Below, piece after piece: positions 1 to 64,000 of a stretch of 64,000 bases of DNA. Location of the stretch: assembly GCA_003220685.1 (NCBI GenBank), contig QHTE01000044.1, forward strand, positions 62,001 to 126,000. Reading direction: 5' to 3'. A model generated the notes under the pieces. It did not search any database, was not told the origin of the DNA, and saw nothing but the letters and a program-made list of their open reading frames with translations. The position numbers and the translations under genes are program-made. The stretch comes from Candidatus Rokuibacteriota bacterium (lineage in GTDB: Bacteria > Methylomirabilota > Methylomirabilia > Rokubacteriales > CSP1-6). Within the stretch, counting starts at the first letter, position 1; the number at the start of each line of letters is the position of its first letter.

Positions 1-809
1 ATGAAGCGAGCGCCGATCAGACGGACCGCCAGGCTCGACAGCATGCCGAGCACGCCGATCGTGAGCATGCCGACGACGATCTGCGGGTACTTCACGATGC
101 CGTAGGCGACCCACGTGAAGTACCCGACCCCGAACTGCCCGGAGATCATCTCGGCCGAGATCAGACAGATCCACGAGACTCCCATGCCCACCGAGAGCCC
201 GGTGACGATCGACGGCAGCGCGCCGGGAAGGACAACCTCGCGGAAGATGGCGGCGCGCCGCGCGCCCAGGCTCGTCGCCGCGCGCACGAGCTGGCGGTCG
301 ATCCCCTCGACGCCGTGGATCGTGTTGAGCACGATCGGGAAGAACGCGCCGAGCGTGGTGATGAACACGATGCTCGACCGCTCGGTGGGCCAGAGCATGA
401 TGCTGATCGGCACCCACGCCACCGCCGGGATCGGCCGGAACAGCTCGATCGGCGGGAACAAGGTGTCCTCGGCGACGGCGAACCACCCGATGGCGAGGCC
501 CAGCCCGACGCCGAGCACGGTGGCGATGGCGAAGCCGAGCCAGATGCGCTCGAGACTCGCGACGATGTGGACGTAGAAGCTTCGATTGCTGAACAGCTCG
601 ATCGCCTCGGCGAGGACCTCGCCCGGCGAGGGGATGTTCTGGAAGCGCACGTAGAGATCGAGGCCCCACAGGGTCGCAACGTGCCACGCGAGCAGGAACA
701 ACCCGATGGACAGCGCGCGGAGGGCCGGGCGCCGCCAGCTCGTCAGTCGCAGCGGGGCGGCGGCGGTCGCCCGCGCGGCCGGCGCGCGGACGAGCGGCGC
801 GGTCGCCAT
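1..809 (-). CDS. NitT/TauT-type ABC transporter permease (3' end beyond window)
   Basis: Inner-membrane permease subunit of a nitrate/sulfonate/taurine-type (SsuC/TauC) importer. Reading the minus strand from ATG at 809 gives 269 codons with no stop before the window edge, so the C-terminus is missing. A hydrophobic segment at about residues 31-50 is followed by further membrane segments. The cytoplasmic EAA loop, which contacts the ATPase, is visible as RAATSLGARRAAIFREVVLPG. The start directly abuts the TAG stop of the upstream binding-protein gene, so the two are cotranscribed. The ATPase is expected beyond the left edge. The substrate cannot be told from the sequence. Confidence 0.88.
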   Translation of the reverse strand, partial: MATAPLVRAPAARATAAAPLRLTSWRRPALRALSIGLFLLAWHVATLWGLDLYVRFQNIPSPGEVLAEAIELFSNRSFYVHIVASLERIWLGFAIATVLGVGLGLAIGWFAVAEDTLFPPIELFRPIPAVAWVPISIMLWPTERSSIVFITTLGAFFPIVLNTIHGVEGIDRQLVRAATSLGARRAAIFREVVLPGALPSIVTGLSVGMGVSWICLISAEMISGQFGVGYFTWVAYGIVKYPQIVVGMLTIGVLGMLSSLAVRLIGARF

Positions 810-2246
810 CTACTTCGCGACCCCCAGCTTCTTGGCCTCTTCGAGCGAAAGGACCCTGCCGCCGTTCTTGGTCGCGAAGGCCTCGGCTTCTTCCTTCCAG
901 GCGAAGGCGACGAGCGAAGCGGTCGCGGCCTTGCCGCTGCCGCCGGCCACGTAGAACGCCCGGTGGGCGAAGAGCTTGAGACCCGTCGGATAGTCGAACA
1001 CGTAGGCGGCGTTGACCGCGCGGCCCGCCTGCTCGGCGTCCCGCAAGGCGCCCATCAGGCTCGCCAGCGAGGCGTACGGCCTGATCGGCTCGCCCTTGAG
1101 CCACATCTCGGCCGCCGCCCGCGGGTCCTTGATCGGCGCGCCCGTGCTCGCGTCCTTGCCGTCGAGGGGCGAGGTGCCGGCGACCATGGCACGCTGATCG
1201 CGCGCGTAGTCGCGGCCGAGCTCGCGGTAGGCCTGCTTGATGTAGCGGTCGTCGATGAAGCCCTCGACGTCGGCGCTCTTGATGATGCCCATCTTCTGCA
1301 GGACGGAGGCGTCGTACTTCAGCACCTCCACCCACTGGGGCTTGATGGTCGCGTCGAGCGTGAGGAAGCCGCCGCGCCCGAAGTAGAGGTAAAGCACCTC
1401 CTTGGGGATCGACGTCCACTGCTCCTGCTTCGTGGTGGCCTCCTCGGGATTCCTGGTGATCCACTCGTTGGCCTCGACGACGGCCTTGAGATAGGCCACG
1501 ACGATCTCCGGGTACCGCTCGAGGAAGTCCTTGCGGACGACGGGACCGTGCAGGTACGCGACCGACGCCTGGCTGCCGTCGAAGATCTTCCGCCCGAAGC
1601 CCTTGAACTCCATCAGCTCGCCCCACGGACAGAAGTCGGCGTGGGCATCGATCTTCTTCTCCTGGATACTGGTGGCGCCGATGGGCGGCGCCTGGTTGAT
1701 CAAGGTGAAGAAGTCCGGCGTGAGCCCGCGGTCCACGAGGGCCTTGAGGAGCATCCCGTGGGCGGCCGAGCCGAACGGCACCGACACCCTTTTGCCCTTG
1801 AGGTCCTCGAATCGGTAGATCGGTGCGTCGGCCGGCACCACGATCGAGTTGCCGGAGCCGTGCATGTTGTACCCGGTCATCGACACGATCACCGAGCGGA
1901 GGCTCTGCGTCTCCTGGAAGCGGGCGATGTTGACGAGCAGCGGATAGTCCCCCATGACCCCGATGTCGAGCTTGCCGGCCAGCATCTGGCTCGTGATCGG
2001 CGGCCCGGAGGCGTAGTCCTCCCAGACGATGTCGTACCTGGCGCCGGCATACTTTCCCGAGCGCGGCAAGTGCTTGTCGAGCAGCCCGAGCTGCTTGACC
2101 GTGATGCCGCCCGAATAGGTGTCCGTGCAGAGACTCTGATGGCCGATGCCGATGCGGATCGCTTCCTGCGCCGCCCCGGGCGCGGCGACGAGCACGAGCG
2201 CGGCCACGAGGCCGACGGCCGAGGCGCGCGTTCCTGGCTTGATCAT
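810..2246 (-). CDS. NitT/TauT-type substrate-binding protein with NosL-like C-terminal domain
   Basis: Periplasmic binding protein of 478 aa. A signal peptide (about residues 1-26, ending APGAAQ) precedes a SsuA/TauA-type binding fold at about 30-360. The last ~100 residues do not belong to that fold. They read AAYVFDYPTG, then AFYVAGG, then EAEAFATKNGGRVLS, which resembles the core of NosL, the copper-binding accessory protein of nitrous oxide reductase. The N-terminal CGM metal motif of true NosL is absent. ATG 2246 is supported by GGGAG about 12 nt upstream. The permease gene follows without a gap. The substrate is unknown; the tail may be a metal-binding or dimerisation module (inference). 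Confidence 0.85.
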   Translation of the reverse strand: MIKPGTRASAVGLVAALVLVAAPGAAQEAIRIGIGHQSLCTDTYSGGITVKQLGLLDKHLPRSGKYAGARYDIVWEDYASGPPITSQMLAGKLDIGVMGDYPLLVNIARFQETQSLRSVIVSMTGYNMHGSGNSIVVPADAPIYRFEDLKGKRVSVPFGSAAHGMLLKALVDRGLTPDFFTLINQAPPIGATSIQEKKIDAHADFCPWGELMEFKGFGRKIFDGSQASVAYLHGPVVRKDFLERYPEIVVAYLKAVVEANEWITRNPEEATTKQEQWTSIPKEVLYLYFGRGGFLTLDATIKPQWVEVLKYDASVLQKMGIIKSADVEGFIDDRYIKQAYRELGRDYARDQRAMVAGTSPLDGKDASTGAPIKDPRAAAEMWLKGEPIRPYASLASLMGALRDAEQAGRAVNAAYVFDYPTGLKLFAHRAFYVAGGSGKAATASLVAFAWKEEAEAFATKNGGRVLSLEEAKKLGVAK

Positions 2247-2422
2247 TCGCTTTTTTTCTCCCGAATCCTCTCTGCGTCGCTCACGGGCACGGGACGGACG
2301 CTACCCTCCCCGTCGGCTCGGCGCGGGTGGCGCCCACAGTCGGAGACCGGGCCCCGGCAGTCAATGTCCAGGGCTGTGGAATTTCTGTAGGGGACTGCGG
2401 CCTCTTGTGGCAGGCTCTGGGC

Positions 2423-3652
2423 GTGAGAACGCACCGCGGCCCTGCGCAAGCCCCCGTCGCTCCGAAAGAAGCGAGAGAAATTCTCGGCGATCGCGCGCCC
2501 CCGCCCGCCGACGGTCACGCCGATGCGCGCCCGATCGTGCTCGTCGTGGACGACGACGCCGGAGTCCGCGAAGGACTGCGCTTCGCGCTCGACGAGCACT
2601 ACGCGGTGCTCGAGGCGCCGCACGGCCGCGGGGCGCTGGGCATCGTGCGCGCCGAGCGCGTGGATCTGGTCCTGCTCGACATCCTGATGCCCGAGGTGGA
2701 CGGGCTCGAGATACTCCAGGAGCTCAAGGCGGTCGATCCCGATCTTCCGGTCATCATGATGACCGCGGTGAAGACCGTGCGGACCACGGTCGCTGCGATG
2801 AAGCTCGGCGCCGCGGACTACGTCACGAAGCCGTTCCAGGAGGACGAGCTGCTCGCCGCGATTCGCCAGGCGCTCGAGCAGCGCGGCCGCCGGCTCGGCG
2901 CGGCGACGGAGCGAGAGCGCACCGACCGCGACGCGCGCGCGCCCCGGACGCACCGCCTCCTCCTCGTCGGCGGCGATCCCGGCTGGCGCGCGACGCTCGC
3001 CGTGGTGCTCGCGCGCGCGACCAGCGTGGAGACGAGCGGCACGCTGATGGACGGGCTGAACGACATGCTGCGGCTTCGGCCGACGTGCGTGGTGCTGAAC
3101 GTCAAGCGCTCCACGACGGAGGCCGGACGCTTTCTCGGCGCGCTGAACGCGCAGCTGCCCGCGTGCCCGGTGCTGGTCGTGTGCGACGACGTCTACCTCG
3201 GCGCCCCGCCGGTGTGGGAGAGCCTGAACATCCGCGGGGTGCTTCGCCCGCCGGTCAGGTTCGACGATCTGGTGAGCCGCATTGGCTCGGTGCTCCCGCC
3301 GGGCGACGGGCTGAGCGGCCCGTGGCCGAGGCTCGGCGAATCCGTGGGGCGCAGCATCGGCCACCTGAGCCGCCACTCCGACGAGGACCTGACGGTCGAG
3401 AGCATCGCGGAGATCGCCGAGATCTCGGCGAGCCACCTGGCGCATCTGTTTCGCTCGGAGGTCGGGATGAGCGTCCGCGACTACCTCACCCGAGTCCGGG
3501 TGACGATCGCGCAGGACCTCCTGGCGCACACAGACGAGAAGCTCGAGGCGATTGCGACGAGTCTCGGCTTCGCCGACACCTCCCATCTCGCACACGTTTT
3601 CCAGCGGATCACCGGAAGGCCCCCGAGCGCCTACCGACGCTCGACGCGCTGA
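2423..3652 (+). CDS. response regulator: receiver, pseudo-receiver, AraC-type DNA-binding domain
   Basis: Cytoplasmic two-component regulator of about 409 aa. An N-terminal receiver carries the acidic pair (VVDDD), the phospho-acceptor Asp in LLDILMPEVDG and the conserved Lys in YVTKPF. A second receiver-like region (LLLVGGDPG to LVVCDD) has Asn where the acceptor Asp belongs (VVLNVKRS), so it should not be phosphorylated. The C-terminus is a double-HTH AraC domain (LTVESIAEIAEIS; LEAIATSLGFADTSHLAHVF). No cognate kinase is adjacent; the hybrid kinase at 8115-11216 lies beyond pyc on the other strand. The start is uncertain: GTG 2423 is chosen, and GTG 2327 would add 32 poorly structured residues. 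Confidence 0.82.
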   Translation: MRTHRGPAQAPVAPKEAREILGDRAPPPADGHADARPIVLVVDDDAGVREGLRFALDEHYAVLEAPHGRGALGIVRAERVDLVLLDILMPEVDGLEILQELKAVDPDLPVIMMTAVKTVRTTVAAMKLGAADYVTKPFQEDELLAAIRQALEQRGRRLGAATERERTDRDARAPRTHRLLLVGGDPGWRATLAVVLARATSVETSGTLMDGLNDMLRLRPTCVVLNVKRSTTEAGRFLGALNAQLPACPVLVVCDDVYLGAPPVWESLNIRGVLRPPVRFDDLVSRIGSVLPPGDGLSGPWPRLGESVGRSIGHLSRHSDEDLTVESIAEIAEISASHLAHLFRSEVGMSVRDYLTRVRVTIAQDLLAHTDEKLEAIATSLGFADTSHLAHVFQRITGRPPSAYRRSTR

Positions 3653-3796
3653 CGCCGGGCCGGTGCCGCCCTGCCCGGCCCGCGGGCCAGCCAGCAACCC
3701 GAGACAGAAGCTCCGCAGTCCGGAACACCGATTCGGCCGTTCGGCCGCGCGAACTTCGCGGATACTTTCCTGTCGGCAAGCGACAGGGAGAAACGC

Positions 3797-4594
3797 GTGG
3801 ACCAGTGGCTGCTCGTTTACGCGGCGATCGGCGCCTTCATCGGCTTCTTTGCCGGCATGCTCGGCATGGGCGGCGGCGGCATCCAGGTGCCGCTGACGAC
3901 GATGGCTTTCGCGGCGCAGGGCTTTCCGCACGAGCACATGCTGCACGTCGCGCTCGGGACGGCCATGGCGACCGTGATCTTCACCTCGGTCTCGAGCCTG
4001 CGGGCGCACGACCGGCACGGCGCGGTCAACTGGGCGGTGCTCCGGCGCCTGCTCCCGGGGATCGTCGTCGGGACGGGCCTCGGCACCTTGCTCGCGCGCC
4101 ACATTCCGACGTTTCCCCTGGCGGTGATCTTCGTCTTCTTCGTCCTCTACATGGCCGCGAGCATGCTCTTCAACTGGAAGCCGAAGCCGACGCGGCAGCT
4201 GCCGGGGACGGCCGGCCTGTTCGCCGCGGGCACCGTGATCGGCGTCTGCTCGGCGCTGGCGGCCATGGGGGGAGCGACCCTGACGATTCCGTTCCTGGTT
4301 TTCTGCAACGTGCCCTTTCACATGGCGATCGGCACGGCTTCGGCCGTCGGCTTCCCGATCGCCGTGGTCGGGACGGTGGGCTACCTCGTGAACGGCTGGG
4401 GCGCCGCGGGACTGCCGGGGCACAGCGTGGGCTACATCTACGTGCCGGCGCTGATCGGATTCACCGTGGGCAGCATGGTACTGGCGCCTGTCGGCGCGCG
4501 CCTGGCCCATCGCACCTCGGAGCGCTCGCTCAAGCGGATCTTCGCGGCCGTCATCGGCGCGCTCGGGATCAAGATGCTGGTCGCGCTGGCCTGA
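3797..4594 (+). CDS. TauE/SafE family sulfite/anion exporter-like membrane protein
   Basis: Inner-membrane protein of 265 aa with about eight hydrophobic segments and the family's Gly-rich first helix (GFFAGMLGMGGGGIQVP), repeated in the second half (AALAAMGGATLTIPFLV). Members export sulfite, sulfoacetate or related small organic anions. GTG 3797 is supported by AGGGAG at 3785-3790. It lies between a regulator and pyruvate carboxylase on the same strand, so it may exchange a small organic anion, but the substrate is not visible. Confidence 0.85.
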   Translation: MDQWLLVYAAIGAFIGFFAGMLGMGGGGIQVPLTTMAFAAQGFPHEHMLHVALGTAMATVIFTSVSSLRAHDRHGAVNWAVLRRLLPGIVVGTGLGTLLARHIPTFPLAVIFVFFVLYMAASMLFNWKPKPTRQLPGTAGLFAAGTVIGVCSALAAMGGATLTIPFLVFCNVPFHMAIGTASAVGFPIAVVGTVGYLVNGWGAAGLPGHSVGYIYVPALIGFTVGSMVLAPVGARLAHRTSERSLKRIFAAVIGALGIKMLVALA

Positions 4595-4627
4595 GAGCGC
4601 GGCGCGCGGCGCTGACGCGCCTCCGAC

Positions 4628-7600
4628 ATGGGAGAAGCCATCTTGCACCGGAAGATCGAACGTCTCCTCGTCGCCAACCGCGGCGAGATCGCCATCCGCA
4701 TCGTGCGCGCCGCGCGCGAGCTCCAGATGCGCACGGTCGCGATCTTCTCCGAGGAGGATCGCGGCGCGCGCCATCGCTTCACCGCCGACGAGAGCTATCT
4801 CGTCGGCGAGGGGCGCACGCCGGTCGAGGCCTACCTCGACCTCGACGAGGTACTCCGGGTGGCGCGCCGGGCTCGCGTGGACGCGATTCACCCGGGCTAT
4901 GGATTTCTCGCCGCGAAGCCGGCGCTCGCCGCCGCGTGCGCGCAGGCCGGCATCACCTTCGTCGGTCCGCGGGAAGAGGTGATCCGCGTCCTGGGCGACA
5001 AGGTCGCGGCGCGATCCCTCGCCAGGGCGGCCGGCGTGGCCGTCCTTCCCGCCACCGGCCTTCTGCCGCGAGACGTCGGCCGGGCGAGGGGCCTCGCGGC
5101 GGCGATCGGCTTTCCGCTCATGATCAAGGCCAGCCGGGGCGGCGGCGGGCGCGGCATGCGCGTCGCGGACTCGGCCGCGGAGCTGCCGACCCTCATCGAG
5201 GCGGCGCGGCGCGAAGCGCGCGCGGCCTTCGGCGAGGACGACGTGTACGCCGAGAAGCTGTTGCGCCGGGCGCGCCACCTCGAGGTCCAGGTGCTGGGCG
5301 ACCTCCACGGCACGCTCGTGCATCTGTTCGAGCGCGATTGCTCCGTGCAGCGTCGGCATCAGAAGGTCGTCGAGTGGGCGCCGGCGCCCAGCCTGACCGA
5401 GGCCGAGCGCGAGAGGCTCTGCGCTACCGCGCTCACCGTGGCGCGGGCCGCCGGCTATACGCACGCCGGGACCGTGGAGTTCCTCCTGGACGTCGACACC
5501 AGGGCGTTCTACTTCCTCGAGGTCAACCCGCGCCTGCAGGTCGAGCACACGGTCACCGAGGAAGTCACCGGGATCGACATCGTCAAGGCGCAGCTCCGGA
5601 TCGCCGCCGGGGCGCGCATCGGCGACCCCGATTCGGGCGTCCCGTCGCAGGCGGCGATCGCGCTGGCCGGGCACGCGCTCCAGTGCCGGGTGACGACCGA
5701 GGACCCGGCGCGCGGCTGGGCACCCGCCCACGGGCGCCTCACCACCTGTCAGGTGCCGGCGGGCTTCGGCATTCGCGTCGACGCCGGCAGCGCGCACACG
5801 GGTGCCTGCGTGTCGCCGTTCTACGACTCCCTGCTCATGAAGATCGTGGCTCGCGGCGATTCGCCGGAGGAGACGATCGGACGCATGGCGCGGGCGCTCG
5901 GGGAGTCGCGCGTCGAAGGCGTGGCGTCGAATCTCGAGTTCCTCGAGCACGTCATCGCGCACCCGACGTTCGCCTCCGGAGCGTACACGACGAAGTTCGT
6001 GGACGAGACGCCCGAGCTGCTGGAATCCACGCCGTCATCGGACGGGGCGCTCGGTCTTCTCGAGTTTCTCGGCGAGGTGACCGTCAACGGCAATCCGGAG
6101 GTGCTGGGACACCCGCGGCCCACGGGCCCGCTGCCGAAACCGCCCCTGCCCCGCTACGATCCCGATCGCCCGATCCCGGGGGGCAGCCGCGATCGGCTGC
6201 GCGAGCTCGGACCCGAGCGCTTCCTCGCCTGGATGCGGAACGAAAAGCGCGTCCTCTTCACCGACACGACGGTCCGCGACGCGCAGCAGTCGCTGCTGGC
6301 GACGCGCCTGCGGACGCACGACATCCTGGCCGTCGCCCCGGCGTACGCCCACCTGGCGCCCGAGCTCTTCTCGCTCGAGTGCTGGGGCGGCGCGACGTTC
6401 GACGTCATGCTGCGGTTCCTGCGCGAGGACCCATGGGAGCGGCTGACGCGGCTGCGCGAGGCGGTGCCCAACCTGATCCTCCAGATGATGGTGCGCGCCT
6501 CGAATGCGGTCGGCTACACGAGCTATCCCGACAACGTCGTGCAGCACTTCATCGCCCAGGCGATGCTGGCGGGGATCGACCTCTTCCGCGTCTTCGATTC
6601 CTTGAACGGCGTCGACAACATGCGCGTCGCGATCGACGCCGTGCGCTCAGCCGGGGCGCTGTGCGAGGCGGCGATGTGCTACACGGGCGATCTGTTCGAC
6701 GCCGCGCGTCCGAAGTGGAACCTGCGCTACTACGTCGACCTGGCCCGGCAGCTCGAGAAGGCAGGCGCGCAGATCCTCGGCATCAAGGACATGGCGGGGG
6801 TGTGCCGGCCGCGCGCCGCGCGGGCGCTGGTGGAGGCGCTGCGCGGCGAGGTCGGGCTGCCCATCCACTTCGACACGCACGACACCAGCGGCATTGGCGC
6901 CGCCAGCGTGCTGGCCGCCATCGACGCGGGCGCCGATGCGGTCTACGGCGCCCTCGACGCGATGAGCGGCCTCACCGCGCAACCCAATCTGAGCGCCATG
7001 GCGTCGGCGCTGGCCGGGTCCGAGCTCGATCCGGGGCTCGATCCCGACGCCTTGCAGTCGCTGTCACGGTACTGGGAAATCGTTCGCCGCTACTACGCGC
7101 CGTTCGAGGCCGACATGCGCGCCGGGACGGCCGACGTCTATCGCCACGAGATGCCGGGGCCCCAGTACACGAACCTCCGCGCCCAGGCGCATGGGATGGG
7201 GCTCGAGCATCGCTGGGACGAGATCTGCCGGCGCTACGCAGAGGTGAATCTCTTGTTCGGCGACCTGGTGAAGATCACGCCGACGTCGACGGCGGTCGCC
7301 GACATGGCGCTCTGCATGGTCGCCAACGGCTGGAGCCGCGACGACGTGCTCGATCCGGCGCGCGACCTGGCGTTCCCGAAATCGGTCGTCGCCCTGTTCC
7401 GCGGCGAGGTCGGTGCGCCGCCGGAGGGCTTCCCGGCCGATCTGCAGCGGAAGGTGCTCAAGGGGCAGCCCGCGATCGACGGGCGCGCGGCGGCCCATCT
7501 GCCCGCCGCGGACCTGGCCGCGCGGCGCGAGGACCTCGAAGCCGCCGTGCGGCGCCCGGTGAGCGAGCGCGAGCTGTCGTCGTGGATCCTGTTCCCCGCG

Positions 7601-8089
7601 CTCTTCCTCGAGTACGCGCGGCACCGCGACCGCTTCGGAGACGTATCGGTGCTGCCGACCACGGCGTTCTTCTACGGCCTCCGGGAAGGCGAGGAGATCG
7701 AGGTCGAGGTGGCACCGGGCAAGCGGCACGTGATCGGCCTCCTCGCCCGGACGGAGCCCGACGGCAACGGCGGCGTGACGCTCTTCGCGACCGTCGACGG
7801 CCAGCTCCAGCTGGTCCGGGTGGCCACGGCCGCCGCGACCGCGCAGGTGACGCGCGCTCAGGCGCAGCAGGGAAATGCCGCGCACGTCAGCGCCGGGCTG
7901 GCCGGGACGGTCGTCGCGGTGCCGGTCCGGCCCGGTCAGGTCGTGGCGCGCGGCGAGACACTCCTGGCGATCGAGGCGATGAAGATGGAGACGCACATCA
8001 TCGCGGAGCGTGACGCGATGGTCGCCGAGGTGTACGTGGTGCCCGGCGACGCGGTGGGCCCGCGCGATCTGCTGATCCTGTTGTCGTAG
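4628..8089 (+). CDS. pyc: pyruvate carboxylase
   Basis: Single-chain anaplerotic enzyme converting pyruvate, bicarbonate and ATP to oxaloacetate; 1153 aa, normal length for the family. The N-terminus is a biotin carboxylase (LLVANRGEIAIRI, ATP-grasp with KASRGGGGRGMR, EVNPRLQVEH). A carboxyltransferase TIM barrel starts near residue 540 (FTDTTVRDAQQSLLATR; YGALDAMSGLTAQPN). A biotinyl domain at the C-terminus carries the carrier Lys in EAMKMET (about K1119). ATG 4628 has no Shine-Dalgarno. TTG 4643 has GGAG nine bases upstream and may be the true start, removing five residues. Close kin such as oxaloacetate decarboxylase are usually split, so pyc is the better call. Confidence 0.95.
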   Translation: MGEAILHRKIERLLVANRGEIAIRIVRAARELQMRTVAIFSEEDRGARHRFTADESYLVGEGRTPVEAYLDLDEVLRVARRARVDAIHPGYGFLAAKPALAAACAQAGITFVGPREEVIRVLGDKVAARSLARAAGVAVLPATGLLPRDVGRARGLAAAIGFPLMIKASRGGGGRGMRVADSAAELPTLIEAARREARAAFGEDDVYAEKLLRRARHLEVQVLGDLHGTLVHLFERDCSVQRRHQKVVEWAPAPSLTEAERERLCATALTVARAAGYTHAGTVEFLLDVDTRAFYFLEVNPRLQVEHTVTEEVTGIDIVKAQLRIAAGARIGDPDSGVPSQAAIALAGHALQCRVTTEDPARGWAPAHGRLTTCQVPAGFGIRVDAGSAHTGACVSPFYDSLLMKIVARGDSPEETIGRMARALGESRVEGVASNLEFLEHVIAHPTFASGAYTTKFVDETPELLESTPSSDGALGLLEFLGEVTVNGNPEVLGHPRPTGPLPKPPLPRYDPDRPIPGGSRDRLRELGPERFLAWMRNEKRVLFTDTTVRDAQQSLLATRLRTHDILAVAPAYAHLAPELFSLECWGGATFDVMLRFLREDPWERLTRLREAVPNLILQMMVRASNAVGYTSYPDNVVQHFIAQAMLAGIDLFRVFDSLNGVDNMRVAIDAVRSAGALCEAAMCYTGDLFDAARPKWNLRYYVDLARQLEKAGAQILGIKDMAGVCRPRAARALVEALRGEVGLPIHFDTHDTSGIGAASVLAAIDAGADAVYGALDAMSGLTAQPNLSAMASALAGSELDPGLDPDALQSLSRYWEIVRRYYAPFEADMRAGTADVYRHEMPGPQYTNLRAQAHGMGLEHRWDEICRRYAEVNLLFGDLVKITPTSTAVADMALCMVANGWSRDDVLDPARDLAFPKSVVALFRGEVGAPPEGFPADLQRKVLKGQPAIDGRAAAHLPAADLAARREDLEAAVRRPVSERELSSWILFPALFLEYARHRDRFGDVSVLPTTAFFYGLREGEEIEVEVAPGKRHVIGLLARTEPDGNGGVTLFATVDGQLQLVRVATAAATAQVTRAQAQQGNAAHVSAGLAGTVVAVPVRPGQVVARGETLLAIEAMKMETHIIAERDAMVAEVYVVPGDAVGPRDLLILLS

Positions 8090-8114
8090 CCGGGCCGCGG
8101 GCGCGACGGCGATC

Positions 8115-11215
<3,101 letters not shown>

Positions 11216-11216
<1 letters not shown>

Positions 11217-12073
11217 TACTGGAGCTCGACCTTCACCAGGGTGGTCCGGTAGAACTTCCGCATGTTGTCGAACTCGCTGTCCTTCGCCGCGACGAATCGC
11301 ATCGGCGCCGATTGCTTGAGGACCCTGGCGCTCGCCTCCAGCACCTTGGCGCCTTCGGGATCGTCGGCCATCTTGAGAAACGCCTCACGCACCGCCTTGA
11401 CGGTGTCGGCCGGGACCGACGGGAGGGCCGAGAGGGCGAGGCTCAAATACTTGTCCGAGCTCCACAGCGTGCGGTACGCGAGATTTTCACGCTGCGCGAA
11501 GGCGCGCATCACCTCGGCGTTGACGCCGGCGGCGACCACGCGGCCGGCCTTGAGCTGGCCCATCGCGCCTTCCTGGTTGCCGGCGAAGTGGACTTTGACC
11601 TGGATCCCCTTGCGCAGCAGCGCATCCATTGGAAGGTGATAGCCGTAGAACGCGGCCGTGTGCGGGAAGGCCACCTCTTGCCCCTCGAGCGCCGTCAGCG
11701 AGCGAATCGGCGAGTCCTTCAGGACCACGATCTCTCCGGTGCCGGCGTCCTCCTTCGACCGGGCGAACACGCGATACCCGCTCTCTTCGTTCTCCTTGAT
11801 GAAATTGTGGTTGGAGTAGAGGAAGTGATACTCGCCGCGCCGGACCATGGCGGTATGCTCGGGTCCGGTCTGGGCCACCTTCAGCTGCAGCGGCACCCCG
11901 CTTCGCTCGGAGACATGGCGCAGAATCGGGTTCCAGAACTGTGCGGTCAGGGTCGGGCTTCGCCAGATGATGACCCCGAACGAAAGGGGCTGATTCTGCT
12001 GAGACCAGCCCGGCGCACCGAGCCCGGCGAGTGACATGGCGCCGAGCCACGCGACGACGACCCACTTCTTCAT
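11216..12073 (-). CDS. PhnD-like phosphate/phosphite/phosphonate-type periplasmic binding protein
   Basis: Periplasmic solute-binding protein of 285 aa. The start MKKWVVVAWLG at 12073 is chosen over the longer frame because GGGGAGG lies just upstream and a clean signal peptide (to about residue 26, GWSQ) follows. The body has PhnD family features (FGVIIWRSPT; AGNQEGAMGQLKAGRVVAAGVN; LSALPSVPADTVKAVREAF). No permease or ATPase accompanies it. The next gene is a hybrid kinase overlapping by one base, so it probably feeds a sensory pathway rather than transport. The ligand is unknown. Confidence 0.85.
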
Positions 12074-12177
12074 GACCCTCCCCCGATCTCGCTCGCCGAC
12101 ATGGAAGTCCGAGCGTGAATTAAGCAAGGGGCGAGCCAACAACTCAGGCCTGAAGAGACGGCTACTTGGGGCGGCTT

Positions 12178-12195
12178 CGGTGCGTTCGTGCACCG
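12178..12195 (-). terminator. hairpin downstream of aldo/keto reductase gene
   Basis: CGGTGC and GCACCG arms flank a six-base loop, 73-90 bases past the aldo/keto reductase stop on the minus strand. There is no clear U-tract, so it is a weak terminator candidate. Confidence 0.3.
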
Positions 12196-12211
12196 ACGGC
12201 GGTCACCGGGA

Positions 12212-12227
12212 TTGTCATCTTTGACAA
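12212..12227. promoter_or_regulatory. inverted repeat TTGTCA-N4-TGACAA
   Basis: Perfect six-base arms separated by TCTT, about 140 bases upstream of the PhnD-like start. It may be an operator for the binding protein/kinase operon. The arms resemble a -35 element but no matching -10 was found. Confidence 0.3.
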
Positions 12228-12267
12228 CCGCCCTCGGACGCCGCGGACGAGAGTCAGGCGGGGGGCC

Positions 12268-13164
12268 TCAGACCTGGCCGTCCCAGGACGGGCCGGCGAC
12301 CTCGCCCCAGCGCGCGCGGATCCGCTCGAACTCGGCCGTCGGGAGCGCGCCGGCCTGGAGCAGCGCCGCGTTCTGCTGCCAGCGCTCCGGCTTGGTGGTG
12401 CCGACGATCGCGGTGTGCACGCCCGGCACGCGCAAGGTGAAGCGCAGCGCCGTGCCCACGGCCGCGTCGGGCGCCGCCTTCAGGAACGGATAGTCGAGCT
12501 TCCGCAGGCGCGACCAGTAGGTCTGGTAGTACGGCTCGGACGGCTTCTTCGCGTAGCTCCAGGCGACGTTGGCCAGCGGGCGCTTCGCGATCACGCCCAT
12601 GTTTCGGGCGCTCGCCAGCGGCAGGCTGCGGTCGACCGCGTCCTGATCCGCGATGTTGATCGACGTCTGCAGGGTATCGAAGCGTCCGCATTCGACGGCG
12701 TAGCGCGCGGCGTCGCCGTCGCCACTGTAGCCGATGTAGCGCGTCCAGCCGCGCTCGCGCGCGCGCTCCAGCGCCTCGATGGCCTCGCCCTTCCGGAGCT
12801 CGCCGAGCGAGCAGCTGTGAAGCTGGATGAGGTCGACGTAGTCGGTCGCGAGGCGGCGCAGGCTGCGCTCGATGCTGGCCAGGAGGGGCGCGCGCCGCCA
12901 GTCGGCGCTCGACCAACCGCCGGCGTGCCCGCACTTCGTGAACAGCGCGACCTCCCGCCGGCGGGCCCCGAGCGCCTTGCCGATCAGGCTCTCGCTGTCG
13001 TCGTAGCACTCCGCCGTGTCGAGCACGTTCAACCCGGCGTCGAGGGCGCTCCCGAGCAGCCGCGCGACCGTGCGCGCGCTCACGCGCTCGTAGCCGATCT
13101 CGGAGCCGCCGAAGCCGAGCACGCTCGCCACGATGTCGGTCCGGCCGAGCTGGCGCCGCTCCAC
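12268..13164 (-). CDS. aldo/keto reductase
   Basis: NADP-dependent oxidoreductase of 298 aa. The AKR catalytic tetrad is visible: Asp and Tyr in LDTAECYDD, Lys in ALFTKCGHAG and His in LIQLHSCS. A C-terminal cofactor-binding segment (VHTAIVGTTKPER) is present. The start is GTG 13164 with a weak ribosome site. It is divergent from the selenoprotein candidate at 13338, with a GC-rich repeat between them. The physiological carbonyl substrate cannot be inferred. Confidence 0.9.
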   Translation of the reverse strand: MERRQLGRTDIVASVLGFGGSEIGYERVSARTVARLLGSALDAGLNVLDTAECYDDSESLIGKALGARRREVALFTKCGHAGGWSSADWRRAPLLASIERSLRRLATDYVDLIQLHSCSLGELRKGEAIEALERARERGWTRYIGYSGDGDAARYAVECGRFDTLQTSINIADQDAVDRSLPLASARNMGVIAKRPLANVAWSYAKKPSEPYYQTYWSRLRKLDYPFLKAAPDAAVGTALRFTLRVPGVHTAIVGTTKPERWQQNAALLQAGALPTAEFERIRARWGEVAGPSWDGQV

Positions 13165-13200
13165 GATCTAGAGTCGCGTCTGGGTCTGCATCCGGGCTCC

Positions 13201-13240
13201 GGCCGGCGGGGCCCCAGCCCCGAGACGGCCTGTCGCGCGC
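13201..13240 (+). repeat. GC-rich hairpin repeat, copy 1 (degenerate)
   Basis: Begins GGCCGGCGGGGCCCCAGCCC. Outer GGCCG/CGGCC and inner GCGGGGC/GCCCCGA arms form a hairpin with loop CCCA. One inner pair is lost by C-to-A relative to the other copies. It lies between divergent genes at 13164 (minus) and 13338 (plus). Confidence 0.75.
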
Positions 13241-13337
13241 ACGACCGGAGGCGTCATGGACCGTCACGGTACCATAGCCCTGTCGCGAGGGTGACGCGCG
13301 CTCGAGAAACCGCACTCGAATCACCAGGAGGACGCCC

Positions 13338-13865
13338 ATGACGAGGATCAGCGAAGTCGAACATCCCGGACTGGCGCTCCGCGCCTTCTATCGGATCGGG
13401 CGGGCGATCTACGGCCGGGTGCCGACGCCGGAGCGGCTCATGGCCCACCGCGTGCCGCTCATGATGGGGCTCGGCGGCCTCTACGCCGCGCTCGAATGGT
13501 TCGGCCGAATCGAGTCGACCCTGCGTGCGCTCCTCAACGTGCAGGTCGCGGCGCTGTACGGCAGCGCCTATTGAATGGACATCCGCCGCGCCGTCGGCGC
13601 GAGGGCGGGGATCCCGACCGAGAAGCTCGACGACCTGCCGCGCTATCGAGAGAGCGATCGGTTCACGGCGCGAGAGCAAGCCGCGCTCGAATATGCCGAG
13701 CGCATCACGCGCGCCGACCTGGACGTGACCGACGCGTGCATGGCTCGGGTCCGGGAACACTTCTCGGAAGCCGAGGTCGTCGAGCTGACCTTCATCGTGG
13801 GCTTTCAGACCTTCGCCAGCAAGTTCGCCAAGGCTTTCAACCTCGCCCCGCAGGGGTACGCGTAG
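13338..13865 (+). CDS. carboxymuconolactone decarboxylase/AhpD-like protein, probable selenoprotein (in-frame TGA at 13572)
   Basis: Two adjacent frames (78 and 96 codons) are in phase and separated only by TGA 13572-13574. Joined, they give 175 residues, normal for CMD/AhpD-like disulfide reductases. The TGA sits where the family has the second Cys of its CxxC redox motif (LYGSAY-TGA-MDIRRA), and the first Cys is Ser. Downstream sequence is intact family sequence (YRESDRFTAREQAALEYAERIT). A six-pair hairpin follows at 13587-13601. AGGAGG precedes ATG 13338. Reading TGA as selenocysteine explains all of this; a nonsense mutation in a recent pseudogene is the alternative. No sel genes lie in the window. 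Confidence 0.72.
13587..13601 (+). promoter_or_regulatory. candidate bacterial SECIS hairpin
   Basis: CGCGCC-GTC-GGCGCG, a perfect six-pair stem whose three-base loop starts with G. The loop lies 19-21 nt after the in-frame TGA, within the range known for bacterial SECIS elements. Such stems are common by chance in GC-rich DNA. Confidence 0.45.
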
Positions 13866-13941
13866 CGGTGAGCCGCGGCGCTGCGGCCCGGAGCGTGCGC
13901 TCCGGGTCGCGGCGCGCCGGCCGAGCGAGGAGGGCGGCGCG

Positions 13942-14844
13942 CTAGGGGCGCGCGATGCAGTACGACGGCACCCAGCTCACGCCGAGGACGTCCGGGCCGA
14001 TCGTGCCGTAGTCGAACGCCACCGCGTCCTGCCGCATCTGCCGCGTGTCGAACAGGAGCGGCGCCTCCGGGATCCCGCCGAAGAACGCCCGGAACATCGG
14101 CCGCACCATCAGCCGGGCCGCGCGCAGCCCGAGCGGCCCCATGAAGTTGCGCCGCTCCCCGACGTGCGAGAGCTCGTCGGTCATGATCGCGCGCAGGAGC
14201 TCGCGGATCCGGTCCCGGACGTCGGGTTCGTCGCCGACGATGTCGTCGAGCATCGCGTCGAGCCGCAGGTAAACGGTCAGGCCCATCAGCTCGCTCACGA
14301 AGGCCGGCGGCGCCACCAGAGGGCCGGGCAAGCGGGCGAACACGCCGTAGAGCCGCTTGGTCCGCCTCGGCAGCGGGCCCCACTCGACGCCCTCGAGGCC
14401 GAAGGTCCGGAACATCTCCTGGAAGAGGCGCATGTGACAGAACTCCTCCGCCAGGTGGTAGCGGCTGATCTTGTCGATCAGGTACTTCGCGCGGGCCAGC
14501 GTCGGCGTCGCGTCCCAGGCCGCCGAGATGCCGATCCACTCGTGACGCGCGAACTTGTAGAGAAAGGTCAAGAGGAGCGTCCGCCGATCGAGGCTCCGCG
14601 GATCGTCCCGCATCGTGAGGTAGTTGCGGTGGAACGCCTCGGCCACCGGCCGGCGCGTGCGGACCGGATTGGCCCGCAGGCGCGCGAGGCTCTTGCGCTT
14701 CTCCGACAGGTCCTTCGCGCCCTCGAGGATCTCGCCGTCGCGACCTTGCTGGTAGAGCCAGTAGCTCTCGAAGTTCGCCTCGCGCTCGCGCGCGGTGGCG
14801 GGCGAGAAGATCGACCGGCGCCCGGGTCGATGGACAGACGACAC
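13942..14844 (-). CDS. putative ferritin-like di-iron protein, function unknown
   Basis: Soluble protein of 300 aa with no signal peptide, not matched to a named family. Two helical metal motifs are visible, LAEEFCHMRLF and MTDELSHVGERR, each Glu-x-x-His as in ferritin-like di-iron carboxylate proteins. Between them lie hydrophobic helices (PPAFVSELMGLTVYLRL). GTG 14844 lies 15 bases after the GlcG-like gene on the same strand, so they are probably cotranscribed. It could be an oxygenase or an oxidant-handling protein; the di-iron assignment rests on the motifs only. Confidence 0.68.
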   Translation of the reverse strand: MSSVHRPGRRSIFSPATAREREANFESYWLYQQGRDGEILEGAKDLSEKRKSLARLRANPVRTRRPVAEAFHRNYLTMRDDPRSLDRRTLLLTFLYKFARHEWIGISAAWDATPTLARAKYLIDKISRYHLAEEFCHMRLFQEMFRTFGLEGVEWGPLPRRTKRLYGVFARLPGPLVAPPAFVSELMGLTVYLRLDAMLDDIVGDEPDVRDRIRELLRAIMTDELSHVGERRNFMGPLGLRAARLMVRPMFRAFFGGIPEAPLLFDTRQMRQDAVAFDYGTIGPDVLGVSWVPSYCIARP

Positions 14845-14859
14845 GCCGGCTACGGATCC

Positions 14860-15258
14860 TTACGCGAGGGCGGCCGCGCCGGCGTTGGCGATCTGCTCGT
14901 CCTCGTGCGACTGCACTCCGGACACGCCGATGGCGCCGACGCACTCGTTCTGGTACGTGACGGGCACGCCGCCCTGGAGCGGCAGGATGCCCGGGAACTT
15001 CATGAACGCGGGGCGCTCCTTGATGCGGTCCTCCCAGAACTTCGAGGCACGCCGCGTGCGGGCCGCGGTGACCGCCTTCTCTATCGCGACCTCGGCGGTC
15101 ACGGGCCCGGCCCCGTCGAGCCGCTCGAGATAGAGCAAGGAGCCGGCGTCGTCCACCACGGCGATGGAAACGCTCCACTTGTTCTTGGTCGCTTCGCTCT
15201 TACAGGCGGCGACCATCTTCTGGACATCAGCCGCGGTGAGTGTCGGCCGGTTGCGCAT
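14860..15258 (-). CDS. GlcG/HbpS family protein (DUF336)
   Basis: Small protein of 132 aa with the family signature AAVDV-like opening (LTAADVQKMVAACKSEA), the central AVVDDAGSLLYLERLDGA and the C-terminal PVTYQNECVGAIGVSG. Members bind haem or cobalamin-like ligands or accompany glycolate and diol catabolism. ATG 15258 has GAGGAG upstream. It is divergent from the amidohydrolase at 15404 with a shared operator/promoter region, and is followed by the di-iron candidate. The exact role is unknown. Confidence 0.85.
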   Translation of the reverse strand: MRNRPTLTAADVQKMVAACKSEATKNKWSVSIAVVDDAGSLLYLERLDGAGPVTAEVAIEKAVTAARTRRASKFWEDRIKERPAFMKFPGILPLQGGVPVTYQNECVGAIGVSGVQSHEDEQIANAGAAALA

Positions 15259-15311
15259 GGCGAGCTCCTCCGATCAAGGGTGAAGCGGACTTTAGTGCAG
15301 CGCCCGACTCG

Positions 15312-15339
15312 GTGTCAACGCCGGAGACGACGTTGACAC
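15312..15339. promoter_or_regulatory. inverted repeat carrying back-to-back -35 elements
   Basis: GTGTCAACG and CGTTGACAC are perfect nine-base arms separated by 10 bases. Each arm contains TTGACA in the outward direction, so the repeat sits on the -35 sites of both divergent genes and is a good candidate operator. Confidence 0.6.
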
Positions 15340-15361
15340 GCCCGACGCCGCCGCCTAGCAT
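15333..15361 (+). promoter_or_regulatory. sigma-70-type promoter for the amidohydrolase
   Basis: TTGACA at 15333-15338, a 17-base spacer and TAGCAT at 15356-15361. The expected start near 15368 gives a 36-base leader before ATG 15404. A weaker counterpart on the minus strand (TTGACA 15318-15313, TAAAGT 15294-15289, 18-base spacer) would serve the GlcG-like gene. Confidence 0.62.
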
Positions 15362-15403
15362 GCGCTGGCGAGCGCCGATCCAAATTCACCAGGAGTCACG
15401 ACG

Positions 15404-16852
15404 ATGCGAACACTGATCCAGGGCGGATGGGTCGTCGGCTTCGACGGCCGCGGCCACGAGCTGATTCCGGACGGGTGCGTCGTGTTCGAGGACGACCGCG
15501 TCGTCCACGTCGGTACGCGATTCGACGGACCGGTCGATCGCCGCGTGGACGCCGCCGGCAAGCTCGTGTCGCCCGGCTTGATCAACTGTCACCTGCACGC
15601 CGCCACCAACGCCGGGCAGGCGGTCTTCCTCGACGGCCTCAAGGCCGACTACTTCGCGAGCAACTTCGTCGGCTACGTCGCGCCGCGCCGGGGCGCCGCC
15701 GTGCCCCGTGCGGGCGACCGCGCGGACGTGGCCGGAACGTACGGCCTCTGGTCGGCGCTTCGCGCCGGCGCCACGACGATCATGGACGTCGGCACGATGC
15801 CGGGCGGCCCGGCGGCATTCACCAAGATCGCCGGCGAGCTGGGCGTGCGCGCCTACGTTGGCCCGGCGTTCCGCTCGGCGAGCTACGCCTTCGACGGAAG
15901 CCGCATCGTGTGGGAATGGGACGAGCCTGCCGGCGTCGCCGGGCTCGAGCGCGCCGTCGCCTACATCAAGGCGCACGACGGCGACTACAACGGACGGATC
16001 AGGGCGATGCTCTACCCCGGTCAGCTCGACACCTGCACGCCCGATCTCCTGAAGCAGGCTCGACGCTGGGCGGACGATCTGGGCGTTCCGATGCAGCTTC
16101 ACGCCGCGATGAACCAGCGCGAATTCCACCACATCCTCGAGCAGCACGGCCAGACGCCGGTTCAGCTCCTCCACTCGATCGGCTTCCTGAAGCCGCGCAC
16201 CGGCCTCGGCCACTGCGTGTTTCACAACGATCACTCCTGGTGCCACTACCCGTACGCCGACGACTTGAAGCTTTTGGCCGACAGCGGCGTGACGGTGGTG
16301 CACGCGCCGTACAAGTACGCCAAGATGGGCGTCAAGTTCGAATCGTTCGAGCGCTATCGCGCGATCGGGATCAACATTGCGCTCGGCACCGACACCTACC
16401 CGCAAGATCTCGTCCACGAGATGCGCTGGGCCGCCTTGATGTGCCGCATGGCCGACGGAAGCTTCCGCGTGGGCCGGCCGCGGGACGTCTTCGACGCCGC
16501 CACGCTCGGCGGCGCGCGCCATCTCGGTCGCGACGATCTCGGGCGGCTGGCGCCGGGCGCCAAGGCCGACATCATCGTCGTCGACCTGCGCCACCTGCAC
16601 TACGGCGCCGTACACGATCCGATCAAGGCGCTGGTCGACTGCGGCAGCGGGCGCGACGTCGAGACCGTCATCGTCGACGGTCAGGTGCTGGTGGAAGACG
16701 GGCGGGCCGTTCGCGTCGACGAGCAGGCTCTACTGCGGGACGTCCAGGCCGAGGGCGAGCGGCTCTGGAAGGCGATCCCGCAGTGGCACTGGACCGCCAG
16801 GCCGCTCGACGAGATCGTGCCGCCGAGCTATCCGGTGCGCGGCGGGCACTGA
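15404..16852 (+). CDS. amidohydrolase (TrzA/AtzB/cytosine-deaminase-like)
   Basis: Cytoplasmic metal-dependent hydrolase of 482 aa with a composite-sandwich plus TIM-barrel fold. Metal ligands are in LINCHLHAATN (HxH), MQLHAAMN, GHCVFHNDH and LGTDTYP. A C-terminal beta-sandwich follows (GAKADIIVVDLR; VETVIVDGQVLVEDG). Relatives deaminate or dechlorinate N-heterocycles or guanidines. CAGGAG precedes ATG 15404. It has its own promoter overlapping an inverted repeat. The substrate cannot be fixed from sequence. Confidence 0.9.
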   Translation: MRTLIQGGWVVGFDGRGHELIPDGCVVFEDDRVVHVGTRFDGPVDRRVDAAGKLVSPGLINCHLHAATNAGQAVFLDGLKADYFASNFVGYVAPRRGAAVPRAGDRADVAGTYGLWSALRAGATTIMDVGTMPGGPAAFTKIAGELGVRAYVGPAFRSASYAFDGSRIVWEWDEPAGVAGLERAVAYIKAHDGDYNGRIRAMLYPGQLDTCTPDLLKQARRWADDLGVPMQLHAAMNQREFHHILEQHGQTPVQLLHSIGFLKPRTGLGHCVFHNDHSWCHYPYADDLKLLADSGVTVVHAPYKYAKMGVKFESFERYRAIGINIALGTDTYPQDLVHEMRWAALMCRMADGSFRVGRPRDVFDAATLGGARHLGRDDLGRLAPGAKADIIVVDLRHLHYGAVHDPIKALVDCGSGRDVETVIVDGQVLVEDGRAVRVDEQALLRDVQAEGERLWKAIPQWHWTARPLDEIVPPSYPVRGGH

Positions 16853-16871
16853 CGTCAACACGGCTGAGCGA

Positions 16872-17855
16872 TCACGGTTTCCGCGCTGCCTCGGGAAGAC
16901 CGGGTAGGGCCAGATCAGCTCCCTGGAAGCCGTCCCGGACCGCGGGATGCCACGCCTCCGCCCACGCTCGCAGCTTCTCGACGTAGGCGATTTTCTCCGG
17001 GTACTGGTAGATGTAGTTGCGGTTCCAGTCGCTTTCTTCCCAGATCGCCGGCTTCGACGTGATCCCGTCCGTCTCCGGGTTGAAGTAGTAGACGGCGTGC
17101 AGGAAGCTCTGCTTGTCGGCCAGCCGGAAGAACGCCGAGAGCAGCACGGGCGGGTACTTGACGCCGCGAAGCTCGAGGTCGCCGATCGCCGCACGAATGA
17201 TCGGCGGGGTGTCGCGCTCGGCGGAGGGCGTCGAGAGGTTGTGGTTGATCGTCCAGCAGTCCTGCCGGCCGAACTCCTCGTTGGTGATCGTCTTCACGTA
17301 GAGCAAGGCCGTCCGCGCGCACTGCGCCGACTGGCGGAACCCCGTGGCCGATGCGCCCACCTGCGTGCTGGCTTGGACGAGCACCGCCCGGCTCAGCTTG
17401 TCCCGGCGCACCTGGGCGAGGAACAGTGACTCGACGCCGCCCGGGTCGGGGGCCGGAAAATACGCGACGACGATCCACTGGCCGGGTGGCAAAGGCACGC
17501 TCTTGCCCTGAGCCGCCACGTCCCCCGTGACCGTCTTGCCCATGAGCGTCGCGGCGGGATCCGTGTCCGCTCGCGGCGCGATCGAGGCATTCGGACGCGA
17601 AGGCGCGATGACCTGACCGCCGCTGCCCGCGGCGGAAGCCGCGGCCGCAACGGGACGCTGACCGATTGCCACGGTCTGCGACGCGGGCGCGGTGAAGCGG
17701 CTCTGCGCCACGGAAGGCGGCAGCGCAGCCCCGGGCGGCTTGCCGCTCGGCTGCAGCGACAGGGCGGCGACGAGCAACAGGGACAGCCCGGTCGCGAGAA
17801 CGAGGACGCCCTTGAACACGGGCGAGCGACGCCAGAGCGCGCCGAAATGGCTCAT
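16872..17855 (-). CDS. membrane-anchored hypothetical protein
   Basis: Unrecognised protein of 327 aa. A single hydrophobic helix at about 15-36 (VLVLATGLSLLLVAALSL) is followed by an Ala/Pro-rich linker (about 37-110) and a folded C-terminal region rich in aromatic residues (WTINHNL; VYYFNPETDG; IYQYPEKIAYVEKLRAW). It is probably anchored in the inner membrane with the domain outside. It lies 31 bases after a truncated Clp ATPase gene on the same strand, so the two may once have formed an operon. Function unknown. Confidence 0.72.
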   Translation of the reverse strand: MSHFGALWRRSPVFKGVLVLATGLSLLLVAALSLQPSGKPPGAALPPSVAQSRFTAPASQTVAIGQRPVAAAASAAGSGGQVIAPSRPNASIAPRADTDPAATLMGKTVTGDVAAQGKSVPLPPGQWIVVAYFPAPDPGGVESLFLAQVRRDKLSRAVLVQASTQVGASATGFRQSAQCARTALLYVKTITNEEFGRQDCWTINHNLSTPSAERDTPPIIRAAIGDLELRGVKYPPVLLSAFFRLADKQSFLHAVYYFNPETDGITSKPAIWEESDWNRNYIYQYPEKIAYVEKLRAWAEAWHPAVRDGFQGADLALPGLPEAARKP

Positions 17856-17886
17856 CGCGGTCTCGCCGGCGCCGCGGCCGCGGCGC

Positions 17887-18540
17887 TCACGTGGCCGGCT
17901 CCGCGGCGATCGCGTCGCCGCGCACGATCAGCCGCACCTTGGTGAGCTTGCGCTGGCGGGCCGCGATCAGAGAATCGGCGACGGTGTCCTCGATCGCGCG
18001 CACCAGGTCGCGAGACGACCCGACCGAACCGAGCTTCTGCTGCCGCCGCACCAGCTCGTGGAGCACCGCGACGTCGATACCGCCCTCGGCGATCTCGAGC
18101 CCGTAGCCGCGGATCATCTCCTCGATCTCCAGCGCGCCGACCCGCGCGATGTCGAGCCCCTCGAGCGGCCGGAACACGAAGATGCGGTCGATGCGGCTCA
18201 GCACCTCGGGCGCGAACCCCGCCTCGCGCAGCGCCTGCACCGAGGCCCGGCGCAGCTCCTCGGGCCGACTCGCGTAGCGGCCCGACAGCTCGCTCAAGGT
18301 GTCGGTCGCGGCGTTCGTCGTGAGCACGAAGATGGCGCCGGTGGTGGAGATCTGGCGGCCGTCGGAGGCCTCCGTCACGAAGCCGTCGTTCCACGCGGTC
18401 AGGAAGTTCTTGTGGACCTCCGGGTGCGCCTTCTCGAACTCGTCGAGCAGGACCACCGTGTCCGGCATGTCTCTGAGGACCGCCGTGAGCTTGCCGTAGG
18501 TATCGGAGCCTACGTAGCCCTTCGAGTGGGTCGGAGGGGA
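17887..18540 (-). pseudogene. 3' remnant of a Clp-type AAA+ ATPase
   Basis: The frame holds the second AAA module of ClpA/ClpB from the GYVGSDTYGKLTAVL pore-loop region through Walker B (VVLLDEFEKAHPEV), sensor 1 (FVLTTNAAT), the arginine-finger region (EVLSRIDRIFVF) and the small C-terminal domain. Everything upstream is missing: no Walker A and no first AAA domain. An in-frame stop lies at about 18646. ATG 18468 could initiate only a 193-residue piece that cannot bind ATP. It looks like a deletion remnant. Confidence 0.68.
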
Positions 18541-18716
18541 CCTGAGGTTCGGGCCTGGAGGAGGGTCGAGGCGTTGGCATTGTGCTCCGCGGCACTCAAC
18601 AACCAGACTAACGGCCGCGCGAGCCGGGTCACCCCAATTTCAAGCCTACGAAATACCGGGGCCGGGCGAGCCCCTGGACCAACGCATGGGGCCTGCGGGG
18701 CAGGGTGCGGGGCGCC

Positions 18717-19979
18717 TTAGGGCTTGACCGCCAGCGCGGACTTGACGAACGCGACGTCGGCCTTGGCGTACGCGTCGTACGACTCGTCGCGATAGCCGCC
18801 CGATCGGAACTTGACCGGCCGCGGCAGCGCGTAGCCGCAGGCTTCCACCGGCTCGCCGCCGCCGAGCAGCGATCTGAAGAACCCGAGATGGCCCCAGACG
18901 AAGACCAGCTCGGTGGCGGAGGCGATGGTTCGCGCGTCGCTCAGCTCTCGAATCCGGTACTCGACCTCGTACGTCGTGACCCCGAGCCTCGAGCGCCGCG
19001 GCGTCCATGTCCACCCGAGCTCGACCGGGCTCACGGTCGACTTGATCTGCTCGTGCCCGTTGTAGGAGGGGCTGTCCTTGCTCCCTCTCGTGATCCGCTG
19101 ACAGTACGATCCGCTGCAGCTCTCGACGAAGGACACCACGCCGGACAGCACGATCTCGTCGGTGCCGATGCGCCAGCCGCGTGGCAACGCGGCGGTGGCG
19201 CCGTCGTGACGGACGAGGATCGACTTGATCGGCGTGGCCATCGCCTGCTCCACACGCGGCGGAGGCACCGTTCGGCACTGCGCTTCGAAGGCGCGACGCT
19301 CGCCGGAGACGACGAGCCAGGCCGCGGCCACCGCGAGCGCCGTCACTGCCGCGACGGTCAGCCTCGTCCAGCGCAAGATGGAAGCGCCACGCCCGGGCGC
19401 GCCGCTCCCAGCGACGGCGCGGACGAACGCCGCTCGGAGCTCGCCCGTCGCACGGGTCAGCTCGAACACGACCACGCCGAGCGAGGCCAGTCCGGCGCCC
19501 GTGTAGAGCGTCACGCCGGTCACGAAGAATGCGATTCCGGCGTCGCCCGGCGTGCCGAACACCGCGAGCGCGATGGGCTTCACGAAGAACAGGCCCAGCG
19601 CCGAGATCGAGCCGACCGTCATCGCGGCGATGGCGAGCACCCGGAAGAGCCTGACGGTGACGTAGGCTTGCAGCGCCCCGCGCCGCACCATGACGAACAC
19701 GACTCGCGCCAGCACGAGCAAGAGCGCCACGACGAGCCCGCCGATCCCCAGCCGCCCGAGCAGCCCACCGCCGGTGTACAGCGCCATCCATCCCGAGGCG
19801 CCGAAGAGCGCGGCGGGGACGAGGGGGGTGACGAGCGCCAGGCAATAGATCAGCTTCAGCAGCCACGAGGCACGCCGACGCGCCGGGCCCCTCGCCGCGA
19901 TGCGCGGCGCACCGGAGGACCGCGGCGGCGGCATTCGCGGGGCGATGGCCCTCGGCCTCGGCGGCGGCGGAAACGCCAT
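18717..19979 (-). CDS. multi-pass membrane protein of unknown function
   Basis: Protein of 420 aa. A Pro/Arg-rich cytoplasmic N-terminus (1-40) precedes about five hydrophobic helices between 41 and 235 (including GLLGRLGIGGLVVALLLVLA and WTRLTVAAVTALAVAAAWLVV). A soluble C-terminal domain of ~180 residues has a Cys pair in ESCSGSYCQR, probably extracytoplasmic. No family was recognised. It lies upstream of the Clp remnant and the other orphan membrane protein on the same strand. Confidence 0.7.
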   Translation of the reverse strand: MAFPPPPRPRAIAPRMPPPRSSGAPRIAARGPARRRASWLLKLIYCLALVTPLVPAALFGASGWMALYTGGGLLGRLGIGGLVVALLLVLARVVFVMVRRGALQAYVTVRLFRVLAIAAMTVGSISALGLFFVKPIALAVFGTPGDAGIAFFVTGVTLYTGAGLASLGVVVFELTRATGELRAAFVRAVAGSGAPGRGASILRWTRLTVAAVTALAVAAAWLVVSGERRAFEAQCRTVPPPRVEQAMATPIKSILVRHDGATAALPRGWRIGTDEIVLSGVVSFVESCSGSYCQRITRGSKDSPSYNGHEQIKSTVSPVELGWTWTPRRSRLGVTTYEVEYRIRELSDARTIASATELVFVWGHLGFFRSLLGGGEPVEACGYALPRPVKFRSGGYRDESYDAYAKADVAFVKSALAVKP

Positions 19980-20056
19980 ACGACCAGACTAGTCGCGGCG
20001 CCGGCTCGCGCCGCCACACTATCTGAGCCGCGTCGAAAGCCTTTGTCGGTCGAGCT

Positions 20057-21346
20057 TTACCAGCAGCGGAGCGAGTCGCGCAGGATCGCGGTGACCTCGG
20101 CGGCGCCGACGGCTCGCGGCGCGCCGCTGAGCAGTCGCGGCTGCTTCAACGTGCCCTCGACCAGCGCGGGAATGTCGCCCTCGCCGTAGCCGAGCGCGGT
20201 GAGACCATTCGGGATGCCGACGTCGCGCATCAGCGCCAGCAGCGCGCCGGGAAGCGCCTCGCTCGCGTCGCGCTCGGAGAGCCCGGTCGTCGAGACGCCC
20301 ATCAATTCCGCCGCGCGCAGGTGCCGCTCCGGCGACGTCGCGTACGTGAAGCGGAACGTGGCCGGCGCCGTCACCACGACTGAGACGCCGTGCGGGACGA
20401 GCGCGTGCGTCGTCCGGTAGCCGCTCGGCACGTAGTCGCGCACGAGGCCGGCGATCGGATAGGCCAGGGCGTGCGGGATGTGCACTCCGGCGTTGCCGAA
20501 GCCCACGCCGGCGTAGTTGGCGGCCAGTGCCAGGTTCACGCGCGCGTCGAGGTCGAGCGGGCTCAGCACCGCGCGCCGCAGATATTTGCCGACGTACTCG
20601 ATCGCCTTCTCGCACCAGATGTCGCTGGCCGGGTTGGCGCCGATGTAGGCGGGGCGGTCGGGCGGATGATGCTTCGCGCGCGCATTGTACGGACGCGTCG
20701 TGTAGGACTCGATCGCGTGCGTCAGGATGTCGCAGCCGGCGGCGGCCGTCACCTCCGGCGGCGCGGTGAGCGTGTTGAGCGGGTCGACGATGCCGAGCGC
20801 CGGACGCAGGAGCCGGTTCGACACGCCGGCCTTCACGTGCTGGGCAAGCACGTGGGTCACCGCCACCGCCGTGGTCTCGCTGCCGGTGCCGGCCGTGGTC
20901 GGCACCGCGATCAGAGGCTTGAGCGGCCCGGGCACGGGGCGGCCGCGTCCCACGGGCTGGTTGATGTAGTCGAGCAGCGGCGCCGGATACGTCGTGAGCA
21001 GATTCACCGCCTTGCACGTGTCGAGCGTGCTGCCGCCGCCGACGGCGATGAGCCCGTCGAGCTCACGCTGACGCGCGTACTCCGCGGCCTCTTCCATCGA
21101 TCGGTCGGTAGGCTCGATCTCGACGCCGTCGTAGACGTCGGCCTTGATGCCTTCCTCTTCGAGAAGCGCGCGCACACGGGCCGGCAGCCCGAGCTCGCCG
21201 ATGTGGCGGTCGGTGACGATCAGCACGCGCTTGAGCCCGAGCCGGCGCGCGTCGTAGGCGATCTCGTCCATCGCGCCGAGCCCGAATTTGATCGGCGAGG
21301 CTTCCATCACGAAGACGGTCTCGGTCGGCAGCGTCACGCCCTTCAT
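20057..21346 (-). CDS. HOT-family iron-containing alcohol dehydrogenase (hydroxyacid-oxoacid transhydrogenase-like)
   Basis: Group III Fe-dependent dehydrogenase of 429 aa. It has GGGSTLDTCKAVN and PTTAGTGSETT for the nucleotide, and metal ligands in TAAAGCDILTHAIESY and HIPHALAYPI. The segment RPAYIGANPASDIWCEKA and GFGNAGVHIPHALAYP is typical of HOT (ADHFE1-like) enzymes, which couple 4-hydroxybutyrate oxidation to 2-oxoglutarate reduction. The start MKGVTLPTE at 21346 is supported by GAGGG; a start at 21361 is possible. A much longer antisense-type extension of the frame is an artefact of GC content. Activity could also be simple alcohol oxidation. Confidence 0.88.
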   Translation of the reverse strand: MKGVTLPTETVFVMEASPIKFGLGAMDEIAYDARRLGLKRVLIVTDRHIGELGLPARVRALLEEEGIKADVYDGVEIEPTDRSMEEAAEYARQRELDGLIAVGGGSTLDTCKAVNLLTTYPAPLLDYINQPVGRGRPVPGPLKPLIAVPTTAGTGSETTAVAVTHVLAQHVKAGVSNRLLRPALGIVDPLNTLTAPPEVTAAAGCDILTHAIESYTTRPYNARAKHHPPDRPAYIGANPASDIWCEKAIEYVGKYLRRAVLSPLDLDARVNLALAANYAGVGFGNAGVHIPHALAYPIAGLVRDYVPSGYRTTHALVPHGVSVVVTAPATFRFTYATSPERHLRAAELMGVSTTGLSERDASEALPGALLALMRDVGIPNGLTALGYGEGDIPALVEGTLKQPRLLSGAPRAVGAAEVTAILRDSLRCW

Positions 21347-21369
21347 CGGTCCCTCTTTCATAACGGCTC

Positions 21370-21411
21370 GGCCGGCGGGGCCCCAGCCCCGCGACGGCTT
21401 GCGCCGCCTCC
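21370..21411 (+). repeat. GC-rich hairpin repeat, copy 2
   Basis: The GGCCG + GCGGGGC-CCCA-GCCCCGC core is intact but the outer right arm ends CGGCT. It lies between the divergent HOT gene (24 bases away) and the MFS gene (29 bases away). Confidence 0.75.
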
Positions 21412-21424
21412 ACCCTGTGCCCGG

Positions 21425-21432
21425 ATTATAAT
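21425..21432. promoter_or_regulatory. palindromic -10 element ATTATAAT shared by divergent genes
   Basis: TATAAT is present on both strands (21427-21432 plus; 21430-21425 minus). On the plus strand it ends seven bases before GTG 21440, so the MFS transcript is probably leaderless. No clear -35 is seen in either direction. Confidence 0.5.
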
Positions 21433-21439
21433 CGTCCCG

Positions 21440-22708
21440 GTGAGTCGATCGTCGCTCCCCGCCCCTGGCCCCCCGCCGGGCACGAAGTTCGGGGCGCTTC
21501 ACCACCGCGACTACCGCCGCTACTTCCTTCTCGTGCTCCTCAGCGCGACCGCCGACAACATCGAGCACGTGATCAGCTACTGGGTGATCTTCCAGGCTTT
21601 TCATTCGCCCGGGTTGGCCGGATTCGCCGTCATCAGCCACTGGGTGCCGTTCCTGCTCTTCTCGGTGTACGCGGGCGCACTGGCCGATCGCTTCGACTGC
21701 CGCAAGCTCATCCAGATCTCGCAGGGGCTGTTCGCGCTCGCCTCGCTCGCGTGGGCGGTGCTGTTTCTGACCGGCGCCTTGAGGGTCTGGCACGCGGCGT
21801 TGATCTTGTTGATTCACGGCGCCGCCGGTGTGATCGGCCTGCCCGCATCGCAGCTGATCGTCTACGACATCGTGGGACCGGAGCGGCTGCCGAGCGCGAT
21901 CCGGCTCAATGCCACGAGTCGCTACCTGGCGATCCTGTTCGGCCCGGCGGTCGGCGGCGGGCTCATGCTCCTGCTCGGCCCGGGCTTCGGGCTGCTCGCC
22001 AACATCGCCATCTACGCTCCGTTCACGCTCTACCTGTTGTGGATGCCCTATACGGGTCACCGGCGCGACACGGGCGGGCGGCGCTCGACTCGCTTCGGCA
22101 TCGCCGAGATCCGCCGGCTGCTGTCCCAGGCGCGCTCCGATCCGCGGCTGCTCACCATGATCCTGCTCGGCGGGACCACGTCGTTCCTCGTGGGCAACGC
22201 GTTCCAGGCGCAGATGCCGGAGTACGCACACCATCTCGGCGCCGACGAGGCCGGCGCCTGGTACAGCGTGCTGCTCGCCGCCAACGCCGTCGGCGCCATC
22301 ATCGGCGCGGTGCTCCTGGAGAGCTCCCCCCTCGTCCCGCTCAGCGCGCGGACCGCGATCGGATGCGCGGTCGCGTGGGGGGTGCTGATGGCGCTGTTTC
22401 CGGCGGCGCAGAGCTACCCGGCAGCCGTGACGCTGCTCGTGCTGGCCGGCATCTTCAACGTCGCCTTCACGTCGATGGCCCAGACGATCGTGCAGTTGCT
22501 GGCCCCGCCCCACCTCCGGGGCGGCATGGTCGGCCTCTTCAACACGTCGATGCTGGGGCTCCGCGCGGGCAGCGGTCTGACGATCGGCGTGCTCGGCGCC
22601 CTGATCGGCGTGCAGTGGTCGCTGACGGTCAGCTCGGCGGCCGTCGTCCTGGTCGCCTTCGCCCTCCTCGCGTTCGAAGCCCGCGCCTGGACTCGGCTAG
22701 CGGGCTAA
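21440..22708 (+). CDS. MFS transporter
   Basis: Major facilitator superfamily permease of 422 aa with about twelve hydrophobic segments. The loop 2-3 motif is recognisable (GALADRFDCRKLIQ), as is the membrane-rich second half (GGTTSFLVGNAFQAQMPEYA; IFNVAFTSMAQTIVQLL). The pattern is nearest the EntS/multidrug exporter group. GTG 21440 lacks a Shine-Dalgarno and lies directly after a perfect -10 element. It is convergent with the DinB gene, from which it is separated by a strong two-tier hairpin. The substrate is unknown. Confidence 0.88.
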   Translation: MSRSSLPAPGPPPGTKFGALHHRDYRRYFLLVLLSATADNIEHVISYWVIFQAFHSPGLAGFAVISHWVPFLLFSVYAGALADRFDCRKLIQISQGLFALASLAWAVLFLTGALRVWHAALILLIHGAAGVIGLPASQLIVYDIVGPERLPSAIRLNATSRYLAILFGPAVGGGLMLLLGPGFGLLANIAIYAPFTLYLLWMPYTGHRRDTGGRRSTRFGIAEIRRLLSQARSDPRLLTMILLGGTTSFLVGNAFQAQMPEYAHHLGADEAGAWYSVLLAANAVGAIIGAVLLESSPLVPLSARTAIGCAVAWGVLMALFPAAQSYPAAVTLLVLAGIFNVAFTSMAQTIVQLLAPPHLRGGMVGLFNTSMLGLRAGSGLTIGVLGALIGVQWSLTVSSAAVVLVAFALLAFEARAWTRLAG

Positions 22709-22771
22709 CAGGCTGCCGAGAAGGGTGCAGATGGAGGGGCCCGTCGAGGGCCCCTCCGAACCGGCAGCCTG
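22709..22771. terminator. two-tier bidirectional terminator
   Basis: Outer arms CAGGCTGCCG/CGGCAGCCTG (22709-22718, 22762-22771) enclose inner arms GGAGGGGCCC/GGGCCCCTCC (22733-22742, 22748-22757). All 20 pairs are perfect. It fills the gap between the convergent MFS and DinB genes. Confidence 0.75.
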
Positions 22772-22772
22772 C

Positions 22773-23252
22773 CTACACGTTCGTGGTGGCTCGAATACTC
22801 TTCAAATGCTCGTCGATGTGATTGAGCAGGATGCCGCCGATCACCTGCTCGACGGACATCGACGGCATGCCGGCCAGGACCGTGCCGCTCTTGCCGAGAT
22901 CGGCGTCGCTCAGCCCGCGCACGACCGCGGCGGCCGCCGTCGCGCTCTTCTTGTGCAGCGCGATCGTCTCGGCCTTGGTGGCGCCGGCGTGCTCCTGGGC
23001 GTGCTTCGCGTTCATGTCGTGCAGCATCTGCATCGTGAAGTTCCCCATCGACTGCCCGGCAGCGACGGCCTTGATGATCCCGGCGATGCCCTCGTGCGCG
23101 CCGGCCAGATGATGGGCGACCACGCCGACCGTCCATTTCTCCGACGAGGTCGTTTTCTTCCAGTCGGCGTCGCTCAGGCGCTCGAGCACTCCGGTCGCTT
23201 CCTGCACCTTCGCCTCGAACTGTTTCGCCAGCGCATCGGCCTTGGCTGCCAT
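22773..23252 (-). CDS. DinB-family four-helix protein
   Basis: Cytoplasmic protein of 159 aa with the DinB/YfiT-like fold. Histidines likely to bind metal are in VVAHHLAGAHEG and LLNHIDEHLKSI. Relatives act in thiol-dependent transferase or stress functions, but this branch is uncharacterised. The start is set by AAGGAGGA seven bases before ATG 23252. The frame extends far upstream only through repeat sequence. Confidence 0.82.
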   Translation of the reverse strand: MAAKADALAKQFEAKVQEATGVLERLSDADWKKTTSSEKWTVGVVAHHLAGAHEGIAGIIKAVAAGQSMGNFTMQMLHDMNAKHAQEHAGATKAETIALHKKSATAAAAVVRGLSDADLGKSGTVLAGMPSMSVEQVIGGILLNHIDEHLKSIRATTNV

Positions 23253-23351
23253 GGGGTCCTCCTTGGTGAGGGGTGCGCGGTTCCGCGTGGACACCCAGAT
23301 GATAACGCCGCGTTCAAAGCTGCGGTACCGCTGCGGACCATCAATTGCACG

Positions 23352-23409
23352 GGCGCCTCGGCCGGCGGGGCCCCAGCCCCGCGACGGCCTGCGGCGCCGC
23401 CAACCTTTC
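23352..23409 (+). repeat. GC-rich hairpin repeat, copy 3 (tandem, first unit)
   Basis: 58-bp unit from GGCGCCTCGGCC to CCAACCTTTC, with the full hairpin GGCCG-GCGGGGC-CCCA-GCCCCGC-GA-CGGCC and a GGCGCC-containing right flank. It is followed after five bases by a second identical unit. The 354-base gap 23253-23606, between the divergent DinB and binding-protein genes, otherwise shows no gene. Confidence 0.85.
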
Positions 23410-23414
23410 ATACC

Positions 23415-23472
23415 GGCGCCTCGGCCGGCGGGGCCCCAGCCCCGCGACGGCCTGCGGCGCCGCCAACCTTTC
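23415..23472 (+). repeat. GC-rich hairpin repeat, copy 4 (tandem, second unit)
   Basis: Identical over 58 bases to 23352-23409, which points to recent tandem duplication. Only two units are present and there is no unique spacer, so this is not a CRISPR. Confidence 0.85.
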
Positions 23473-23606
23473 GACGCGTGCTTGACAGGACTCGGCTGCT
23501 CCACGATCTTCTCTTGGGTCCACCTCCCTCCATGCTGGATGTGCGTGCTGCAGTCGCGGCGCTGGCCCGCCGGCCGAGCCGCGCCGGGAAATAGAGGAGA
23601 GCGGCG

Positions 23607-24839
23607 ATGGGACATCGGGCATTTCGCGTGGCCGCGCTCGGGCTGGCGCTCGCGCTCGTCGGCGGGGGCGTCGGGAGCCAGGAGCGAGATCCGGTCAAGA
23701 TCGGCCTCATCTACACGAATACCGGACCGCTCGCGCAGCTCGGGATCGACATGCGCGACGGGAACCTCCTCTACTGGAGTCAGGCCGGGAGCCGCGCGGG
23801 CGGACGGCGGGTCGAGCTCCTCACCGAGAGCACGGGCAGCAACAAGCCGGACGAGGGCCTGACGAAGGCGCGCAAGCTCGTGGAGCGCGACCACGTGCAG
23901 ATTCTCACCGGGGTCATCGAGACGCCCGTCGCGTACGCGCTGGCCGGCTATGTCAATGACAAGAAGGTCCCGCTGATGATCAACATCGCGGGAGCCGACG
24001 GGCTCAGCCAGAAGCAGCGCAGCGACTACGTGTTCCGCTCGTCGTTCTCCAACAGCCAGGCCTCGCACCCGCTCGGCGAGTGGGCGTACCGGCAGGGCTA
24101 CCGCAAGATGGTGCTGCTCGCCTCCGATTTCGCCGCCGGACACGAGCACATCGGCGGCGTCGCGCGAACCTTCGTCGCCGCCGGCGGGCAGATCATCCAG
24201 GAGATCTATACGCCGCTGGGGGCGCCCGACTTCGCGCCGTATCTGGCGCAAATCCGGCGCGATGCCGACGTCGTGGCAGTCGCGATCTTCGGCGCCGACG
24301 CGCTGCGCGTCGTCACCCAGTACGCGGAATTCGGGCTCAAGGGCAAGATCGCGATGATCGGCAAGGGTGGCCTGACCGACGAGGCGTTCCTGGACAAGAT
24401 GGGGGATGCCGCGCTCGGCGTCGTCGTCGCATTCAACTGGAGCGCGGCGCTGGACACGCCGGAGAACCGGCGCTTTCGAGAATCGTTCGAGAGCAAGTAC
24501 AAACGTCCGGTCAGCCTGACCGCCGAGTCGGGATACGTGGGCGCGCAGATGCTCGCCCGGGCACTCGAGAGCACCAAGGGCAACGTCGAGAGCCCCGACA
24601 CATTCCTGGCCGCGCTCCGGGGGGTCGAGGTCGATGCGCCGCGTGGGAAGGTGAGGCTCGACAGCTTTCACAATCCTCTCCAGACGGTCTACGTCCTCAA
24701 GACCGAACGGAAGGACGGGGTGCTCCAGAACACCCCGATCGCGTCGTACCCGAATACGAGCCAGTTCTGGACCTGGACTCCGGACGCATTCATGGCCATG
24801 CCGTCCTATGTCGAGCTGAAGGGCAAATGGGCCAAGTGA
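23607..24839 (+). CDS. branched-chain amino acid-type ABC substrate-binding protein (LivK-like)
   Basis: Periplasmic type I binding protein of 410 aa. The signal peptide ends near residue 26 (GGVGSQ). The mature domain starts with VKIGLIYTNTGPLAQLGID, and VSLTAESGYVGAQMLARALE marks the family. GAGGAGAG precedes ATG 23607. It is the first gene of an operon running through two flavin oxidoreductases to livHMGF, so this importer probably takes up an organic or aromatic acid that the oxidoreductases act on (inference). Confidence 0.92.
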   Translation: MGHRAFRVAALGLALALVGGGVGSQERDPVKIGLIYTNTGPLAQLGIDMRDGNLLYWSQAGSRAGGRRVELLTESTGSNKPDEGLTKARKLVERDHVQILTGVIETPVAYALAGYVNDKKVPLMINIAGADGLSQKQRSDYVFRSSFSNSQASHPLGEWAYRQGYRKMVLLASDFAAGHEHIGGVARTFVAAGGQIIQEIYTPLGAPDFAPYLAQIRRDADVVAVAIFGADALRVVTQYAEFGLKGKIAMIGKGGLTDEAFLDKMGDAALGVVVAFNWSAALDTPENRRFRESFESKYKRPVSLTAESGYVGAQMLARALESTKGNVESPDTFLAALRGVEVDAPRGKVRLDSFHNPLQTVYVLKTERKDGVLQNTPIASYPNTSQFWTWTPDAFMAMPSYVELKGKWAK

Positions 24840-24882
24840 CGGGCTCGTTGTCAACGGCGACGCGCTGGGCGATAGTGCGACC

Positions 24883-25884
24883 GTGAAATTCGGGGCCGGC
24901 TTCTGGGGACCGTTTCCGCTCGGGCGGTACGTCGAGTATGCCGTCGCCGCCGAGCGCCTGGGCTTCGACTCGGTCTGGATCGGCGATACCCAGCTCCTGA
25001 CCCCCGATCTCTACTCGGCGATGGCCCTGTGCGCCAACGCCACCTCGCGCATCAAGATCGGAAGCGGCGTCACCAACACCGTGACGCGCGACCTCACCGT
25101 GACGGCCGGTGGCGCTCTGGCCCTCAGCGAGTTCAGCGGCGGCCGCTGCCTGCTGGGCGTCGGCGTCGGCGGCTCTGCGGTGAGCACGGTCGGGCTCGGC
25201 GCCGACGGCGCCGCGGACTTTCGTCGCAAGCTCGCCCTGATCAAGGCGCTCGTGGCCGGCGACTCGGCGATGGTGAACGGCATCGAGGTACGAGGAAAGA
25301 TCCGGGCGCCTCGCGTGCCGGTCTACGCCGCCAGCTCGAGTCCTCGGGTGCTGGCGATCGCCGGCGAGCTGGCGGACGGCGTCATCCTCAACGTGGGCGT
25401 CGCGCCGGAGCTGGTGCGAGAAGCCCTCGATCATGTGTACGAAGGCGCGCGCCGGTCAGGCCGGGACCCGAAGTCGCTGGACGTGGTCGTGATCGCGGGC
25501 TCGGCCATCGGCCCCGATGGGGCGAGGGCCGTCGACGAAGCGCGCGCGTGGGCCGCCATCACTCTGACGCGTGTCGGCGCCTGGATGGCCGGCGGCGGAG
25601 ACGAGACGCGCGCGTTGGGCGCGGCGATTCGCGCGCGCTACCGCTGGGATGAACACATCAGCGCGGGCGCCGCCCACGCGCGCGCGATCCCGGACGAGAC
25701 CGCCCGGCGATTCGTGCTCGCCGGAACGGCCGCCGAGGTGGCGCAGACGGTCCGGCGACTCGCCGAGTGCGGCGTGACGCACGTTGTCGCCCTCCTCATG
25801 GGATCGAACATCGCGGGTACGCTCGAGGCCTGGAGCCGCGAGATCCTGCCCGCCTGGCGCACGCCCTCGATGGCAGGGAGATGA
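24883..25884 (+). CDS. LLM class flavin-dependent oxidoreductase
   Basis: Luciferase-like TIM-barrel enzyme of 333 aa using FMN or F420, of the methylene-tetrahydromethanopterin-reductase-like type (MKFGAGFWGPFPLGRYVEYA; LGFDSVWIGDTQLL; VGVGGSAVSTVGLGAD; PRVPVYAASSSPRVL). GTG 24883 has no ribosome site; GATAGT ends seven bases before it, so a secondary leaderless start is possible. Otherwise it is the second gene of the importer operon. It overlaps or abuts the next gene. The substrate is unknown. Confidence 0.87.
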   Translation: MKFGAGFWGPFPLGRYVEYAVAAERLGFDSVWIGDTQLLTPDLYSAMALCANATSRIKIGSGVTNTVTRDLTVTAGGALALSEFSGGRCLLGVGVGGSAVSTVGLGADGAADFRRKLALIKALVAGDSAMVNGIEVRGKIRAPRVPVYAASSSPRVLAIAGELADGVILNVGVAPELVREALDHVYEGARRSGRDPKSLDVVVIAGSAIGPDGARAVDEARAWAAITLTRVGAWMAGGGDETRALGAAIRARYRWDEHISAGAAHARAIPDETARRFVLAGTAAEVAQTVRRLAECGVTHVVALLMGSNIAGTLEAWSREILPAWRTPSMAGR

Positions 25885-25886
25885 GG

Positions 25887-26996
25887 ATGCAGGTCTACGC
25901 GTTCGATCTGATGCCATGGCCGCATCTCGCGGAGCCCTCCTACTACCCCGACTCGAACCGGCTCTACGATCCGGCGCTCGGCCGGCAGGTCTACGACGAG
26001 CACTTCCGGCAGATGGAGCTCTACGAAGAGCTCGGCTACGACGCGATCTGCATCAACGAGCACCACGCCAAGCCGTACGGCTTGATGCCCTCGCCCAACC
26101 TGGTCGCCGCCGTCCTCACGCAGCGCACCAAGAAGATCAAGATCGGCATCTTCGGCAATCTGCCCGCGCTGCACGCGCATCCGGTGCGGCTCGCCGAGGA
26201 AGTCGCGATGCTCGACGTCATGTCCGGCGGCCGCGTCATCTCGGGCTTCGTCCGGGGCGTGCCGCAGGAGTTTCTCGCCTACAGCCTGCCGCTCGCCGAC
26301 GCGCGGCCCCGCATGACCGAGGCGTGGGACCTCGTAGTCAAGGCGTGGACCGAGCGGGAGCCGTTCGCGTGGCGTGGAAAATACTTCAGCTACGAGCGCG
26401 TCTCGATCTGGCCACGGCCGCTCCAGCAGCCACACCCGCCGATCCTGTTGCCCGCCGACAGCGACGAAGGGCTCGAGATCGCGGCCAGCCGCCGGGTGCC
26501 GACCGGCTCGGCGTATCGCTCGGTCGGCCGGGTGCGCGCCGTCTTCGACCGCTATCGCGAGCTGGCGCGAAAGCACGGATGGACCCCCGGGCCCGAGCAC
26601 TGCCACCTGGTGCGACACGTGTACGTCGGCGAGACGAACGCGCGGGCCCGCGAGGAGGCCGAGCCGCACCTCGACTACTTCTGGCAGAAGCTCCTGAGCT
26701 ATCACCGCGGCTCCATGGCGCTGATGGGGCAGTCGCCGCCGGCGCGGCCGGCTCGCGTCGAGCGGGCCGAAGACCTGCCGCTCTACGAGTTCGACTTCGA
26801 TCTGTGCCAGAAGGAGGGATTGTCGATCGTGGGCGATCCGGACTACGTCGTCCGCGAGATCCAGGCCCAGACGCGGGCGCTCGGTGTCGGCGTCCTGGTC
26901 GGGCTCTTCCAGTTCGGCTCGATGCCGCACGCGCTGGCCGTGAAGAACATCCGGCTCTTCGGCGAAAAGGTCCTGCCCGTGCTCAGGCGCGGCTGA
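25887..26996 (+). CDS. LLM class flavin-dependent oxidoreductase
   Basis: Bacterial-luciferase-like monooxygenase of 369 aa. Family features are YDAICINEHHAKPYGLMPSPNL, KIKIGIFGNLPALHAHPVRLAEE and the PADSDEGLEIA barrel segment. AGGGAG lies six bases before ATG 25887; ATG 25881 overlaps the upstream stop and is less likely. It closely resembles in architecture the protein at 38038-39216. Its place between the binding protein and the permeases suggests it works on the imported compound. Confidence 0.88.
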   Translation: MQVYAFDLMPWPHLAEPSYYPDSNRLYDPALGRQVYDEHFRQMELYEELGYDAICINEHHAKPYGLMPSPNLVAAVLTQRTKKIKIGIFGNLPALHAHPVRLAEEVAMLDVMSGGRVISGFVRGVPQEFLAYSLPLADARPRMTEAWDLVVKAWTEREPFAWRGKYFSYERVSIWPRPLQQPHPPILLPADSDEGLEIAASRRVPTGSAYRSVGRVRAVFDRYRELARKHGWTPGPEHCHLVRHVYVGETNARAREEAEPHLDYFWQKLLSYHRGSMALMGQSPPARPARVERAEDLPLYEFDFDLCQKEGLSIVGDPDYVVREIQAQTRALGVGVLVGLFQFGSMPHALAVKNIRLFGEKVLPVLRRG

Positions 26997-27002
26997 GCGA
27001 CC

Positions 27003-27857
27003 GTGACGTTCTGGGTGACGCAGGCGCTGAACGGGATCTCGTTCGGCATGCTGCTGTTTCTGCTCGCGGCCGGGCTCTCGCTGATCTACGGCCTCATGCG
27101 CATGCTGAACCTGGCGCACGGCTCCTATTACATCCTCGGCGGCTACGTCGGGCTCGCGGCCGTTCGCGTGACCGGCAGCTTCGTGCTCGCCGCGGTGGCC
27201 GCGACCGCCACCGTCACCCTGGTCGGCATCGTGATGGAGCGCTTCTTCCTGCGCCGCTTCCCGGAGCAGGAGCTGCCGCAGGCGCTGCTGACGTTCGGAT
27301 TCCTGCTCATCTTCGCCGACCTCTCGCTCTGGCTCTGGGGCGGCACGCCGCAGACCTTGCCGAAGCCCGAGATCTTCGAGCGCTCGATCCGGATCGGCGC
27401 GATCGTCTTTCCGACCTATCGCCTCTTCGTCATCGCGATCGGGCTCGTCGTGGGGCTCGGGCTCTGGTGGCTCCAGGAGGGCACGCGCCTGGGCGCCATG
27501 ATCCGCGCCGGCGTGGACGACGCCGAGATGGCGCGCGCCACGGGCGTGAACGTCGGGCTCCTGTCCACCGCGGTGTTCGCGTTCGGCGCGTTCCTGGCCG
27601 GGCTCGGCGGCATCATCGGCGGGCCCTTCGTCGGCGTCTATCCGGGCGCCGACTTCGAGATCCTCGAGATGGCGCTGGTCGTCGTCATCATCGGCGGGCT
27701 CGGCAGCCTCAAGGGCGCCTTCGTCGGCGGCCTCGTGGTCGGCCTCCTCGACAACTTCGGCAAGGCGTTGTTTCCCGAGCTCGCGCTGTTCACGGTGTTC
27801 GCGCCGATGGCCGTCATCCTCGCGCTGCGGCCCACGGGTCTGTTCGGGGCGCGGTGA
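27003..27857 (+). CDS. livH: branched-chain amino acid ABC permease LivH
   Basis: Inner-membrane permease of 284 aa with about eight helices. It opens QALNGISFGMLLFLLAAGLSLIYGLM and carries the NLAHGSYYILGGYV family motif and the ATPase-contact loop ARATGVNVGLLSTAVFAFGAFLAGLGG. GTG 27003 lies six bases after the upstream stop. Its GTGA end overlaps livM. It forms the channel with LivM. Confidence 0.93.
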   Translation: MTFWVTQALNGISFGMLLFLLAAGLSLIYGLMRMLNLAHGSYYILGGYVGLAAVRVTGSFVLAAVAATATVTLVGIVMERFFLRRFPEQELPQALLTFGFLLIFADLSLWLWGGTPQTLPKPEIFERSIRIGAIVFPTYRLFVIAIGLVVGLGLWWLQEGTRLGAMIRAGVDDAEMARATGVNVGLLSTAVFAFGAFLAGLGGIIGGPFVGVYPGADFEILEMALVVVIIGGLGSLKGAFVGGLVVGLLDNFGKALFPELALFTVFAPMAVILALRPTGLFGAR

Positions 27858-28789
27858 AAGCTCTCGTCGCGGGTGGCGCGGTGGCGCTCGTGCTTCTCGT
27901 CGCGCTGCCCGCGGTCCTGTCGTCCTACCAGCTGAGCCTGCTGACGAAGATGCTCATCTTCGGCATCTTCGCGATGAGCCTCGACCTCCTGCTCGGCTAC
28001 GCGGGGCTGCCCTCGCTCGGCCACGCCGCCTACTTCGGCGTGGCCGCGTACACGGTCGGCCTCCTGGCGCTCCGGGTCGCCAACAACTTCTGGATCGATT
28101 TCCCCGCCGGGCTCCTCATGGCGGCTGGCATGAGCGCGCTCTTCGGGCTCTTCGCGCTCCGGACTCGCGGGAGCTATTTCCTGATGATCACGCTCGCACT
28201 CGGTCAGGTCCTCTGGGGCATCGCCTTCGGGTGGCGCTCGCTCACCGGCGGCGACGACGGGCTGCCAAGCGTGCCGCGGCCCCGCCTGCCGCTGCCGTGG
28301 TCGCTGACCGACGGCGTGCCGTTCTATTATTTCGTGCTGTTCTTCTTCGCGCTGGCGGTCGGCGCGCTCGCGGTAATCGCGAGCTCGCCCTTCGGGCGAG
28401 CCCTCGTCGGGATCCGCGAGAGCGAGCGGCGGATGGAGGTACTCGGCTACGACGTGTGGCGCTACAAGTACGTCGCCTTCATCCTGGCCGGGCTCTTCGC
28501 CGGCCTCGCCGGCACTCTCTTCGTCTACTTCAACGGCTTCGTGAGCCCGAGCTACCTCAACATCGTCTTCTCGGCCTCCGCGCTGCTCATGGTCATCCTC
28601 GGCGGCGCCGGCACCTTGCTCGGCCCCGCGCTCGGCGCGGCCGTCATCGTGGGGCTCGAGAACTTCATCAGCGGGTACATGGAGCGCTGGGTGCTCGTGC
28701 TCGGCGTCATCTACGTGCTCGTCACCCTCTTCGCGCCGAGCGGACTCGTGGGTCTCGCGCGCCAGCGGATGAGGAGCTCGGGGTCATGA
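27854..28789 (+). CDS. livM: branched-chain amino acid ABC permease LivM
   Basis: Second permease subunit, 311 aa. Typical segments are FAMSLDLLLGYAGLPSLGHAAYFG, LRTRGSYFLMITLALGQ and ESERRMEVLGYDVWRYKYVAF, followed by FSASALLMVILGGAGTLLGP. The GTG start overlaps the livH stop (GTGA at 27854-27857), and its stop overlaps livG. Confidence 0.93.
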   Translation: MKALVAGGAVALVLLVALPAVLSSYQLSLLTKMLIFGIFAMSLDLLLGYAGLPSLGHAAYFGVAAYTVGLLALRVANNFWIDFPAGLLMAAGMSALFGLFALRTRGSYFLMITLALGQVLWGIAFGWRSLTGGDDGLPSVPRPRLPLPWSLTDGVPFYYFVLFFFALAVGALAVIASSPFGRALVGIRESERRMEVLGYDVWRYKYVAFILAGLFAGLAGTLFVYFNGFVSPSYLNIVFSASALLMVILGGAGTLLGPALGAAVIVGLENFISGYMERWVLVLGVIYVLVTLFAPSGLVGLARQRMRSSGS

Positions 28790-29532
28790 CGGCGCTCGAG
28801 GTCCACGCGCTCTCCCACAGCTTCGGCGGGCTCACCGCGCTCGCCGACGTGAGCCTCGCGGTCGCGCCGGGCGAGCGTCTGGCGATCATCGGGCCCAACG
28901 GCGCCGGCAAGACTACGCTCTTCAACATCGTCACGGGGATCTTCCGGCCGTCGGCCGGCCGCGTGCGGCTCTTCGGCCGGGACGTGACGCGCCTGCCGAC
29001 TCACCATCGCGCCCAGCTCGGGCTGGCCCGCACCTTCCAGATCTCGACCTTGTTCCCGCGGCTCACGGTGCTCGAGAGCGTGCTGCTCGCCGTCCAGGGA
29101 CTGGACCCCGCGCGGTTCGTCCTGTATCGACGGCGCGCGGCGTACGGCCGCCTGCTCGAGCGCGCCGAGTCGCTCCTGGCCGAGTGGGGTCTGGCCGATC
29201 GCGCCCACCAGGTGACGCGGCAGCTCTCGTACGGCGAGCAGCGCCAGGTCGAGCTCATCCTGGCCCTCGCCGGCGCGCCGAAGGTGCTGCTGCTCGACGA
29301 GCCCACCGCGGGGCTCTCGCCCGCCGAGACGGCCTCGGTCGCGGAAATGATTCGTCGATTTTCCCGCGACACGACGATCTTGCTGATCGAGCACGATATG
29401 GACGTAGCCCTCGACCTGGTCGACCGCGTGACCGTGCTCTTCCAGGGGCGAGTCCTCGCCGAGGGGAGCAAGGACGAGGTCCGGCGCGATCCGAAGGTCG
29501 CGGCCATCTACTTCGGGACCGACGATGCTTGA
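28786..29532 (+). CDS. livG: ABC transporter ATP-binding protein LivG
   Basis: Cytoplasmic ATPase of 248 aa: Walker A GPNGAGKTTLFN, LivG-type LARTFQIS insert, signature LSYGEQRQVELILALAG, Walker B LLLDEPTAGLSP and switch His in LIEHDMD. ATG 28786 overlaps the livM stop by four bases and the gene overlaps livF by eight. Confidence 0.94.
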   Translation: MTALEVHALSHSFGGLTALADVSLAVAPGERLAIIGPNGAGKTTLFNIVTGIFRPSAGRVRLFGRDVTRLPTHHRAQLGLARTFQISTLFPRLTVLESVLLAVQGLDPARFVLYRRRAAYGRLLERAESLLAEWGLADRAHQVTRQLSYGEQRQVELILALAGAPKVLLLDEPTAGLSPAETASVAEMIRRFSRDTTILLIEHDMDVALDLVDRVTVLFQGRVLAEGSKDEVRRDPKVAAIYFGTDDA

Positions 29533-30220
29533 GGTCGAGGACATCCACACCAACTACGGCGAGAGCTATGTCTTGCAAGGCGTGTCCCTGCGCGTCGACC
29601 AGGGCGAGGTGGTCGCCGTGCTCGGCCGCAACGGCGTGGGCAAGTCGACGCTGATCCGCTCGCTCATCGGCCTCACACCACCGCGCCGCGGCCGCGTCTT
29701 GCTGAAGGGCGAAGACATCACGCGCCTGCCCGCGCACGAGATCGCCCGGCGCGGCGTCGGCCTGGTGCCGCAGGGCCGCCGCATCTTCGCGTCGCTCGCG
29801 GTCGGCGAGCATCTCCAGATCGGGGAGCGGCCCGGGAACGGCTCGGGCTGGAGCCTGCCTCGGGTCCTCGACCTCTTCCCCCGGCTGCGCGAGCGCCTGC
29901 ATAATCGCGGCAACAAGCTCTCCGGCGGCGAGCAGCAGATGCTCGCCTGCGGGCGGGCGCTGGTCGGCAATCCCGACATTCTCCTGATGGACGAGCCCTC
30001 GGAGGGCCTGGCGCCGATCCTCGTGCGCGAGCTCGGACGCATTCTCGCCCAACTCAAGACGGGTGGGGCGTCGATCCTCCTCGTCGAGCAGAACCTGGCC
30101 TTCGCGCTCCGCATCGCCGACCGCGTCTATCTCATGAGCAAGGGCAAGATCGTCCACGAATCCCGGCCCGACGAGCTCCGGCGCGACGAAGAGGTCAAGG
30201 CGCGGTATCTCGGGGTCTGA
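29525..30220 (+). CDS. livF: ABC transporter ATP-binding protein LivF
   Basis: Partner ATPase of 231 aa: Walker A GRNGVGKSTLIRS, signature KLSGGEQQMLACGRALVG, Walker B LLMDEPSEGLAP and VEQN switch. It opens LEVEDIHTNYGESYVLQGVSL as LivF proteins do. It is the last transporter gene of the 23.6-30.2 kb operon; the TPR-Lon gene follows after 20 bases. Confidence 0.94.
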   Translation: MLEVEDIHTNYGESYVLQGVSLRVDQGEVVAVLGRNGVGKSTLIRSLIGLTPPRRGRVLLKGEDITRLPAHEIARRGVGLVPQGRRIFASLAVGEHLQIGERPGNGSGWSLPRVLDLFPRLRERLHNRGNKLSGGEQQMLACGRALVGNPDILLMDEPSEGLAPILVRELGRILAQLKTGGASILLVEQNLAFALRIADRVYLMSKGKIVHESRPDELRRDEEVKARYLGV

Positions 30221-30240
30221 CCGACGGGTCCGGCATTCGC

Positions 30241-32247
30241 TTGACAGCGGAACGATCTCCCTCGACCCTCGATGGGGAGCGGCACACCCCGGCCCCCGCT
30301 CTGCAGGCGATGATTGACGCAACGGTGCAGCGCGAGCAGCGCCTGGAGGAAGCTCGCGTGCTCGTCGAGCTCGGCGAGCTGACCCAGGCCGAGGCAGAGG
30401 TCGCCGCGATCCTCGAGGAGAGCGCGGACGACCTCGAGGCTCTGCGCCTCTACTCCAAGATCAAGCACATGCGGGGCCAGCTCTCGCTGGCACTGGCCTG
30501 CTATGCGCAGCTCCAGGCTCGCAGCAGCGGGCCCGGCGAGTCGGCCCGGATGCATCTCGAGGCAATGCTGCGGATGGCGCAGGACCCCGAGCGGGGCGCC
30601 GGAGAATTTCTCGCCGTGGGGCAGCGGCTCGTGCAAAAGCCCACGGCCTATCTGGCCCTCGACGATGCATTCCGGCTCTACGTCGCGCGCCATCCGCACG
30701 AGGCGCGCGCGGTGTGCCGACGGGCGGCCGCGCGCTATCGTGAGCGCGACCCCGAGGTCTACAAGCTGTCCGTGCTCGCCGAAGCCTGGATCAGCGAGCT
30801 CAGCGGGGATCTCGAGGCCGCCTGTGCCGCGCTCGAGCGCCTGGGGCGCGAGCGCGGATTCGAGGCCGATCTCGACCGCGTCATGGCGCTCGTCGGCCTC
30901 TACGAGCTCATCGGCACGCGCGACAAGCTCGAGGCGGCCGTCAACATCTGCCGCTTTCTCGAGCGCAGCTTCGGCCCCCGGTTCGTCGCGGGGCGCCTGG
31001 CCCTGCTGCACAGACGGCTCGGGCGCGAGGCGGAAGCGACCGGATACGAGGAGCGCCACCTCACGGCGTACCGGCGCTGGATGCATCGGCCGACCTTCGC
31101 CGAGATCGTGCGCGTGGCCGCGCGTCGCCTGCTCCCGCTCGAGCGGCTGCGCGCGTTGAGCTTCGTCGAGAACGACCTGCCCGAGGAGAGCTCTCCCGAG
31201 GAGCGCGCCATCGCGATGACCCTGGTCGGCGATCCGACCGAGGCCGGCCGGATCCTGGCCTCCAGCGAAGCGGCGCTCGATCTCAGGTGCCGGGCGAGCC
31301 TGGCGGCTCTGATCGAAGGCGAGAGTGAGCGGACGATCGCGCTCGGCGTTCGCGTGCTGCGGGCCGACCCGAGCGATCCGCATCTGGCCGGGCGGCTCCT
31401 CGAGGCTCAAGCGCGGGCGCCACGCGAGGAGATCATGGACGTGTTTCGCGAGCGGGAGGTGGCCGCACGCGTGCTCGCCGAGCTGGAGGTGGCGGTGAAG
31501 ACCGATCCGGCAGACGCGCGCATCTGGCGCCGCCTCGCGATCTTCTTCGGTCTCCAGGCCGGCGGACGCGAGCAGCAAGCCCAGTTCGACGAGCGTGCGC
31601 TCGCGCTCGAGCTCGCCGCGCAGGACCGCGCCCGCGCCAGCGGCAAGGTGCTCGCGGCGGCCATCTACCGGTTCTTCGGCCGTCCCTGCGGGCTGATCCA
31701 CGAGGTGTGGGCCACGCGCGAGATGCCGCCGGTCGGGCAGGCCGGTGGAACCTTGCGCCGAGACGACATCCTCGGCGCCGTCACCGACGAGCTGAAGGAC
31801 AGCGTGCGCAACACCTTCCTCGCGGTGCGAGAATATGCGCGCTCGAAGTTCCCACACCGGACTCGCGACATCCTCGATTACAACTACTGCTACAAGGTCA
31901 CCAAGGAGGACGAGCCCTCGAGCGGGGTCTCGGCCGGCATTCCCACGGGACTCGCCTTCCTGTCGCTGTTCCTGCAGCAGCCCGTGGCTCCAGACATGGT
32001 GTCCACCGGTACCCTCGTCGCCGATGCTCACGACGTGCTCACCGTCGGGCCCGTCGGCGACATCGAAACCAAAGTCGAGGCCGCGTTTCACCGCAACTTG
32101 AAGACGATCATCGTGCCGCGCGGCAATCGCCCGCAGCTCGAGCAGAGCGCGATCGTGCCCCGCGCGGTGACCCGACAGATCGGGCGCTACGTAGGCGACT
32201 TCGACGAGGCCGCACGCTTCGCCTTCGGCGAGCCGCTCTTCGATTGA
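30241..32247 (+). CDS. TPR-repeat protein with C-terminal Lon-type (S16) protease domain
   Basis: Cytoplasmic protein of 668 aa. Residues ~25-500 are helical repeats of TPR type (ALRLYSKIKHMRGQLSLALACYAQL; DPADARIWRRLAIFFGLQAGG). Residues ~505-640 match the Lon proteolytic domain: VTKEDEPSSGVSAGIPTG, with the candidate nucleophile Ser564 in the SAG motif; MVSTGTLVADAHDVLTVGPVG; and Lys611 in IETKVEAAF as dyad partner, then TIIVPRGNR. There is no AAA+ module. The TTG 30241 start lacks a clear ribosome site, and ATG 30310 is possible. It follows livF by 20 bases and faces Hsp20, which suggests protein quality control. Confidence 0.82.
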   Translation: MTAERSPSTLDGERHTPAPALQAMIDATVQREQRLEEARVLVELGELTQAEAEVAAILEESADDLEALRLYSKIKHMRGQLSLALACYAQLQARSSGPGESARMHLEAMLRMAQDPERGAGEFLAVGQRLVQKPTAYLALDDAFRLYVARHPHEARAVCRRAAARYRERDPEVYKLSVLAEAWISELSGDLEAACAALERLGRERGFEADLDRVMALVGLYELIGTRDKLEAAVNICRFLERSFGPRFVAGRLALLHRRLGREAEATGYEERHLTAYRRWMHRPTFAEIVRVAARRLLPLERLRALSFVENDLPEESSPEERAIAMTLVGDPTEAGRILASSEAALDLRCRASLAALIEGESERTIALGVRVLRADPSDPHLAGRLLEAQARAPREEIMDVFREREVAARVLAELEVAVKTDPADARIWRRLAIFFGLQAGGREQQAQFDERALALELAAQDRARASGKVLAAAIYRFFGRPCGLIHEVWATREMPPVGQAGGTLRRDDILGAVTDELKDSVRNTFLAVREYARSKFPHRTRDILDYNYCYKVTKEDEPSSGVSAGIPTGLAFLSLFLQQPVAPDMVSTGTLVADAHDVLTVGPVGDIETKVEAAFHRNLKTIIVPRGNRPQLEQSAIVPRAVTRQIGRYVGDFDEAARFAFGEPLFD

Positions 32248-32259
32248 CCTCAAACAGAA

Positions 32260-32290
32260 GGAGGGCGGAGGCCCGGCACCTCCGCCCTCC
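32260..32290. terminator. bidirectional terminator hairpin
   Basis: GGAGGGCGGAGG and CCTCCGCCCTCC, twelve perfect pairs with a seven-base loop, lie between the convergent TPR-Lon and G/Q/P/Y-rich genes. Confidence 0.75.
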
Positions 32291-32336
32291 CGAGGCATCC
32301 CTCACCTACAGGACGCCTCCACACAGCTTCGCGACG

Positions 32337-32837
32337 CTACCAGGACGTCGCCGTTGAGCCGGGGACCAGGCACAGCGGGAAGGTCTGCAAGATCCGATTC
32401 GGATCAATGGCCCGCTGCTCGCCTAGCCGGAGCTCTACGAGCTCGGCTGGGCTGTGATAGAGGCCACCACCGAAGTAAGAAGGCCAGCCCATCTGGCCGA
32501 GGCCCTGGATACTCTGGATCGGCTGCGGCGGGTACTGGGCATACGGGCCGTAGGACGCGTGCTGCAGACCAAGGCCGCCGCCGATCATCGGAGACTGCAG
32601 ACCCGGCTGCCAGGCCTGCGGGCCGAACGGGACTCCGCCGTAGTAGGGGCTCGGCTGGAACCCGAATGGCCCGGGGCCGTACGGGCCCTGCTGCTGGACG
32701 CCCAGCTGCGGCTGCTGACCGAACGGGCCCTGCTGAAGTCCGTGGACCGATAAGCGCACCTGGTTGAGCGCATCGGTCACCTGAGCGATGCGATCGTTCA
32801 AGAACTGCAGCTTTCTGATGTCGACTTTTGCCTCCAC
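32337..32837 (-). CDS. G/Q/P/Y-rich low-complexity protein with N-terminal helix
   Basis: Unrecognised protein of 166 aa. Residues 1-34 form an amphipathic, probably coiled-coil helix (VDIRKLQFLNDRIAQVTDAL). Residues ~35-120 are disordered and rich in Gly, Gln, Pro, Tyr and Phe (QQGPYGPGPFGFQPSPYYGG), resembling prion-like or phase-separating segments. A short ordered tail follows. GTG 32837 has AAAGGAGG upstream, a strong start. Hsp20 lies upstream on the same strand, and the TPR-Lon protein is convergent. Such tracts are aggregation-prone, so a link with the neighbouring chaperone is plausible but unproven. Confidence 0.8.
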   Translation of the reverse strand: MEAKVDIRKLQFLNDRIAQVTDALNQVRLSVHGLQQGPFGQQPQLGVQQQGPYGPGPFGFQPSPYYGGVPFGPQAWQPGLQSPMIGGGLGLQHASYGPYAQYPPQPIQSIQGLGQMGWPSYFGGGLYHSPAELVELRLGEQRAIDPNRILQTFPLCLVPGSTATSW

Positions 32838-32948
32838 CGTGTTGCCTCCTTTTGGCGCTCCGGCCTTTGGCCGGAGCGCGTGAGCACGCCCCGGGGCAGC
32901 CGGGGCTCTGCGATCCCCGCCCAGCCGGGGAGGGATCAGTTCGCAGGG

Positions 32949-33494
32949 TCAGTGAATTGGCACCGTGCGGACGTCGGACTCGGACGACGAGGTCCGGGGA
33001 ACGCGAATCTCGAGCGTGCCGTCACGCAGTCGCGCCTCGATGTGCTCGACGGTGACGTTTGGCGGCAGCGCGATCATCCGACGCAACTGACCACGCGGCA
33101 CCTCGTCGTAGACCTGTCGAGCTTCTCCGTCGAAGCGGGGCACCCGGCGCTCGCCGCTGACCTCCAGCATCCCGCGACTCACGACCCGGATCTGGATCGC
33201 GTCGCGTGGCACTCCGGGCAGATCCAGGCAGATCCACACGTCCGTCGGCGTCTCCCACAGAGTGAGCGGCGGCGCCCACGTCGTGGTCGCCGGCGGCATT
33301 CCAGGCGGGAGCTGTCCGAGGCTCGCGAGAAGCCGATCGACCTGCTCGGCGAGATGGCGCTCGGGATCCCGTTCCGGCGGGATGGGGGCGTAGGGGACTT
33401 CACGCGTCGGGGGAGCCTCCTGGCCGGTCAGAGATCGATAGAATCTTTCCACCTGGCCGATGAGGTCTTCGATTCGCTCCGTGGTTTGCTCCAT
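32949..33494 (-). CDS. Hsp20/alpha-crystallin small heat shock protein
   Basis: Holdase chaperone of 181 aa. The N-terminal arm (1-75) is followed by an alpha-crystallin domain (LWETPTDVWICLDLPGVPRDAIQIRV; GMLEVSGERR; ALPPNVTVEHIEARLRDGTLEIRVPR), which contains the conserved AxLxxGxLxIxVP pattern. ATG 33494 is supported by AGGAGA seven bases upstream, and the leader carries a tandem copy of this site. Confidence 0.92.
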   Translation of the reverse strand: MEQTTERIEDLIGQVERFYRSLTGQEAPPTREVPYAPIPPERDPERHLAEQVDRLLASLGQLPPGMPPATTTWAPPLTLWETPTDVWICLDLPGVPRDAIQIRVVSRGMLEVSGERRVPRFDGEARQVYDEVPRGQLRRMIALPPNVTVEHIEARLRDGTLEIRVPRTSSSESDVRTVPIH

Positions 33495-33528
33495 AGTTGT
33501 CTCCTGGTGAGAGTTGTCTCCTGGTGAG
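33495..33528 (-). repeat. 17-bp tandem duplication containing the hsp20 ribosome site
   Basis: A 17-base unit (CTCACCAGGAGACAACT on the minus strand) occurs twice, at 33512-33528 and 33495-33511, immediately before ATG 33494. The leader therefore has two Shine-Dalgarno sites. Confidence 0.7.
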
Positions 33529-33861
33529 GCGAGCCTCTCGCCGTTCATGGGCGTCGCTCGTCGGTTTGTGTGCCGGCCAGCATTCGAGCAACGTGCTTGC
33601 CAGTCCGGCGGAGCCAAGAGTCGGCTCGCCTGGAATCGTCGAAGTCGGCGACGCGAAGAGGACTTGCACCGTCGGCGCCCCTGGTTCGCGAGAACCGTTC
33701 GCATGACGGCGCTGAGGCGACCGCGCGCGCGGTCGATCGACACCAAGTCGATGGACGTCCGGAGTTTCGCCTCGTTAGCGCGTGTGGCCGTCACGGTGGC
33801 GAGTGGGGCGATTGGTCTCACTCGCGGCGGCCCTTGCTCTTCCCACGGTTGCTGACGATGA
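33529..33861. other. non-coding gap
   Basis: No convincing gene. Open frames here are antisense-type artefacts without family similarity or ribosome sites. The composition is less biased than the flanking genes. The gap separates the hsp20 leader from a gene fragment. Confidence 0.5.
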
Positions 33862-34086
33862 TGTTGTCGATTCGGGAGCCGCCACGAGCTCTACGAGCGC
33901 AACTACGCGGGCGCCCCCGAGACCGTCCGCCTGATCGCCTGGCAGATGGCGCAAGACAGCGGCCGGGCCGCGCAGTTCAAGGCATTCGCCGAGCAATGCA
34001 TGGCCGAGTACGATCTGGACGGCTGGACCGCGTCCGATCTGATCACGCCGGACGACGTCAACCTCTTCCTGAAGAAGAAGCGCTGA
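33862..34086 (+). pseudogene. C-terminal fragment, possibly of an HpaB-type flavin monooxygenase
   Basis: The open frame after the stop at 33859 has no start codon until deep inside. It reads [20 protein letters not shown], then [14 protein letters not shown], and ends at TGA 34084-34086. It looks like the C-terminal tail of a larger enzyme. The pattern recalls 4-hydroxyphenylacetate 3-monooxygenase-type proteins, but the match is from memory and weak. It lies 12 bases before a DinB-like gene, so the pair may once have been an operon. Confidence 0.4.
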
Positions 34087-34098
34087 AGGAGTCGGCGG

Positions 34099-34569
34099 AT
34101 GAGCAGCTCGCCCTCGAACGACGCGCTCCTGACCGAGCTGGACCGCGTCGTCAAAGACACGCTTTCGTATTTCGACGGCGCGGGTCGGTCGACCCCGGCT
34201 CGGGTCGACCGGTGGCAGGCGCGCGACATCTTGATGCACTTCATCTATTTCCACGACGCGACCGCCTGGGGGATCCAGGCGGCGGCGCTCGGCGGTCCGC
34301 CCTGGCCCCTGCCCGCCGACGCCGACACGATCAACGAGGTGTGCCGACGGCTCCACGCGCACGAGAGCTTCGACGAGCTGCTGGCCCAGGTCCGGCAGGC
34401 TCACGCGCGGCTCGTGCAGGCCGCGCGCAACTCGCCGCACCTCGACAAGCCCTGCTTTCGCCGCACGAACGGCGAGACGATCACGGGCCGCCAGCGGCTG
34501 GAGGTGCTGGCGCGCCACTGGGCCGAGCACGTTCGAGAGCTTCAGGCGGCGGCGAAGACCGGCGGGTGA
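34099..34569 (+). CDS. DinB/maleylpyruvate-isomerase-like four-helix protein
   Basis: 156 aa with the DinB-type metal motif: His in DILMHFIYFHDATAWG and LARHWAEHVRELQ. Relatives use bacillithiol, mycothiol or glutathione for transfer or isomerisation. AAGGAG at 34085-34090 is followed by ATG 34099. Its TGA overlaps the GTG of the next small gene. Confidence 0.78.
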   Translation: MSSSPSNDALLTELDRVVKDTLSYFDGAGRSTPARVDRWQARDILMHFIYFHDATAWGIQAAALGGPPWPLPADADTINEVCRRLHAHESFDELLAQVRQAHARLVQAARNSPHLDKPCFRRTNGETITGRQRLEVLARHWAEHVRELQAAAKTGG

Positions 34570-34778
34570 TCTTCCCGACGCTTCGCCTCGCGGCGCTCGC
34601 GAGCCTCGCCGCCGCGGCGCCGGCGGCGGCCGATCACGGCGGGCCGCTGCGGAGCGCGCCGATGAGCCCGCTGACCGCCGCCATCCTCTTCGCCGGGCTC
34701 GCGCTGCTGGTCGGCGCGGTCGTGATCGTGGTGGTCCGCGTGCTGACGAAGGACCGCGACGTTCCAGAGGACCGCTAG
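34566..34778 (+). CDS. small membrane protein
   Basis: 70 aa. An Ala-rich N-terminus (LRLAALASLAAAAPAAADHGG) looks like a signal peptide or first helix. A second helix (TAAILFAGLALLVGAVVIVVVRVL) is followed by a charged tail (TKDRDVPEDR). GTG 34566 overlaps the upstream TGA (GTGA). Function unknown. Confidence 0.6.
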   Translation: MIFPTLRLAALASLAAAAPAAADHGGPLRSAPMSPLTAAILFAGLALLVGAVVIVVVRVLTKDRDVPEDR

Positions 34779-34785
34779 CGCGCCG

Positions 34786-35829
34786 TCAGAGCTCGGCCAC
34801 CTCGACGGCTTGGCCGCTCGCGGCGCTCTTCCACACGGCCTCTGTGAACTCCATGTAGCGCACGCCGTCCTCGAACGTGGTGCGCGAGACCTGCTCGCGG
34901 CCGCGGATGGCGTTGACGAACTCTTCCTCGACGCGCCAGCCGATCCGCCGCTCGGCGGGCATGGGAATCTCGCTCAGCGTCTTGTCGCCGCGCCGGCCGC
35001 CCGAGAGCCGCCTGGCGTCGGACTCGAGCCGCAACGTCCCCTCGGTCCCGAAGATCCACACCTCGCTCGCGGGGGCCAGCGCCGTCACCGTGCTGACGCG
35101 CATGTGCGCCGACGCGCCCCGGCCGAGGATCGCCAGAATCTCGACGTGATCGGGCAGGCGGACGTCCTGCCAGGCGCCGGTCGCGTCTCGGCGGCGGGGC
35201 ACCGAGATCTTGGTCATCGCCATGACCCGGCGCGCCGGGCCGAGCCAGCGCATCAGCGCTTCGTACCAGATGCCCATCGTCATGACGTTGAGGCCGCTGA
35301 GCGCCGCGTCCTGCCGCCAGTGAAGCGGCTGCTCGGCGTCGACGAATTGGCCCTGGTTGGCCTGGATCTCGACGGCCAGCACGTCGCCGACATAGCCCTC
35401 GGCCAGGAGCTTCTGCAAGGTCGGATCGATCTCGAGCGTGTTGGGGGCCGGCACGAGCTGCTTGACGAGCTCGGGCGTCCGGCGCGCGGCCTCGAGCATA
35501 CTCCGCGCCTCGGCGACGTTCATCGCCATGCGCGCCTCGCAGAGCACGTGCTTGCCCTGCTCGAGGACCGCGCGCGTGATCTCGCAATGGGTGTTGGGCC
35601 AGGTCCCGATGCACACGGCGTCGATGTCCGGAGCCCGCGCGAGCTCGCGCCAGTCGGCGTAGACCCGCGCGATGCCGAACTCGCGGGCGACCTGCTCGCC
35701 CGACGCCTTGGACCGGTTGGCCACGGCGGCCAGCTCGACCCCGGGCTGAGCGCCGAGCTTGGGAATGTGATGCTTACGCGAATTGGCGCCGGCGCCGACG
35801 AACCCTATGCGGATCGTTTTGTCTGTCAT
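34786..35829 (-). CDS. Gfo/Idh/MocA-family oxidoreductase
   Basis: NAD(P)-binding sugar/cyclitol-type dehydrogenase of 347 aa. The Rossmann motif is IRIGFVGAGANSRKHHIPKL, with AVCIGTWPNTHCEI. Where most members have the EKP motif with the catalytic Lys, this one reads VLCEARMAMN, lacking that Lys. A C-terminal alpha/beta domain ends AVWKSAASGQAVEV. ATG 35829 is preferred over 35847. It is divergent from the LLM gene at 35963. The loss of Lys makes its redox activity uncertain. Confidence 0.85.
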   Translation of the reverse strand: MTDKTIRIGFVGAGANSRKHHIPKLGAQPGVELAAVANRSKASGEQVAREFGIARVYADWRELARAPDIDAVCIGTWPNTHCEITRAVLEQGKHVLCEARMAMNVAEARSMLEAARRTPELVKQLVPAPNTLEIDPTLQKLLAEGYVGDVLAVEIQANQGQFVDAEQPLHWRQDAALSGLNVMTMGIWYEALMRWLGPARRVMAMTKISVPRRRDATGAWQDVRLPDHVEILAILGRGASAHMRVSTVTALAPASEVWIFGTEGTLRLESDARRLSGGRRGDKTLSEIPMPAERRIGWRVEEEFVNAIRGREQVSRTTFEDGVRYMEFTEAVWKSAASGQAVEVAEL

Positions 35830-35895
35830 GGGGCGGCATGGTAGCACCGCGCGGCCTCGTAGAGCGATTCACCCTCGAATCCAGACGCGCGCCCC

Positions 35896-35934
35896 GGCCG
35901 GCGGGTCCCCAGCCCCGCGACGGCCTGCGGCGCG
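35896..35934 (+). repeat. GC-rich hairpin repeat, copy 5
   Basis: GGCCGGCGGGTCCCCAGCCC then CGCGACGGCCTGCGGCGCGC. One inner pair is lost by G-to-T. It lies between the divergent Gfo/Idh and LLM genes. Confidence 0.75.
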
Positions 35935-35950
35935 CAAGACGGCCCCGTGC

Positions 35951-35956
35951 TAGGAT
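35951..35956 (+). promoter_or_regulatory. -10 element TAGGAT directly before start codon
   Basis: TAGGAT ends seven bases before ATG 35963 and there is no Shine-Dalgarno, consistent with a leaderless transcript of the LLM gene. Confidence 0.4.
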
Positions 35957-35962
35957 CGGCGC

Positions 35963-37156
35963 ATGGCCCACAAAGGAATGCGCTTCGGAATCTTCCTGGC
36001 ACCGTTCCATCGGGTCGGCGAGAACCCCACCCTGGCCCTCGGCCGCGACATGGAGCTGATCGAGTGGCTGGACTACCTCGGTTACGACGAGGTGTGGATC
36101 GGTGAGCACCACTCCGCCGGCTGGGAGCTGATCGCGTCGCCGGAGATCTTCATCGCCGCCGCCGCCGAGCGCACACGGCACATCATGCTCGGCTCGGGCG
36201 TGACGAGCCTGCCCTACCACCATCCCCTGCTGGTGGCGCAGCGCTTCGTCCAGCTCGATCACATGACGCGCGGCCGCTCGATGCTCGGCTGCGGCCCCGG
36301 CGCGCTCGTCTCGGACGCGTACATGATGGGCATCGAGCCCGTGACCCAGCGGCCGCGGATGGACGAAGCGCTCGACGCCATCATGCTGCTCCTGCGCTGC
36401 GAGGAGCCGGTGACGCTGAAGACCGACTGGTTCGAGCTACGTCAGGCGCGCCTGCATCTGGCGCCGTACACGACGCCGCACTTTCCGATCGCGGTGGCGA
36501 GCGTGATGACACCGGCCGGCGTCATCGCGGCGGGCCGGCACGGTCTGGGCGTGCTCTCGCTCGGCGCGGGACTGCCGGGCGGGCCCGAGGCGCTCGCGAA
36601 TCAGTGGAAGATCGGCGAGGAGACTGCCGCCAAGCACGGCAAGACGATGGACCGCAAAGAGTGGCGCCTCGTCGTCAACGTGCACGTGGCCGACGACGAC
36701 GAGGAGGCGGTGCGCCAGGTCAAGCGCGCCGAGCGTCACGAGACGATCACCTACTTCGAGGAGACGCTCGGCCGCCCGCCGGGCCGCTCGGACGATCCGC
36801 TGACCGAGGGCGTGGAGATGGGCACCACGCTCGTCGGCTCGGTGGAGACGGTCGTGCGCGGCATCGAGCACCTGCAGCGGCAGAGCGACGGCGGCTTCGG
36901 CGGGCTCCTCTTCCGCGCCCACGAGTGGGCGACCCGCGAGCAGACCCTGCGCTCCTACGAGCTCTTCGCGCGCTACGTGATGCCGCGCTTCCAGGGCTCG
37001 ATCGAGACCACGCGCGGCTCGAACGACTGGGCGCGCGAGAACCGCAAGACGATCTTCAGCCCGAACGTCGAGGCGATCCGCCGCGCGTTCACCGACGCGG
37101 GCCGCGCGGTCCCCGCCGAGTTCAAGCAGCGCACGTCGGGCGCCCGCGACGAGTAG
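35963..37156 (+). CDS. LLM class flavin-dependent oxidoreductase
   Basis: Luciferase-like monooxygenase of 397 aa. Features are LGYDEVWIGEHHSAGWELIASPE, RHIMLGSGVTSLPYHHPLLVAQR and LGCGPGALVSDAYMMGIEP. The C-terminal part (ETVVRGIEHLQRQSDGGFGG) and total length are nearer the alkane/limonene monooxygenase-like branch than the 330-residue F420 reductases. Its transcript may be leaderless. It is convergent with the cytochrome gene at 37184. Confidence 0.88.
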   Translation: MAHKGMRFGIFLAPFHRVGENPTLALGRDMELIEWLDYLGYDEVWIGEHHSAGWELIASPEIFIAAAAERTRHIMLGSGVTSLPYHHPLLVAQRFVQLDHMTRGRSMLGCGPGALVSDAYMMGIEPVTQRPRMDEALDAIMLLLRCEEPVTLKTDWFELRQARLHLAPYTTPHFPIAVASVMTPAGVIAAGRHGLGVLSLGAGLPGGPEALANQWKIGEETAAKHGKTMDRKEWRLVVNVHVADDDEEAVRQVKRAERHETITYFEETLGRPPGRSDDPLTEGVEMGTTLVGSVETVVRGIEHLQRQSDGGFGGLLFRAHEWATREQTLRSYELFARYVMPRFQGSIETTRGSNDWARENRKTIFSPNVEAIRRAFTDAGRAVPAEFKQRTSGARDE

Positions 37157-37163
37157 CCCGACT

Positions 37164-37183
37164 CCAGGCTGCCGTTAGCCTGG
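37164..37183. terminator. bidirectional terminator hairpin
   Basis: CCAGGCT and AGCCTGG with a six-base loop, between the convergent LLM and cytochrome genes. Confidence 0.55.
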
Positions 37184-38041
37184 CTAGCGGACCCTGTTCT
37201 CGATCGGGGGCACCGTCTTCAGGTAGCGGGCGATCGCGAGGGCGTCGGCCGGCGTGAGGTCTTTGAACCCCGCCGACGTGCCGACGATGACCGTCCGCAT
37301 CAGCGAATGCGCCTCCTGCCCCGAGGGCTTCACGCCGGTTCGCAGGAACCGCGCGATCTGAGCCTCGCTCCAGCGGCCGATCCCGGTCTCGACGTGCGGC
37401 GTGATGTTGGCCGCCAGGCTTCGCTCCGGCCCGGGCCCGCCGGCGAGGAACTTCCTGTCGTCCGTCGACGCGTCGAATCGGCGGGGCGTGTGGCACTCGG
37501 CGCAGTGTCCCGCTCCGCCCGCGAGATATTCGCCGCGCGCGAGCCCCTCGCGCGGCGCGACCCTCGGCGCGGCGACGATGGTTCTGGTGGGAACCGGAAC
37601 CTTCAAGGACCGCGCCGGCACGGGCGATTTGATCGGCTTCACGGATCTCAGATACACCACCAGGGCTTCGATCTCGTCGTCCGCGATGTTGCTCAGGTAC
37701 TTGTACGGGTGGATCGGAAACAGCCGCGATCCGCCCGGGCGCTCGCCGCGGCGAATCGCGTCGACCACCTGCGCGTCGGTCCACTTCCCGATGCCCGTCT
37801 CGGCGTCCGGCGTGATGTTCGGCGTGTAGACGACGCCGAAGAAGGACAGGTCGAACTTCGTGCCTCCGGCATTCAAGCCGGCTCCGTCGGGGGTCGTATG
37901 GCATGCACAGCCCCCGGCCGCGCCGAAGACGTACTTTCCGCGCGCGACGAGCTCGGGCAACGCATCGGCGGCGCGGGCGAGGGCGGGCCAGAGACTCAGC
38001 GCCCATGCCGCCAGCAGCAGCACGACGCGGCCGAGGGTCAT
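37184..38041 (-). CDS. secreted c-type cytochrome with one normal and one CxCH haem motif
   Basis: Periplasmic protein of 285 aa with a signal peptide (WALSLWPALARA) and two cytochrome c domains. The second domain has a normal CAECH motif. The first reads GGCACH, with only one residue between the cysteines, although its flanks (GKYVFGAAG before, TTPDGAG after) are normal. Axial Met candidates are less clear. ATG 38041 overlaps the stop of the LLM gene at 38038 (ATGA), so the cytochrome may take electrons from that enzyme's pathway (inference). Confidence 0.85.
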   Translation of the reverse strand: MTLGRVVLLLAAWALSLWPALARAADALPELVARGKYVFGAAGGCACHTTPDGAGLNAGGTKFDLSFFGVVYTPNITPDAETGIGKWTDAQVVDAIRRGERPGGSRLFPIHPYKYLSNIADDEIEALVVYLRSVKPIKSPVPARSLKVPVPTRTIVAAPRVAPREGLARGEYLAGGAGHCAECHTPRRFDASTDDRKFLAGGPGPERSLAANITPHVETGIGRWSEAQIARFLRTGVKPSGQEAHSLMRTVIVGTSAGFKDLTPADALAIARYLKTVPPIENRVR

Positions 38042-39216
38042 CGAGCCGCGACGGTGTGGCTCCGCAGCGCCGGCAGCACCTTGTTCCCGAACTGGTGCAC
38101 CTGCTCGAGGAACATCTCCTGCGGCATTGCGCCGCGGTTCATGTTGACCAGCACGGTGGCGGCGCCGGCGTGGTCGGCCGCCGCGATGATCCGCTCGACG
38201 ACCTCGTCCGGCGTCCCCCACGGCCACTGCTCGGCCTCGCGCTCGACGTCCGCCATCGTCATGCCGCGAAAGCGCTCGCGAGCGCCGGACACCGCGGGCA
38301 GGTTCTCGGGGCGCACGTAGTCGAACGACGCTGAGCTCAGATAGCCGGCGTCGCGCTGGAGCGCGGCCTCCGAGATGTTGCCGTGGCTGAACAGCGTCTG
38401 GTTGAAGTAGAGCAAGTACGGCGCGGCCTCGCGCACCGCCCGGGCCTTGCTGTCCGCGACGTACGTGCTCGCCTGGATGATCAGATGGTCGGGCGTGAGC
38501 CGGTGGCCGTGCTGGGCCAGACAGCGCTCGTAGTAGCGAATGATGTCTTCACGCAGGCCGCGGATCGGCGCCAGACCCGGGGTGATCGGGACGTTGTGGC
38601 GTCCCGCCCACTCGATGGTTTCCTTGCTGCCGGTCACCGGTACCCACACGGGCGGATGCGGCGTCTGCACGGGCCGCGGCCAGATGGCAACGTCGCGATA
38701 GGACCAGAACCGGCCCTCGTACGAGAAAACCTCTTCGGTCCACGCGCGGCGGATGATCTCCCAGGCCTCTTCGAAGCGGGCGCGCGAGTCGGCCAGCGAG
38801 ACGTTGAAGACGTTGTGCTCGCGCGGAATACCGCGGGCGAATCCCGACACGATGCGCCCGTTCGACATGCAGTCGAGCATCGCGAGCTCCTCGGCCAGGC
38901 GAAGCGGATCGTGGAGCGGGAGCAGGTTGCCGTAGACCAGAAGCTTGAGTCGCTGGGTCCGCTGGGCGGCCGCGGCCGCGAGCAAATTGGGCGAGTTCAT
39001 GAGTCCGTAGGGCGAGGTGTGGTGTTCGTTGAACCCCACACCGTCGTAGCCGAGGCGGTCCATGGCCTCCCAGGCCTCGAGGTGCTCGGCGTAGGTGCGC
39101 ACGGCCACCTCGGGCTTGAAGTGCCGCCGCGGCAGCGGCCACGGCAGCTCCTTGCCGTCCTTGAGGTGGTCCAGGTGCTCCGCGTAGGGCAAGAGGTCGA
39201 ACACGAAGACTCTCAT
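38038..39216 (-). CDS. LLM class flavin-dependent oxidoreductase
   Basis: Luciferase-like monooxygenase of 392 aa (MRVFVFDLLPYAEHLDHLK; YDGVGFNEHHTSPYGLMNSPN; RFWSYRDVAIWPRPVQTPHPP). The start at 39216 lacks a Shine-Dalgarno; TAGCAT lies 11 bases upstream, so the leader is very short or absent. It shares the EHHxxPYGLMxSPN pattern with the protein at 25887. It is translationally coupled to the cytochrome gene and divergent from the cupin. Confidence 0.88.
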   Translation of the reverse strand: MRVFVFDLLPYAEHLDHLKDGKELPWPLPRRHFKPEVAVRTYAEHLEAWEAMDRLGYDGVGFNEHHTSPYGLMNSPNLLAAAAAQRTQRLKLLVYGNLLPLHDPLRLAEELAMLDCMSNGRIVSGFARGIPREHNVFNVSLADSRARFEEAWEIIRRAWTEEVFSYEGRFWSYRDVAIWPRPVQTPHPPVWVPVTGSKETIEWAGRHNVPITPGLAPIRGLREDIIRYYERCLAQHGHRLTPDHLIIQASTYVADSKARAVREAAPYLLYFNQTLFSHGNISEAALQRDAGYLSSASFDYVRPENLPAVSGARERFRGMTMADVEREAEQWPWGTPDEVVERIIAAADHAGAATVLVNMNRGAMPQEMFLEQVHQFGNKVLPALRSHTVAAR

Positions 39217-39295
39217 GGCCGCCAAGTATGCTACAAGCCAGGGCCCTTCGCTCGACTCCGAACTGCTATCATCCAGGGCTATAAGGAGGGCGGCC

Positions 39296-39856
39296 ATGGC
39301 CACGCACACCGGATACACCCTGGACCAGTTCCTCGCCGACACGCGCGCGACGATCAAGACGAAGGGCGTTCCGTCGGGCCTCGCCGAGATCCGCGAGCAC
39401 CTCGAGAAGCTCCTGCGCAACCCCGAGCTCCTGAACAAGCACCTGGGCGATCCGGTGCCCTACCGCGAGCGCACGACGATCGGCCACGACCCCGAGACCG
39501 ACGTCCACGTGCTCGTGCACGGGCGCGAGAAGGGTGGCAAGTCCGTGCCCCACGATCACGGCCCATGCTGGGTGATCTACGGCAACTACAAGAACCCGAC
39601 GCGGATGCGCCGGTGGCGCCGCATCGACGATGGGAGCAAGCCCGGTCACGCCGAGCTCGAGCTGCAGCGCGATTTCATGAACGAGCCCGGCCACGCCTCC
39701 GTGTTCGCGGTGGGCGACATCCATTCGATCGAGTACGGGAACGACACGTTCTTCATCCGCGTCACCGGCGGCGACGTCGAGACGAAGAAGACCTTGCGTT
39801 TCGACCTCGAGAAGAAGACCGTCGAGATCGCCGACCGCGCCCGGGGACAGCGCTAG
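39296..39856 (+). CDS. cupin-fold protein, cysteine-dioxygenase-like
   Basis: 186 aa. The cupin metal motif is SVPHDHGPCWVIYGNYKNP and the second motif is FAVGDIHSIEYGN, as in the cysteine dioxygenase/DUF1637 group, which oxidise thiols with non-haem iron. AAGGAGG precedes ATG 39296. It lies 11 bases before the D-aminoacylase gene, so they are cotranscribed. The substrate is not known. Confidence 0.82.
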   Translation: MATHTGYTLDQFLADTRATIKTKGVPSGLAEIREHLEKLLRNPELLNKHLGDPVPYRERTTIGHDPETDVHVLVHGREKGGKSVPHDHGPCWVIYGNYKNPTRMRRWRRIDDGSKPGHAELELQRDFMNEPGHASVFAVGDIHSIEYGNDTFFIRVTGGDVETKKTLRFDLEKKTVEIADRARGQR

Positions 39857-39867
39857 GAGAACTGAGA

Positions 39868-41580
39868 ATGTCGTACGACCTGGTGGTCAAGAACGGCACG
39901 GTGGTCGATGGATCCGGGCTCCCGGGGTACCGGGCCGACGTCGGCGTGCGGCACGGCCGCATCACCGCCATCGGGCGGATCCGCGAGCGGGCGCGCGAGG
40001 TGATCGACGCCGAGGGCCACGTGGTCACGCCCGGCTTCATCGACGGCCACACGCACATGGACGCGCAGATCTTCTGGGATCCGCTCGGGACCTCGTCGTG
40101 CTGGCACGGCATCACCAGCGTCGTGATGGGCAATTGCGGATTCACGCTCGCGCCCTGCGCCGAGGAGAACAAGAACCTGGTCGTCCGCAATCTCCAGCGC
40201 GCCGAGGACATCCCGCCGGCGGCCATGGAAGCCGGCATCACATGGCGCTGGACGACCTTCCCCGAATTCCTCGACGTGCTCGAGAGCCTGCCCAAGGGCA
40301 TCAACTACGGCGGCTACGTCGGCCACTCGGCCGTTCGCACGTTCGTGATGGGCGAGCGGGCGTTCGAGAAGCCGGCAGGCGAGGACGACCTCAAGGCGAT
40401 GGAGCGCCAGGTGCGCGACGCGATCCGCGCCGGCGCGATCGGCTTCACCACGTCGCGGTCGCCGGCCCACGAGACGCCCAACGGTCAGCCGGTCGCCAGC
40501 CGTTTGGCGACGTGGGACGAGGTGCGCCGACTGGTCGGCGTGATGGGCGATCTGAACGCGGGCCTGTTCGAGATCGCCGGCGAGGGCGTCGACCGGGCTC
40601 CGGGTGACCCGGGCCTGCGCGAGTACCACACGCGGCTGCGCGACCTCGCGGTCGAGACCGGACGTCCGATCACGTTCGGCGTCTTCAGCCGTCGCGGCGT
40701 GCCGGACGTCTGGCGGAAGTACCTCGCACTGCTGGACGAGACGGCCGCCGCGGGCGGGCGGATGTTCGCCCAGGTGCACAGCCGTTCCTTGAGCGCGCTC
40801 CTCTCGTTCAAGACGCAGATGCCGTTCGACCGGCTCCCGGTGTGGAAGGAGCTGCGCGCGCTGCCCCTGGCCGAGCAGCGGCGACGTCTGCACGACCCGG
40901 AGCTGCGCCGCCGTCTCGTCGAGGCGTCGGGCGAGCGAGACGGCCGGCGCCCGGTCGGGGCCGAGGCCAAGCCGGCGGATTACGACTGGCTGCTCGTCTT
41001 CGACTCGGTCGAGGGGCCGCATCGCACGGTCGCGGAGGTTGCGCGCGAGCGCGACCAGCATCCAGCGGAGACCATGATCGATCTCGCGCTCGCGCGGGAC
41101 CTCGATCTGTTCTTCCTGCAGCCCATCGCCAACGAGGACCAGGACTACGCCCTCGAGCTGATGCGCCACCCGCGCGCCGTCGTCACGTTCTCGGACTCGG
41201 GCGCGCACGTCTCGCAGCTCATGGACTCCTCGCTCCAGACGCATCTCATCTCCCACTGGGTGCGCCGCAAGCAGGCCTTCACGCTCGAGCAGGCCGTGCG
41301 GATGCTCACGCTCGTGCCGGCCACGCTCTGGGGCTTCGCCGACCGCGGGCTCGTTCGCGAGGGCATGGCGGCCGATCTCGTCGTGTTCGATCCGGGGACG
41401 ATCGCCGCGGAGATGCCCGAAGTCGTCGACGATCTGCCGGCCGGCGCGCGCCGGCTCGTGCAGCGCACGCGCGGCATCGCGGCGACGGTCGTCAACGGCG
41501 AGGTCCTGCTGCGCGACGGCAAGCACACCGGCGCGCTGCCGGGTCGGCTGCTGCGGGGACCGCTCGCGCGGAACGCGTAA
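39868..41580 (+). CDS. N-acyl-D-amino-acid deacylase/D-aminoacylase-like amidohydrolase
   Basis: Zinc hydrolase of 570 aa. Family features are VVKNGTVVDGSGLPGYRADVGV, metal HxH in PGFIDGHTHMDAQ, NCGFTLAPC, VGHSAVR, HSRSLSAL and VTFSDSGAHV with the catalytic Asp. The C-terminal sandwich is AADLVVFDPGTI and VVNGEVLLRDGKHTG. AGGAG lies just before ATG 39868. Members remove acyl groups from D-amino acids, or from compounds such as N-substituted formamides. It is followed by a second amidohydrolase. Confidence 0.9.
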   Translation: MSYDLVVKNGTVVDGSGLPGYRADVGVRHGRITAIGRIRERAREVIDAEGHVVTPGFIDGHTHMDAQIFWDPLGTSSCWHGITSVVMGNCGFTLAPCAEENKNLVVRNLQRAEDIPPAAMEAGITWRWTTFPEFLDVLESLPKGINYGGYVGHSAVRTFVMGERAFEKPAGEDDLKAMERQVRDAIRAGAIGFTTSRSPAHETPNGQPVASRLATWDEVRRLVGVMGDLNAGLFEIAGEGVDRAPGDPGLREYHTRLRDLAVETGRPITFGVFSRRGVPDVWRKYLALLDETAAAGGRMFAQVHSRSLSALLSFKTQMPFDRLPVWKELRALPLAEQRRRLHDPELRRRLVEASGERDGRRPVGAEAKPADYDWLLVFDSVEGPHRTVAEVARERDQHPAETMIDLALARDLDLFFLQPIANEDQDYALELMRHPRAVVTFSDSGAHVSQLMDSSLQTHLISHWVRRKQAFTLEQAVRMLTLVPATLWGFADRGLVREGMAADLVVFDPGTIAAEMPEVVDDLPAGARRLVQRTRGIAATVVNGEVLLRDGKHTGALPGRLLRGPLARNA

Positions 41581-41602
41581 GGCGCCGAACGCGGCCGGAC
41601 GC

Positions 41603-42448
41603 ATGCTGATCGTCGACGCCCAGATTCACCTGTGGGCGGCCGAGACTCCCGACCGCCCATGGCCGCCGGGCGGGGCCCAGCGGGCCCAGAAACCCTACCC
41701 GGTCACCAAGGACATTGCGCTCGCGGACATGAAGGAGGCGGGGGTCGACCGCGCCGTCGTCGTACCGCCCTCGTGGGAGGGCGAGCGCAACGACGTGGCG
41801 CTCCAGGCGGCGAGGCTCCATCCCGACCGGTTCGCGGTGATGGGGCGATTCCCTCTGGAAAAGCTCGAGAGCCGCTCACTCGTGGAGGGCTGGAAGGGCC
41901 AGCCGGGGATGCTCGGCATGCGCTTCACGTTCAACACCGAGCAGCATCGGCGATGGCTGACCGACGGCACCGCCGACTGGTTCTGGCCCGCGGCCGAGCG
42001 CGCGGGTATCCCGATGATGATGTCGGTCTCGGGCCAGCTGCCCGCCGTCGAGCGCATCGCCGAGCGCCATCCCGGGCTGAGGCTCGTCATCGATCACCTG
42101 GGCCTGCGCAGCGGCACGAAGGGCGAGGAAGCCTTCGCGGGCCTGCCAGCGCTCTGCGCGCTGGCGCGCCGCCCGAATGTCGCGGTCAAGGCCTCGGCGC
42201 TACCGTGCTATTCCGTGGAGGCTTATCCCTTCTGCGACGTCCATCCGCACATCCGCCGCGTCTACGACGCGTTCGGACCGCGGCGAATGTTCTGGGGCAC
42301 GGACTGGACGCGGCTGGCGTGCCCCTGGCGCCAGGCCGTCACGCTCTTCACCGAAGAGCTGTCGTGGCTTTCCGCCGACGACAGGGAGTGGATCATGGGC
42401 CGTGGGCTTTCGGAATGGCTCGGCTGGCCCACGGCCCGAGCGACCTGA
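41603..42448 (+). CDS. amidohydrolase-2 family (PDC lactonase/ACMSD-like) metal-dependent hydrolase
   Basis: TIM-barrel enzyme of 281 aa. Motifs are VDAQIHLW at the N-terminus, LRLVIDHLGL in the middle and MFWGTDWTRLACP with the catalytic Asp near the C-terminus. Relatives hydrolyse lactones or decarboxylate aromatic-ring breakdown products. It follows the deacylase by 22 bases. It is convergent with the VOC gene. Confidence 0.87.
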   Translation: MLIVDAQIHLWAAETPDRPWPPGGAQRAQKPYPVTKDIALADMKEAGVDRAVVVPPSWEGERNDVALQAARLHPDRFAVMGRFPLEKLESRSLVEGWKGQPGMLGMRFTFNTEQHRRWLTDGTADWFWPAAERAGIPMMMSVSGQLPAVERIAERHPGLRLVIDHLGLRSGTKGEEAFAGLPALCALARRPNVAVKASALPCYSVEAYPFCDVHPHIRRVYDAFGPRRMFWGTDWTRLACPWRQAVTLFTEELSWLSADDREWIMGRGLSEWLGWPTARAT

Positions 42449-42449
42449 C

Positions 42450-43058
42450 TCAGGCTCGGCTGGCGACTGGGCCCTCTTTCGCGCTGAACACGGGATTTTC
42501 CGCCCGGTCGACGAGCGCCTCCGCGCCCTCCGTCGGGAGCATTTCCGCGTAGTTCTGAGCGCCGTCGATGTCGCCCTCCCAGACCTCGCGCGGCAGCTCA
42601 TACAGGACCTCGATGCCGTGGCCGTCGGGGTCCGCGATGTACACGCTGTGCGTCATCCCGTGGTTGACCCGGCGCAGGAAAGGCACGCCCTTGCTCTGGA
42701 GGAAGGCGAGCTGCCTCAGCCAGGACTCCCGGTCCGTCCACGCGATCGCGACGTGGTTCAGGCCGATCCGAGCCGGCATCAGATTCCACGGCTCCGGGGC
42801 TTCACTGCTGCTCTGCGGGACCTCGGCCAGCGCCAGGTCGTGATGCGTGACGTCGCCGTTGGCGTCGAGGCCGCTGTAGAAGCGCATCTTGGGCCGCTGA
42901 CGTCCGGGAATCGGCTTGAGCTCGGCGACACAGCGAAAGCCGATGATCTCGGTCCAGAACCGATGCGACACCTCGAGGTTCCGCACGTTGAGGACCATGT
43001 GGTTGATGCCGCGCGGCGGCAGGGCCTGCGGCGGGACGGGCGCAGCGTCGTTGGCCAT
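42450..43058 (-). CDS. VOC-family protein, extradiol-dioxygenase-like
   Basis: 202 aa with paired beta-alpha-beta-beta-beta units. Metal-ligand positions are seen in GINHMVLNVRNLEVSHRFW, GLNHVAIAW and GIEVLYELP (final Glu). GGAGGG lies seven bases before ATG 43058, which is preferred over 43070. It may cleave or isomerise aromatic intermediates made by the nearby monooxygenases (inference). Confidence 0.85.
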   Translation of the reverse strand: MANDAAPVPPQALPPRGINHMVLNVRNLEVSHRFWTEIIGFRCVAELKPIPGRQRPKMRFYSGLDANGDVTHHDLALAEVPQSSSEAPEPWNLMPARIGLNHVAIAWTDRESWLRQLAFLQSKGVPFLRRVNHGMTHSVYIADPDGHGIEVLYELPREVWEGDIDGAQNYAEMLPTEGAEALVDRAENPVFSAKEGPVASRA

Positions 43059-43150
43059 GGTGCCCTCCATGTCAGCCTGAACGGTACGCACATTGTACGG
43101 CACCGGGCACCTCGGCACCAGGCAGCGCGAGCGCGCAGCCGCCCGAACGT

Positions 43151-43492
43151 CTAGAGGTCGCGGGCGGGGCGGAACAGGCGCCGGTAGACGTCCAGCCGTT
43201 CCATCGTCTCCGCGTCGAGCTGGCCGGTCACCGGCAGCTTCTCGGCGAGCTGGTACTTCTCCAGAGCCGAACGCGTCTGGGGACCGAAGGTCCCGTCGAT
43301 CGGTCCAGGATGATAGCCGAGATCCCGAAGCACGCGCTGAGCCTCTCGAACGAACGGGAGGCGTTGCGTCTGGGCCTCTCTCGCTGGTGTCGCGCCTACG
43401 ACGGCAGGCGCGGTCGGATCCGGCCGGCCCTGTGGCGCGAGATCGCCGTTACCGGCCACACCGATCACCGCCGCGGTCCAAATCGATTGCAT
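43151..43492 (-). CDS. peptidoglycan-binding domain protein
   Basis: 113 aa. One PG_binding_1 domain fills the C-terminal half (REAQRVLRDLGYHPGPIDGTFGPQTRSALEKYQ), with YxPGPIDGxFGPxT typical of the fold. The N-terminus is moderately hydrophobic (WTAAVIGVAG) but not a strong signal peptide. The ribosome site before ATG 43492 is poorly spaced, so the start is uncertain. Confidence 0.75.
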   Translation of the reverse strand: MQSIWTAAVIGVAGNGDLAPQGRPDPTAPAVVGATPAREAQTQRLPFVREAQRVLRDLGYHPGPIDGTFGPQTRSALEKYQLAEKLPVTGQLDAETMERLDVYRRLFRPARDL

Positions 43493-43603
43493 CTGACCAA
43501 CCCGCTCCTCTCCGCATCGAGCCGCGCTCCAGGGTCTTGGCCATCATCCAGGGGCTCGACGCCGGCTATCAGTAGTCGAGCTCGAACGGTCCAGGCTTCA
43601 GCG

Positions 43604-44107
43604 TCACGCCGATCGCCGAGTCATGGTCGGAACGACGCCGATCCTCGACTCGACGCGTACCTCAGATCCGAGCTGCGTTGCTTCTCGCTCGATGAGGCCG
43701 AGGGCCGCGTCACGAAGCTCGTCCGACGGAACCTGGCCCGCGACCTCCACCGTGACCGGTGTGCCCTTCCACAGCGGTACGCGCGCCGTGGGCGTGATCG
43801 GGAGGCTGAACAGCCTCGGATCGCGCAGCACCGCGTCGGAGATCCGCGCCTGGACGACGACGGCCTCGGTGTCGCGCTTGCGCTTGAGGTCGAGCAGCTT
43901 GATGAGCACTCCGAGCACGACCAGGACTGCGAAGAGCATGGCGACCACCGCGGCCGTCGACACCGCGCCCGACTGAGCCGCTCCGCCCGACGCGTTGCCG
44001 GACGCCTGCGGCCCGACGACGCCCTGAGCCCAGACCGTCCTCGCGGGCCACACGAGCGCGAACGCAGAGGTGACGAGAGCGGTACGCGTTCTGTCGATCG
44101 TGTTCAT
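43604..44107 (-). CDS. membrane-anchored BON-like protein
   Basis: 167 aa. A signal-like N-terminus (ALVTSAFALVWPARTVWA), a Gly/Ser/Ala linker, one strong helix (STAAVVAMLFAVLVVLGVLIKLL) and a C-terminal domain (TVEVAGQVPSDELRDAALGL; VRVESRIGV) that resembles a BON fold. GGAGG lies eight bases before ATG 44107. It shares the envelope neighbourhood with the small secreted and lipoprotein genes across the divergent gap. Confidence 0.7.
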   Translation of the reverse strand: MNTIDRTRTALVTSAFALVWPARTVWAQGVVGPQASGNASGGAAQSGAVSTAAVVAMLFAVLVVLGVLIKLLDLKRKRDTEAVVVQARISDAVLRDPRLFSLPITPTARVPLWKGTPVTVEVAGQVPSDELRDAALGLIEREATQLGSEVRVESRIGVVPTMTRRSA

Positions 44108-44217
44108 TGCCTTCACCTCCACTCGCGCGAAGCTGCTAAGTCCGTGCCACGGGCGGCGGCGGCGAGAGGCCGAGCAATTTACGGCATCGGAGTCTCCCCC
44201 AAGGGGAGCGCGGAGAA

Positions 44218-44284
44218 TGAATGACGCAACTTCTACACGCCCGGACCGTAAGTTCTACACTCCTGGACCGTAAGTTCTACACGC
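44218..44284 (-). repeat. tandem 22-bp repeats beginning TGTAGAA, possible solo IS21-type end
   Basis: On the minus strand TGTAGAACTTACGGTCC occurs twice in 22-base units (44274-44253 with its neighbour, and 44252-44231). A diverged third copy, TGTAGAAGTTGCGTCATTC, follows. Multiple ~20-bp repeats starting TGT are a hallmark of IS21-family ends. No istA or istB gene is in the window. Confidence 0.45.
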
Positions 44285-44372
44285 GGGGCGCGCGGGCTTC
44301 GCCGGCTCGCCGAGCGCTGTGCCGAAATGCACGGAGCGCCACGGAGTGCGCTGCCGATTTTTTTCGCGCGAT

Positions 44373-44389
44373 CGTGTAACGGCTACACG
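44373..44389. promoter_or_regulatory. inverted repeat CGTGTA-N5-TACACG
   Basis: Perfect six-base arms around ACGGC, 120 bases upstream of ATG 44509. Candidate operator; no flanking -35/-10 pair is convincing. Confidence 0.3.
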
Positions 44390-44508
44390 GCATAGGGCGC
44401 CGAAGTGCCGGCGTAGCCCGTTGAACGATTCTTCGTCTCCGATCTGTGTTCGTGGCACTGGCCTTGCTCCACCCACGGCCTGATCGCCCAACAGGAAGGA
44501 GGGTGCCC

Positions 44509-44823
44509 ATGATGCGAGTCCTGGCAGTCGTCGTCGCGGCGCTCCTGACGGCGTCGCTCGGTGTCACCGGGGTGATGGCCCAGATGAAGACCGACCCGGC
44601 CCAGAAGATGGAGCAGAAGTCCGACAAGATGGGCCAGCGGGTCGAAGGCACGATCAAATCCGTGCGCGGCAACACCGTGACGCTCGAGGACGGGACCGAG
44701 CTCTCGATCCCGAGCTCGGTCAAGGTCACCAAGGATCAGCTGAAGCCAGGCGCGCAGATCAGCGCCGAGTACGAAGAGAGAGCTGGCCAGAAGGTCGCGA
44801 AGTCGATTCAGATCAAGGGATAG
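44509..44823 (+). CDS. small secreted protein (DUF1344/DUF5666-like beta domain)
   Basis: 104 aa. The signal peptide ends VTGVMAQ, followed by a Lys/Met/Gln-rich segment and a small beta domain (VEGTIKSVRGNTVTLEDGTELSIP; QISAEYEERAGQKVAKSIQI). AGGAAGGAGGG precedes ATG 44509. It is followed after eight bases by a lipoprotein gene and a terminator, forming a two-gene operon. Function unknown. Confidence 0.78.
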   Translation: MMRVLAVVVAALLTASLGVTGVMAQMKTDPAQKMEQKSDKMGQRVEGTIKSVRGNTVTLEDGTELSIPSSVKVTKDQLKPGAQISAEYEERAGQKVAKSIQIKG

Positions 44824-44831
44824 GAGAGACC

Positions 44832-45056
44832 ATGAAGAAGCTTCTTTCCGGAGTGTGCGCGTTCGTGCTGCTCACCGGACTCACCGCAGCATGCGATTCG
44901 AATCGCGTCGGCGAGAACCCGACCCGCGATCGGACGCCGTCGGCGTCTCCGCCGACCTCGCCCGATACCGGGAGCACGACGACTCCGCCGAGCAGCACGA
45001 GCCCGGCTCCTGGCAGCGAGGCTCCGAAGAGTACGCCCTCGACGCCCAGCCGGTAG
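44832..45056 (+). CDS. small Pro/Ser/Thr-rich lipoprotein
   Basis: 74 aa with a lipoprotein signal (MKKLLSGVCAFVLLTGLTAAC; lipobox LTAAC, Cys21) and a disordered Ser/Thr/Pro tail. GGAGA precedes the start. It is probably anchored to a membrane facing the periplasm. Function unknown. Confidence 0.72.
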   Translation: MKKLLSGVCAFVLLTGLTAACDSNRVGENPTRDRTPSASPPTSPDTGSTTTPPSSTSPAPGSEAPKSTPSTPSR

Positions 45057-45091
45057 TCCAGGCCCGTAGTCCAGGGTCCCTAGTCTAGACC

Positions 45092-45124
45092 GGAGCCTCG
45101 CGGCAGGTATCGCCGCGAGGCTCC
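45092..45124 (+). terminator. Rho-independent terminator
   Basis: GGAGCCTCGCGGC and GCCGCGAGGCTCC, thirteen perfect pairs with a seven-base loop, followed by a long T/C-rich tract (TCTTCCTATTCTTCTTTC). It ends the secreted protein/lipoprotein operon. Confidence 0.88.
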
Positions 45125-45258
45125 TCTTCCTATTCTTCTTTCTTCTTCTATTCTTCTCAGATCGCCTGACGTGTGTCACAATCCGTTCGACGTAGGGAAC
45201 GCGGCAGCCCTCCGCTCCCGCTCGACTCCCTCGACCTGTCGTCTCGGAGGAGACCGTA

Positions 45259-46116
45259 CTGGCCACACTGCGTCGATCGGCTGTCACGGCGCTGGTGGTG
45301 TGCGTCGTCGCCGTGCTGGCGGGCGGCAGCGACGGCCGGGTCGTCGTGCCGCTCTGGGTCGACCTCCTCTCCCTCACGCCTCCGACCGACGCGCGCCTGC
45401 TCCGCACCACCGACGAGGCCGTCCGCGGGGTCGCGGCGATCATGGCGAAGGGCTTCGGGCTCCCGGTGCCCGATCGCGTCGTGGTCCACGTGTACGACGG
45501 GCGCCGCGCGTTCGAGCAAGGATTGATCCGGGACGCTCGCGTCTCGCCGGTGCAGGCCGCGACGCTGAGCGATTTCGCGATCGGCGTGGGCGCGCGCGGC
45601 CAGGTGCTCCTGAACCATCGACCGGCGGATCGTACCGAGCGCGAATGGCTGCGCCTGATCGCCCACGAGCTCACTCACGTCTCGCAAATCGAGCTGGCGG
45701 GCGGCGAAGGGCGCGGCGAGCAATGGCTCGCCGAAGGCATGGCGGACTACGTCGCGTTCTCGACCCTCGAGCGGCTCGGGCTCGACATGCTGGAGCGCCG
45801 CCGGCAGGTGGCGACGGCCGGCCTTCGCGCGCACGCGACCTTGCTGCAGCGCGGACTCGATCTCGAGGGCCACGGCACGCCCCAGGGCTTCACGGCGTGG
45901 CATCTTCGCGACGGCTCGATTCCGGTCTACCAGCTCGCGTTTCTGATCACCGACGATCTGATCGACCGTCGCGGGTTCGACCGGACACGGGCGTACTTCG
46001 CGTCGTTCAGGCGCTCGAGCGATCGCCGGGCGAACTTCGCGGCGGCCTTCGGGCAGAGCCTCGCGGACTTCGAGGCAGACACGCTCGTCCGCCTGAAGAC
46101 CGCGTCCGCCCTCTAG
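45259..46116 (+). CDS. secreted gluzincin-type zinc peptidase-like protein
   Basis: About 285 aa. The zinc motif HELTHVSQ is followed by the third-ligand Glu in EQWLAEGMADYVAF, as in the peptidase MA-like group. An N-terminal signal segment (LRRSAVTALVVCVVAVLAGG) is complete only if translation starts at CTG 45259, which has GGAGGAGA five bases upstream. GTG 45295 is the first conventional start but would remove the charged n-region. It is probably exported. The substrate is unknown. Confidence 0.75.
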   Translation: MATLRRSAVTALVVCVVAVLAGGSDGRVVVPLWVDLLSLTPPTDARLLRTTDEAVRGVAAIMAKGFGLPVPDRVVVHVYDGRRAFEQGLIRDARVSPVQAATLSDFAIGVGARGQVLLNHRPADRTEREWLRLIAHELTHVSQIELAGGEGRGEQWLAEGMADYVAFSTLERLGLDMLERRRQVATAGLRAHATLLQRGLDLEGHGTPQGFTAWHLRDGSIPVYQLAFLITDDLIDRRGFDRTRAYFASFRRSSDRRANFAAAFGQSLADFEADTLVRLKTASAL

Positions 46117-46128
46117 CGACCCCTCGCG

Positions 46129-47502
<1,374 letters not shown>

Positions 47503-47811
47503 CGCTGAGATCACCTTTGAGCTAGCTGATCGCAGCCCTGGTGCTGCGAGAACTGCCGGCTGCTGGCGGACACGCTCCGCTCGGCGAGGGAGCCGCCGCA
47601 GTTTGTGCGCCCCTGCGAAGCTCCGCTCGGGCGCGACTCTACCACAATATCAGCTTGCTACGTATTTCTGGAACAAGCTCGGGCTCGCGTTCTCTCGTCT
47701 GAGAATTTTCGCACCGACACCTTCGCACATCTGAGAATCGAGCTTCCCCACAGCGGAACGAAATTTCTCGATACGTATTTATTTCCAGGACGTTAGCAAT
47801 CGCGGTCGCGC
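47503..47811. other. AT-richer divergent intergenic region between activator and di-heme gene
   Basis: No gene. It contains an inverted repeat TCGCAGC-N6-GCTGCGA (47530-47549), two copies of TACGTATTT (about 47656 and 47771) and two of TCTGAGAAT (about 47698 and 47731). These are candidate activator-binding sites for the sigma-54 promoter. Confidence 0.5.
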
Positions 47812-47827
47812 TGGCATTGGCCTTGCG
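47812..47827 (+). promoter_or_regulatory. sigma-54 (-24/-12) promoter
   Basis: TGGCATTGGCCTTGCG has the invariant GG, exactly ten bases, then GC, and matches TGGCA...TTGC of the consensus. It lies about 60 bases before ATG 47886 of the di-heme gene and next to a sigma-54 activator gene. Confidence 0.7.
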
Positions 47828-47885
47828 CCCCTTCCGCCTGCTCGTTCGACCCGTGCGAGCCGTGCACTTCGCGCAAGGAGCAAAA

Positions 47886-49241
47886 ATGGCCAGAGCAAAA
47901 CTGAGCGGAGCAAGGCTTCGTGTCCTGGCAGCGTTCACGATCATGGTGTTCCTCGGACTGTCCCAGAGCCTCACGGCGCAGTTCCGAACCGCCCGCGACC
48001 CCGGCGTGCGGGGAGGACCGGAGGGCGCCGGCGGGATGCTGGCGGACCTGACCGCCGACCAGCAGAAGATGTTCACCGACGGATTGGCCGACTTCTCGGA
48101 AGAGGAGGGAGTGGAGGACGGGGTCGGCCCGCGATTCAACTTCGTGGGCTGCGCCGGCTGTCACGCGCAGCCAGCGATCGGGGGCACGAGCCCGGCGGCG
48201 AATCCGCTCTTCCGCGTGACCGACCCCGGTGACCTCGGGTTCGTGAACAACACCATTCCGTCGTTCATCACCAAAAGCGGGCCAATACGCGAGGCGCGCT
48301 TCCAGTACAAGGCCGATGGCTCTCGCGACGGCGGCGTCCACGCGCTCTTCGTGATCAGTGGACATCCGGACGCCACGGGCTGCAACATCAGGCAAGAAGA
48401 GTTCGAGACGCAGGTCCGCAACCGCAACATCATCTTTCGGATTCCCTCGCCGGTCTTCGGCGTCGGTCTGATCGAGAGTATCACCGACAGCACCATCCTC
48501 GCCAACCTCGGCTCGAACTCCGCCATCAAGAGCGCCTTCGGTATCAGCGGGCGGCCCAACCGGAACGGCAACGACGGGCGAATCGCGCGGTTCGGCTGGA
48601 AAGCGCAGAACGCGTCGCTGCTGGTCTTCTCCGCCGAGGCCTACAACGTCGAGATGGGCATCACGAGCGAGGGCTTCCCGATCGAGCGTGACGAGACGCC
48701 GACCTGCCAGTACGCCGGGGTGCCCAACGACGTGACCCCGAAGGTGAGTCAGATCAGCAACATCGAGAACTTCGCCAACTTCCAGCGCTTCCTCGCGCCG
48801 CCCACGCCGAGCTTCTTCGGCGCGTCGCCGGCCTCGATCATTCGAGGCCGTCAGCAATTCGTGAACATCGGCTGCACCCTGTGTCACACGCCGCAGCTCC
48901 CGACCAACCCCAAAGCCACCGTCGCGGCGCTCGCCGACAAGACGGCGCATCTCTTCTCCGACCTGGCATTGCACCAGATGGGCCCGGGGCTCGCCGACGA
49001 CATCCTGCAGGGAGCGGCTCGCGGAGACGAGTTCAGGACCGCGCCGCTGTGGGGTCTCGGCAAGCGAATCTTCTTCCTGCACGACGGTCGGACCAACGAC
49101 CTCGACACGGCGATCAAGGCGCACCAGAGCGCCGGCAACCTGAGGTTCGGCCCCTCGGAGGCCAACCGCGTGATCGACAGCTACACCCGCCTCAGCGAGT
49201 TCGATCAGCAGGACCTGATGAACTTCCTGCGGTCGTTGTAG
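47886..49241 (+). CDS. di-heme oxidoreductase (DHOR/putative thiol oxidoreductase family)
   Basis: Secreted c-type haem protein of 451 aa. A signal peptide (to about 30, QSLTAQ) is followed by a first haem motif, FVGCAGCHAQPAIGG, and a second, NIGCTLCHTPQLPT. The family's C-terminal KRIFFLHDGRTNDLDTAIKAH precedes the end. Related proteins are periplasmic di-heme peroxidase-like oxidoreductases. AAGGAG lies six bases before ATG 47886. It is expressed from the sigma-54 promoter at 47812, presumably under the divergent activator. Confidence 0.88.
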   Translation: MARAKLSGARLRVLAAFTIMVFLGLSQSLTAQFRTARDPGVRGGPEGAGGMLADLTADQQKMFTDGLADFSEEEGVEDGVGPRFNFVGCAGCHAQPAIGGTSPAANPLFRVTDPGDLGFVNNTIPSFITKSGPIREARFQYKADGSRDGGVHALFVISGHPDATGCNIRQEEFETQVRNRNIIFRIPSPVFGVGLIESITDSTILANLGSNSAIKSAFGISGRPNRNGNDGRIARFGWKAQNASLLVFSAEAYNVEMGITSEGFPIERDETPTCQYAGVPNDVTPKVSQISNIENFANFQRFLAPPTPSFFGASPASIIRGRQQFVNIGCTLCHTPQLPTNPKATVAALADKTAHLFSDLALHQMGPGLADDILQGAARGDEFRTAPLWGLGKRIFFLHDGRTNDLDTAIKAHQSAGNLRFGPSEANRVIDSYTRLSEFDQQDLMNFLRSL

Positions 49242-49256
49242 GGCTCGCCGCATCGC

Positions 49257-49286
49257 GCCGGGGCCCCGTTCGGGGTGCCCCGGCGT
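49257..49286. terminator. bidirectional terminator hairpin
   Basis: CGCCGGGGC and GCCCCGGCG, nine perfect pairs, plus inner CCCG/CGGG pairing, between the convergent di-heme and VOC genes. Confidence 0.65.
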
Positions 49287-49291
49287 GTCCT

Positions 49292-49762
49292 TCAGGGCAT
49301 CGGCAGGCCGCGCCGGGCGAGCTCGCCCTCGAGGTCGAGCTCGGTGGTCCGCGCGGAGATCCCGCCGGGCACCGTCCAGAAGATCTCGAACTCGAGCCCG
49401 TCGGGGTCCTTGGCGTAGAGCGACAGGCTCACGCCGTGATTCGACGATCCGACGAGGGCCCCGGCGTCGATCAGTCGCTGACGCGCGCGCGCCAGGTCGG
49501 TGAGGTCGTCCACTTCCCAGGCCGAGTGATACATGCGCGCGACGCGCTCGTCGGGCCGTGAGACGCCGGGCTGCTCGAACAGGCCGAGATTGTGATCGTC
49601 CGGCGGCCCCGGGATCTTCAGGAAGGCGGCGTTCGGATAGCGCCGCTGGACCTCGAAGCCCACGACGTCGCAGTAGAAGCGCACGCTGCGCTCGACGTTG
49701 GCCACCCAGAGGACCAGGTGCTGCAGCCGCTTGAGCCCCGTGCCGGTCTTCGTGACGCTCAT
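49292..49762 (-). CDS. VOC-family protein (glyoxalase/extradiol dioxygenase-like)
   Basis: 156 aa. Metal-ligand positions appear in LQHLVLWVANVERSVRFY and DGLEFEIFWTVP. A conserved HNLGLFEQPG-like loop is present (DDHNLGLFEQPGV). ATG 49762 overlaps the stop of the Lin0512 gene (ATGA). The substrate is unknown. Confidence 0.84.
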   Translation of the reverse strand: MSVTKTGTGLKRLQHLVLWVANVERSVRFYCDVVGFEVQRRYPNAAFLKIPGPPDDHNLGLFEQPGVSRPDERVARMYHSAWEVDDLTDLARARQRLIDAGALVGSSNHGVSLSLYAKDPDGLEFEIFWTVPGGISARTTELDLEGELARRGLPMP

Positions 49763-50103
49763 CGCGCGGAATCCTGAGAATATTCGACGCTGACGGTGAT
49801 GGCCGCGCAGGCAATGAGCGTGTCCGAGGTCGGCGAGCGGAGCCCGCCGTCGACGGCGTGGACGGTCACCTCGCCGTGCGGAAGCTCCTGGCGGACGACG
49901 TCGAGCTTGACCGAGCTCGGGTCGGGGACGCCGATGGTCACATCGACCAGCATGCGGCCGCCGCGCTCGCGGACCTCCTGGAACAGCGGCAGACTCGAAT
50001 GCCGGATCGCGTCCGACACCGCGCGACAGGCCGCCTTCGTGGCGTCACGCCCGTGCACGTCGACCCCCATCCCGAATTCCAGCACACACGGCTTGGCGCT
50101 CAC
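49759..50103 (-). CDS. Lin0512 family protein
   Basis: 114 aa with the family pattern LEFGMGVDVHGRDATKAACRAVSDAI, RMLVDVTIGVPDP and LIACAAITVSVEY. Members are small, often hexameric, and functionally undefined. GTG 50103 has AAGGAGG upstream, a strong start. It sits between hpnR (51 bases upstream) and the overlapping VOC gene, in one transcription unit. Confidence 0.82.
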   Translation of the reverse strand: MSAKPCVLEFGMGVDVHGRDATKAACRAVSDAIRHSSLPLFQEVRERGGRMLVDVTIGVPDPSSVKLDVVRQELPHGEVTVHAVDGGLRSPTSDTLIACAAITVSVEYSQDSAR

Positions 50104-50153
50104 GGTGCCACCTCCTTGGATCCTTCCCCGCCCCTCGGTCGCGTCGTCACGAT

Positions 50154-51698
50154 CTATTCGCTCGTCCCCGTCCGGGTCGCGTCGACGAACCGCTCGGTCG
50201 TATCGTCGATCGCGCGGCCCTCGCGGCCGCGCGCCTTCAGGACGTAGAGCAGCCGCGGATCGATTTTCTCCTGCGGGGGCGGCGGCAGCTTCATCTCGTA
50301 GGCGACGGGACGGTGATGATCGGCCAGCAGGAGCTTGGGGTCGAACACGCGGTCGAACTTCCACAGGCTCCGGAAGAAGTTCGTCTGACCGCGCACGAGG
50401 TGGCCGAGCACGATGGTCGCCAGGTCCCGGAGCGCGGCCCATCCCATGTGCTTCATCGCCAGCACGCGCTGGGTGCGGACCAGCTCCGCGTAGAAATCGG
50501 CGAGCGGCAGCCGCGTGGGCAGCACCGCGTGCTGGATGTCGTAGAGCCGATAGTCGCGCGTGCTGATACGCCGCGCCTCGGTGCGCCAGGTCTCCGTGCC
50601 CGGGTACGGCGTGTTGACCGAGATGTTCACGATCTCCGGGATCTCCAGACACCACTGGCGGACCACGGCGAAGCGCTCGCGGTCCCACTCGGGGTCGGCG
50701 ATCAGGTTGATGGCGACCTGGATGCCGAGCGAGCGCGCGAACTCGAGCGCCTCGAAGGCGTGGCCGAGCGAGATGCGCTTTCGGTACTTGCGCAGGCCCT
50801 CCTCGTCGATGGCCTCGAGCCCGAGGAACATGTACTGCAGGCCCAGCCGCGTCCACATCCGGAACACGTCCTTGTTGCGGAGCAGCACGTCGCCGCGCGT
50901 CTCGAGATAGTACTGCTTGCGAATCCCCCGGCGCGCGATGGCTTCGCCGATCTCGAAGCCGTGCTTGGCCTGCACGAAGGCCACGTCGTCGACGATGAAG
51001 ACGCCGGGCTCCCGGATCGAGGCCAAGTCTTCCACCGCGCGCTCCGGGCTGACCACGCGGTAGCTCCGGCCGTAGAACGTCCAGGCGCTGCAGAAGGAGC
51101 AATCCCACGGGCAGCCGCGCGCGAACTCGATCGACGCGCACGGGTCGAGCGTGCCGAGAAAGTAGCGCCGGCGGCGCCGGAGCAGATCGCGAGCCGGAAC
51201 GAGCGCATCGAGGTCCTCGACCAGGCGCGCGGGCGGCCCCTCGCCGTCCAGCGTGACCACCCCGGAAACCCGGGAGATCGATCGGCGGTCGTGCTCGACG
51301 GCCTCCAGCAGCTCCGCCACCGAGGCCTCGCCCTCGCCCTTGAGGATACAGTCGATGGCGCCGCCCGCATGCTCGAGCAGCTCCTGGGCGGTGAAGGACG
51401 CGCTGTGGCCGCCGACGAAGATGAACGTGCCGGGTCGCCGGGCGCGGGTCAGCTTGGCGAGATCCACCACTTCAGGGACGTTCGCCAGGTAGTTGCAGGA
51501 GAACGCGATGACGTCCGGCTGCCAGTCGTCCACGAGCCTGAAATAATCTTTATGCGTGGCGGCCTGCAGATCGATCAGCCGCGCTTCGTGGCCGGCCCGG
51601 CGAACGGCCGCAGCGACCAGCTCGAGCCCGAGCGGCTCCAGCCGCAAGAAGATCTTCGTGTACATCAGGGGGCCGGGATGGACCGCGAGAACTCGCAT
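50154..51698 (-). CDS. hpnR: hopanoid C-3 methylase (B12-binding radical SAM)
   Basis: 514 aa. The N-terminus is a cobalamin-binding domain with the HpnR pattern AVHPGPLMYTKIFLRLEPLG and FSCNYLANVPEVVDLAK. The radical SAM cluster motif is ARGCPWDCSFCSAWTFYG (CxxxCxxC). The C-terminal extension contains EMKLPPPPQEKID. HpnR adds the C-3 methyl group to bacteriohopanepolyols. No other hopanoid gene is adjacent, as is common for hpnR. Assignment is from overall pattern; paralogous B12 radical SAM methylases are the alternative. Confidence 0.85.
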   Translation of the reverse strand: MRVLAVHPGPLMYTKIFLRLEPLGLELVAAAVRRAGHEARLIDLQAATHKDYFRLVDDWQPDVIAFSCNYLANVPEVVDLAKLTRARRPGTFIFVGGHSASFTAQELLEHAGGAIDCILKGEGEASVAELLEAVEHDRRSISRVSGVVTLDGEGPPARLVEDLDALVPARDLLRRRRRYFLGTLDPCASIEFARGCPWDCSFCSAWTFYGRSYRVVSPERAVEDLASIREPGVFIVDDVAFVQAKHGFEIGEAIARRGIRKQYYLETRGDVLLRNKDVFRMWTRLGLQYMFLGLEAIDEEGLRKYRKRISLGHAFEALEFARSLGIQVAINLIADPEWDRERFAVVRQWCLEIPEIVNISVNTPYPGTETWRTEARRISTRDYRLYDIQHAVLPTRLPLADFYAELVRTQRVLAMKHMGWAALRDLATIVLGHLVRGQTNFFRSLWKFDRVFDPKLLLADHHRPVAYEMKLPPPPQEKIDPRLLYVLKARGREGRAIDDTTERFVDATRTGTSE

Positions 51699-51746
51699 GG
51701 CTCGGGCCCTCAGAGTACCCCTATTGTCTCGCCTCGGCCATCTGGA

Positions 51747-53345
51747 CTAACTGCGGATCGCTCCTGGCCGTCCGTCCTCGACCACGAAGCTGGCCAGCGT
51801 GTCCGCGTCGGCGGCCGGCTGGGTTACGCTACGCACCGCGCGCAGGTCGGCGCGGAGCCGCTCTCGGGTGATCTCGATCCGCACGTAGCCGCGCCGCGCG
51901 CCGTTGCCGAGCCGGATGTGCGGATTGTCGGTCAGCAGCGCGTCGACGTCCTCCTGCCGGCGCCGGAACTGCGAGGTGATCGAGGTCCCGACGAACTCCG
52001 ACGCGACCACCGACGAGCGCGGGTCGTCGAAGTCCGGCTTGAGGTCGGCGACCCAGAACGAGTGCACGTCGCCGCCGAGCACGACCGGGTTGGCCGGCTT
52101 GCGCTGACCGAGATAGTCGAGTAGGCGGCGTCGAGCCGCGGGATAGCCGTCCCAGCCGTCGGTCCAGAATTGCTGGCCCGGTCCGGGCTTGCGGTCGAGC
52201 TGGGCCATGAGGGTCTGCTGCCCGATCAGGTTCCAACGCGCGGGCGACTGGTCGAGCCCCGCCGCGAGCCATCGCTCCTGCGCGTCGCCGAGCATCGTGA
52301 GGCGGGGATCCAGTCGCGCCGCGCAGTCTTCGACGACGCTGGCTCCGCCCCGACCCGGCGGGGCGCACGGCTGGGGCGAGCGGTACTGGCGATCGTCGAG
52401 CATATGGAATTGCGCGAGCCGGCCGAACGCGACGCGGGTGAACAACCGCATGTGCGGCCCGAACGGCACCATCGAGTGGCGCAGCGGCATGTGCTCGTAG
52501 TAGGCCCGGTAGGCGGCGGCGCGACGCTCGAGGAACCACTCGGGCGTGTCCAGGTTCTCGGAGCGATCGTTCGCGTAGTCGTTCTGGACCTCGTGGTCGT
52601 CCCAGGTGAGGAGCCACGGACAGGCCGCGTGCGCGGCACGCAGATCGGGGTCGCTCTTGTAGAGCGCGTGCCGGATCCGATAGTCGTCGAGCGTGCGCGG
52701 CTCGGGAGCGTTGTGCTTGCGCACGTGGCCCTGTCCCCAGGACGACTCGTAGATGTAGTCGCCGAGGTGCACGATCAGATCGAGGTCGTCGGCGAGCATG
52801 TGGCGGTAGGCGTTGAAGTAGCCCTGCTCGTACTGCTGGCACGAGGCGAAGGCGAACCGCAGCCGCTCGGTGCTCGCGTTCGCGGACGGCGCCGTTCGCG
52901 TCCGGCCGACCGCGCTCGCCTCGCCGCCCGCCCGAAATCGATACCAGTACCAGCGTGCCGGCTCGAGCCCTTCCACCTCCACGTGCACCGCGTGCGCGAA
53001 GGGCGGCGTCGCGGCGGCGACGCCGCGCTGGACGATCCGCCCCATGCGCTCGTCGGTCGCCACCTCCCATTCGACCGGCACGACCTCCGGTGGCATGCCG
53101 CCACCCGGCACGAGCGGCGATGGCGCCAGCCGAGTCCAGAGGGCCACGCCCGACGCGGTGGGATAGCCGGATGCGACCCCGAGCGTGAACGTCGGGGCCG
53201 GGAGCCGCGGCTGAGCCGCGACGCGGCGGATCACCGACGGCGCGGCGCCGACGATCCCCAGCGCGAGCGCGCCCGTCACGACCCCCCGGCGTCCGATACG
53301 CGAGCTTCCCGTCGCTCCGATCTGCGTCATCGCCCAGCGAAGCAT
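51747..53345 (-). CDS. phoD: PhoD-like alkaline phosphatase/phosphodiesterase
   Basis: 532 aa, exported by Tat (RRGVVTGALALGIVGAAPS). A short beta domain (FTLGVASGYPTASGVALWTRLAP) precedes the metallophosphatase core: FAFASCQQYEQGYF, LIVHLGDYIYE, LLTWDDHEVQNDY and VLGGDVHSFWVAD, with Fe/Ca ligands as in PhoD. Two start codons are possible (53345 or ATG 53330); neither has a strong ribosome site. It acts on phosphate mono- or diesters in the periplasm. Confidence 0.92.
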   Translation of the reverse strand: MLRWAMTQIGATGSSRIGRRGVVTGALALGIVGAAPSVIRRVAAQPRLPAPTFTLGVASGYPTASGVALWTRLAPSPLVPGGGMPPEVVPVEWEVATDERMGRIVQRGVAAATPPFAHAVHVEVEGLEPARWYWYRFRAGGEASAVGRTRTAPSANASTERLRFAFASCQQYEQGYFNAYRHMLADDLDLIVHLGDYIYESSWGQGHVRKHNAPEPRTLDDYRIRHALYKSDPDLRAAHAACPWLLTWDDHEVQNDYANDRSENLDTPEWFLERRAAAYRAYYEHMPLRHSMVPFGPHMRLFTRVAFGRLAQFHMLDDRQYRSPQPCAPPGRGGASVVEDCAARLDPRLTMLGDAQERWLAAGLDQSPARWNLIGQQTLMAQLDRKPGPGQQFWTDGWDGYPAARRRLLDYLGQRKPANPVVLGGDVHSFWVADLKPDFDDPRSSVVASEFVGTSITSQFRRRQEDVDALLTDNPHIRLGNGARRGYVRIEITRERLRADLRAVRSVTQPAADADTLASFVVEDGRPGAIRS

Positions 53346-53425
53346 AGACGAGGAGCCGCCCCCGCGCGAGGGCGGCTCGTGTCGCGAACCGAGGGGCGCC
53401 CGGGTGGCGCCGCTTCGACGGGAGA

Positions 53426-53956
53426 TCAGCTACGCTGGTAGACGGTCTTCATCGCGCGGTCGCCGCGCGTGCCGTGCATCGTGGTGTCGATCGTCAGAAC
53501 GCGCCCATCCGGGGAGAGCGTCCAGACCGACTGCCGCGACATCGTCTGCTCGCCCTGGTCGGTTTTCCTGGTGCGCGTGTGCGTGACGATCAGGCGGTCA
53601 CCCTCGAAGGTGGAGCGGGTGACGACGTTGCCGTGGAAGCCCTGCTGGATCTGGTCGGATCCATCGGCAACGATCGTGTCGGTCATCGAATGCTGACGCG
53701 TCCCCATTGCGACGGTCCGGGTAACTTTCAGCGTATGGCCCTGTTGAGCGACCATGAGCGTGACCTGGGGCGGCGCGGGCGGCTGCTGCTGGGCGTCGGG
53801 CGCCTTCTCGGCGCGGCCCTCGTGTGAGGGGAACTGGCTCTGCGAGCGGTCCAGGACCCAGGAGCCGTTGAACTGGGGCTCCGCCTGGGCGGCCGCCACG
53901 CCGATCCCGAGCAGGAGCAAGGCCATCGTGCCGATCGTGCGTTGCAGACGTTTCAT
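53426..53956 (-). CDS. secreted lipocalin-like hypothetical protein
   Basis: 176 aa. The signal peptide ends VAAAQA, followed by FNGSWVLDRSQSQFP and an eight-strand-like pattern (LKVTRTVAMG; VTRSTFEGDRLIVTHTRT; SVWTLSPDGRVLTIDTTMHG). That layout is common in small secreted beta-barrel proteins. AAGGAGGA precedes ATG 53956. No enzymatic motif. Function unknown. Confidence 0.78.
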   Translation of the reverse strand: MKRLQRTIGTMALLLLGIGVAAAQAEPQFNGSWVLDRSQSQFPSHEGRAEKAPDAQQQPPAPPQVTLMVAQQGHTLKVTRTVAMGTRQHSMTDTIVADGSDQIQQGFHGNVVTRSTFEGDRLIVTHTRTRKTDQGEQTMSRQSVWTLSPDGRVLTIDTTMHGTRGDRAMKTVYQRS

Positions 53957-54091
53957 TATGGAATCCTCCTTGCGCGATCTCTGGCCGTACGACGGCTCAC
54001 TGTCCCCCTTTGTTTACGGCTGGTCAGTCGGTATCCTGTGGCGCGCTTGCCGCCGCCGACTGGGCGCGCGGCGCGCACGGGAGGCACGCGC

Positions 54092-55771
54092 ATGGACGAC
54101 TGGACGGGTGGTCGGGCGGTCGTAGAGCTACTGAAGACCGAGGGGGTCCGGCACATTTTTGGAATCGTCGGCTCGACGTTTCTGGACGTCCTCGACCGGC
54201 TCTACGACGACTCGAGCGTCGAGTACATCAACGTGCGCCACGAGCAGGCCGCGGCCTTCATGGCCGACGGCCTGGCGCGCGTCACCGATCGTCCCGGCGT
54301 CTGCCTGGTCACGAGCGGTCCCGGCGCCACGAATCTCATCACCGGCGTGGCCGCGGCCCATGTCGCCCATTCGCCGGTCGTGGTCCTCGTCGGCGGCATC
54401 GCGCTCGACCACTATCAGAAGGACGCCTTCCAGGAGCTCGACCTGGTCGGCATGTTCCGGCCGGTGACGAAACAGGCGATCCAGATCACCAAGGCGGAGC
54501 GCATTCCCGAGCTCCTGCGGGGCGCGCTCCGCGCGGCCATGAGCGGCCGCCCGGGCCCGGTGTTCGTCGAGATCCCGCGCGACGTGCTGAGCGCCAAGCT
54601 GCCACCGCCGGCGGCGCTGGCGCCGGAAGCCTACCGCGTCACCCACGCGCAACCGCCCCACGCGAACGCCGTTCGTGAGGCCGCGCGACGACTGCGGCAG
54701 GCCGAGCGGCCGCTCTTGATCGTCGGCGGCGGGGCGAGCCGCGCCGGCGCCAACGAGCTGGTCGTTGAGCTGAGCGATCGCTACGGGATCCCGATGATCA
54801 CCGCGTACGGTCGCAACGACGCCGTGCCCAACGCGCATCCGTTGTACCTGGGCCCGCTCGGGCGCGCCGGCGCGCCCGAGGCGGCCGCCGCGTGCCGTCG
54901 AGCGGACACGATCGTGGCCGTCGGCTCACGCCTGGCGCAGTTCACGAGCCAGTTCGACGACCGCTACATCCGCCCGGGCGCGGCGCTCATCCAGATCGAC
55001 ATCGAGGCGCGCGACATCGGACGCTACTACCCCGTGGCCGTCGGCATTCACGCCGACGCGCGCGAAACGTGTCAAGCCCTGCTGAGTGCCCTGGCCCAGG
55101 ACGGCGGGCCTGCGCGTAATCAGGCCTGGCTGAAGGAAGCCGAAACGTTGCGTGCCGAGCGTCAGGCGCGGCTCGCGGCCGAGGAGCAGCTCGTGGCCAG
55201 GCCGATGAAGCCGCAGCGCGTGTACGCGGAGCTCCGCCGCGTGCTCCCGTCCGAGACGATCGTGGCGCTGGACGCGGGAGCCTCGCCCGCCTACGGATAC
55301 GACCGCCTCAGCTTCGCGCGGCCGCGGACGTTCCTGACGCCGCTCGATCTCGGCAGCCTGGGCTTCGCGTTCCCCGTCGCGCTGGGCGCGAAGCTCGGTC
55401 GCCCCGACGCGCCGGTGGTCGCGATCCACGGGGACGGCGGCTATCTGATGAACGCGCAGGAGCTCGAAACCGCGGTCCGCCACGGCATCGGCGTTCTGAC
55501 GATCGTCATGAACAACAACTGCTGGGGATCGGAGAAGGCGTACCAGAAGCACTTCTACGGCGGCCGCTACATCGGCTGCGACATCGGCAATCCCCGCTAC
55601 GATCAGCTCGCCCGCCTCTTCGGCGCCGGCGGTTACTACGTCGAGCACCCCGATCAGGTCGGCGACACCGTCAAGAAAGCGCTGGCCGAGAACGCCGCGG
55701 CGGTCATCGAGATCCCGATCGATCCCGACGAGTTCCCCACCCCGGTCGCCGCCATCCGCCGCCCCGAGTAG
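54092..55771 (+). CDS. ThDP-dependent enzyme, acetolactate synthase-like
   Basis: 559 aa with the three ThDP domains. The catalytic Glu is in YINVRHEQAAAFMADG. The middle domain has RPLLIVGGGASRAG. The cofactor motif runs from GDGGYLMNAQELE to NNNCWG. Relatives include large-subunit acetolactate synthase, sulfoacetaldehyde acetyltransferase and aldehyde-forming decarboxylases. No small regulatory subunit is adjacent, so a catabolic role is as likely as branched-chain synthesis. GGGAGG precedes ATG 54092. Confidence 0.88.
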   Translation: MDDWTGGRAVVELLKTEGVRHIFGIVGSTFLDVLDRLYDDSSVEYINVRHEQAAAFMADGLARVTDRPGVCLVTSGPGATNLITGVAAAHVAHSPVVVLVGGIALDHYQKDAFQELDLVGMFRPVTKQAIQITKAERIPELLRGALRAAMSGRPGPVFVEIPRDVLSAKLPPPAALAPEAYRVTHAQPPHANAVREAARRLRQAERPLLIVGGGASRAGANELVVELSDRYGIPMITAYGRNDAVPNAHPLYLGPLGRAGAPEAAAACRRADTIVAVGSRLAQFTSQFDDRYIRPGAALIQIDIEARDIGRYYPVAVGIHADARETCQALLSALAQDGGPARNQAWLKEAETLRAERQARLAAEEQLVARPMKPQRVYAELRRVLPSETIVALDAGASPAYGYDRLSFARPRTFLTPLDLGSLGFAFPVALGAKLGRPDAPVVAIHGDGGYLMNAQELETAVRHGIGVLTIVMNNNCWGSEKAYQKHFYGGRYIGCDIGNPRYDQLARLFGAGGYYVEHPDQVGDTVKKALAENAAAVIEIPIDPDEFPTPVAAIRRPE

Positions 55772-55957
55772 ATTCACCGCGAAGCCGCCGGCAGTGGAGT
55801 GCGGACAGCGAGCGGCGGAGTGGGCCCCCCTCGTCCCGCGCGCGGCGCGAAGCGCTGCGAATCGGGCGAGCGGGTGACGAGACGCTCGCGGGGCCGCGCA
55901 CCCCGGCGCCAGGCCCCGTCCGCCTCACGCGAGACGAAGCGACGAGGCTAGAAGCGA

Positions 55958-56707
55958 CTAGTAGCGGCTGATGTGAAGGTTGACGCCGTGGCTGGAGCTT
56001 GGTTGCACGGTGACCTCACCGGTCCCGCGCAGCACGGAAGTCCCGGCGCGCGTGAACGCCTCGGTCAGTGCGGGAAAATCCTCGGCCAGCATCGAGAGCG
56101 CGACCAGCCCCGCGGTGCCGCCGACTTCCTCGGACGGCACCACCAGCAGCGCGCCGCGACCGACCGCCAGCATCGAGCGCGGGCCGCCGTTCATCGCGAC
56201 CTCCTCGAGGCCGAAGAGCGAGCGCAGCACGTCGCTCGCGCGCCGGACGTCGGAGGCGCCGATCACGAGGCGCTTGAGCCGGAGCGGCGCCGGCACGTCG
56301 ACTGCGCTCGCGGGCGCGGGCGTGGCGAGCTCCACGAGCACGCCGCAGCACGCGCGCGGATGCACGAACGCGATCTGTCCGGCGAGCCCGGCCCGCGGGG
56401 TCGCGTCGAGCAGCTCGACGCGCATCTCCTTGAGCGAGGTCAGCGTCTTGACGATGTCCGGCGTGTCGAAGCAGAGGTGATGGAGCCCCTCGCCCCGCCG
56501 CGCCAGGAAACGCCCGATGCCCGACGACGGATCCAGCGGCTCGAGCAGCTCGATCTCGCTCTCGCCGGCTCCGAGTAGCGCCGCGCGCACGTGCTGATCG
56601 GGGATCGTCGCCTCCTTGACGAGTGGGAGCCCCAGGGTGTCGCGGTAGAAGCGGTAGGCGTCCTCCAGTCGATTCACGACGATCCCGACGTGGTGAATGC
56701 GTCGCAT
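55958..56707 (-). CDS. VOC protein, methylmalonyl-CoA epimerase-like N-terminus
   Basis: 249 aa. The first half resembles methylmalonyl-CoA epimerase (IHHVGIVVNRLEDAYRFYRDTLGLP; EIELLEPLDPSSGIGRFLARRGEGLHHLCFD; VHPRACCGVLVELA). The second half is another VOC-like module (LKRLVIGASDVRRASDVLRSLFGL), so the protein is about 100 residues longer than a normal epimerase. GAGGGGGG lies before ATG 56707. A perfect 22-bp palindrome lies 72 bases upstream. The substrate could differ from methylmalonyl-CoA. Confidence 0.82.
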   Translation of the reverse strand: MRRIHHVGIVVNRLEDAYRFYRDTLGLPLVKEATIPDQHVRAALLGAGESEIELLEPLDPSSGIGRFLARRGEGLHHLCFDTPDIVKTLTSLKEMRVELLDATPRAGLAGQIAFVHPRACCGVLVELATPAPASAVDVPAPLRLKRLVIGASDVRRASDVLRSLFGLEEVAMNGGPRSMLAVGRGALLVVPSEEVGGTAGLVALSMLAEDFPALTEAFTRAGTSVLRGTGEVTVQPSSSHGVNLHISRY

Positions 56708-56778
56708 CACGCGTCCCCCCTCAACGAATGAACGGCGCGACCTGGCGTGAGGACGCGTCGCGGATACGAACCCGGTGA

Positions 56779-56800
56779 TGATCACGCTCGAGCGTGATCA
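56779..56800. promoter_or_regulatory. perfect 22-bp palindrome
   Basis: The half-site is TGATCACGCTC, repeated exactly on the other strand. It lies between the aldo/keto reductase stop and the epimerase-like gene start, so it could be a dimeric regulator's operator or a short terminator stem. Confidence 0.5.
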
Positions 56801-56887
56801 CCCGTTCACCGTACCCGAGGCGGTTGCCCTCCGCAATGTTTTGCGACGCGTCCCGGGCGCGTCCTCTCGTCCGACTCGGGGACGGGA

Positions 56888-58021
56888 TCAGCCGGCGGCC
56901 GCGCTGAAGAGGCGCTGGAATTGTTTCCAGGCCATCGGGGCGAGCGCGCCGACCGTCGCGTTCTCATCGACGTGGGCCGGCGTCTTCATCCCGACGAGCG
57001 CCGTGCCGACGCCCGGGGTCGAGCGGACGAACTGGACCGCCCGCTGTGCGTCGGTGGTGAGCCCCGGGATATACTCCGCCATCACCGGCGGCAGGCGCAC
57101 GAGCTGGCCCTGGTGGAGCGCGGCCGAGGCCATCACGGAGACGCCGAGCTCTCGCGCCGCCTCGAGCGCCGGTACCATACGGTTCTTCACGCTCTGAGTG
57201 GCCCGCGTGAAGGCTTCGGTCATCCCGAGGTTGTACGGCAGCTGGATGACCTTGAAGTGGTGATCGGCTCCGCCCACCTCCCGGGCCATCGCGACGAGCT
57301 CCGGGAGCGAGAGATAGCCTGGATCGCTCGGCTCCACGCGATAGCCGGTCCATGTCGCGGTGCCGTAGCGCGCGATGCTCCCCGCCGCGACCGCTTCCTC
57401 GAGCGCGCCGAACGCCGCGCGCATGCGGACCAGGAGCTCGGCGCGATCGACCTCGCCGAGCTGCGTCTCGGGATTGTGGACGAGGTAGACGTCCAGGGTC
57501 TCGAGCCCGAGATTGGCGCGGCTGCGGTCGATCTGGTCGCGGAGGTAGCGCGGCGTCATGCAGTGGGCGCCCTTCGCGACGTCTCCCGGCTTGATGATCC
57601 CCGTCTCGACGTACGTCGCAGCGTAGTACGCGCGCGGATCGCGCGGCACCGCGCCGTCGAACGGAATGAACCCGCCCTTCGTCGCCACGACGACCTGGTC
57701 GCGCGTGATCACACCCAGGCTGATCGCAGTGGCGAGCGCGGTCCTGATCGCGCGCTCGCTGCGCTGATGGCGGTAGTTCACCGCGGTGTCGAGCACGTTG
57801 ACGCCGAGCTCCAGGGCCCGGACGATCGCGTCGTGATAGAGAACGTCGGTCGGGCCGTCCTCGGGGCCGAGGTAGGTGCCGAGGCCCAGCGTGGACGCCG
57901 AGCCGCCGCCGGCGAGCTCGCGGAAGTGGCTGGCCGCGACCCGCGCGGCGACCTTCTCCGCGTAGCGCCGCGTCCCCTCGACCGTCGCGCGGCCCGAGAG
58001 CAGCGTCCCGGCTCGTGTCAT
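56888..58021 (-). CDS. aldo/keto reductase
   Basis: 377 aa. The AKR core shows Asp/Tyr in NVLDTAVNYRHQRSE, Lys in VVVATKGGFIP, His in DVYLVHNPETQ and the C-terminal GTALVGMKTPAHVDEN. An insertion of about 40 residues (DGAVPRDPRAYYAATYVETG) follows the Lys strand. ATG 58021 overlaps the copC-like stop (ATGA). It is the last gene of the GarR-GNAT-CopC-AKR run. Confidence 0.88.
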   Translation of the reverse strand: MTRAGTLLSGRATVEGTRRYAEKVAARVAASHFRELAGGGSASTLGLGTYLGPEDGPTDVLYHDAIVRALELGVNVLDTAVNYRHQRSERAIRTALATAISLGVITRDQVVVATKGGFIPFDGAVPRDPRAYYAATYVETGIIKPGDVAKGAHCMTPRYLRDQIDRSRANLGLETLDVYLVHNPETQLGEVDRAELLVRMRAAFGALEEAVAAGSIARYGTATWTGYRVEPSDPGYLSLPELVAMAREVGGADHHFKVIQLPYNLGMTEAFTRATQSVKNRMVPALEAARELGVSVMASAALHQGQLVRLPPVMAEYIPGLTTDAQRAVQFVRSTPGVGTALVGMKTPAHVDENATVGALAPMAWKQFQRLFSAAAG

Positions 58022-58392
58022 CGCGCGGTCTGGGGTGCGACGCGGAACGAGAACCGGCCGCTCACGATGTGACCGTCGGTCGACAGCACCTGCCACTCGA
58101 CGCGCCAGGCGCCGGGCGCCAGGTCGGCGACGGTCGCGGTCAGGCGATCGGCCGCGCCCTCACCGACGAGCATCGTGACCGGCCGCGGCGTGCCGCGCTC
58201 GTCAAGCACGCGAATGGTGGACAGCGGCTTCTCGATACGGTTGTTGAAGCGCAGCGAGATCCGCGGCGGCGCCTCGCTCAGGGTCGCGCCCGCGGCGGGC
58301 GACGACTCGAGAAGGAGCGAGTGGGCGGCGACCCCCGCCGCGGGCAGCAGCGCCAGCGCGGCGGCGCCCACCGCGAAGGCGGCGCGGGTCAG
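58018..58392 (-). CDS. CopC-domain periplasmic copper-binding protein
   Basis: About 124 aa. The signal peptide (AAFAVGAAALALLPAAGVAA) is cut before His, giving a mature N-terminal HSLLLESSPAAGATL as in CopC. The Cu(II) site is completed by Asp/His in LSTDGHIVSGRFSFRV. If the start is CTG 58392, it overlaps the GNAT stop as CTGA. GTG 58371 is the first conventional start but shortens the signal peptide. No membrane CopD partner is adjacent. Confidence 0.82.
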   Translation of the reverse strand: MTRAAFAVGAAALALLPAAGVAAHSLLLESSPAAGATLSEAPPRISLRFNNRIEKPLSTIRVLDERGTPRPVTMLVGEGAADRLTATVADLAPGAWRVEWQVLSTDGHIVSGRFSFRVAPQTAR

Positions 58393-59426
58393 CGCCAGTC
58401 GTCGAGCACGAGGTCTGCGGGGTCCTCGTAGTCCTCCTGCTTGCCCCGCTGCATCCGGATCATGGTGAAGTCGATCTGATATCCGCATTGGATGAGGACG
58501 TTGTACGCGACCCAGTAGCGAGCATACACGGGGAGGATCACCCGTTGCACGCCCAACTCCTGCCCGAACCCCTCGATGAGCGTCACGAACTGCTCGAGGT
58601 GCTCCGGCTTCCGCTGCGGCGGATCGATGGCGAGGAACTTCACGTACAGGGCGCCGGTCGGCGCCTCGCTGACGCCGGGCGAGTGGCAGATCGCGAAGCC
58701 GATGACGTCGCGGCCACGCTCGAGCAGTACCGTGTCGCCGAGCGCCAGGCCGTCGACGATCTCGATCTCCTTCGCGAGGTCCATGCCGCGGCACACCGCG
58801 TTGGTGATCCGGTGGATCCGCACGAGGGCGGCCTTCTTCTTCGCTTCCTCGAGCGTCGAGAACCGGCGCGCCGTCAACGGCGTCTTCACGGGGGCCTTCG
58901 CCAGCGCCGACACGCGGGCCGGGCCGCGGTCGATCGCCCGGCTCATGATCGCGGTGAGCTGCTTGGGGCGGTATCCGAACTTGTGGTAGAGGTACAGGTG
59001 CTTCGGGCTCGTCGGATACGTCACGCAGCCGTGGAGCGTCGCCTTGTTCTCGTCGAAGAAGTCCTGCGCGGCCCGGATCAGCTGCTGGCCGATCGTCTGG
59101 TTGTGATAGTTCGTCAGCACGGCGACGGGCCCAAGCACGCCGACCGTGCCCCACGTGACGGCGAGCGCGGCGCCCACGATCTTCGAGCTGTCCTCCTCGG
59201 CGACGAAGCAGCCCCAAGGCTCCATGAGCCAGCGGTGGTGGACGTACTGCGCGCCGCCGAAGGCCTGGCGCGGGCGCGTGCCCAGCTGGCGCTCGAGGAA
59301 GTCGCCGAAGGTCTGCTCCATGACGTCGCGTACCTTCGACAGGTCGCCCTTGCGCACTCGACGGATTTGGACCTTGGGGAGCCGGCCCTGAGGGTCGAGC
59401 CCGGCGCGATCGACGGTCGCCCTCAC
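58389..59426 (-). CDS. GNAT-family N-acetyltransferase-like protein
   Basis: 345 aa. The GNAT core (VQIRRVRKGDLSKVRDVMEQ; VGVLGPVAVLTNYHNQTIGQQLIRAA; LYLYHKFGYRP) occupies the first half, with the acetyl-CoA loop NQTIGQQL replacing the usual RGxGxG/A. The second half looks like another GNAT-like lobe (VKFLAIDPPQRKPEHLEQFV). GTG 59426 overlaps the upstream reductase stop (GTGA). The acceptor is unknown. Confidence 0.8.
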   Translation of the reverse strand: MRATVDRAGLDPQGRLPKVQIRRVRKGDLSKVRDVMEQTFGDFLERQLGTRPRQAFGGAQYVHHRWLMEPWGCFVAEEDSSKIVGAALAVTWGTVGVLGPVAVLTNYHNQTIGQQLIRAAQDFFDENKATLHGCVTYPTSPKHLYLYHKFGYRPKQLTAIMSRAIDRGPARVSALAKAPVKTPLTARRFSTLEEAKKKAALVRIHRITNAVCRGMDLAKEIEIVDGLALGDTVLLERGRDVIGFAICHSPGVSEAPTGALYVKFLAIDPPQRKPEHLEQFVTLIEGFGQELGVQRVILPVYARYWVAYNVLIQCGYQIDFTMIRMQRGKQEDYEDPADLVLDDWR

Positions 59427-60307
59427 TTCGAGAGACCCGCGAAGTCTTCCAGCAGCGTGATCACTCCCGAATGATCGAGCCCCCCGCGCCCCTTCACGCG
59501 GAGCGCGCTGAACAGCTCCTGGACCACCGCCGTCGCCGGCAACGGCACGCCGAGGGCACGGGCCGATTCCATGATCAGCCCGAGGTCCTTGTAGTGCAGG
59601 TCGATCTTGAAGCCCGGGTTGTACGTGCCGGCGAGATAGTTCGGCTTTTTCTGATCGAGACACTTCGACCCGGCGAGCCCACCGGCGAGCGCGGTCAGGG
59701 TGAGCTCGCGGTCGAGCCCCGCCTTCTTCGCCAGGGTCAGCGCCTCGCCGAGCGCTGTCAGGTTGACCGCCACGATGATCTGGTTCGCCAGTTTCGTGAA
59801 CCCGCCGGCGCCGAGCGGCCCGAGGTGCGTGATCGTCTTGCCCATCGCCTGGAGGATCGGCAGGACCTTGTCGAAGACTGCCTTGTCACCGCCGACCATG
59901 ATCGAGAGCACGCCGTCGATCGCGCCCTTCTCGCCCCCGGAGACCGGCGCGTCGAGCATCTGCCCCGACTTCGCGGCGAGCGCCGCGCCGATCTTCTGCG
60001 AGACGAGCGGCGAAATCGTGGACATGTCCAGCAGGATCAGGCCGGGCCGCGCGCCCTCGATCACGCCGTCCCGGCCGAGCACGACCTGCTCGACGTCGGG
60101 CGAGTTGGGCAGCATCGTGATCAGGACGTCGCACTGGGAGGCCACGTCGCGCGGCGCGGTGCCGACTTTTGCGCCGGCGGCTCTGATCTCGTCGACGGGC
60201 CCCCGGCTGCGGCTGTGGACGACCAGGGGGTAACCCGCCTTCAATAGATTCCGGGCCATCGGGCGTCCCATGATACCGAGTCCAATAAAACCAATCACTT
60301 GCGCCAT
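59423..60307 (-). CDS. beta-hydroxyacid dehydrogenase (GarR/3-hydroxyisobutyrate dehydrogenase family)
   Basis: 294 aa. NAD(P)-binding VIGFIGLGIMGRPMARNLLKAG, substrate loop DAPVSGGEKGAIDGVLSIMVGG and catalytic Lys in GAGGFTKLANQIIVA, then FKIDLHYKDLGL near the C-terminus. Members reduce tartronate semialdehyde or oxidise 3-hydroxyisobutyrate. MAQVIGFIG at 60307 is the natural start. It heads the run of four overlapping genes. Confidence 0.91.
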   Translation of the reverse strand: MAQVIGFIGLGIMGRPMARNLLKAGYPLVVHSRSRGPVDEIRAAGAKVGTAPRDVASQCDVLITMLPNSPDVEQVVLGRDGVIEGARPGLILLDMSTISPLVSQKIGAALAAKSGQMLDAPVSGGEKGAIDGVLSIMVGGDKAVFDKVLPILQAMGKTITHLGPLGAGGFTKLANQIIVAVNLTALGEALTLAKKAGLDRELTLTALAGGLAGSKCLDQKKPNYLAGTYNPGFKIDLHYKDLGLIMESARALGVPLPATAVVQELFSALRVKGRGGLDHSGVITLLEDFAGLSK

Positions 60308-60414
60308 AGGACCCCCGTGATCCGTATCGAACGAAGCGACAACAAATAGCACACCGATGCGGAGACGGTCAAGAGATGACCGCCCGGAGGGGGCTGTGCG
60401 GACGCGCTATCGAG

Positions 60415-62364
60415 TTACGACTTCTTGCCCCAGAGGTCCTTGGCGAGCCAATCGAGGCCGAGGTCTCTGAGTGTCTTCGGCCAGGGCTTGCCGGTCTTGC
60501 GATCGAAGCCGACCTCGGCGTACCAGGTGTCGAGCATCTTCTCCCACTGTGCCCGGATGGTCTGGCCCTTCGCGGGGCCGTCCACCGGCGTCGAGCCGTA
60601 ACGGGCGGACGGATACTCCAGGGCGCCGGTGTGGCCGCAGCGGAGGGCGGTCGCGCGATTGATGGCGGCCGTGCGGCGTCCGAAGCGCAGCGCCTCGTCG
60701 ACGCTGAAGGTCCAGCCCGTCGCCGCCGACAGCGCGCGGCAGATGTTCTCGAGCCGGGTCCGCGACGTGAAGATGCAGATGCCGAGCGAATCCTCGAAGC
60801 CCCGCCGGCCGCGCAGCCCGGCGACGTACCTGGCGACCTGCTCGCCGTCGAACGGGTTGATCCGCGCGGGCTGGCCGACCTCAGTGGGATGCACGGGGTT
60901 GCCGGTCTCCATCGTCGCGGTGGACGAGGTACACGTGTCGAGCATCTCCTCCCACCGCGCGCGGTGATCGTGGCCCCGTGGGGTCGCGCCCTTCTCGATG
61001 TAGATGGCGCAGTCTTTTGCCGGGCCGCCGAGCTTCTCGGCGGCCCGCTTGACGCCCTCCGCGAGCACGTCGCCGAACCCTTCCCGCCGGCACACCATCT
61101 GGAGCAGGCGGTGGGCCCCCTTGATATCGCCCCACTTGAGCTCGAAGCCGAGCTGATCGCGGGTGATGTAACCCTTCTCCTGGCACTCCATGACCCAGCC
61201 GCACAGCCAGCCCCACTCGTTGACGTCGACACAGGCCCGATCGCATTCCGTATTGAGCCAGGCGACGCCGTCGCGGTCGGCGGCGCCGATCGCCCAGCCG
61301 CATCCGGACCAGCCCTCGTACTCGGGCTCGTCGACGATCTGGCCCTTCTTGTCCCCGTGACGGATCACCGACATGTGGCAGTGGTGCATGCCGCAGGCGT
61401 TGCACTGGTGGCCGCGATGGTCGAAGTTCTCGCGGAGCTTCGGCGCCTCCCACGCGCTCATGTCGGCGCCGGCCACGTTCGACGTCAGGTTCGTCGTGTA
61501 GTTCTTGATCGGCAGGGCGCCCATCTTCGACAGGTTCACGACGCCGGGCAGGGTGCCGTACTCGTAGAGCGAGCGCGCCGAGGCGTCGGTCTGCAGATCG
61601 TGGGACATGTCCTCAGCCGCCTGCATCAAGCCGCGCGGGTCCGCGGCGCGCAGCGCCTTCGTGCCCTTGACGATCGCGACCGCCTTGAGCCGCTTCTTGC
61701 CCATCACGGCGCCGCAGCCGTTCTTGGAGGCGACGTGGCCGAAATCGCCCTGAATCGCGGCGAACTTCACGAGGTTCTCGCCGGCCGGGCCGATCGAGTA
61801 GACCGAGAGCTGGTGGCCGACGAGCCCGGTCTCGCGGTAGAGCGCGTTCTGGGTTTCCCACGTGTCCAGCCCGACCAGCGACTTGGCGTCGCGAAGCTCG
61901 ACGACGTCGTCGTTGATGTAGAGGTAGACCCAGCCCTTCGACTGCCCCTGGATGACGATCGCGTCGTAGCCGCAATATTTGAGGTTGGTGCCGAAGAACC
62001 CGTTGGCCTGGGTCGAGGTCGGGCCGTTGGTGCCCGGACCGATCGTGCACACGGTGAGCCCGCCGGTGCCCCACACCGGAAGGCCCGCGAGCGGACCGGT
62101 GCCCAGCACGAGCCGGTTGTCGGGATGGTCCCACGCGACATTCTTCTTGCCGCCCTTCGCCGCGGTCTCGCGATAGAGGATCATCGCGCCGAGACCGACG
62201 CCGCCGAGCTCGGCCCGCATCCTCTCCGGGCCCCACGGCTCGGCCCAGCACTTGCCACGCGTGAGGTCGACGCGCAGGAGGTTGCCGGCGAAGGCGCCGG
62301 GGCGAGCGGTCGTCGCGGTCTTCGACTTGGATTGCTTGGGCGCGGTCGCGGTCGCTGGAGTCAT
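60415..62364 (-). CDS. tungsten-dependent aldehyde:ferredoxin oxidoreductase, catalytic subunit
   Basis: 649 aa. The AOR N-terminal domain is LLRVDLTRGKCWAEPW, with pterin-binding IGPGTNGPTSTQANG and FAAIQGDFGHVASKNGCGAVMGKKRLKA. The [4Fe-4S] ligands are Cys321, Cys324 and Cys329 (CNACGMHHC), one residue wider than the common CxxCxxxC, plus a fourth in LGICIF. It oxidises aldehydes to acids using a tungsten bis-pterin. ATG 62364 overlaps the FAD-protein stop (ATGA). With the two upstream genes it matches the three-subunit AOR plan known from Aromatoleum. Confidence 0.9.
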   Translation of the reverse strand: MTPATATAPKQSKSKTATTARPGAFAGNLLRVDLTRGKCWAEPWGPERMRAELGGVGLGAMILYRETAAKGGKKNVAWDHPDNRLVLGTGPLAGLPVWGTGGLTVCTIGPGTNGPTSTQANGFFGTNLKYCGYDAIVIQGQSKGWVYLYINDDVVELRDAKSLVGLDTWETQNALYRETGLVGHQLSVYSIGPAGENLVKFAAIQGDFGHVASKNGCGAVMGKKRLKAVAIVKGTKALRAADPRGLMQAAEDMSHDLQTDASARSLYEYGTLPGVVNLSKMGALPIKNYTTNLTSNVAGADMSAWEAPKLRENFDHRGHQCNACGMHHCHMSVIRHGDKKGQIVDEPEYEGWSGCGWAIGAADRDGVAWLNTECDRACVDVNEWGWLCGWVMECQEKGYITRDQLGFELKWGDIKGAHRLLQMVCRREGFGDVLAEGVKRAAEKLGGPAKDCAIYIEKGATPRGHDHRARWEEMLDTCTSSTATMETGNPVHPTEVGQPARINPFDGEQVARYVAGLRGRRGFEDSLGICIFTSRTRLENICRALSAATGWTFSVDEALRFGRRTAAINRATALRCGHTGALEYPSARYGSTPVDGPAKGQTIRAQWEKMLDTWYAEVGFDRKTGKPWPKTLRDLGLDWLAKDLWGKKS

Positions 62365-63686
62365 ACGGCCACCGGGGTTTCGCCGGGCGCCTTCGACGGG
62401 CGTCCCAGGATGGTTTCGGGTAACAAGCTGCCGGTTGTTTTCGTCGCGATAAATGCGAGCTTGATGTCGAACGGGTTCTTCTTCAAGTGCGCCTTCCAGC
62501 TACCGAGCGCGACGCCGGACTGCACGAGGCCCTTCAGCATGCCGACGTCGTTCGTCGTCCAGATGTCGCTCGAGGGACCCAGGATGATCGCGCCGATGAG
62601 TCGATCGCCCCGCCACAGGAGCCTGCGATACGCCGGCCGGTCAGCCTTGACCCCGCTCGCCGTCTCGGCCTTGGCGTCGTCCCAGGCGCCGAACGACGCG
62701 ACGTCGAGATGACAGACCTCGACGATGTTGATGATGAGGCTGCCGCGGTAGCGCACGTCCTTGCCGGCCATGTTGGCGCCGGCGACGCGGCCGTGCTCCT
62801 GCGCCGTGGGCTCGATGGCGTGGACCGCGTTGGCCTGCGTGATCAGATCGCGGCCCTCGGCGACGTCACCGGCCGCGTAGACGTTCGGGGCGCTCGAGCG
62901 CAGGCGCTCGTCGACGACGATGCCCTGATTGATCTTCACGCCGGACGTCTTGAGCCACTCGAGGTTCGTTCGGATGCCCGTCGCCATGATCACGACGTCA
63001 GCGACCAGGTCGCCGCCCGCGGCCATTTTGAGTCGGCGCCGGTTCTTCACCTCGTCGATCTGCGTGAGCTTGGCGCCCGTGCGCACCGCGACGCCGTGTT
63101 GCTCCAGCCACGACTGGACGAGCCCGGCGCCGGTGTCGTCGATCATCCGCGGCAGGATTCGCGGCGCGACCTCGACGATCGTGAGCTTGGCGCCGAGCGA
63201 CAGGATCGAGTTGAGGATGGTGAACGCGATGAAGCCCGCTCCGATCATCACGACGTGGCTGCCCGGCTGGATCTGCGCGAGCACGCCGCGCGCCTGGTCG
63301 AGCGTCCAGAACGAGTGCACCCCCGGCCCGTCGGCGCCCGGCACCGGCGCCCGGACCGCGGACGAGCCCGTCGCGATCAGACAATCGTCGTACTCGACCC
63401 TCGTGCCGTCGTCGAGCGTGCACACGTTCGCGTTCGTGTCGAGCGCGGTGGCGCGTTTGCCCAGATGCGTCGTGACGTTCCAGTCGCGCAGCACCCTCGC
63501 CGTCGCGGTGAACACGTGCGACTCGGCGATCGAGCGGTCGAGGTAGTACGGCAAGACCATCCGCGAGTACGGCTTCTCGGCGCTCACCAGGGTGATCGCC
63601 GACCGCTCGGTCTCCTCCTCGCGGATCGTCCGGATCGCGTTCATTCCCGCGGTGCCGCCGCCGATGATCAGGTGCCGGGGGGCCAT
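62361..63686 (-). CDS. FAD/NAD(P)-dependent oxidoreductase, putative AorC-like subunit
   Basis: 441 aa. FAD-binding HLIIGGGTAGMNAIRTIREEE, NAD-binding VVMIGAGFIAFTILNSILSLGAKLTIVE (GxGxxA variant) and VYAAGDVAEGRD near the C-terminus, as in NADH:rubredoxin/nitrite reductase-type flavoproteins. The start overlaps the ferredoxin stop by one base (TGATG) and the stop overlaps the AOR start. It probably moves electrons between the ferredoxin subunit and NAD(P). Confidence 0.88.
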   Translation of the reverse strand: MAPRHLIIGGGTAGMNAIRTIREEETERSAITLVSAEKPYSRMVLPYYLDRSIAESHVFTATARVLRDWNVTTHLGKRATALDTNANVCTLDDGTRVEYDDCLIATGSSAVRAPVPGADGPGVHSFWTLDQARGVLAQIQPGSHVVMIGAGFIAFTILNSILSLGAKLTIVEVAPRILPRMIDDTGAGLVQSWLEQHGVAVRTGAKLTQIDEVKNRRRLKMAAGGDLVADVVIMATGIRTNLEWLKTSGVKINQGIVVDERLRSSAPNVYAAGDVAEGRDLITQANAVHAIEPTAQEHGRVAGANMAGKDVRYRGSLIINIVEVCHLDVASFGAWDDAKAETASGVKADRPAYRRLLWRGDRLIGAIILGPSSDIWTTNDVGMLKGLVQSGVALGSWKAHLKKNPFDIKLAFIATKTTGSLLPETILGRPSKAPGETPVAV

Positions 63687-64000
63687 CAGCGGGCCTCCGC
63701 GAGAACGCGCGCGGTGCGCTCGCGGGCGAAGTCACCCAGCCAGTCCGCGGTCTCGACGTCCTCGTACGTGATGGCGGCCGTCGGGCACGCCTCCGCGCAG
63801 GCCGGGGCGCCGCCGCAGAGATTGCACTTGAAGGCCTTGCGCGTGGCGGGGTCGTAGAACATCGTCCCGAAGGGGCAGGCGATCGCGCAGAGCTTGCAGC
63901 CGACGCAGCGATCGTCCTGAACCTCCTTGGCGCCGACGGCGCTGATCGTGATCGCGCCCACCGGGCAGGCCGTCATGCACCACCCCTCCGCGCACTGCGT
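63686..64000 (-). CDS. poly-[4Fe-4S] ferredoxin-like subunit (5' end beyond window)
   Basis: 104 codons are visible. The frame stays open to the window edge, and the first residues QCAEGWCMTACPVGAI already hold a cluster motif, so ATG 63976 is not the start. Further motifs are DDRCVGCKLCAIACP and KCNLCGGAPACAEACP, giving at least three clusters. It resembles the HycB/AorA electron-transfer subunits. It overlaps the FAD gene and is the most upstream visible gene of the AOR operon. Confidence 0.85.
   Translation of the reverse strand, partial: TQCAEGWCMTACPVGAITISAVGAKEVQDDRCVGCKLCAIACPFGTMFYDPATRKAFKCNLCGGAPACAEACPTAAITYEDVETADWLGDFARERTARVLAEAR

Follow-up and report, generated by a model that had tools for sequence, protein, structure and literature searches.

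A carboxymuconolactone decarboxylase-family gene of a Rokubacteria-like soil bacterium very probably encodes a selenoprotein that lacks the partner cysteine of its redox motif

We analysed a stretch of 64,000 nucleotides, referred to here as the window, from a Rokubacteria-like MAG from soil (6.09 Mb, 137 contigs, 88% complete), whose nearest named relatives are MAGs of Candidatus Rokuibacteriota that are 91% identical in the protein studied. Positions 13338-13865 of the window very probably hold a gene of the carboxymuconolactone-decarboxylase (CMD) family with selenocysteine (Sec) at codon 79, and its product would be a Sec-containing redox enzyme. CMD-like and AhpD-like selenoproteins are already known; new here is a clade without the partner cysteine of the motif and with an invariant cysteine, Cys134.

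When the TGA was read as U, the segment gave a single frame of 175 residues that ends at TAG and has its only U at residue 79, in line with the preliminary description of two in-phase frames split only by this TGA. The strong ribosome site and the intact family sequence on both flanks claimed there were also recovered: AGGAGG stands 6 nt 5' of the ATG, and the match to the Pfam CMD model PF02627 (31.1 bits; the cut-off of 23 is exceeded, which places the protein in the family) spans residues 50-121 and so crosses the TGA. The AlphaFold model (mean pLDDT 78.5) has a predicted CMD/AhpD-like fold; in a structure match, 7xw1 of P. aeruginosa superposed on it at 1.4 A rmsd. None of the NCBIfam models reached its cut-off for the three clade members that were scored. 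The best match, NF053654 (GroundWater_YciW, 'YciW-related (seleno)protein'), covers residues 34-172; at 103.5 bits the window protein stays below the cut-off of 310 and is not a member, and the two other clade members scored 120 and 105. The features are as follows.

13326..13331, plus strand: Shine-Dalgarno sequence AGGAGG, from the sequence, with a similar G-rich site 5' of most orthologues.
13338..13865, plus strand: CMD-family selenoprotein gene (very probable), 175 codons and the TAG stop, from its translation, PF02627, 21 full-length orthologues and purifying selection both 5' and 3' of the TGA.
13563..13565, plus strand: codon of Ser76, at the partner-Cys place of CxxC/CxxU relatives (Ser, Ala, Thr or Val in the clade), from orthologue comparison.
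13572..13574, plus strand: TGA, very probably read as selenocysteine 79, from its presence in 21/21 full-length orthologues and the Sec machinery in the genome.
13587..13601, plus strand: putative bSECIS hairpin with stem 13587-13592/13596-13601 and loop GUC at 13593-13595, from the conserved stem, with invariant wobble bases only in codons 85 and 87.
13737..13739, plus strand: codon of Cys134, invariant in the clade and a candidate relocated resolving cysteine, from orthologue comparison.

A search across the order returned a sharp group of orthologues, 57-91% identical to the window gene and with a single TGA at codon 79. Counting the window gene, TGA occupies this codon in all 21 full-length orthologues and a sense codon in none, the outcome of the homologue alignment called for in the preliminary description; the other sense codons in sister genomes that would have counted against its reading did not turn up, and its other refuting conditions covered by the analysis failed as well. 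When 95 genomes of the phylum were searched with a profile, 19 full-length members scored 289 bits or above and the next match 135 bits; the search added a member from another order (G060) and fragments at contig ends in two genomes (G016 and G058). About 85,000 species genomes were scanned with peptide patterns that omit the Sec column, and no member with a sense codon was found. In four comparisons dN/dS was 0.10-0.34 before the TGA and 0.19-0.30 after it, values that indicate purifying selection on both sides. Judged by this comparison, a TGA common to 21 full-length orthologues from many assemblies is far beyond chance, and codon 79 must be read through. Close orthologues with Rokubacteria-like neighbours were also seen on contigs labelled Actinobacteria (L109, VAYX01000028.1) and Deltaproteobacteria (L116, JACPFL010000096.1); these contigs are probably mis-binned, although transfer is possible.

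The genome contains SelA, SelB, SelD and tRNA-Sec, the set that serves as the criterion for selenoproteins in bacteria; all four had been proposed as the genes to look for. The tRNA-Sec (anticodon TCA) scored 69.8 bits against a cut-off of 47, selA 588 bits (cut-off 268) and selB 364 bits (cut-off 242). The selA and selB genes adjoin each other on the contig that carries the tRNA-Sec, and selD lies elsewhere in the MAG, over its cut-off and with an in-frame TGA of its own. In the order, selB was over its cut-off in 54 of 60 genomes. Across the whole genome, 26 matches to the CMD family were obtained, and four of these contain an in-frame TGA; with these four genes and selD, it probably has a large selenoproteome. 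In a passage of PMC13188914 that cites Deng et al. 2026, very large selenoproteomes are reported in this uncultured lineage. At 54571-54652 on the minus strand of the window, ARAGORN also called a tRNA-Ala whose AGC anticodon would be unusual for bacteria; this call is probably spurious, because Rfam gave no tRNA there at the gathering threshold.

In a tree with CMD sequences from across the order, the majority of which have a TGA too, the orthologues group as a single clade (support 100/100). The motif of the window protein is Ser76-Ala-Tyr-U79, and position 76 is Ser in 12 of the 18 aligned members, Ala in three, Thr in two and Val in one. The SxxU form with Ser for the first Cys, called unusual in the preliminary description, was thus understated: the clade never has Cys at this place and has an invariant Cys134 in addition (23/23, from the 18 aligned members, three further full-length members and two fragments), the only other Cys that is kept. 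Among 47 other CMD sequences, position 76 is Cys in 46 and position 134 is Cys in none (Leu, Ala or Thr). However, 41 of 175 columns are invariant in the clade, so that one invariant Cys is not very improbable, and the swap of Cys76 for Cys134 is one event on the tree, so that the co-occurrence carries no statistical weight by itself.

The CMD-like and AhpD-like selenoproteins of the literature (PF02627, COG2128, NF041047, NF041238; PMC9312934, PMC13188914) share with the clade the fold family, Sec at the second place of CxxC and a bSECIS inside the gene. All those listed are CxxU, whereas the 18 aligned clade members have Ser, Ala, Thr or Val first and Cys134 besides. P. aeruginosa PA0269 (2O4D/2IJC/7XW1) and M. 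tuberculosis AhpD (PMC3141380) have the same fold, the same nucleophile place and Tyr50. The relay residues of the AhpD-like peroxidase PA0269 are Glu36, Cys48, Tyr50, Cys51 and His55 (PMC3141380), which correspond in a HMMER alignment to positions 64, 76, 78, 79 and 83 of the window protein. In the clade these are Ala (17/18), non-Cys, Tyr (18/18), Sec, and Arg or Gln. The CxxC with proton-relay Glu and His by which AhpD is recognised is therefore absent: Glu, Cys48 and His are lost, Cys51 has become Sec, and of the relay only the Tyr (Tyr78) and the nucleophile place remain. The CPFU paralogues likewise lack the relay Glu and His, which fits the idea that a selenol does not need them. Like the window protein, TTHA0727 of Thermus thermophilus (PMC3141380) is a CMD-family protein with Ser for the first Cys, but it is not a selenoprotein as described, and its authors inferred no peroxidase activity. 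Peroxiredoxin T/SxxU and MerT C/SxxU selenoproteins, whose folds are unrelated to CMD, also show a Sec that has no Cys three positions ahead of it. In the literature searched, SxxU was found in unrelated families only; the search covered part of the literature, and an earlier listing of the gene among predicted selenoproteins is possible. A parallel with the Bmp8 debrominase was dropped, since the 6OHJ chain is a C82A mutant and the Ala at this position is engineered.

Within the window the selenoprotein gene stands alone, with a divergent aldo/keto reductase gene on one side and a convergent gene without a Pfam match on the other; no operon partner was found within the window, and the neighbours are common to its genus only. 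In other genera its surroundings resemble stress-repair clusters. In one genome (G036), a Met-rich lipoprotein-like gene, the selenoprotein gene, msrP (486 bits), msrQ (171 bits; both over their cut-offs) and a sensor kinase gene follow each other on one strand. The msrPQ genes lie within about 6 kb of the selenoprotein gene in G047, G029 and G030, and six loci (L092, L094, L095, L096, L101 and L116) have a homologous sensor kinase nearby. The role of the selenoprotein is probably oxidative-stress defence or repair, because msrPQ, the sensor kinase and other selenoprotein genes lie near it in related genera, a context that belongs to other genera and is absent from the window. In P. aeruginosa, AhpD-like proteins (RclX) have been connected with defence against hypochlorous acid (PMC7950407).

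Further genes with in-frame TGAs were observed at these loci. In L094, L095, L096 and L101, an exported thioredoxin-like gene with its TGA at FWTYG-U-INC lies 0.8-2.8 kb downstream of the start of the CMD gene and adjoins the sensor kinase gene, and msrPQ is also near in the first three; the four proteins are probable extra selenoproteins of the same cluster. In G047, a peroxiredoxin-like gene that carries an in-frame TGA stops about 50 nt before the selenoprotein gene, on its upstream side; at locus L094 the peroxiredoxin-like gene, its in-frame TGA at FLRA-U, lies from about 0.6 to 0.05 kb upstream, directly before the CMD gene. In L092 (9176-10246), MsrQ is fused with a homologous thioredoxin-like domain that lacks the whole active-site segment, EFW-NVIPQ standing in place of EFWTYGUINCxNVIPQ, which is either a real deletion or an assembly fault.

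From the sequence comparisons, we infer with high confidence that Sec is inserted at codon 79 and that Sec79 is the nucleophile. SelB and Sec-tRNA(UCA) would perform the insertion, and Sec79, at the second-Cys place of the AhpD/CMD CxxC, would be the catalytic residue. A selenol is ionised at neutral pH. Sec79 would already be a selenolate under these conditions, which would explain the missing thiol-activating Glu and His of AhpD. It would reduce peroxide or a similar oxidant and become a selenenic acid, which would most likely be resolved as a selenenylsulfide with Cys134 of the same or a neighbouring subunit, because the partner Cys of the motif is gone; a thiol carrier would then reduce the selenenylsulfide. 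By its fold and nucleophile alone, the window protein may be a peroxidase. That Cys134 is the relocated resolving residue of a selenolate peroxidase or reductase has, in our estimate, a little short of an even chance. A Sec79-Cys134 couple is described for no CMD/AhpD protein in the literature searched. Nearly as likely is an enzyme with Sec as its one redox residue, in which Sec79 is resolved by an outside thiol, either one of low molecular weight or that of a thioredoxin-like partner, and Cys134 has a structural role. Loss of the motif's partner Cys throughout the clade and the thioredoxin-like UxxC genes close by in four loci both agree with such an enzyme, and among so many invariant columns an invariant Cys is not decisive; set against it, Cys134 is the sole other Cys retained, and all other CMD paralogues examined have Leu, Ala or Thr at this position. 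A history in which Cys gave way to Sec, the whole AhpD relay was then lost and the resolving thiol moved to a distant helix at Cys134, within an MsrPQ cluster for oxidative repair that holds several selenoprotein genes in some genera, is put forward as a tentative proposal that we hold somewhat doubtful.

The hairpin described earlier, with six pairs and a G-first loop 19-21 nt past the TGA, was found exactly there: the stem CGCGCC/GGCGCG begins 12 nt 3' of the TGA, and GUC forms the loop. With a 3-nt loop, 6 bp and an 18-nt spacer, it lies within all published bSECIS constraints (loop of 3-9 nt, stem of 4-16 bp, G in loop positions 1-2, spacing of 16-37 nt, MFE <= -7.5; PMC13188914), the comparison that had been suggested for it. 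The bare window hairpin has -9.5 kcal/mol, and that of orthologue L116, which has lost one stem pair, -5.3. In the single window sequence the hairpin is weak evidence: the window is GC-rich, a qualifying stem of at least six pairs follows 25% of all its 1346 TGAs and the exact geometry 0.2% of them, and the 44-nt fold is not significant for this single sequence (z = -1.47), so that the single-sequence test is not used as evidence. It becomes convincing because it is conserved in 20 orthologues, where 99.2% of the cells of the stem CRCGCC/GGCGYG are paired. Five of the six pairs never vary, and the sixth is A-U in ten, G-C in seven, G-U in two and broken in one. The G-C/A-U switch alters both amino acids (Arg84/His84 and Ala88/Val88), so that the RNA pair is kept at the cost of a protein change. 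Across 21 sequences only two of 54 fourfold-degenerate sites are invariant, both in the stem (codons 85 and 87), and the flanking codons 83 and 91 rank with the most variable. When wobble conservation was rank-tested over the whole stretch of codons 80-92, the result fell short of significance (P=0.32), because variation is free in the codons beyond the stem and only in-stem sites are invariant. As expected for bSECIS elements, an Rfam scan of the window at the gathering threshold gave no match.

The comparison also excludes the other ways of accounting for the TGA. Two coupled proteins, with a stop at the TGA and re-initiation directly 3' of it, would suit the ATG that stands there in the window gene and in most orthologues, but this start codon is replaced by ATC in L006 and ACG in L016, which rules out a general stop and restart; with a CMD match that spans the TGA and a hairpin kept with a compensatory change, we consider this highly improbable. 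Even less probable is that the gene is a pseudogene or that misassembly made the TGA out of a Cys codon: a single base separates TGC from TGA, but the same TGA recurs in the full-length orthologues from many assemblies and samples, and selection is purifying 3' of it. Reassignment of TGA to another amino acid, equally improbable, would fit the many in-frame TGAs among CMD paralogues of the order, but in this genome TGA still terminates genes such as selA and AKR; histidine kinase and amidohydrolase genes end with it too, as does, in several genomes, the orthologous gene itself. Read with the standard code, both selA and selB are open frames.

Ordinary annotation would split such a gene or label it a pseudogene. 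In CMD/AhpD selenoproteins of the known type, the CxxC pair is intact and Sec stands in for one of its Cys residues, whereas the clade described here is Sec-only, with no Cys orthologue found, and has dropped both the pair and the thiol-activating residues. For this uncultured lineage, the gene clusters would connect several selenoproteins with the repair of methionine sulfoxide. If the proposed mechanism is true, Sec makes the activation relay dispensable and lets the resolving thiol move, which is a testable claim.

Follow-up and report, generated by a model that had tools for sequence, protein, structure and literature searches.

A predicted pair of separate divergent sigma-70-type promoters between glcG-like and amidohydrolase genes of a Rokuibacteriota genome

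The intergenic region between a GlcG-like/di-iron gene unit and an amidohydrolase gene of a Candidatus Rokuibacteriota bacterium contains an inverted repeat with TTGACA on each strand. This raises the question of whether the repeat is an operator through which one regulator could control both units, as the first-pass annotation had proposed, or whether it simply reflects two promoters placed back to back. The locus was analyzed within a window of 64,000 nucleotides (the whole stretch of DNA under study) and in related genomes. The region very probably carries two separate promoters of the housekeeping sigma-70 (RpoD) type, arranged back to back and genetically independent of one another. The features relevant to this reading are as follows.

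13942-14844, minus strand: putative ferritin-like di-iron protein, 300 aa, starting 15 bp past the glcG stop (invariant residues)
14860-15258, minus strand: GlcG/HbpS-like gene, 132 aa, first of the leftward unit (Pfam PF03928, HbpS-like, 122 bits)
15289-15294, minus strand: -10 hexamer TAAAGT of the predicted glcG-side promoter (sequence read, consensus scan); TACAGT in relative G003
15312-15339, both strands: inverted repeat of 9 + 10 + 9 bp, made up of both -35 boxes plus flanking bases (repeat search)
15313-15318, minus strand: -35 hexamer TTGACA of the predicted glcG-side promoter, 18-bp spacer (sequence read, consensus scan)
15333-15338, plus strand: -35 hexamer TTGACA of the predicted amidohydrolase promoter, 17-bp spacer (sequence read, consensus scan, orthologues)
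15347-15355, plus strand: 3' half of the amidohydrolase promoter spacer, beside the -10 hexamer; consensus of the relatives GGCGCCGCC, window GCCGCCGCC; possible operator or promoter-strength element
15356-15361, plus strand: -10 hexamer TAGCAT of the predicted amidohydrolase promoter (sequence read, scan, orthologues)
15404-16852, plus strand: amidohydrolase, 482 aa, chlorohydrolase-type (Pfam PF01979; NCBIfam PRK06151, 468.8 bits against a cut-off of 416)

The promoter pair and its neighbouring genes

When the sequence was read directly, positions 15289-15361 were found to hold two predicted promoters pointing outward on opposite strands, TTGACA-17-TAGCAT (plus) and TTGACA-18-TAAAGT (minus), exactly as originally annotated. 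A consensus promoter scan of positions 13000-18000 returned just these two sites, both with spacers of 16-18 bp, compared with a mean of 0.2 in shuffled sequence, which places the promoters beyond chance. Each of them fits the consensus at 10 of 12 positions, with both -10 boxes being non-ideal (4 of 6 consensus bases each). The -35 boxes are separated by 14 bp and the two -10 boxes by 61 bp. Both promoters lie 5' of a gene start in the correct direction, and both genes have a ribosome-binding site: the glcG ATG at 15258 is preceded by GGAGGAG, and the amidohydrolase ATG at 15404 by AGGAG. Scan statistics, placement and the conservation in relatives described below all argue for two real divergent promoters. 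In the genome as a whole, the pattern TTGACA-16..18-TANNNT occurs 93 times, compared to 3 occurrences of a reversed control pattern, which identifies it as a general promoter class of this genome.

We infer that a housekeeping sigma factor would serve both promoters and that both are active, with RNA polymerase recognising TTGACA on either strand. With starts placed 7 bp past each -10 box, rightward transcription would begin at ~15368 and enter the amidohydrolase gene, and leftward transcription would begin at ~15282 and cover glcG and the putative di-iron gene, the two predicted starts being ~86 bp apart. With 14 bp between the -35 boxes, two polymerases would probably get in each other's way just upstream, and some competition may therefore occur. 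Such a promoter pair is ordinary, though useful as a mapped pair. It provides a well-supported predicted promoter pair in the phylum Rokuibacteriota; a literature search found neither promoter mapping for this phylum nor transcript data for the host organism.

The first-pass labels of the flanking genes were largely upheld. The GlcG-like assignment is confirmed by the Pfam HbpS-like match and the amidohydrolase assignment by PF01979 and by PRK06151, the latter above its cut-off. The ferritin-like di-iron identity of the 300-aa protein is plausible: the residues H101-E102, E133-E134-x-x-H137 and D223-E224-x-x-H227 (HE, EExxH and DExxH) are invariant in 6 aligned homologues. Against this label, no Pfam family scored above cut-off, and the structure predicted from the 6-sequence alignment is a poor model (mean pLDDT of 55), of insufficient quality for fold searching. 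Comparison with solved structures gave only an insignificant match.

Two side observations concern the downstream end of the leftward unit. A GC-rich hairpin (13879-13916) located between the convergent ends of the di-iron gene and a YciW-like gene may be a terminator that lacks a T run; it also gave the sole Rfam match in 13000-17000, a microRNA model far below threshold. The YciW/carboxymuconolactone-decarboxylase-like frame (13338-13862, plus strand) contains an in-frame TGA just before an ATG at 13575 (...YGSAY-TGA-MDIRR...), at the position of the redox cysteine of such proteins. The match to the NCBIfam model 'YciW-related (seleno)protein' scores 71 bits without readthrough of this TGA and 104 bits with it, the latter still below the cut-off of 310. 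An in-frame TGA was found by a short-pattern scan in 7 of 8 related loci, with no match in locus L121, and is a candidate selenocysteine codon.

Conservation of the two promoters in relatives

The locus was compared among 12 amidohydrolase orthologues of at least 78% identity, including that of the window (G000). TTGACA-17/18-TAGCAT is present 5' of the amidohydrolase gene in nine of them, with a spacer of 17 bp in G000, G002, G003, G004, G006, G007, G008 and G020, and of 18 bp in G005. As for the remaining three, G001 has no such promoter and its amidohydrolase gene closely follows an upstream gene, G009 carries CTGACA-17-TATCGT, and the upstream region in G015 gave no match in the promoter scan. 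Of the 9 records of named relatives, 8 are Rokuibacteriota MAGs and one carries the label Actinobacteria. A record beyond the 12, L118 (VAYX01000028.1), labelled Actinobacteria, encodes the amidohydrolase at 92% identity behind the 18-bp form of the same promoter, and is probably a misbinned Rokuibacteriota contig.

A glcG gene or its remnant adjoins the amidohydrolase gene in 5 of the 12 (G000, G003, G006, G007, G008); in this comparison G002 was represented by locus L121 and G004 by L122 (1.1 kb upstream only). The glcG-side promoter is complete in two of these five, G000 and G003, which are the two genomes with an intact glcG. In G007, glcG is split over two frames and its -35 and -10 boxes are 10 bp apart; in G006, a C-terminal glcG remnant is accompanied by ATGACA in place of the -35 box; and in G008, the 5' end of glcG is missing and the leftward promoter was not found. 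It should be noted that the glcG frameshifts could be MAG errors. The amidohydrolase promoter is kept in G005, with a codirectional carboxymuconolactone-type gene upstream and no glcG, and in G002, G004 and G020, with other upstream sequence showing no glcG match. No second TTGACA half was found beside the retained one in G002, G004 or G005, and in G020 a different divergent neighbour has its own TTGACA-17-TACTGT at a gap of 22 bp. In the three genomes with both boxes at the glcG-amidohydrolase locus, the gap between them is 14 (G000), 20 (G003) or 13 bp (G007). The two halves thus appear, vanish and shift separately, which argues for two independent promoters rather than one dimer site, each predicted promoter having been gained and lost independently in the relatives.

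The amidohydrolase promoter spacer is itself conserved. Its mean pairwise identity is 0.80 over 8 orthologues, rising to 0.92 in the last 9 columns (the same number of orthologues, from two genera), compared with 0.31-0.39 in the outer flanks, in an ungapped, promoter-anchored alignment in which flank values are near random by construction where lengths differ. Judged by this alignment, conservation of the spacer appears to exceed what neutrality would predict. Of 59 genomes (the window's included), 10 have the pattern TTGACA-N11..13-CCGCCTAGCAT, nine of them at the amidohydrolase gene and one elsewhere (G019). Both results would suit an operator located in this spacer alone, near GGCGCCGCC beside the -10 box, which would make the -35 repeat irrelevant. 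We consider this unlikely, since the window has a broken form of the palindrome core CGGCGCCG, which is intact in 5 of the 8 aligned orthologues, no regulon is seen across the 59 genomes beyond the one further match, and a strong promoter, or one tuned for strand opening, could yield equal conservation without any protein. If an operator exists at all, the 3' half of the spacer (GGCGCCGCC; degenerate in the window) would be a better place for it than the repeat, and an operator or tuned promoter in this spacer is the best remaining idea for regulation of the locus. It is also conceivable, if distinctly improbable, that an extended promoter, CGTTGACA...GGCGCCGCC-TAGCAT, is recognised by a regulator specific to the lineage or by a sigma-70 region of an unusual kind, and that the closeness of the -35 boxes allows competition for polymerase between the two units. 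Spacer sequence, and not length alone, would then set amidohydrolase expression across the genus.

Origin of the inverted repeat

The repeat consists of GTGTCAACG (15312-15320), 10 bp, and CGTTGACAC (15331-15339). Its 9-bp arms, each with a TTGACA, are perfect, as first described, and extend to 12 nt at 92% (11 of 12; 15312-15323 and 15328-15339) in the repeat search. Allowing up to 3 mismatches, the repeat occurs a single time in the window, compared to 0.01 expected by chance, and the only exact match to its 26-bp core (8 + 10 + 8) in the 6.09-Mb genome is the present locus. The TTGACA hexamer supplies 6 of the 9 bases of each arm, and arms of at least 9 bp were found in 4 of 45 distinct back-to-back TTGACA pairs, a sample made up of the loci retrieved by the searches. 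The repeat is no more than modestly longer than two back-to-back TTGACA boxes require. It is present because two good outward-facing -35 boxes mirror each other, and is mostly a by-product of both promoters using TTGACA.

The flanks of the boxes form a second aspect of the repeat. Wherever this locus has both boxes (G000, G003, G007), each TTGACA is preceded by CG. The amidohydrolase-side box has this CG in all nine promoter-bearing orthologues, compared with 2 of the 30 promoter-like sites that were read with flanks in the genome. A sign of extra constraint or common descent is thus visible in these flanks, and descent may explain those on the glcG side, the copies being closely related. A search of 59 genomes for the CG-flanked repeat found none elsewhere in the window's family, and two matches outside this locus, one in a different family of the same order and one in a different family of the same class.

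These data bear directly on the proposal that a single repressor or activator, bound as a dimer across both -35 boxes, governs both units. The repeat is unique, with perfect 9-bp arms, it has matching CG flanks in three genomes, and a local operator can be unique, as is the single ForZ site in Streptomyces according to the available part of its description (PMC12421854). However, the half-sites, 14, 20 or 13 bp apart, are not kept at a constant distance or helical phase, in G006 and G008 one half has decayed beside a preserved one, and the amidohydrolase half is kept in three further genomes in which a second half was not found. The recurrence of the repeat elsewhere in the genome, which had been suggested as a check, was likewise not observed: the core has no second exact copy, and the CG-flanked form is confined to this locus within the family, although a purely local regulator would not need further sites, whether at other genes or at a gene for a regulator. 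None of the examined gene products around the locus is a DNA-binding regulator. Joint control by one regulator through the repeat is therefore very unlikely, and was dropped as the leading reading because the gap varies and the halves are lost separately. A role of the repeat as an RNA or DNA structure (a terminator hairpin or cruciform), for which its 12-nt arms and short loop might speak, is extremely improbable. The repeat is located 5' of both predicted starts and so lies outside either predicted transcript, it is not followed by a T run, its gap is 20 bp in G003, and no Rfam family matches there; a hairpin or RNA element was rejected. The relatives can thus tell a true dimer operator from a repeat made free by two outward-facing -35 boxes, and two independent housekeeping promoters remain the preferred reading.

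Back-to-back TTGACA boxes are common in these genomes. The pattern TGTCAA-N0..30-TTGACA was found 187 times in 34 genomes (the window's included), compared with 12 matches for the reversed control, and 92 times in 20 genomes of the window's family (again including the window's). Pairs in facing order numbered 54 and 9 in the same two sets. Gaps of the family's back-to-back pairs range from 1 to 30 bp, with 14 bp in 5 of 85 among the matches listed (7 of the 92 pairs are outside this tally). A preferred -35 spacing was considered and set aside: gaps of 10 and 19 bp are the most frequent among the 85 listed pairs, but, by eye, these peaks consist mostly of two orthologous families. The window's genome has 10 such pairs, with gaps of 3 to 30 bp. 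By eye, five of them (L046, L001, L048, L050 and L054) have a -10-like box with A2 and T6 on both sides at a spacer of 15-19 bp, so not every back-to-back pair need be a promoter pair.

Two other pairs were observed in the course of this comparison. The back-to-back -35 pair TGTCAATATGTTGCGRTTGACA (L046, 1501-1522, and its kin L159, L160, L163 and L164) has retained the 10-bp gap and the bulk of its inner sequence across several genera, unlike the glcG-amidohydrolase pair, and has the appearance of a divergent regulatory site under true constraint. The pair of L049 (1501-1531) and its kin L153, L156 and L158 has a 19-bp gap in all four loci read, with a strongly conserved right flank and a less conserved left flank.

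Relation to known divergent promoters

A literature search on back-to-back divergent promoters with RNA polymerase and 35 hexamers returned no matching paper; one on overlapping divergent promoters with an inverted repeat, an operator and RNA polymerase returned two. The original paper on bidirectional promoters reportedly dates from 2021. In the available part of a later study (Warman et al. 2026, PMC12825309), such promoters are defined by a shared symmetric -10 element with starts ~10, 18 or 23 bp apart, and separate divergent promoters are excluded from the class. The present locus resembles them, as far as that part describes them, in that transcription would diverge from a short symmetric segment and polymerase competition would be possible. 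It differs in that they share one -10 element with starts ~10-23 bp apart, whereas the two predicted promoters here share no element, have their own -10 boxes and would start ~86 bp apart.

The ForZ system, in the portion of the source available (PMC12421854), offers another comparison. Both the ForZ site and the repeat described here are inverted repeats in a divergent promoter region and unique in their genomes. In the ForZ system, however, one of the two neighbours encodes the regulator, whose binding was measured, whereas the present locus is without a regulator neighbour and does not conserve its half-site distance.

The closest likeness is to separate divergent sigma-70 promoters of head-to-head genes, in which, as here, two complete -35/-10 sets serve their own genes and share no element. 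The predicted pair belongs to this type, and not to the shared -10 bidirectional type. Compared with the usual members, its -35 boxes are close (14 bp apart) and both have the full consensus TTGACA, which is what makes the inverted repeat visible.
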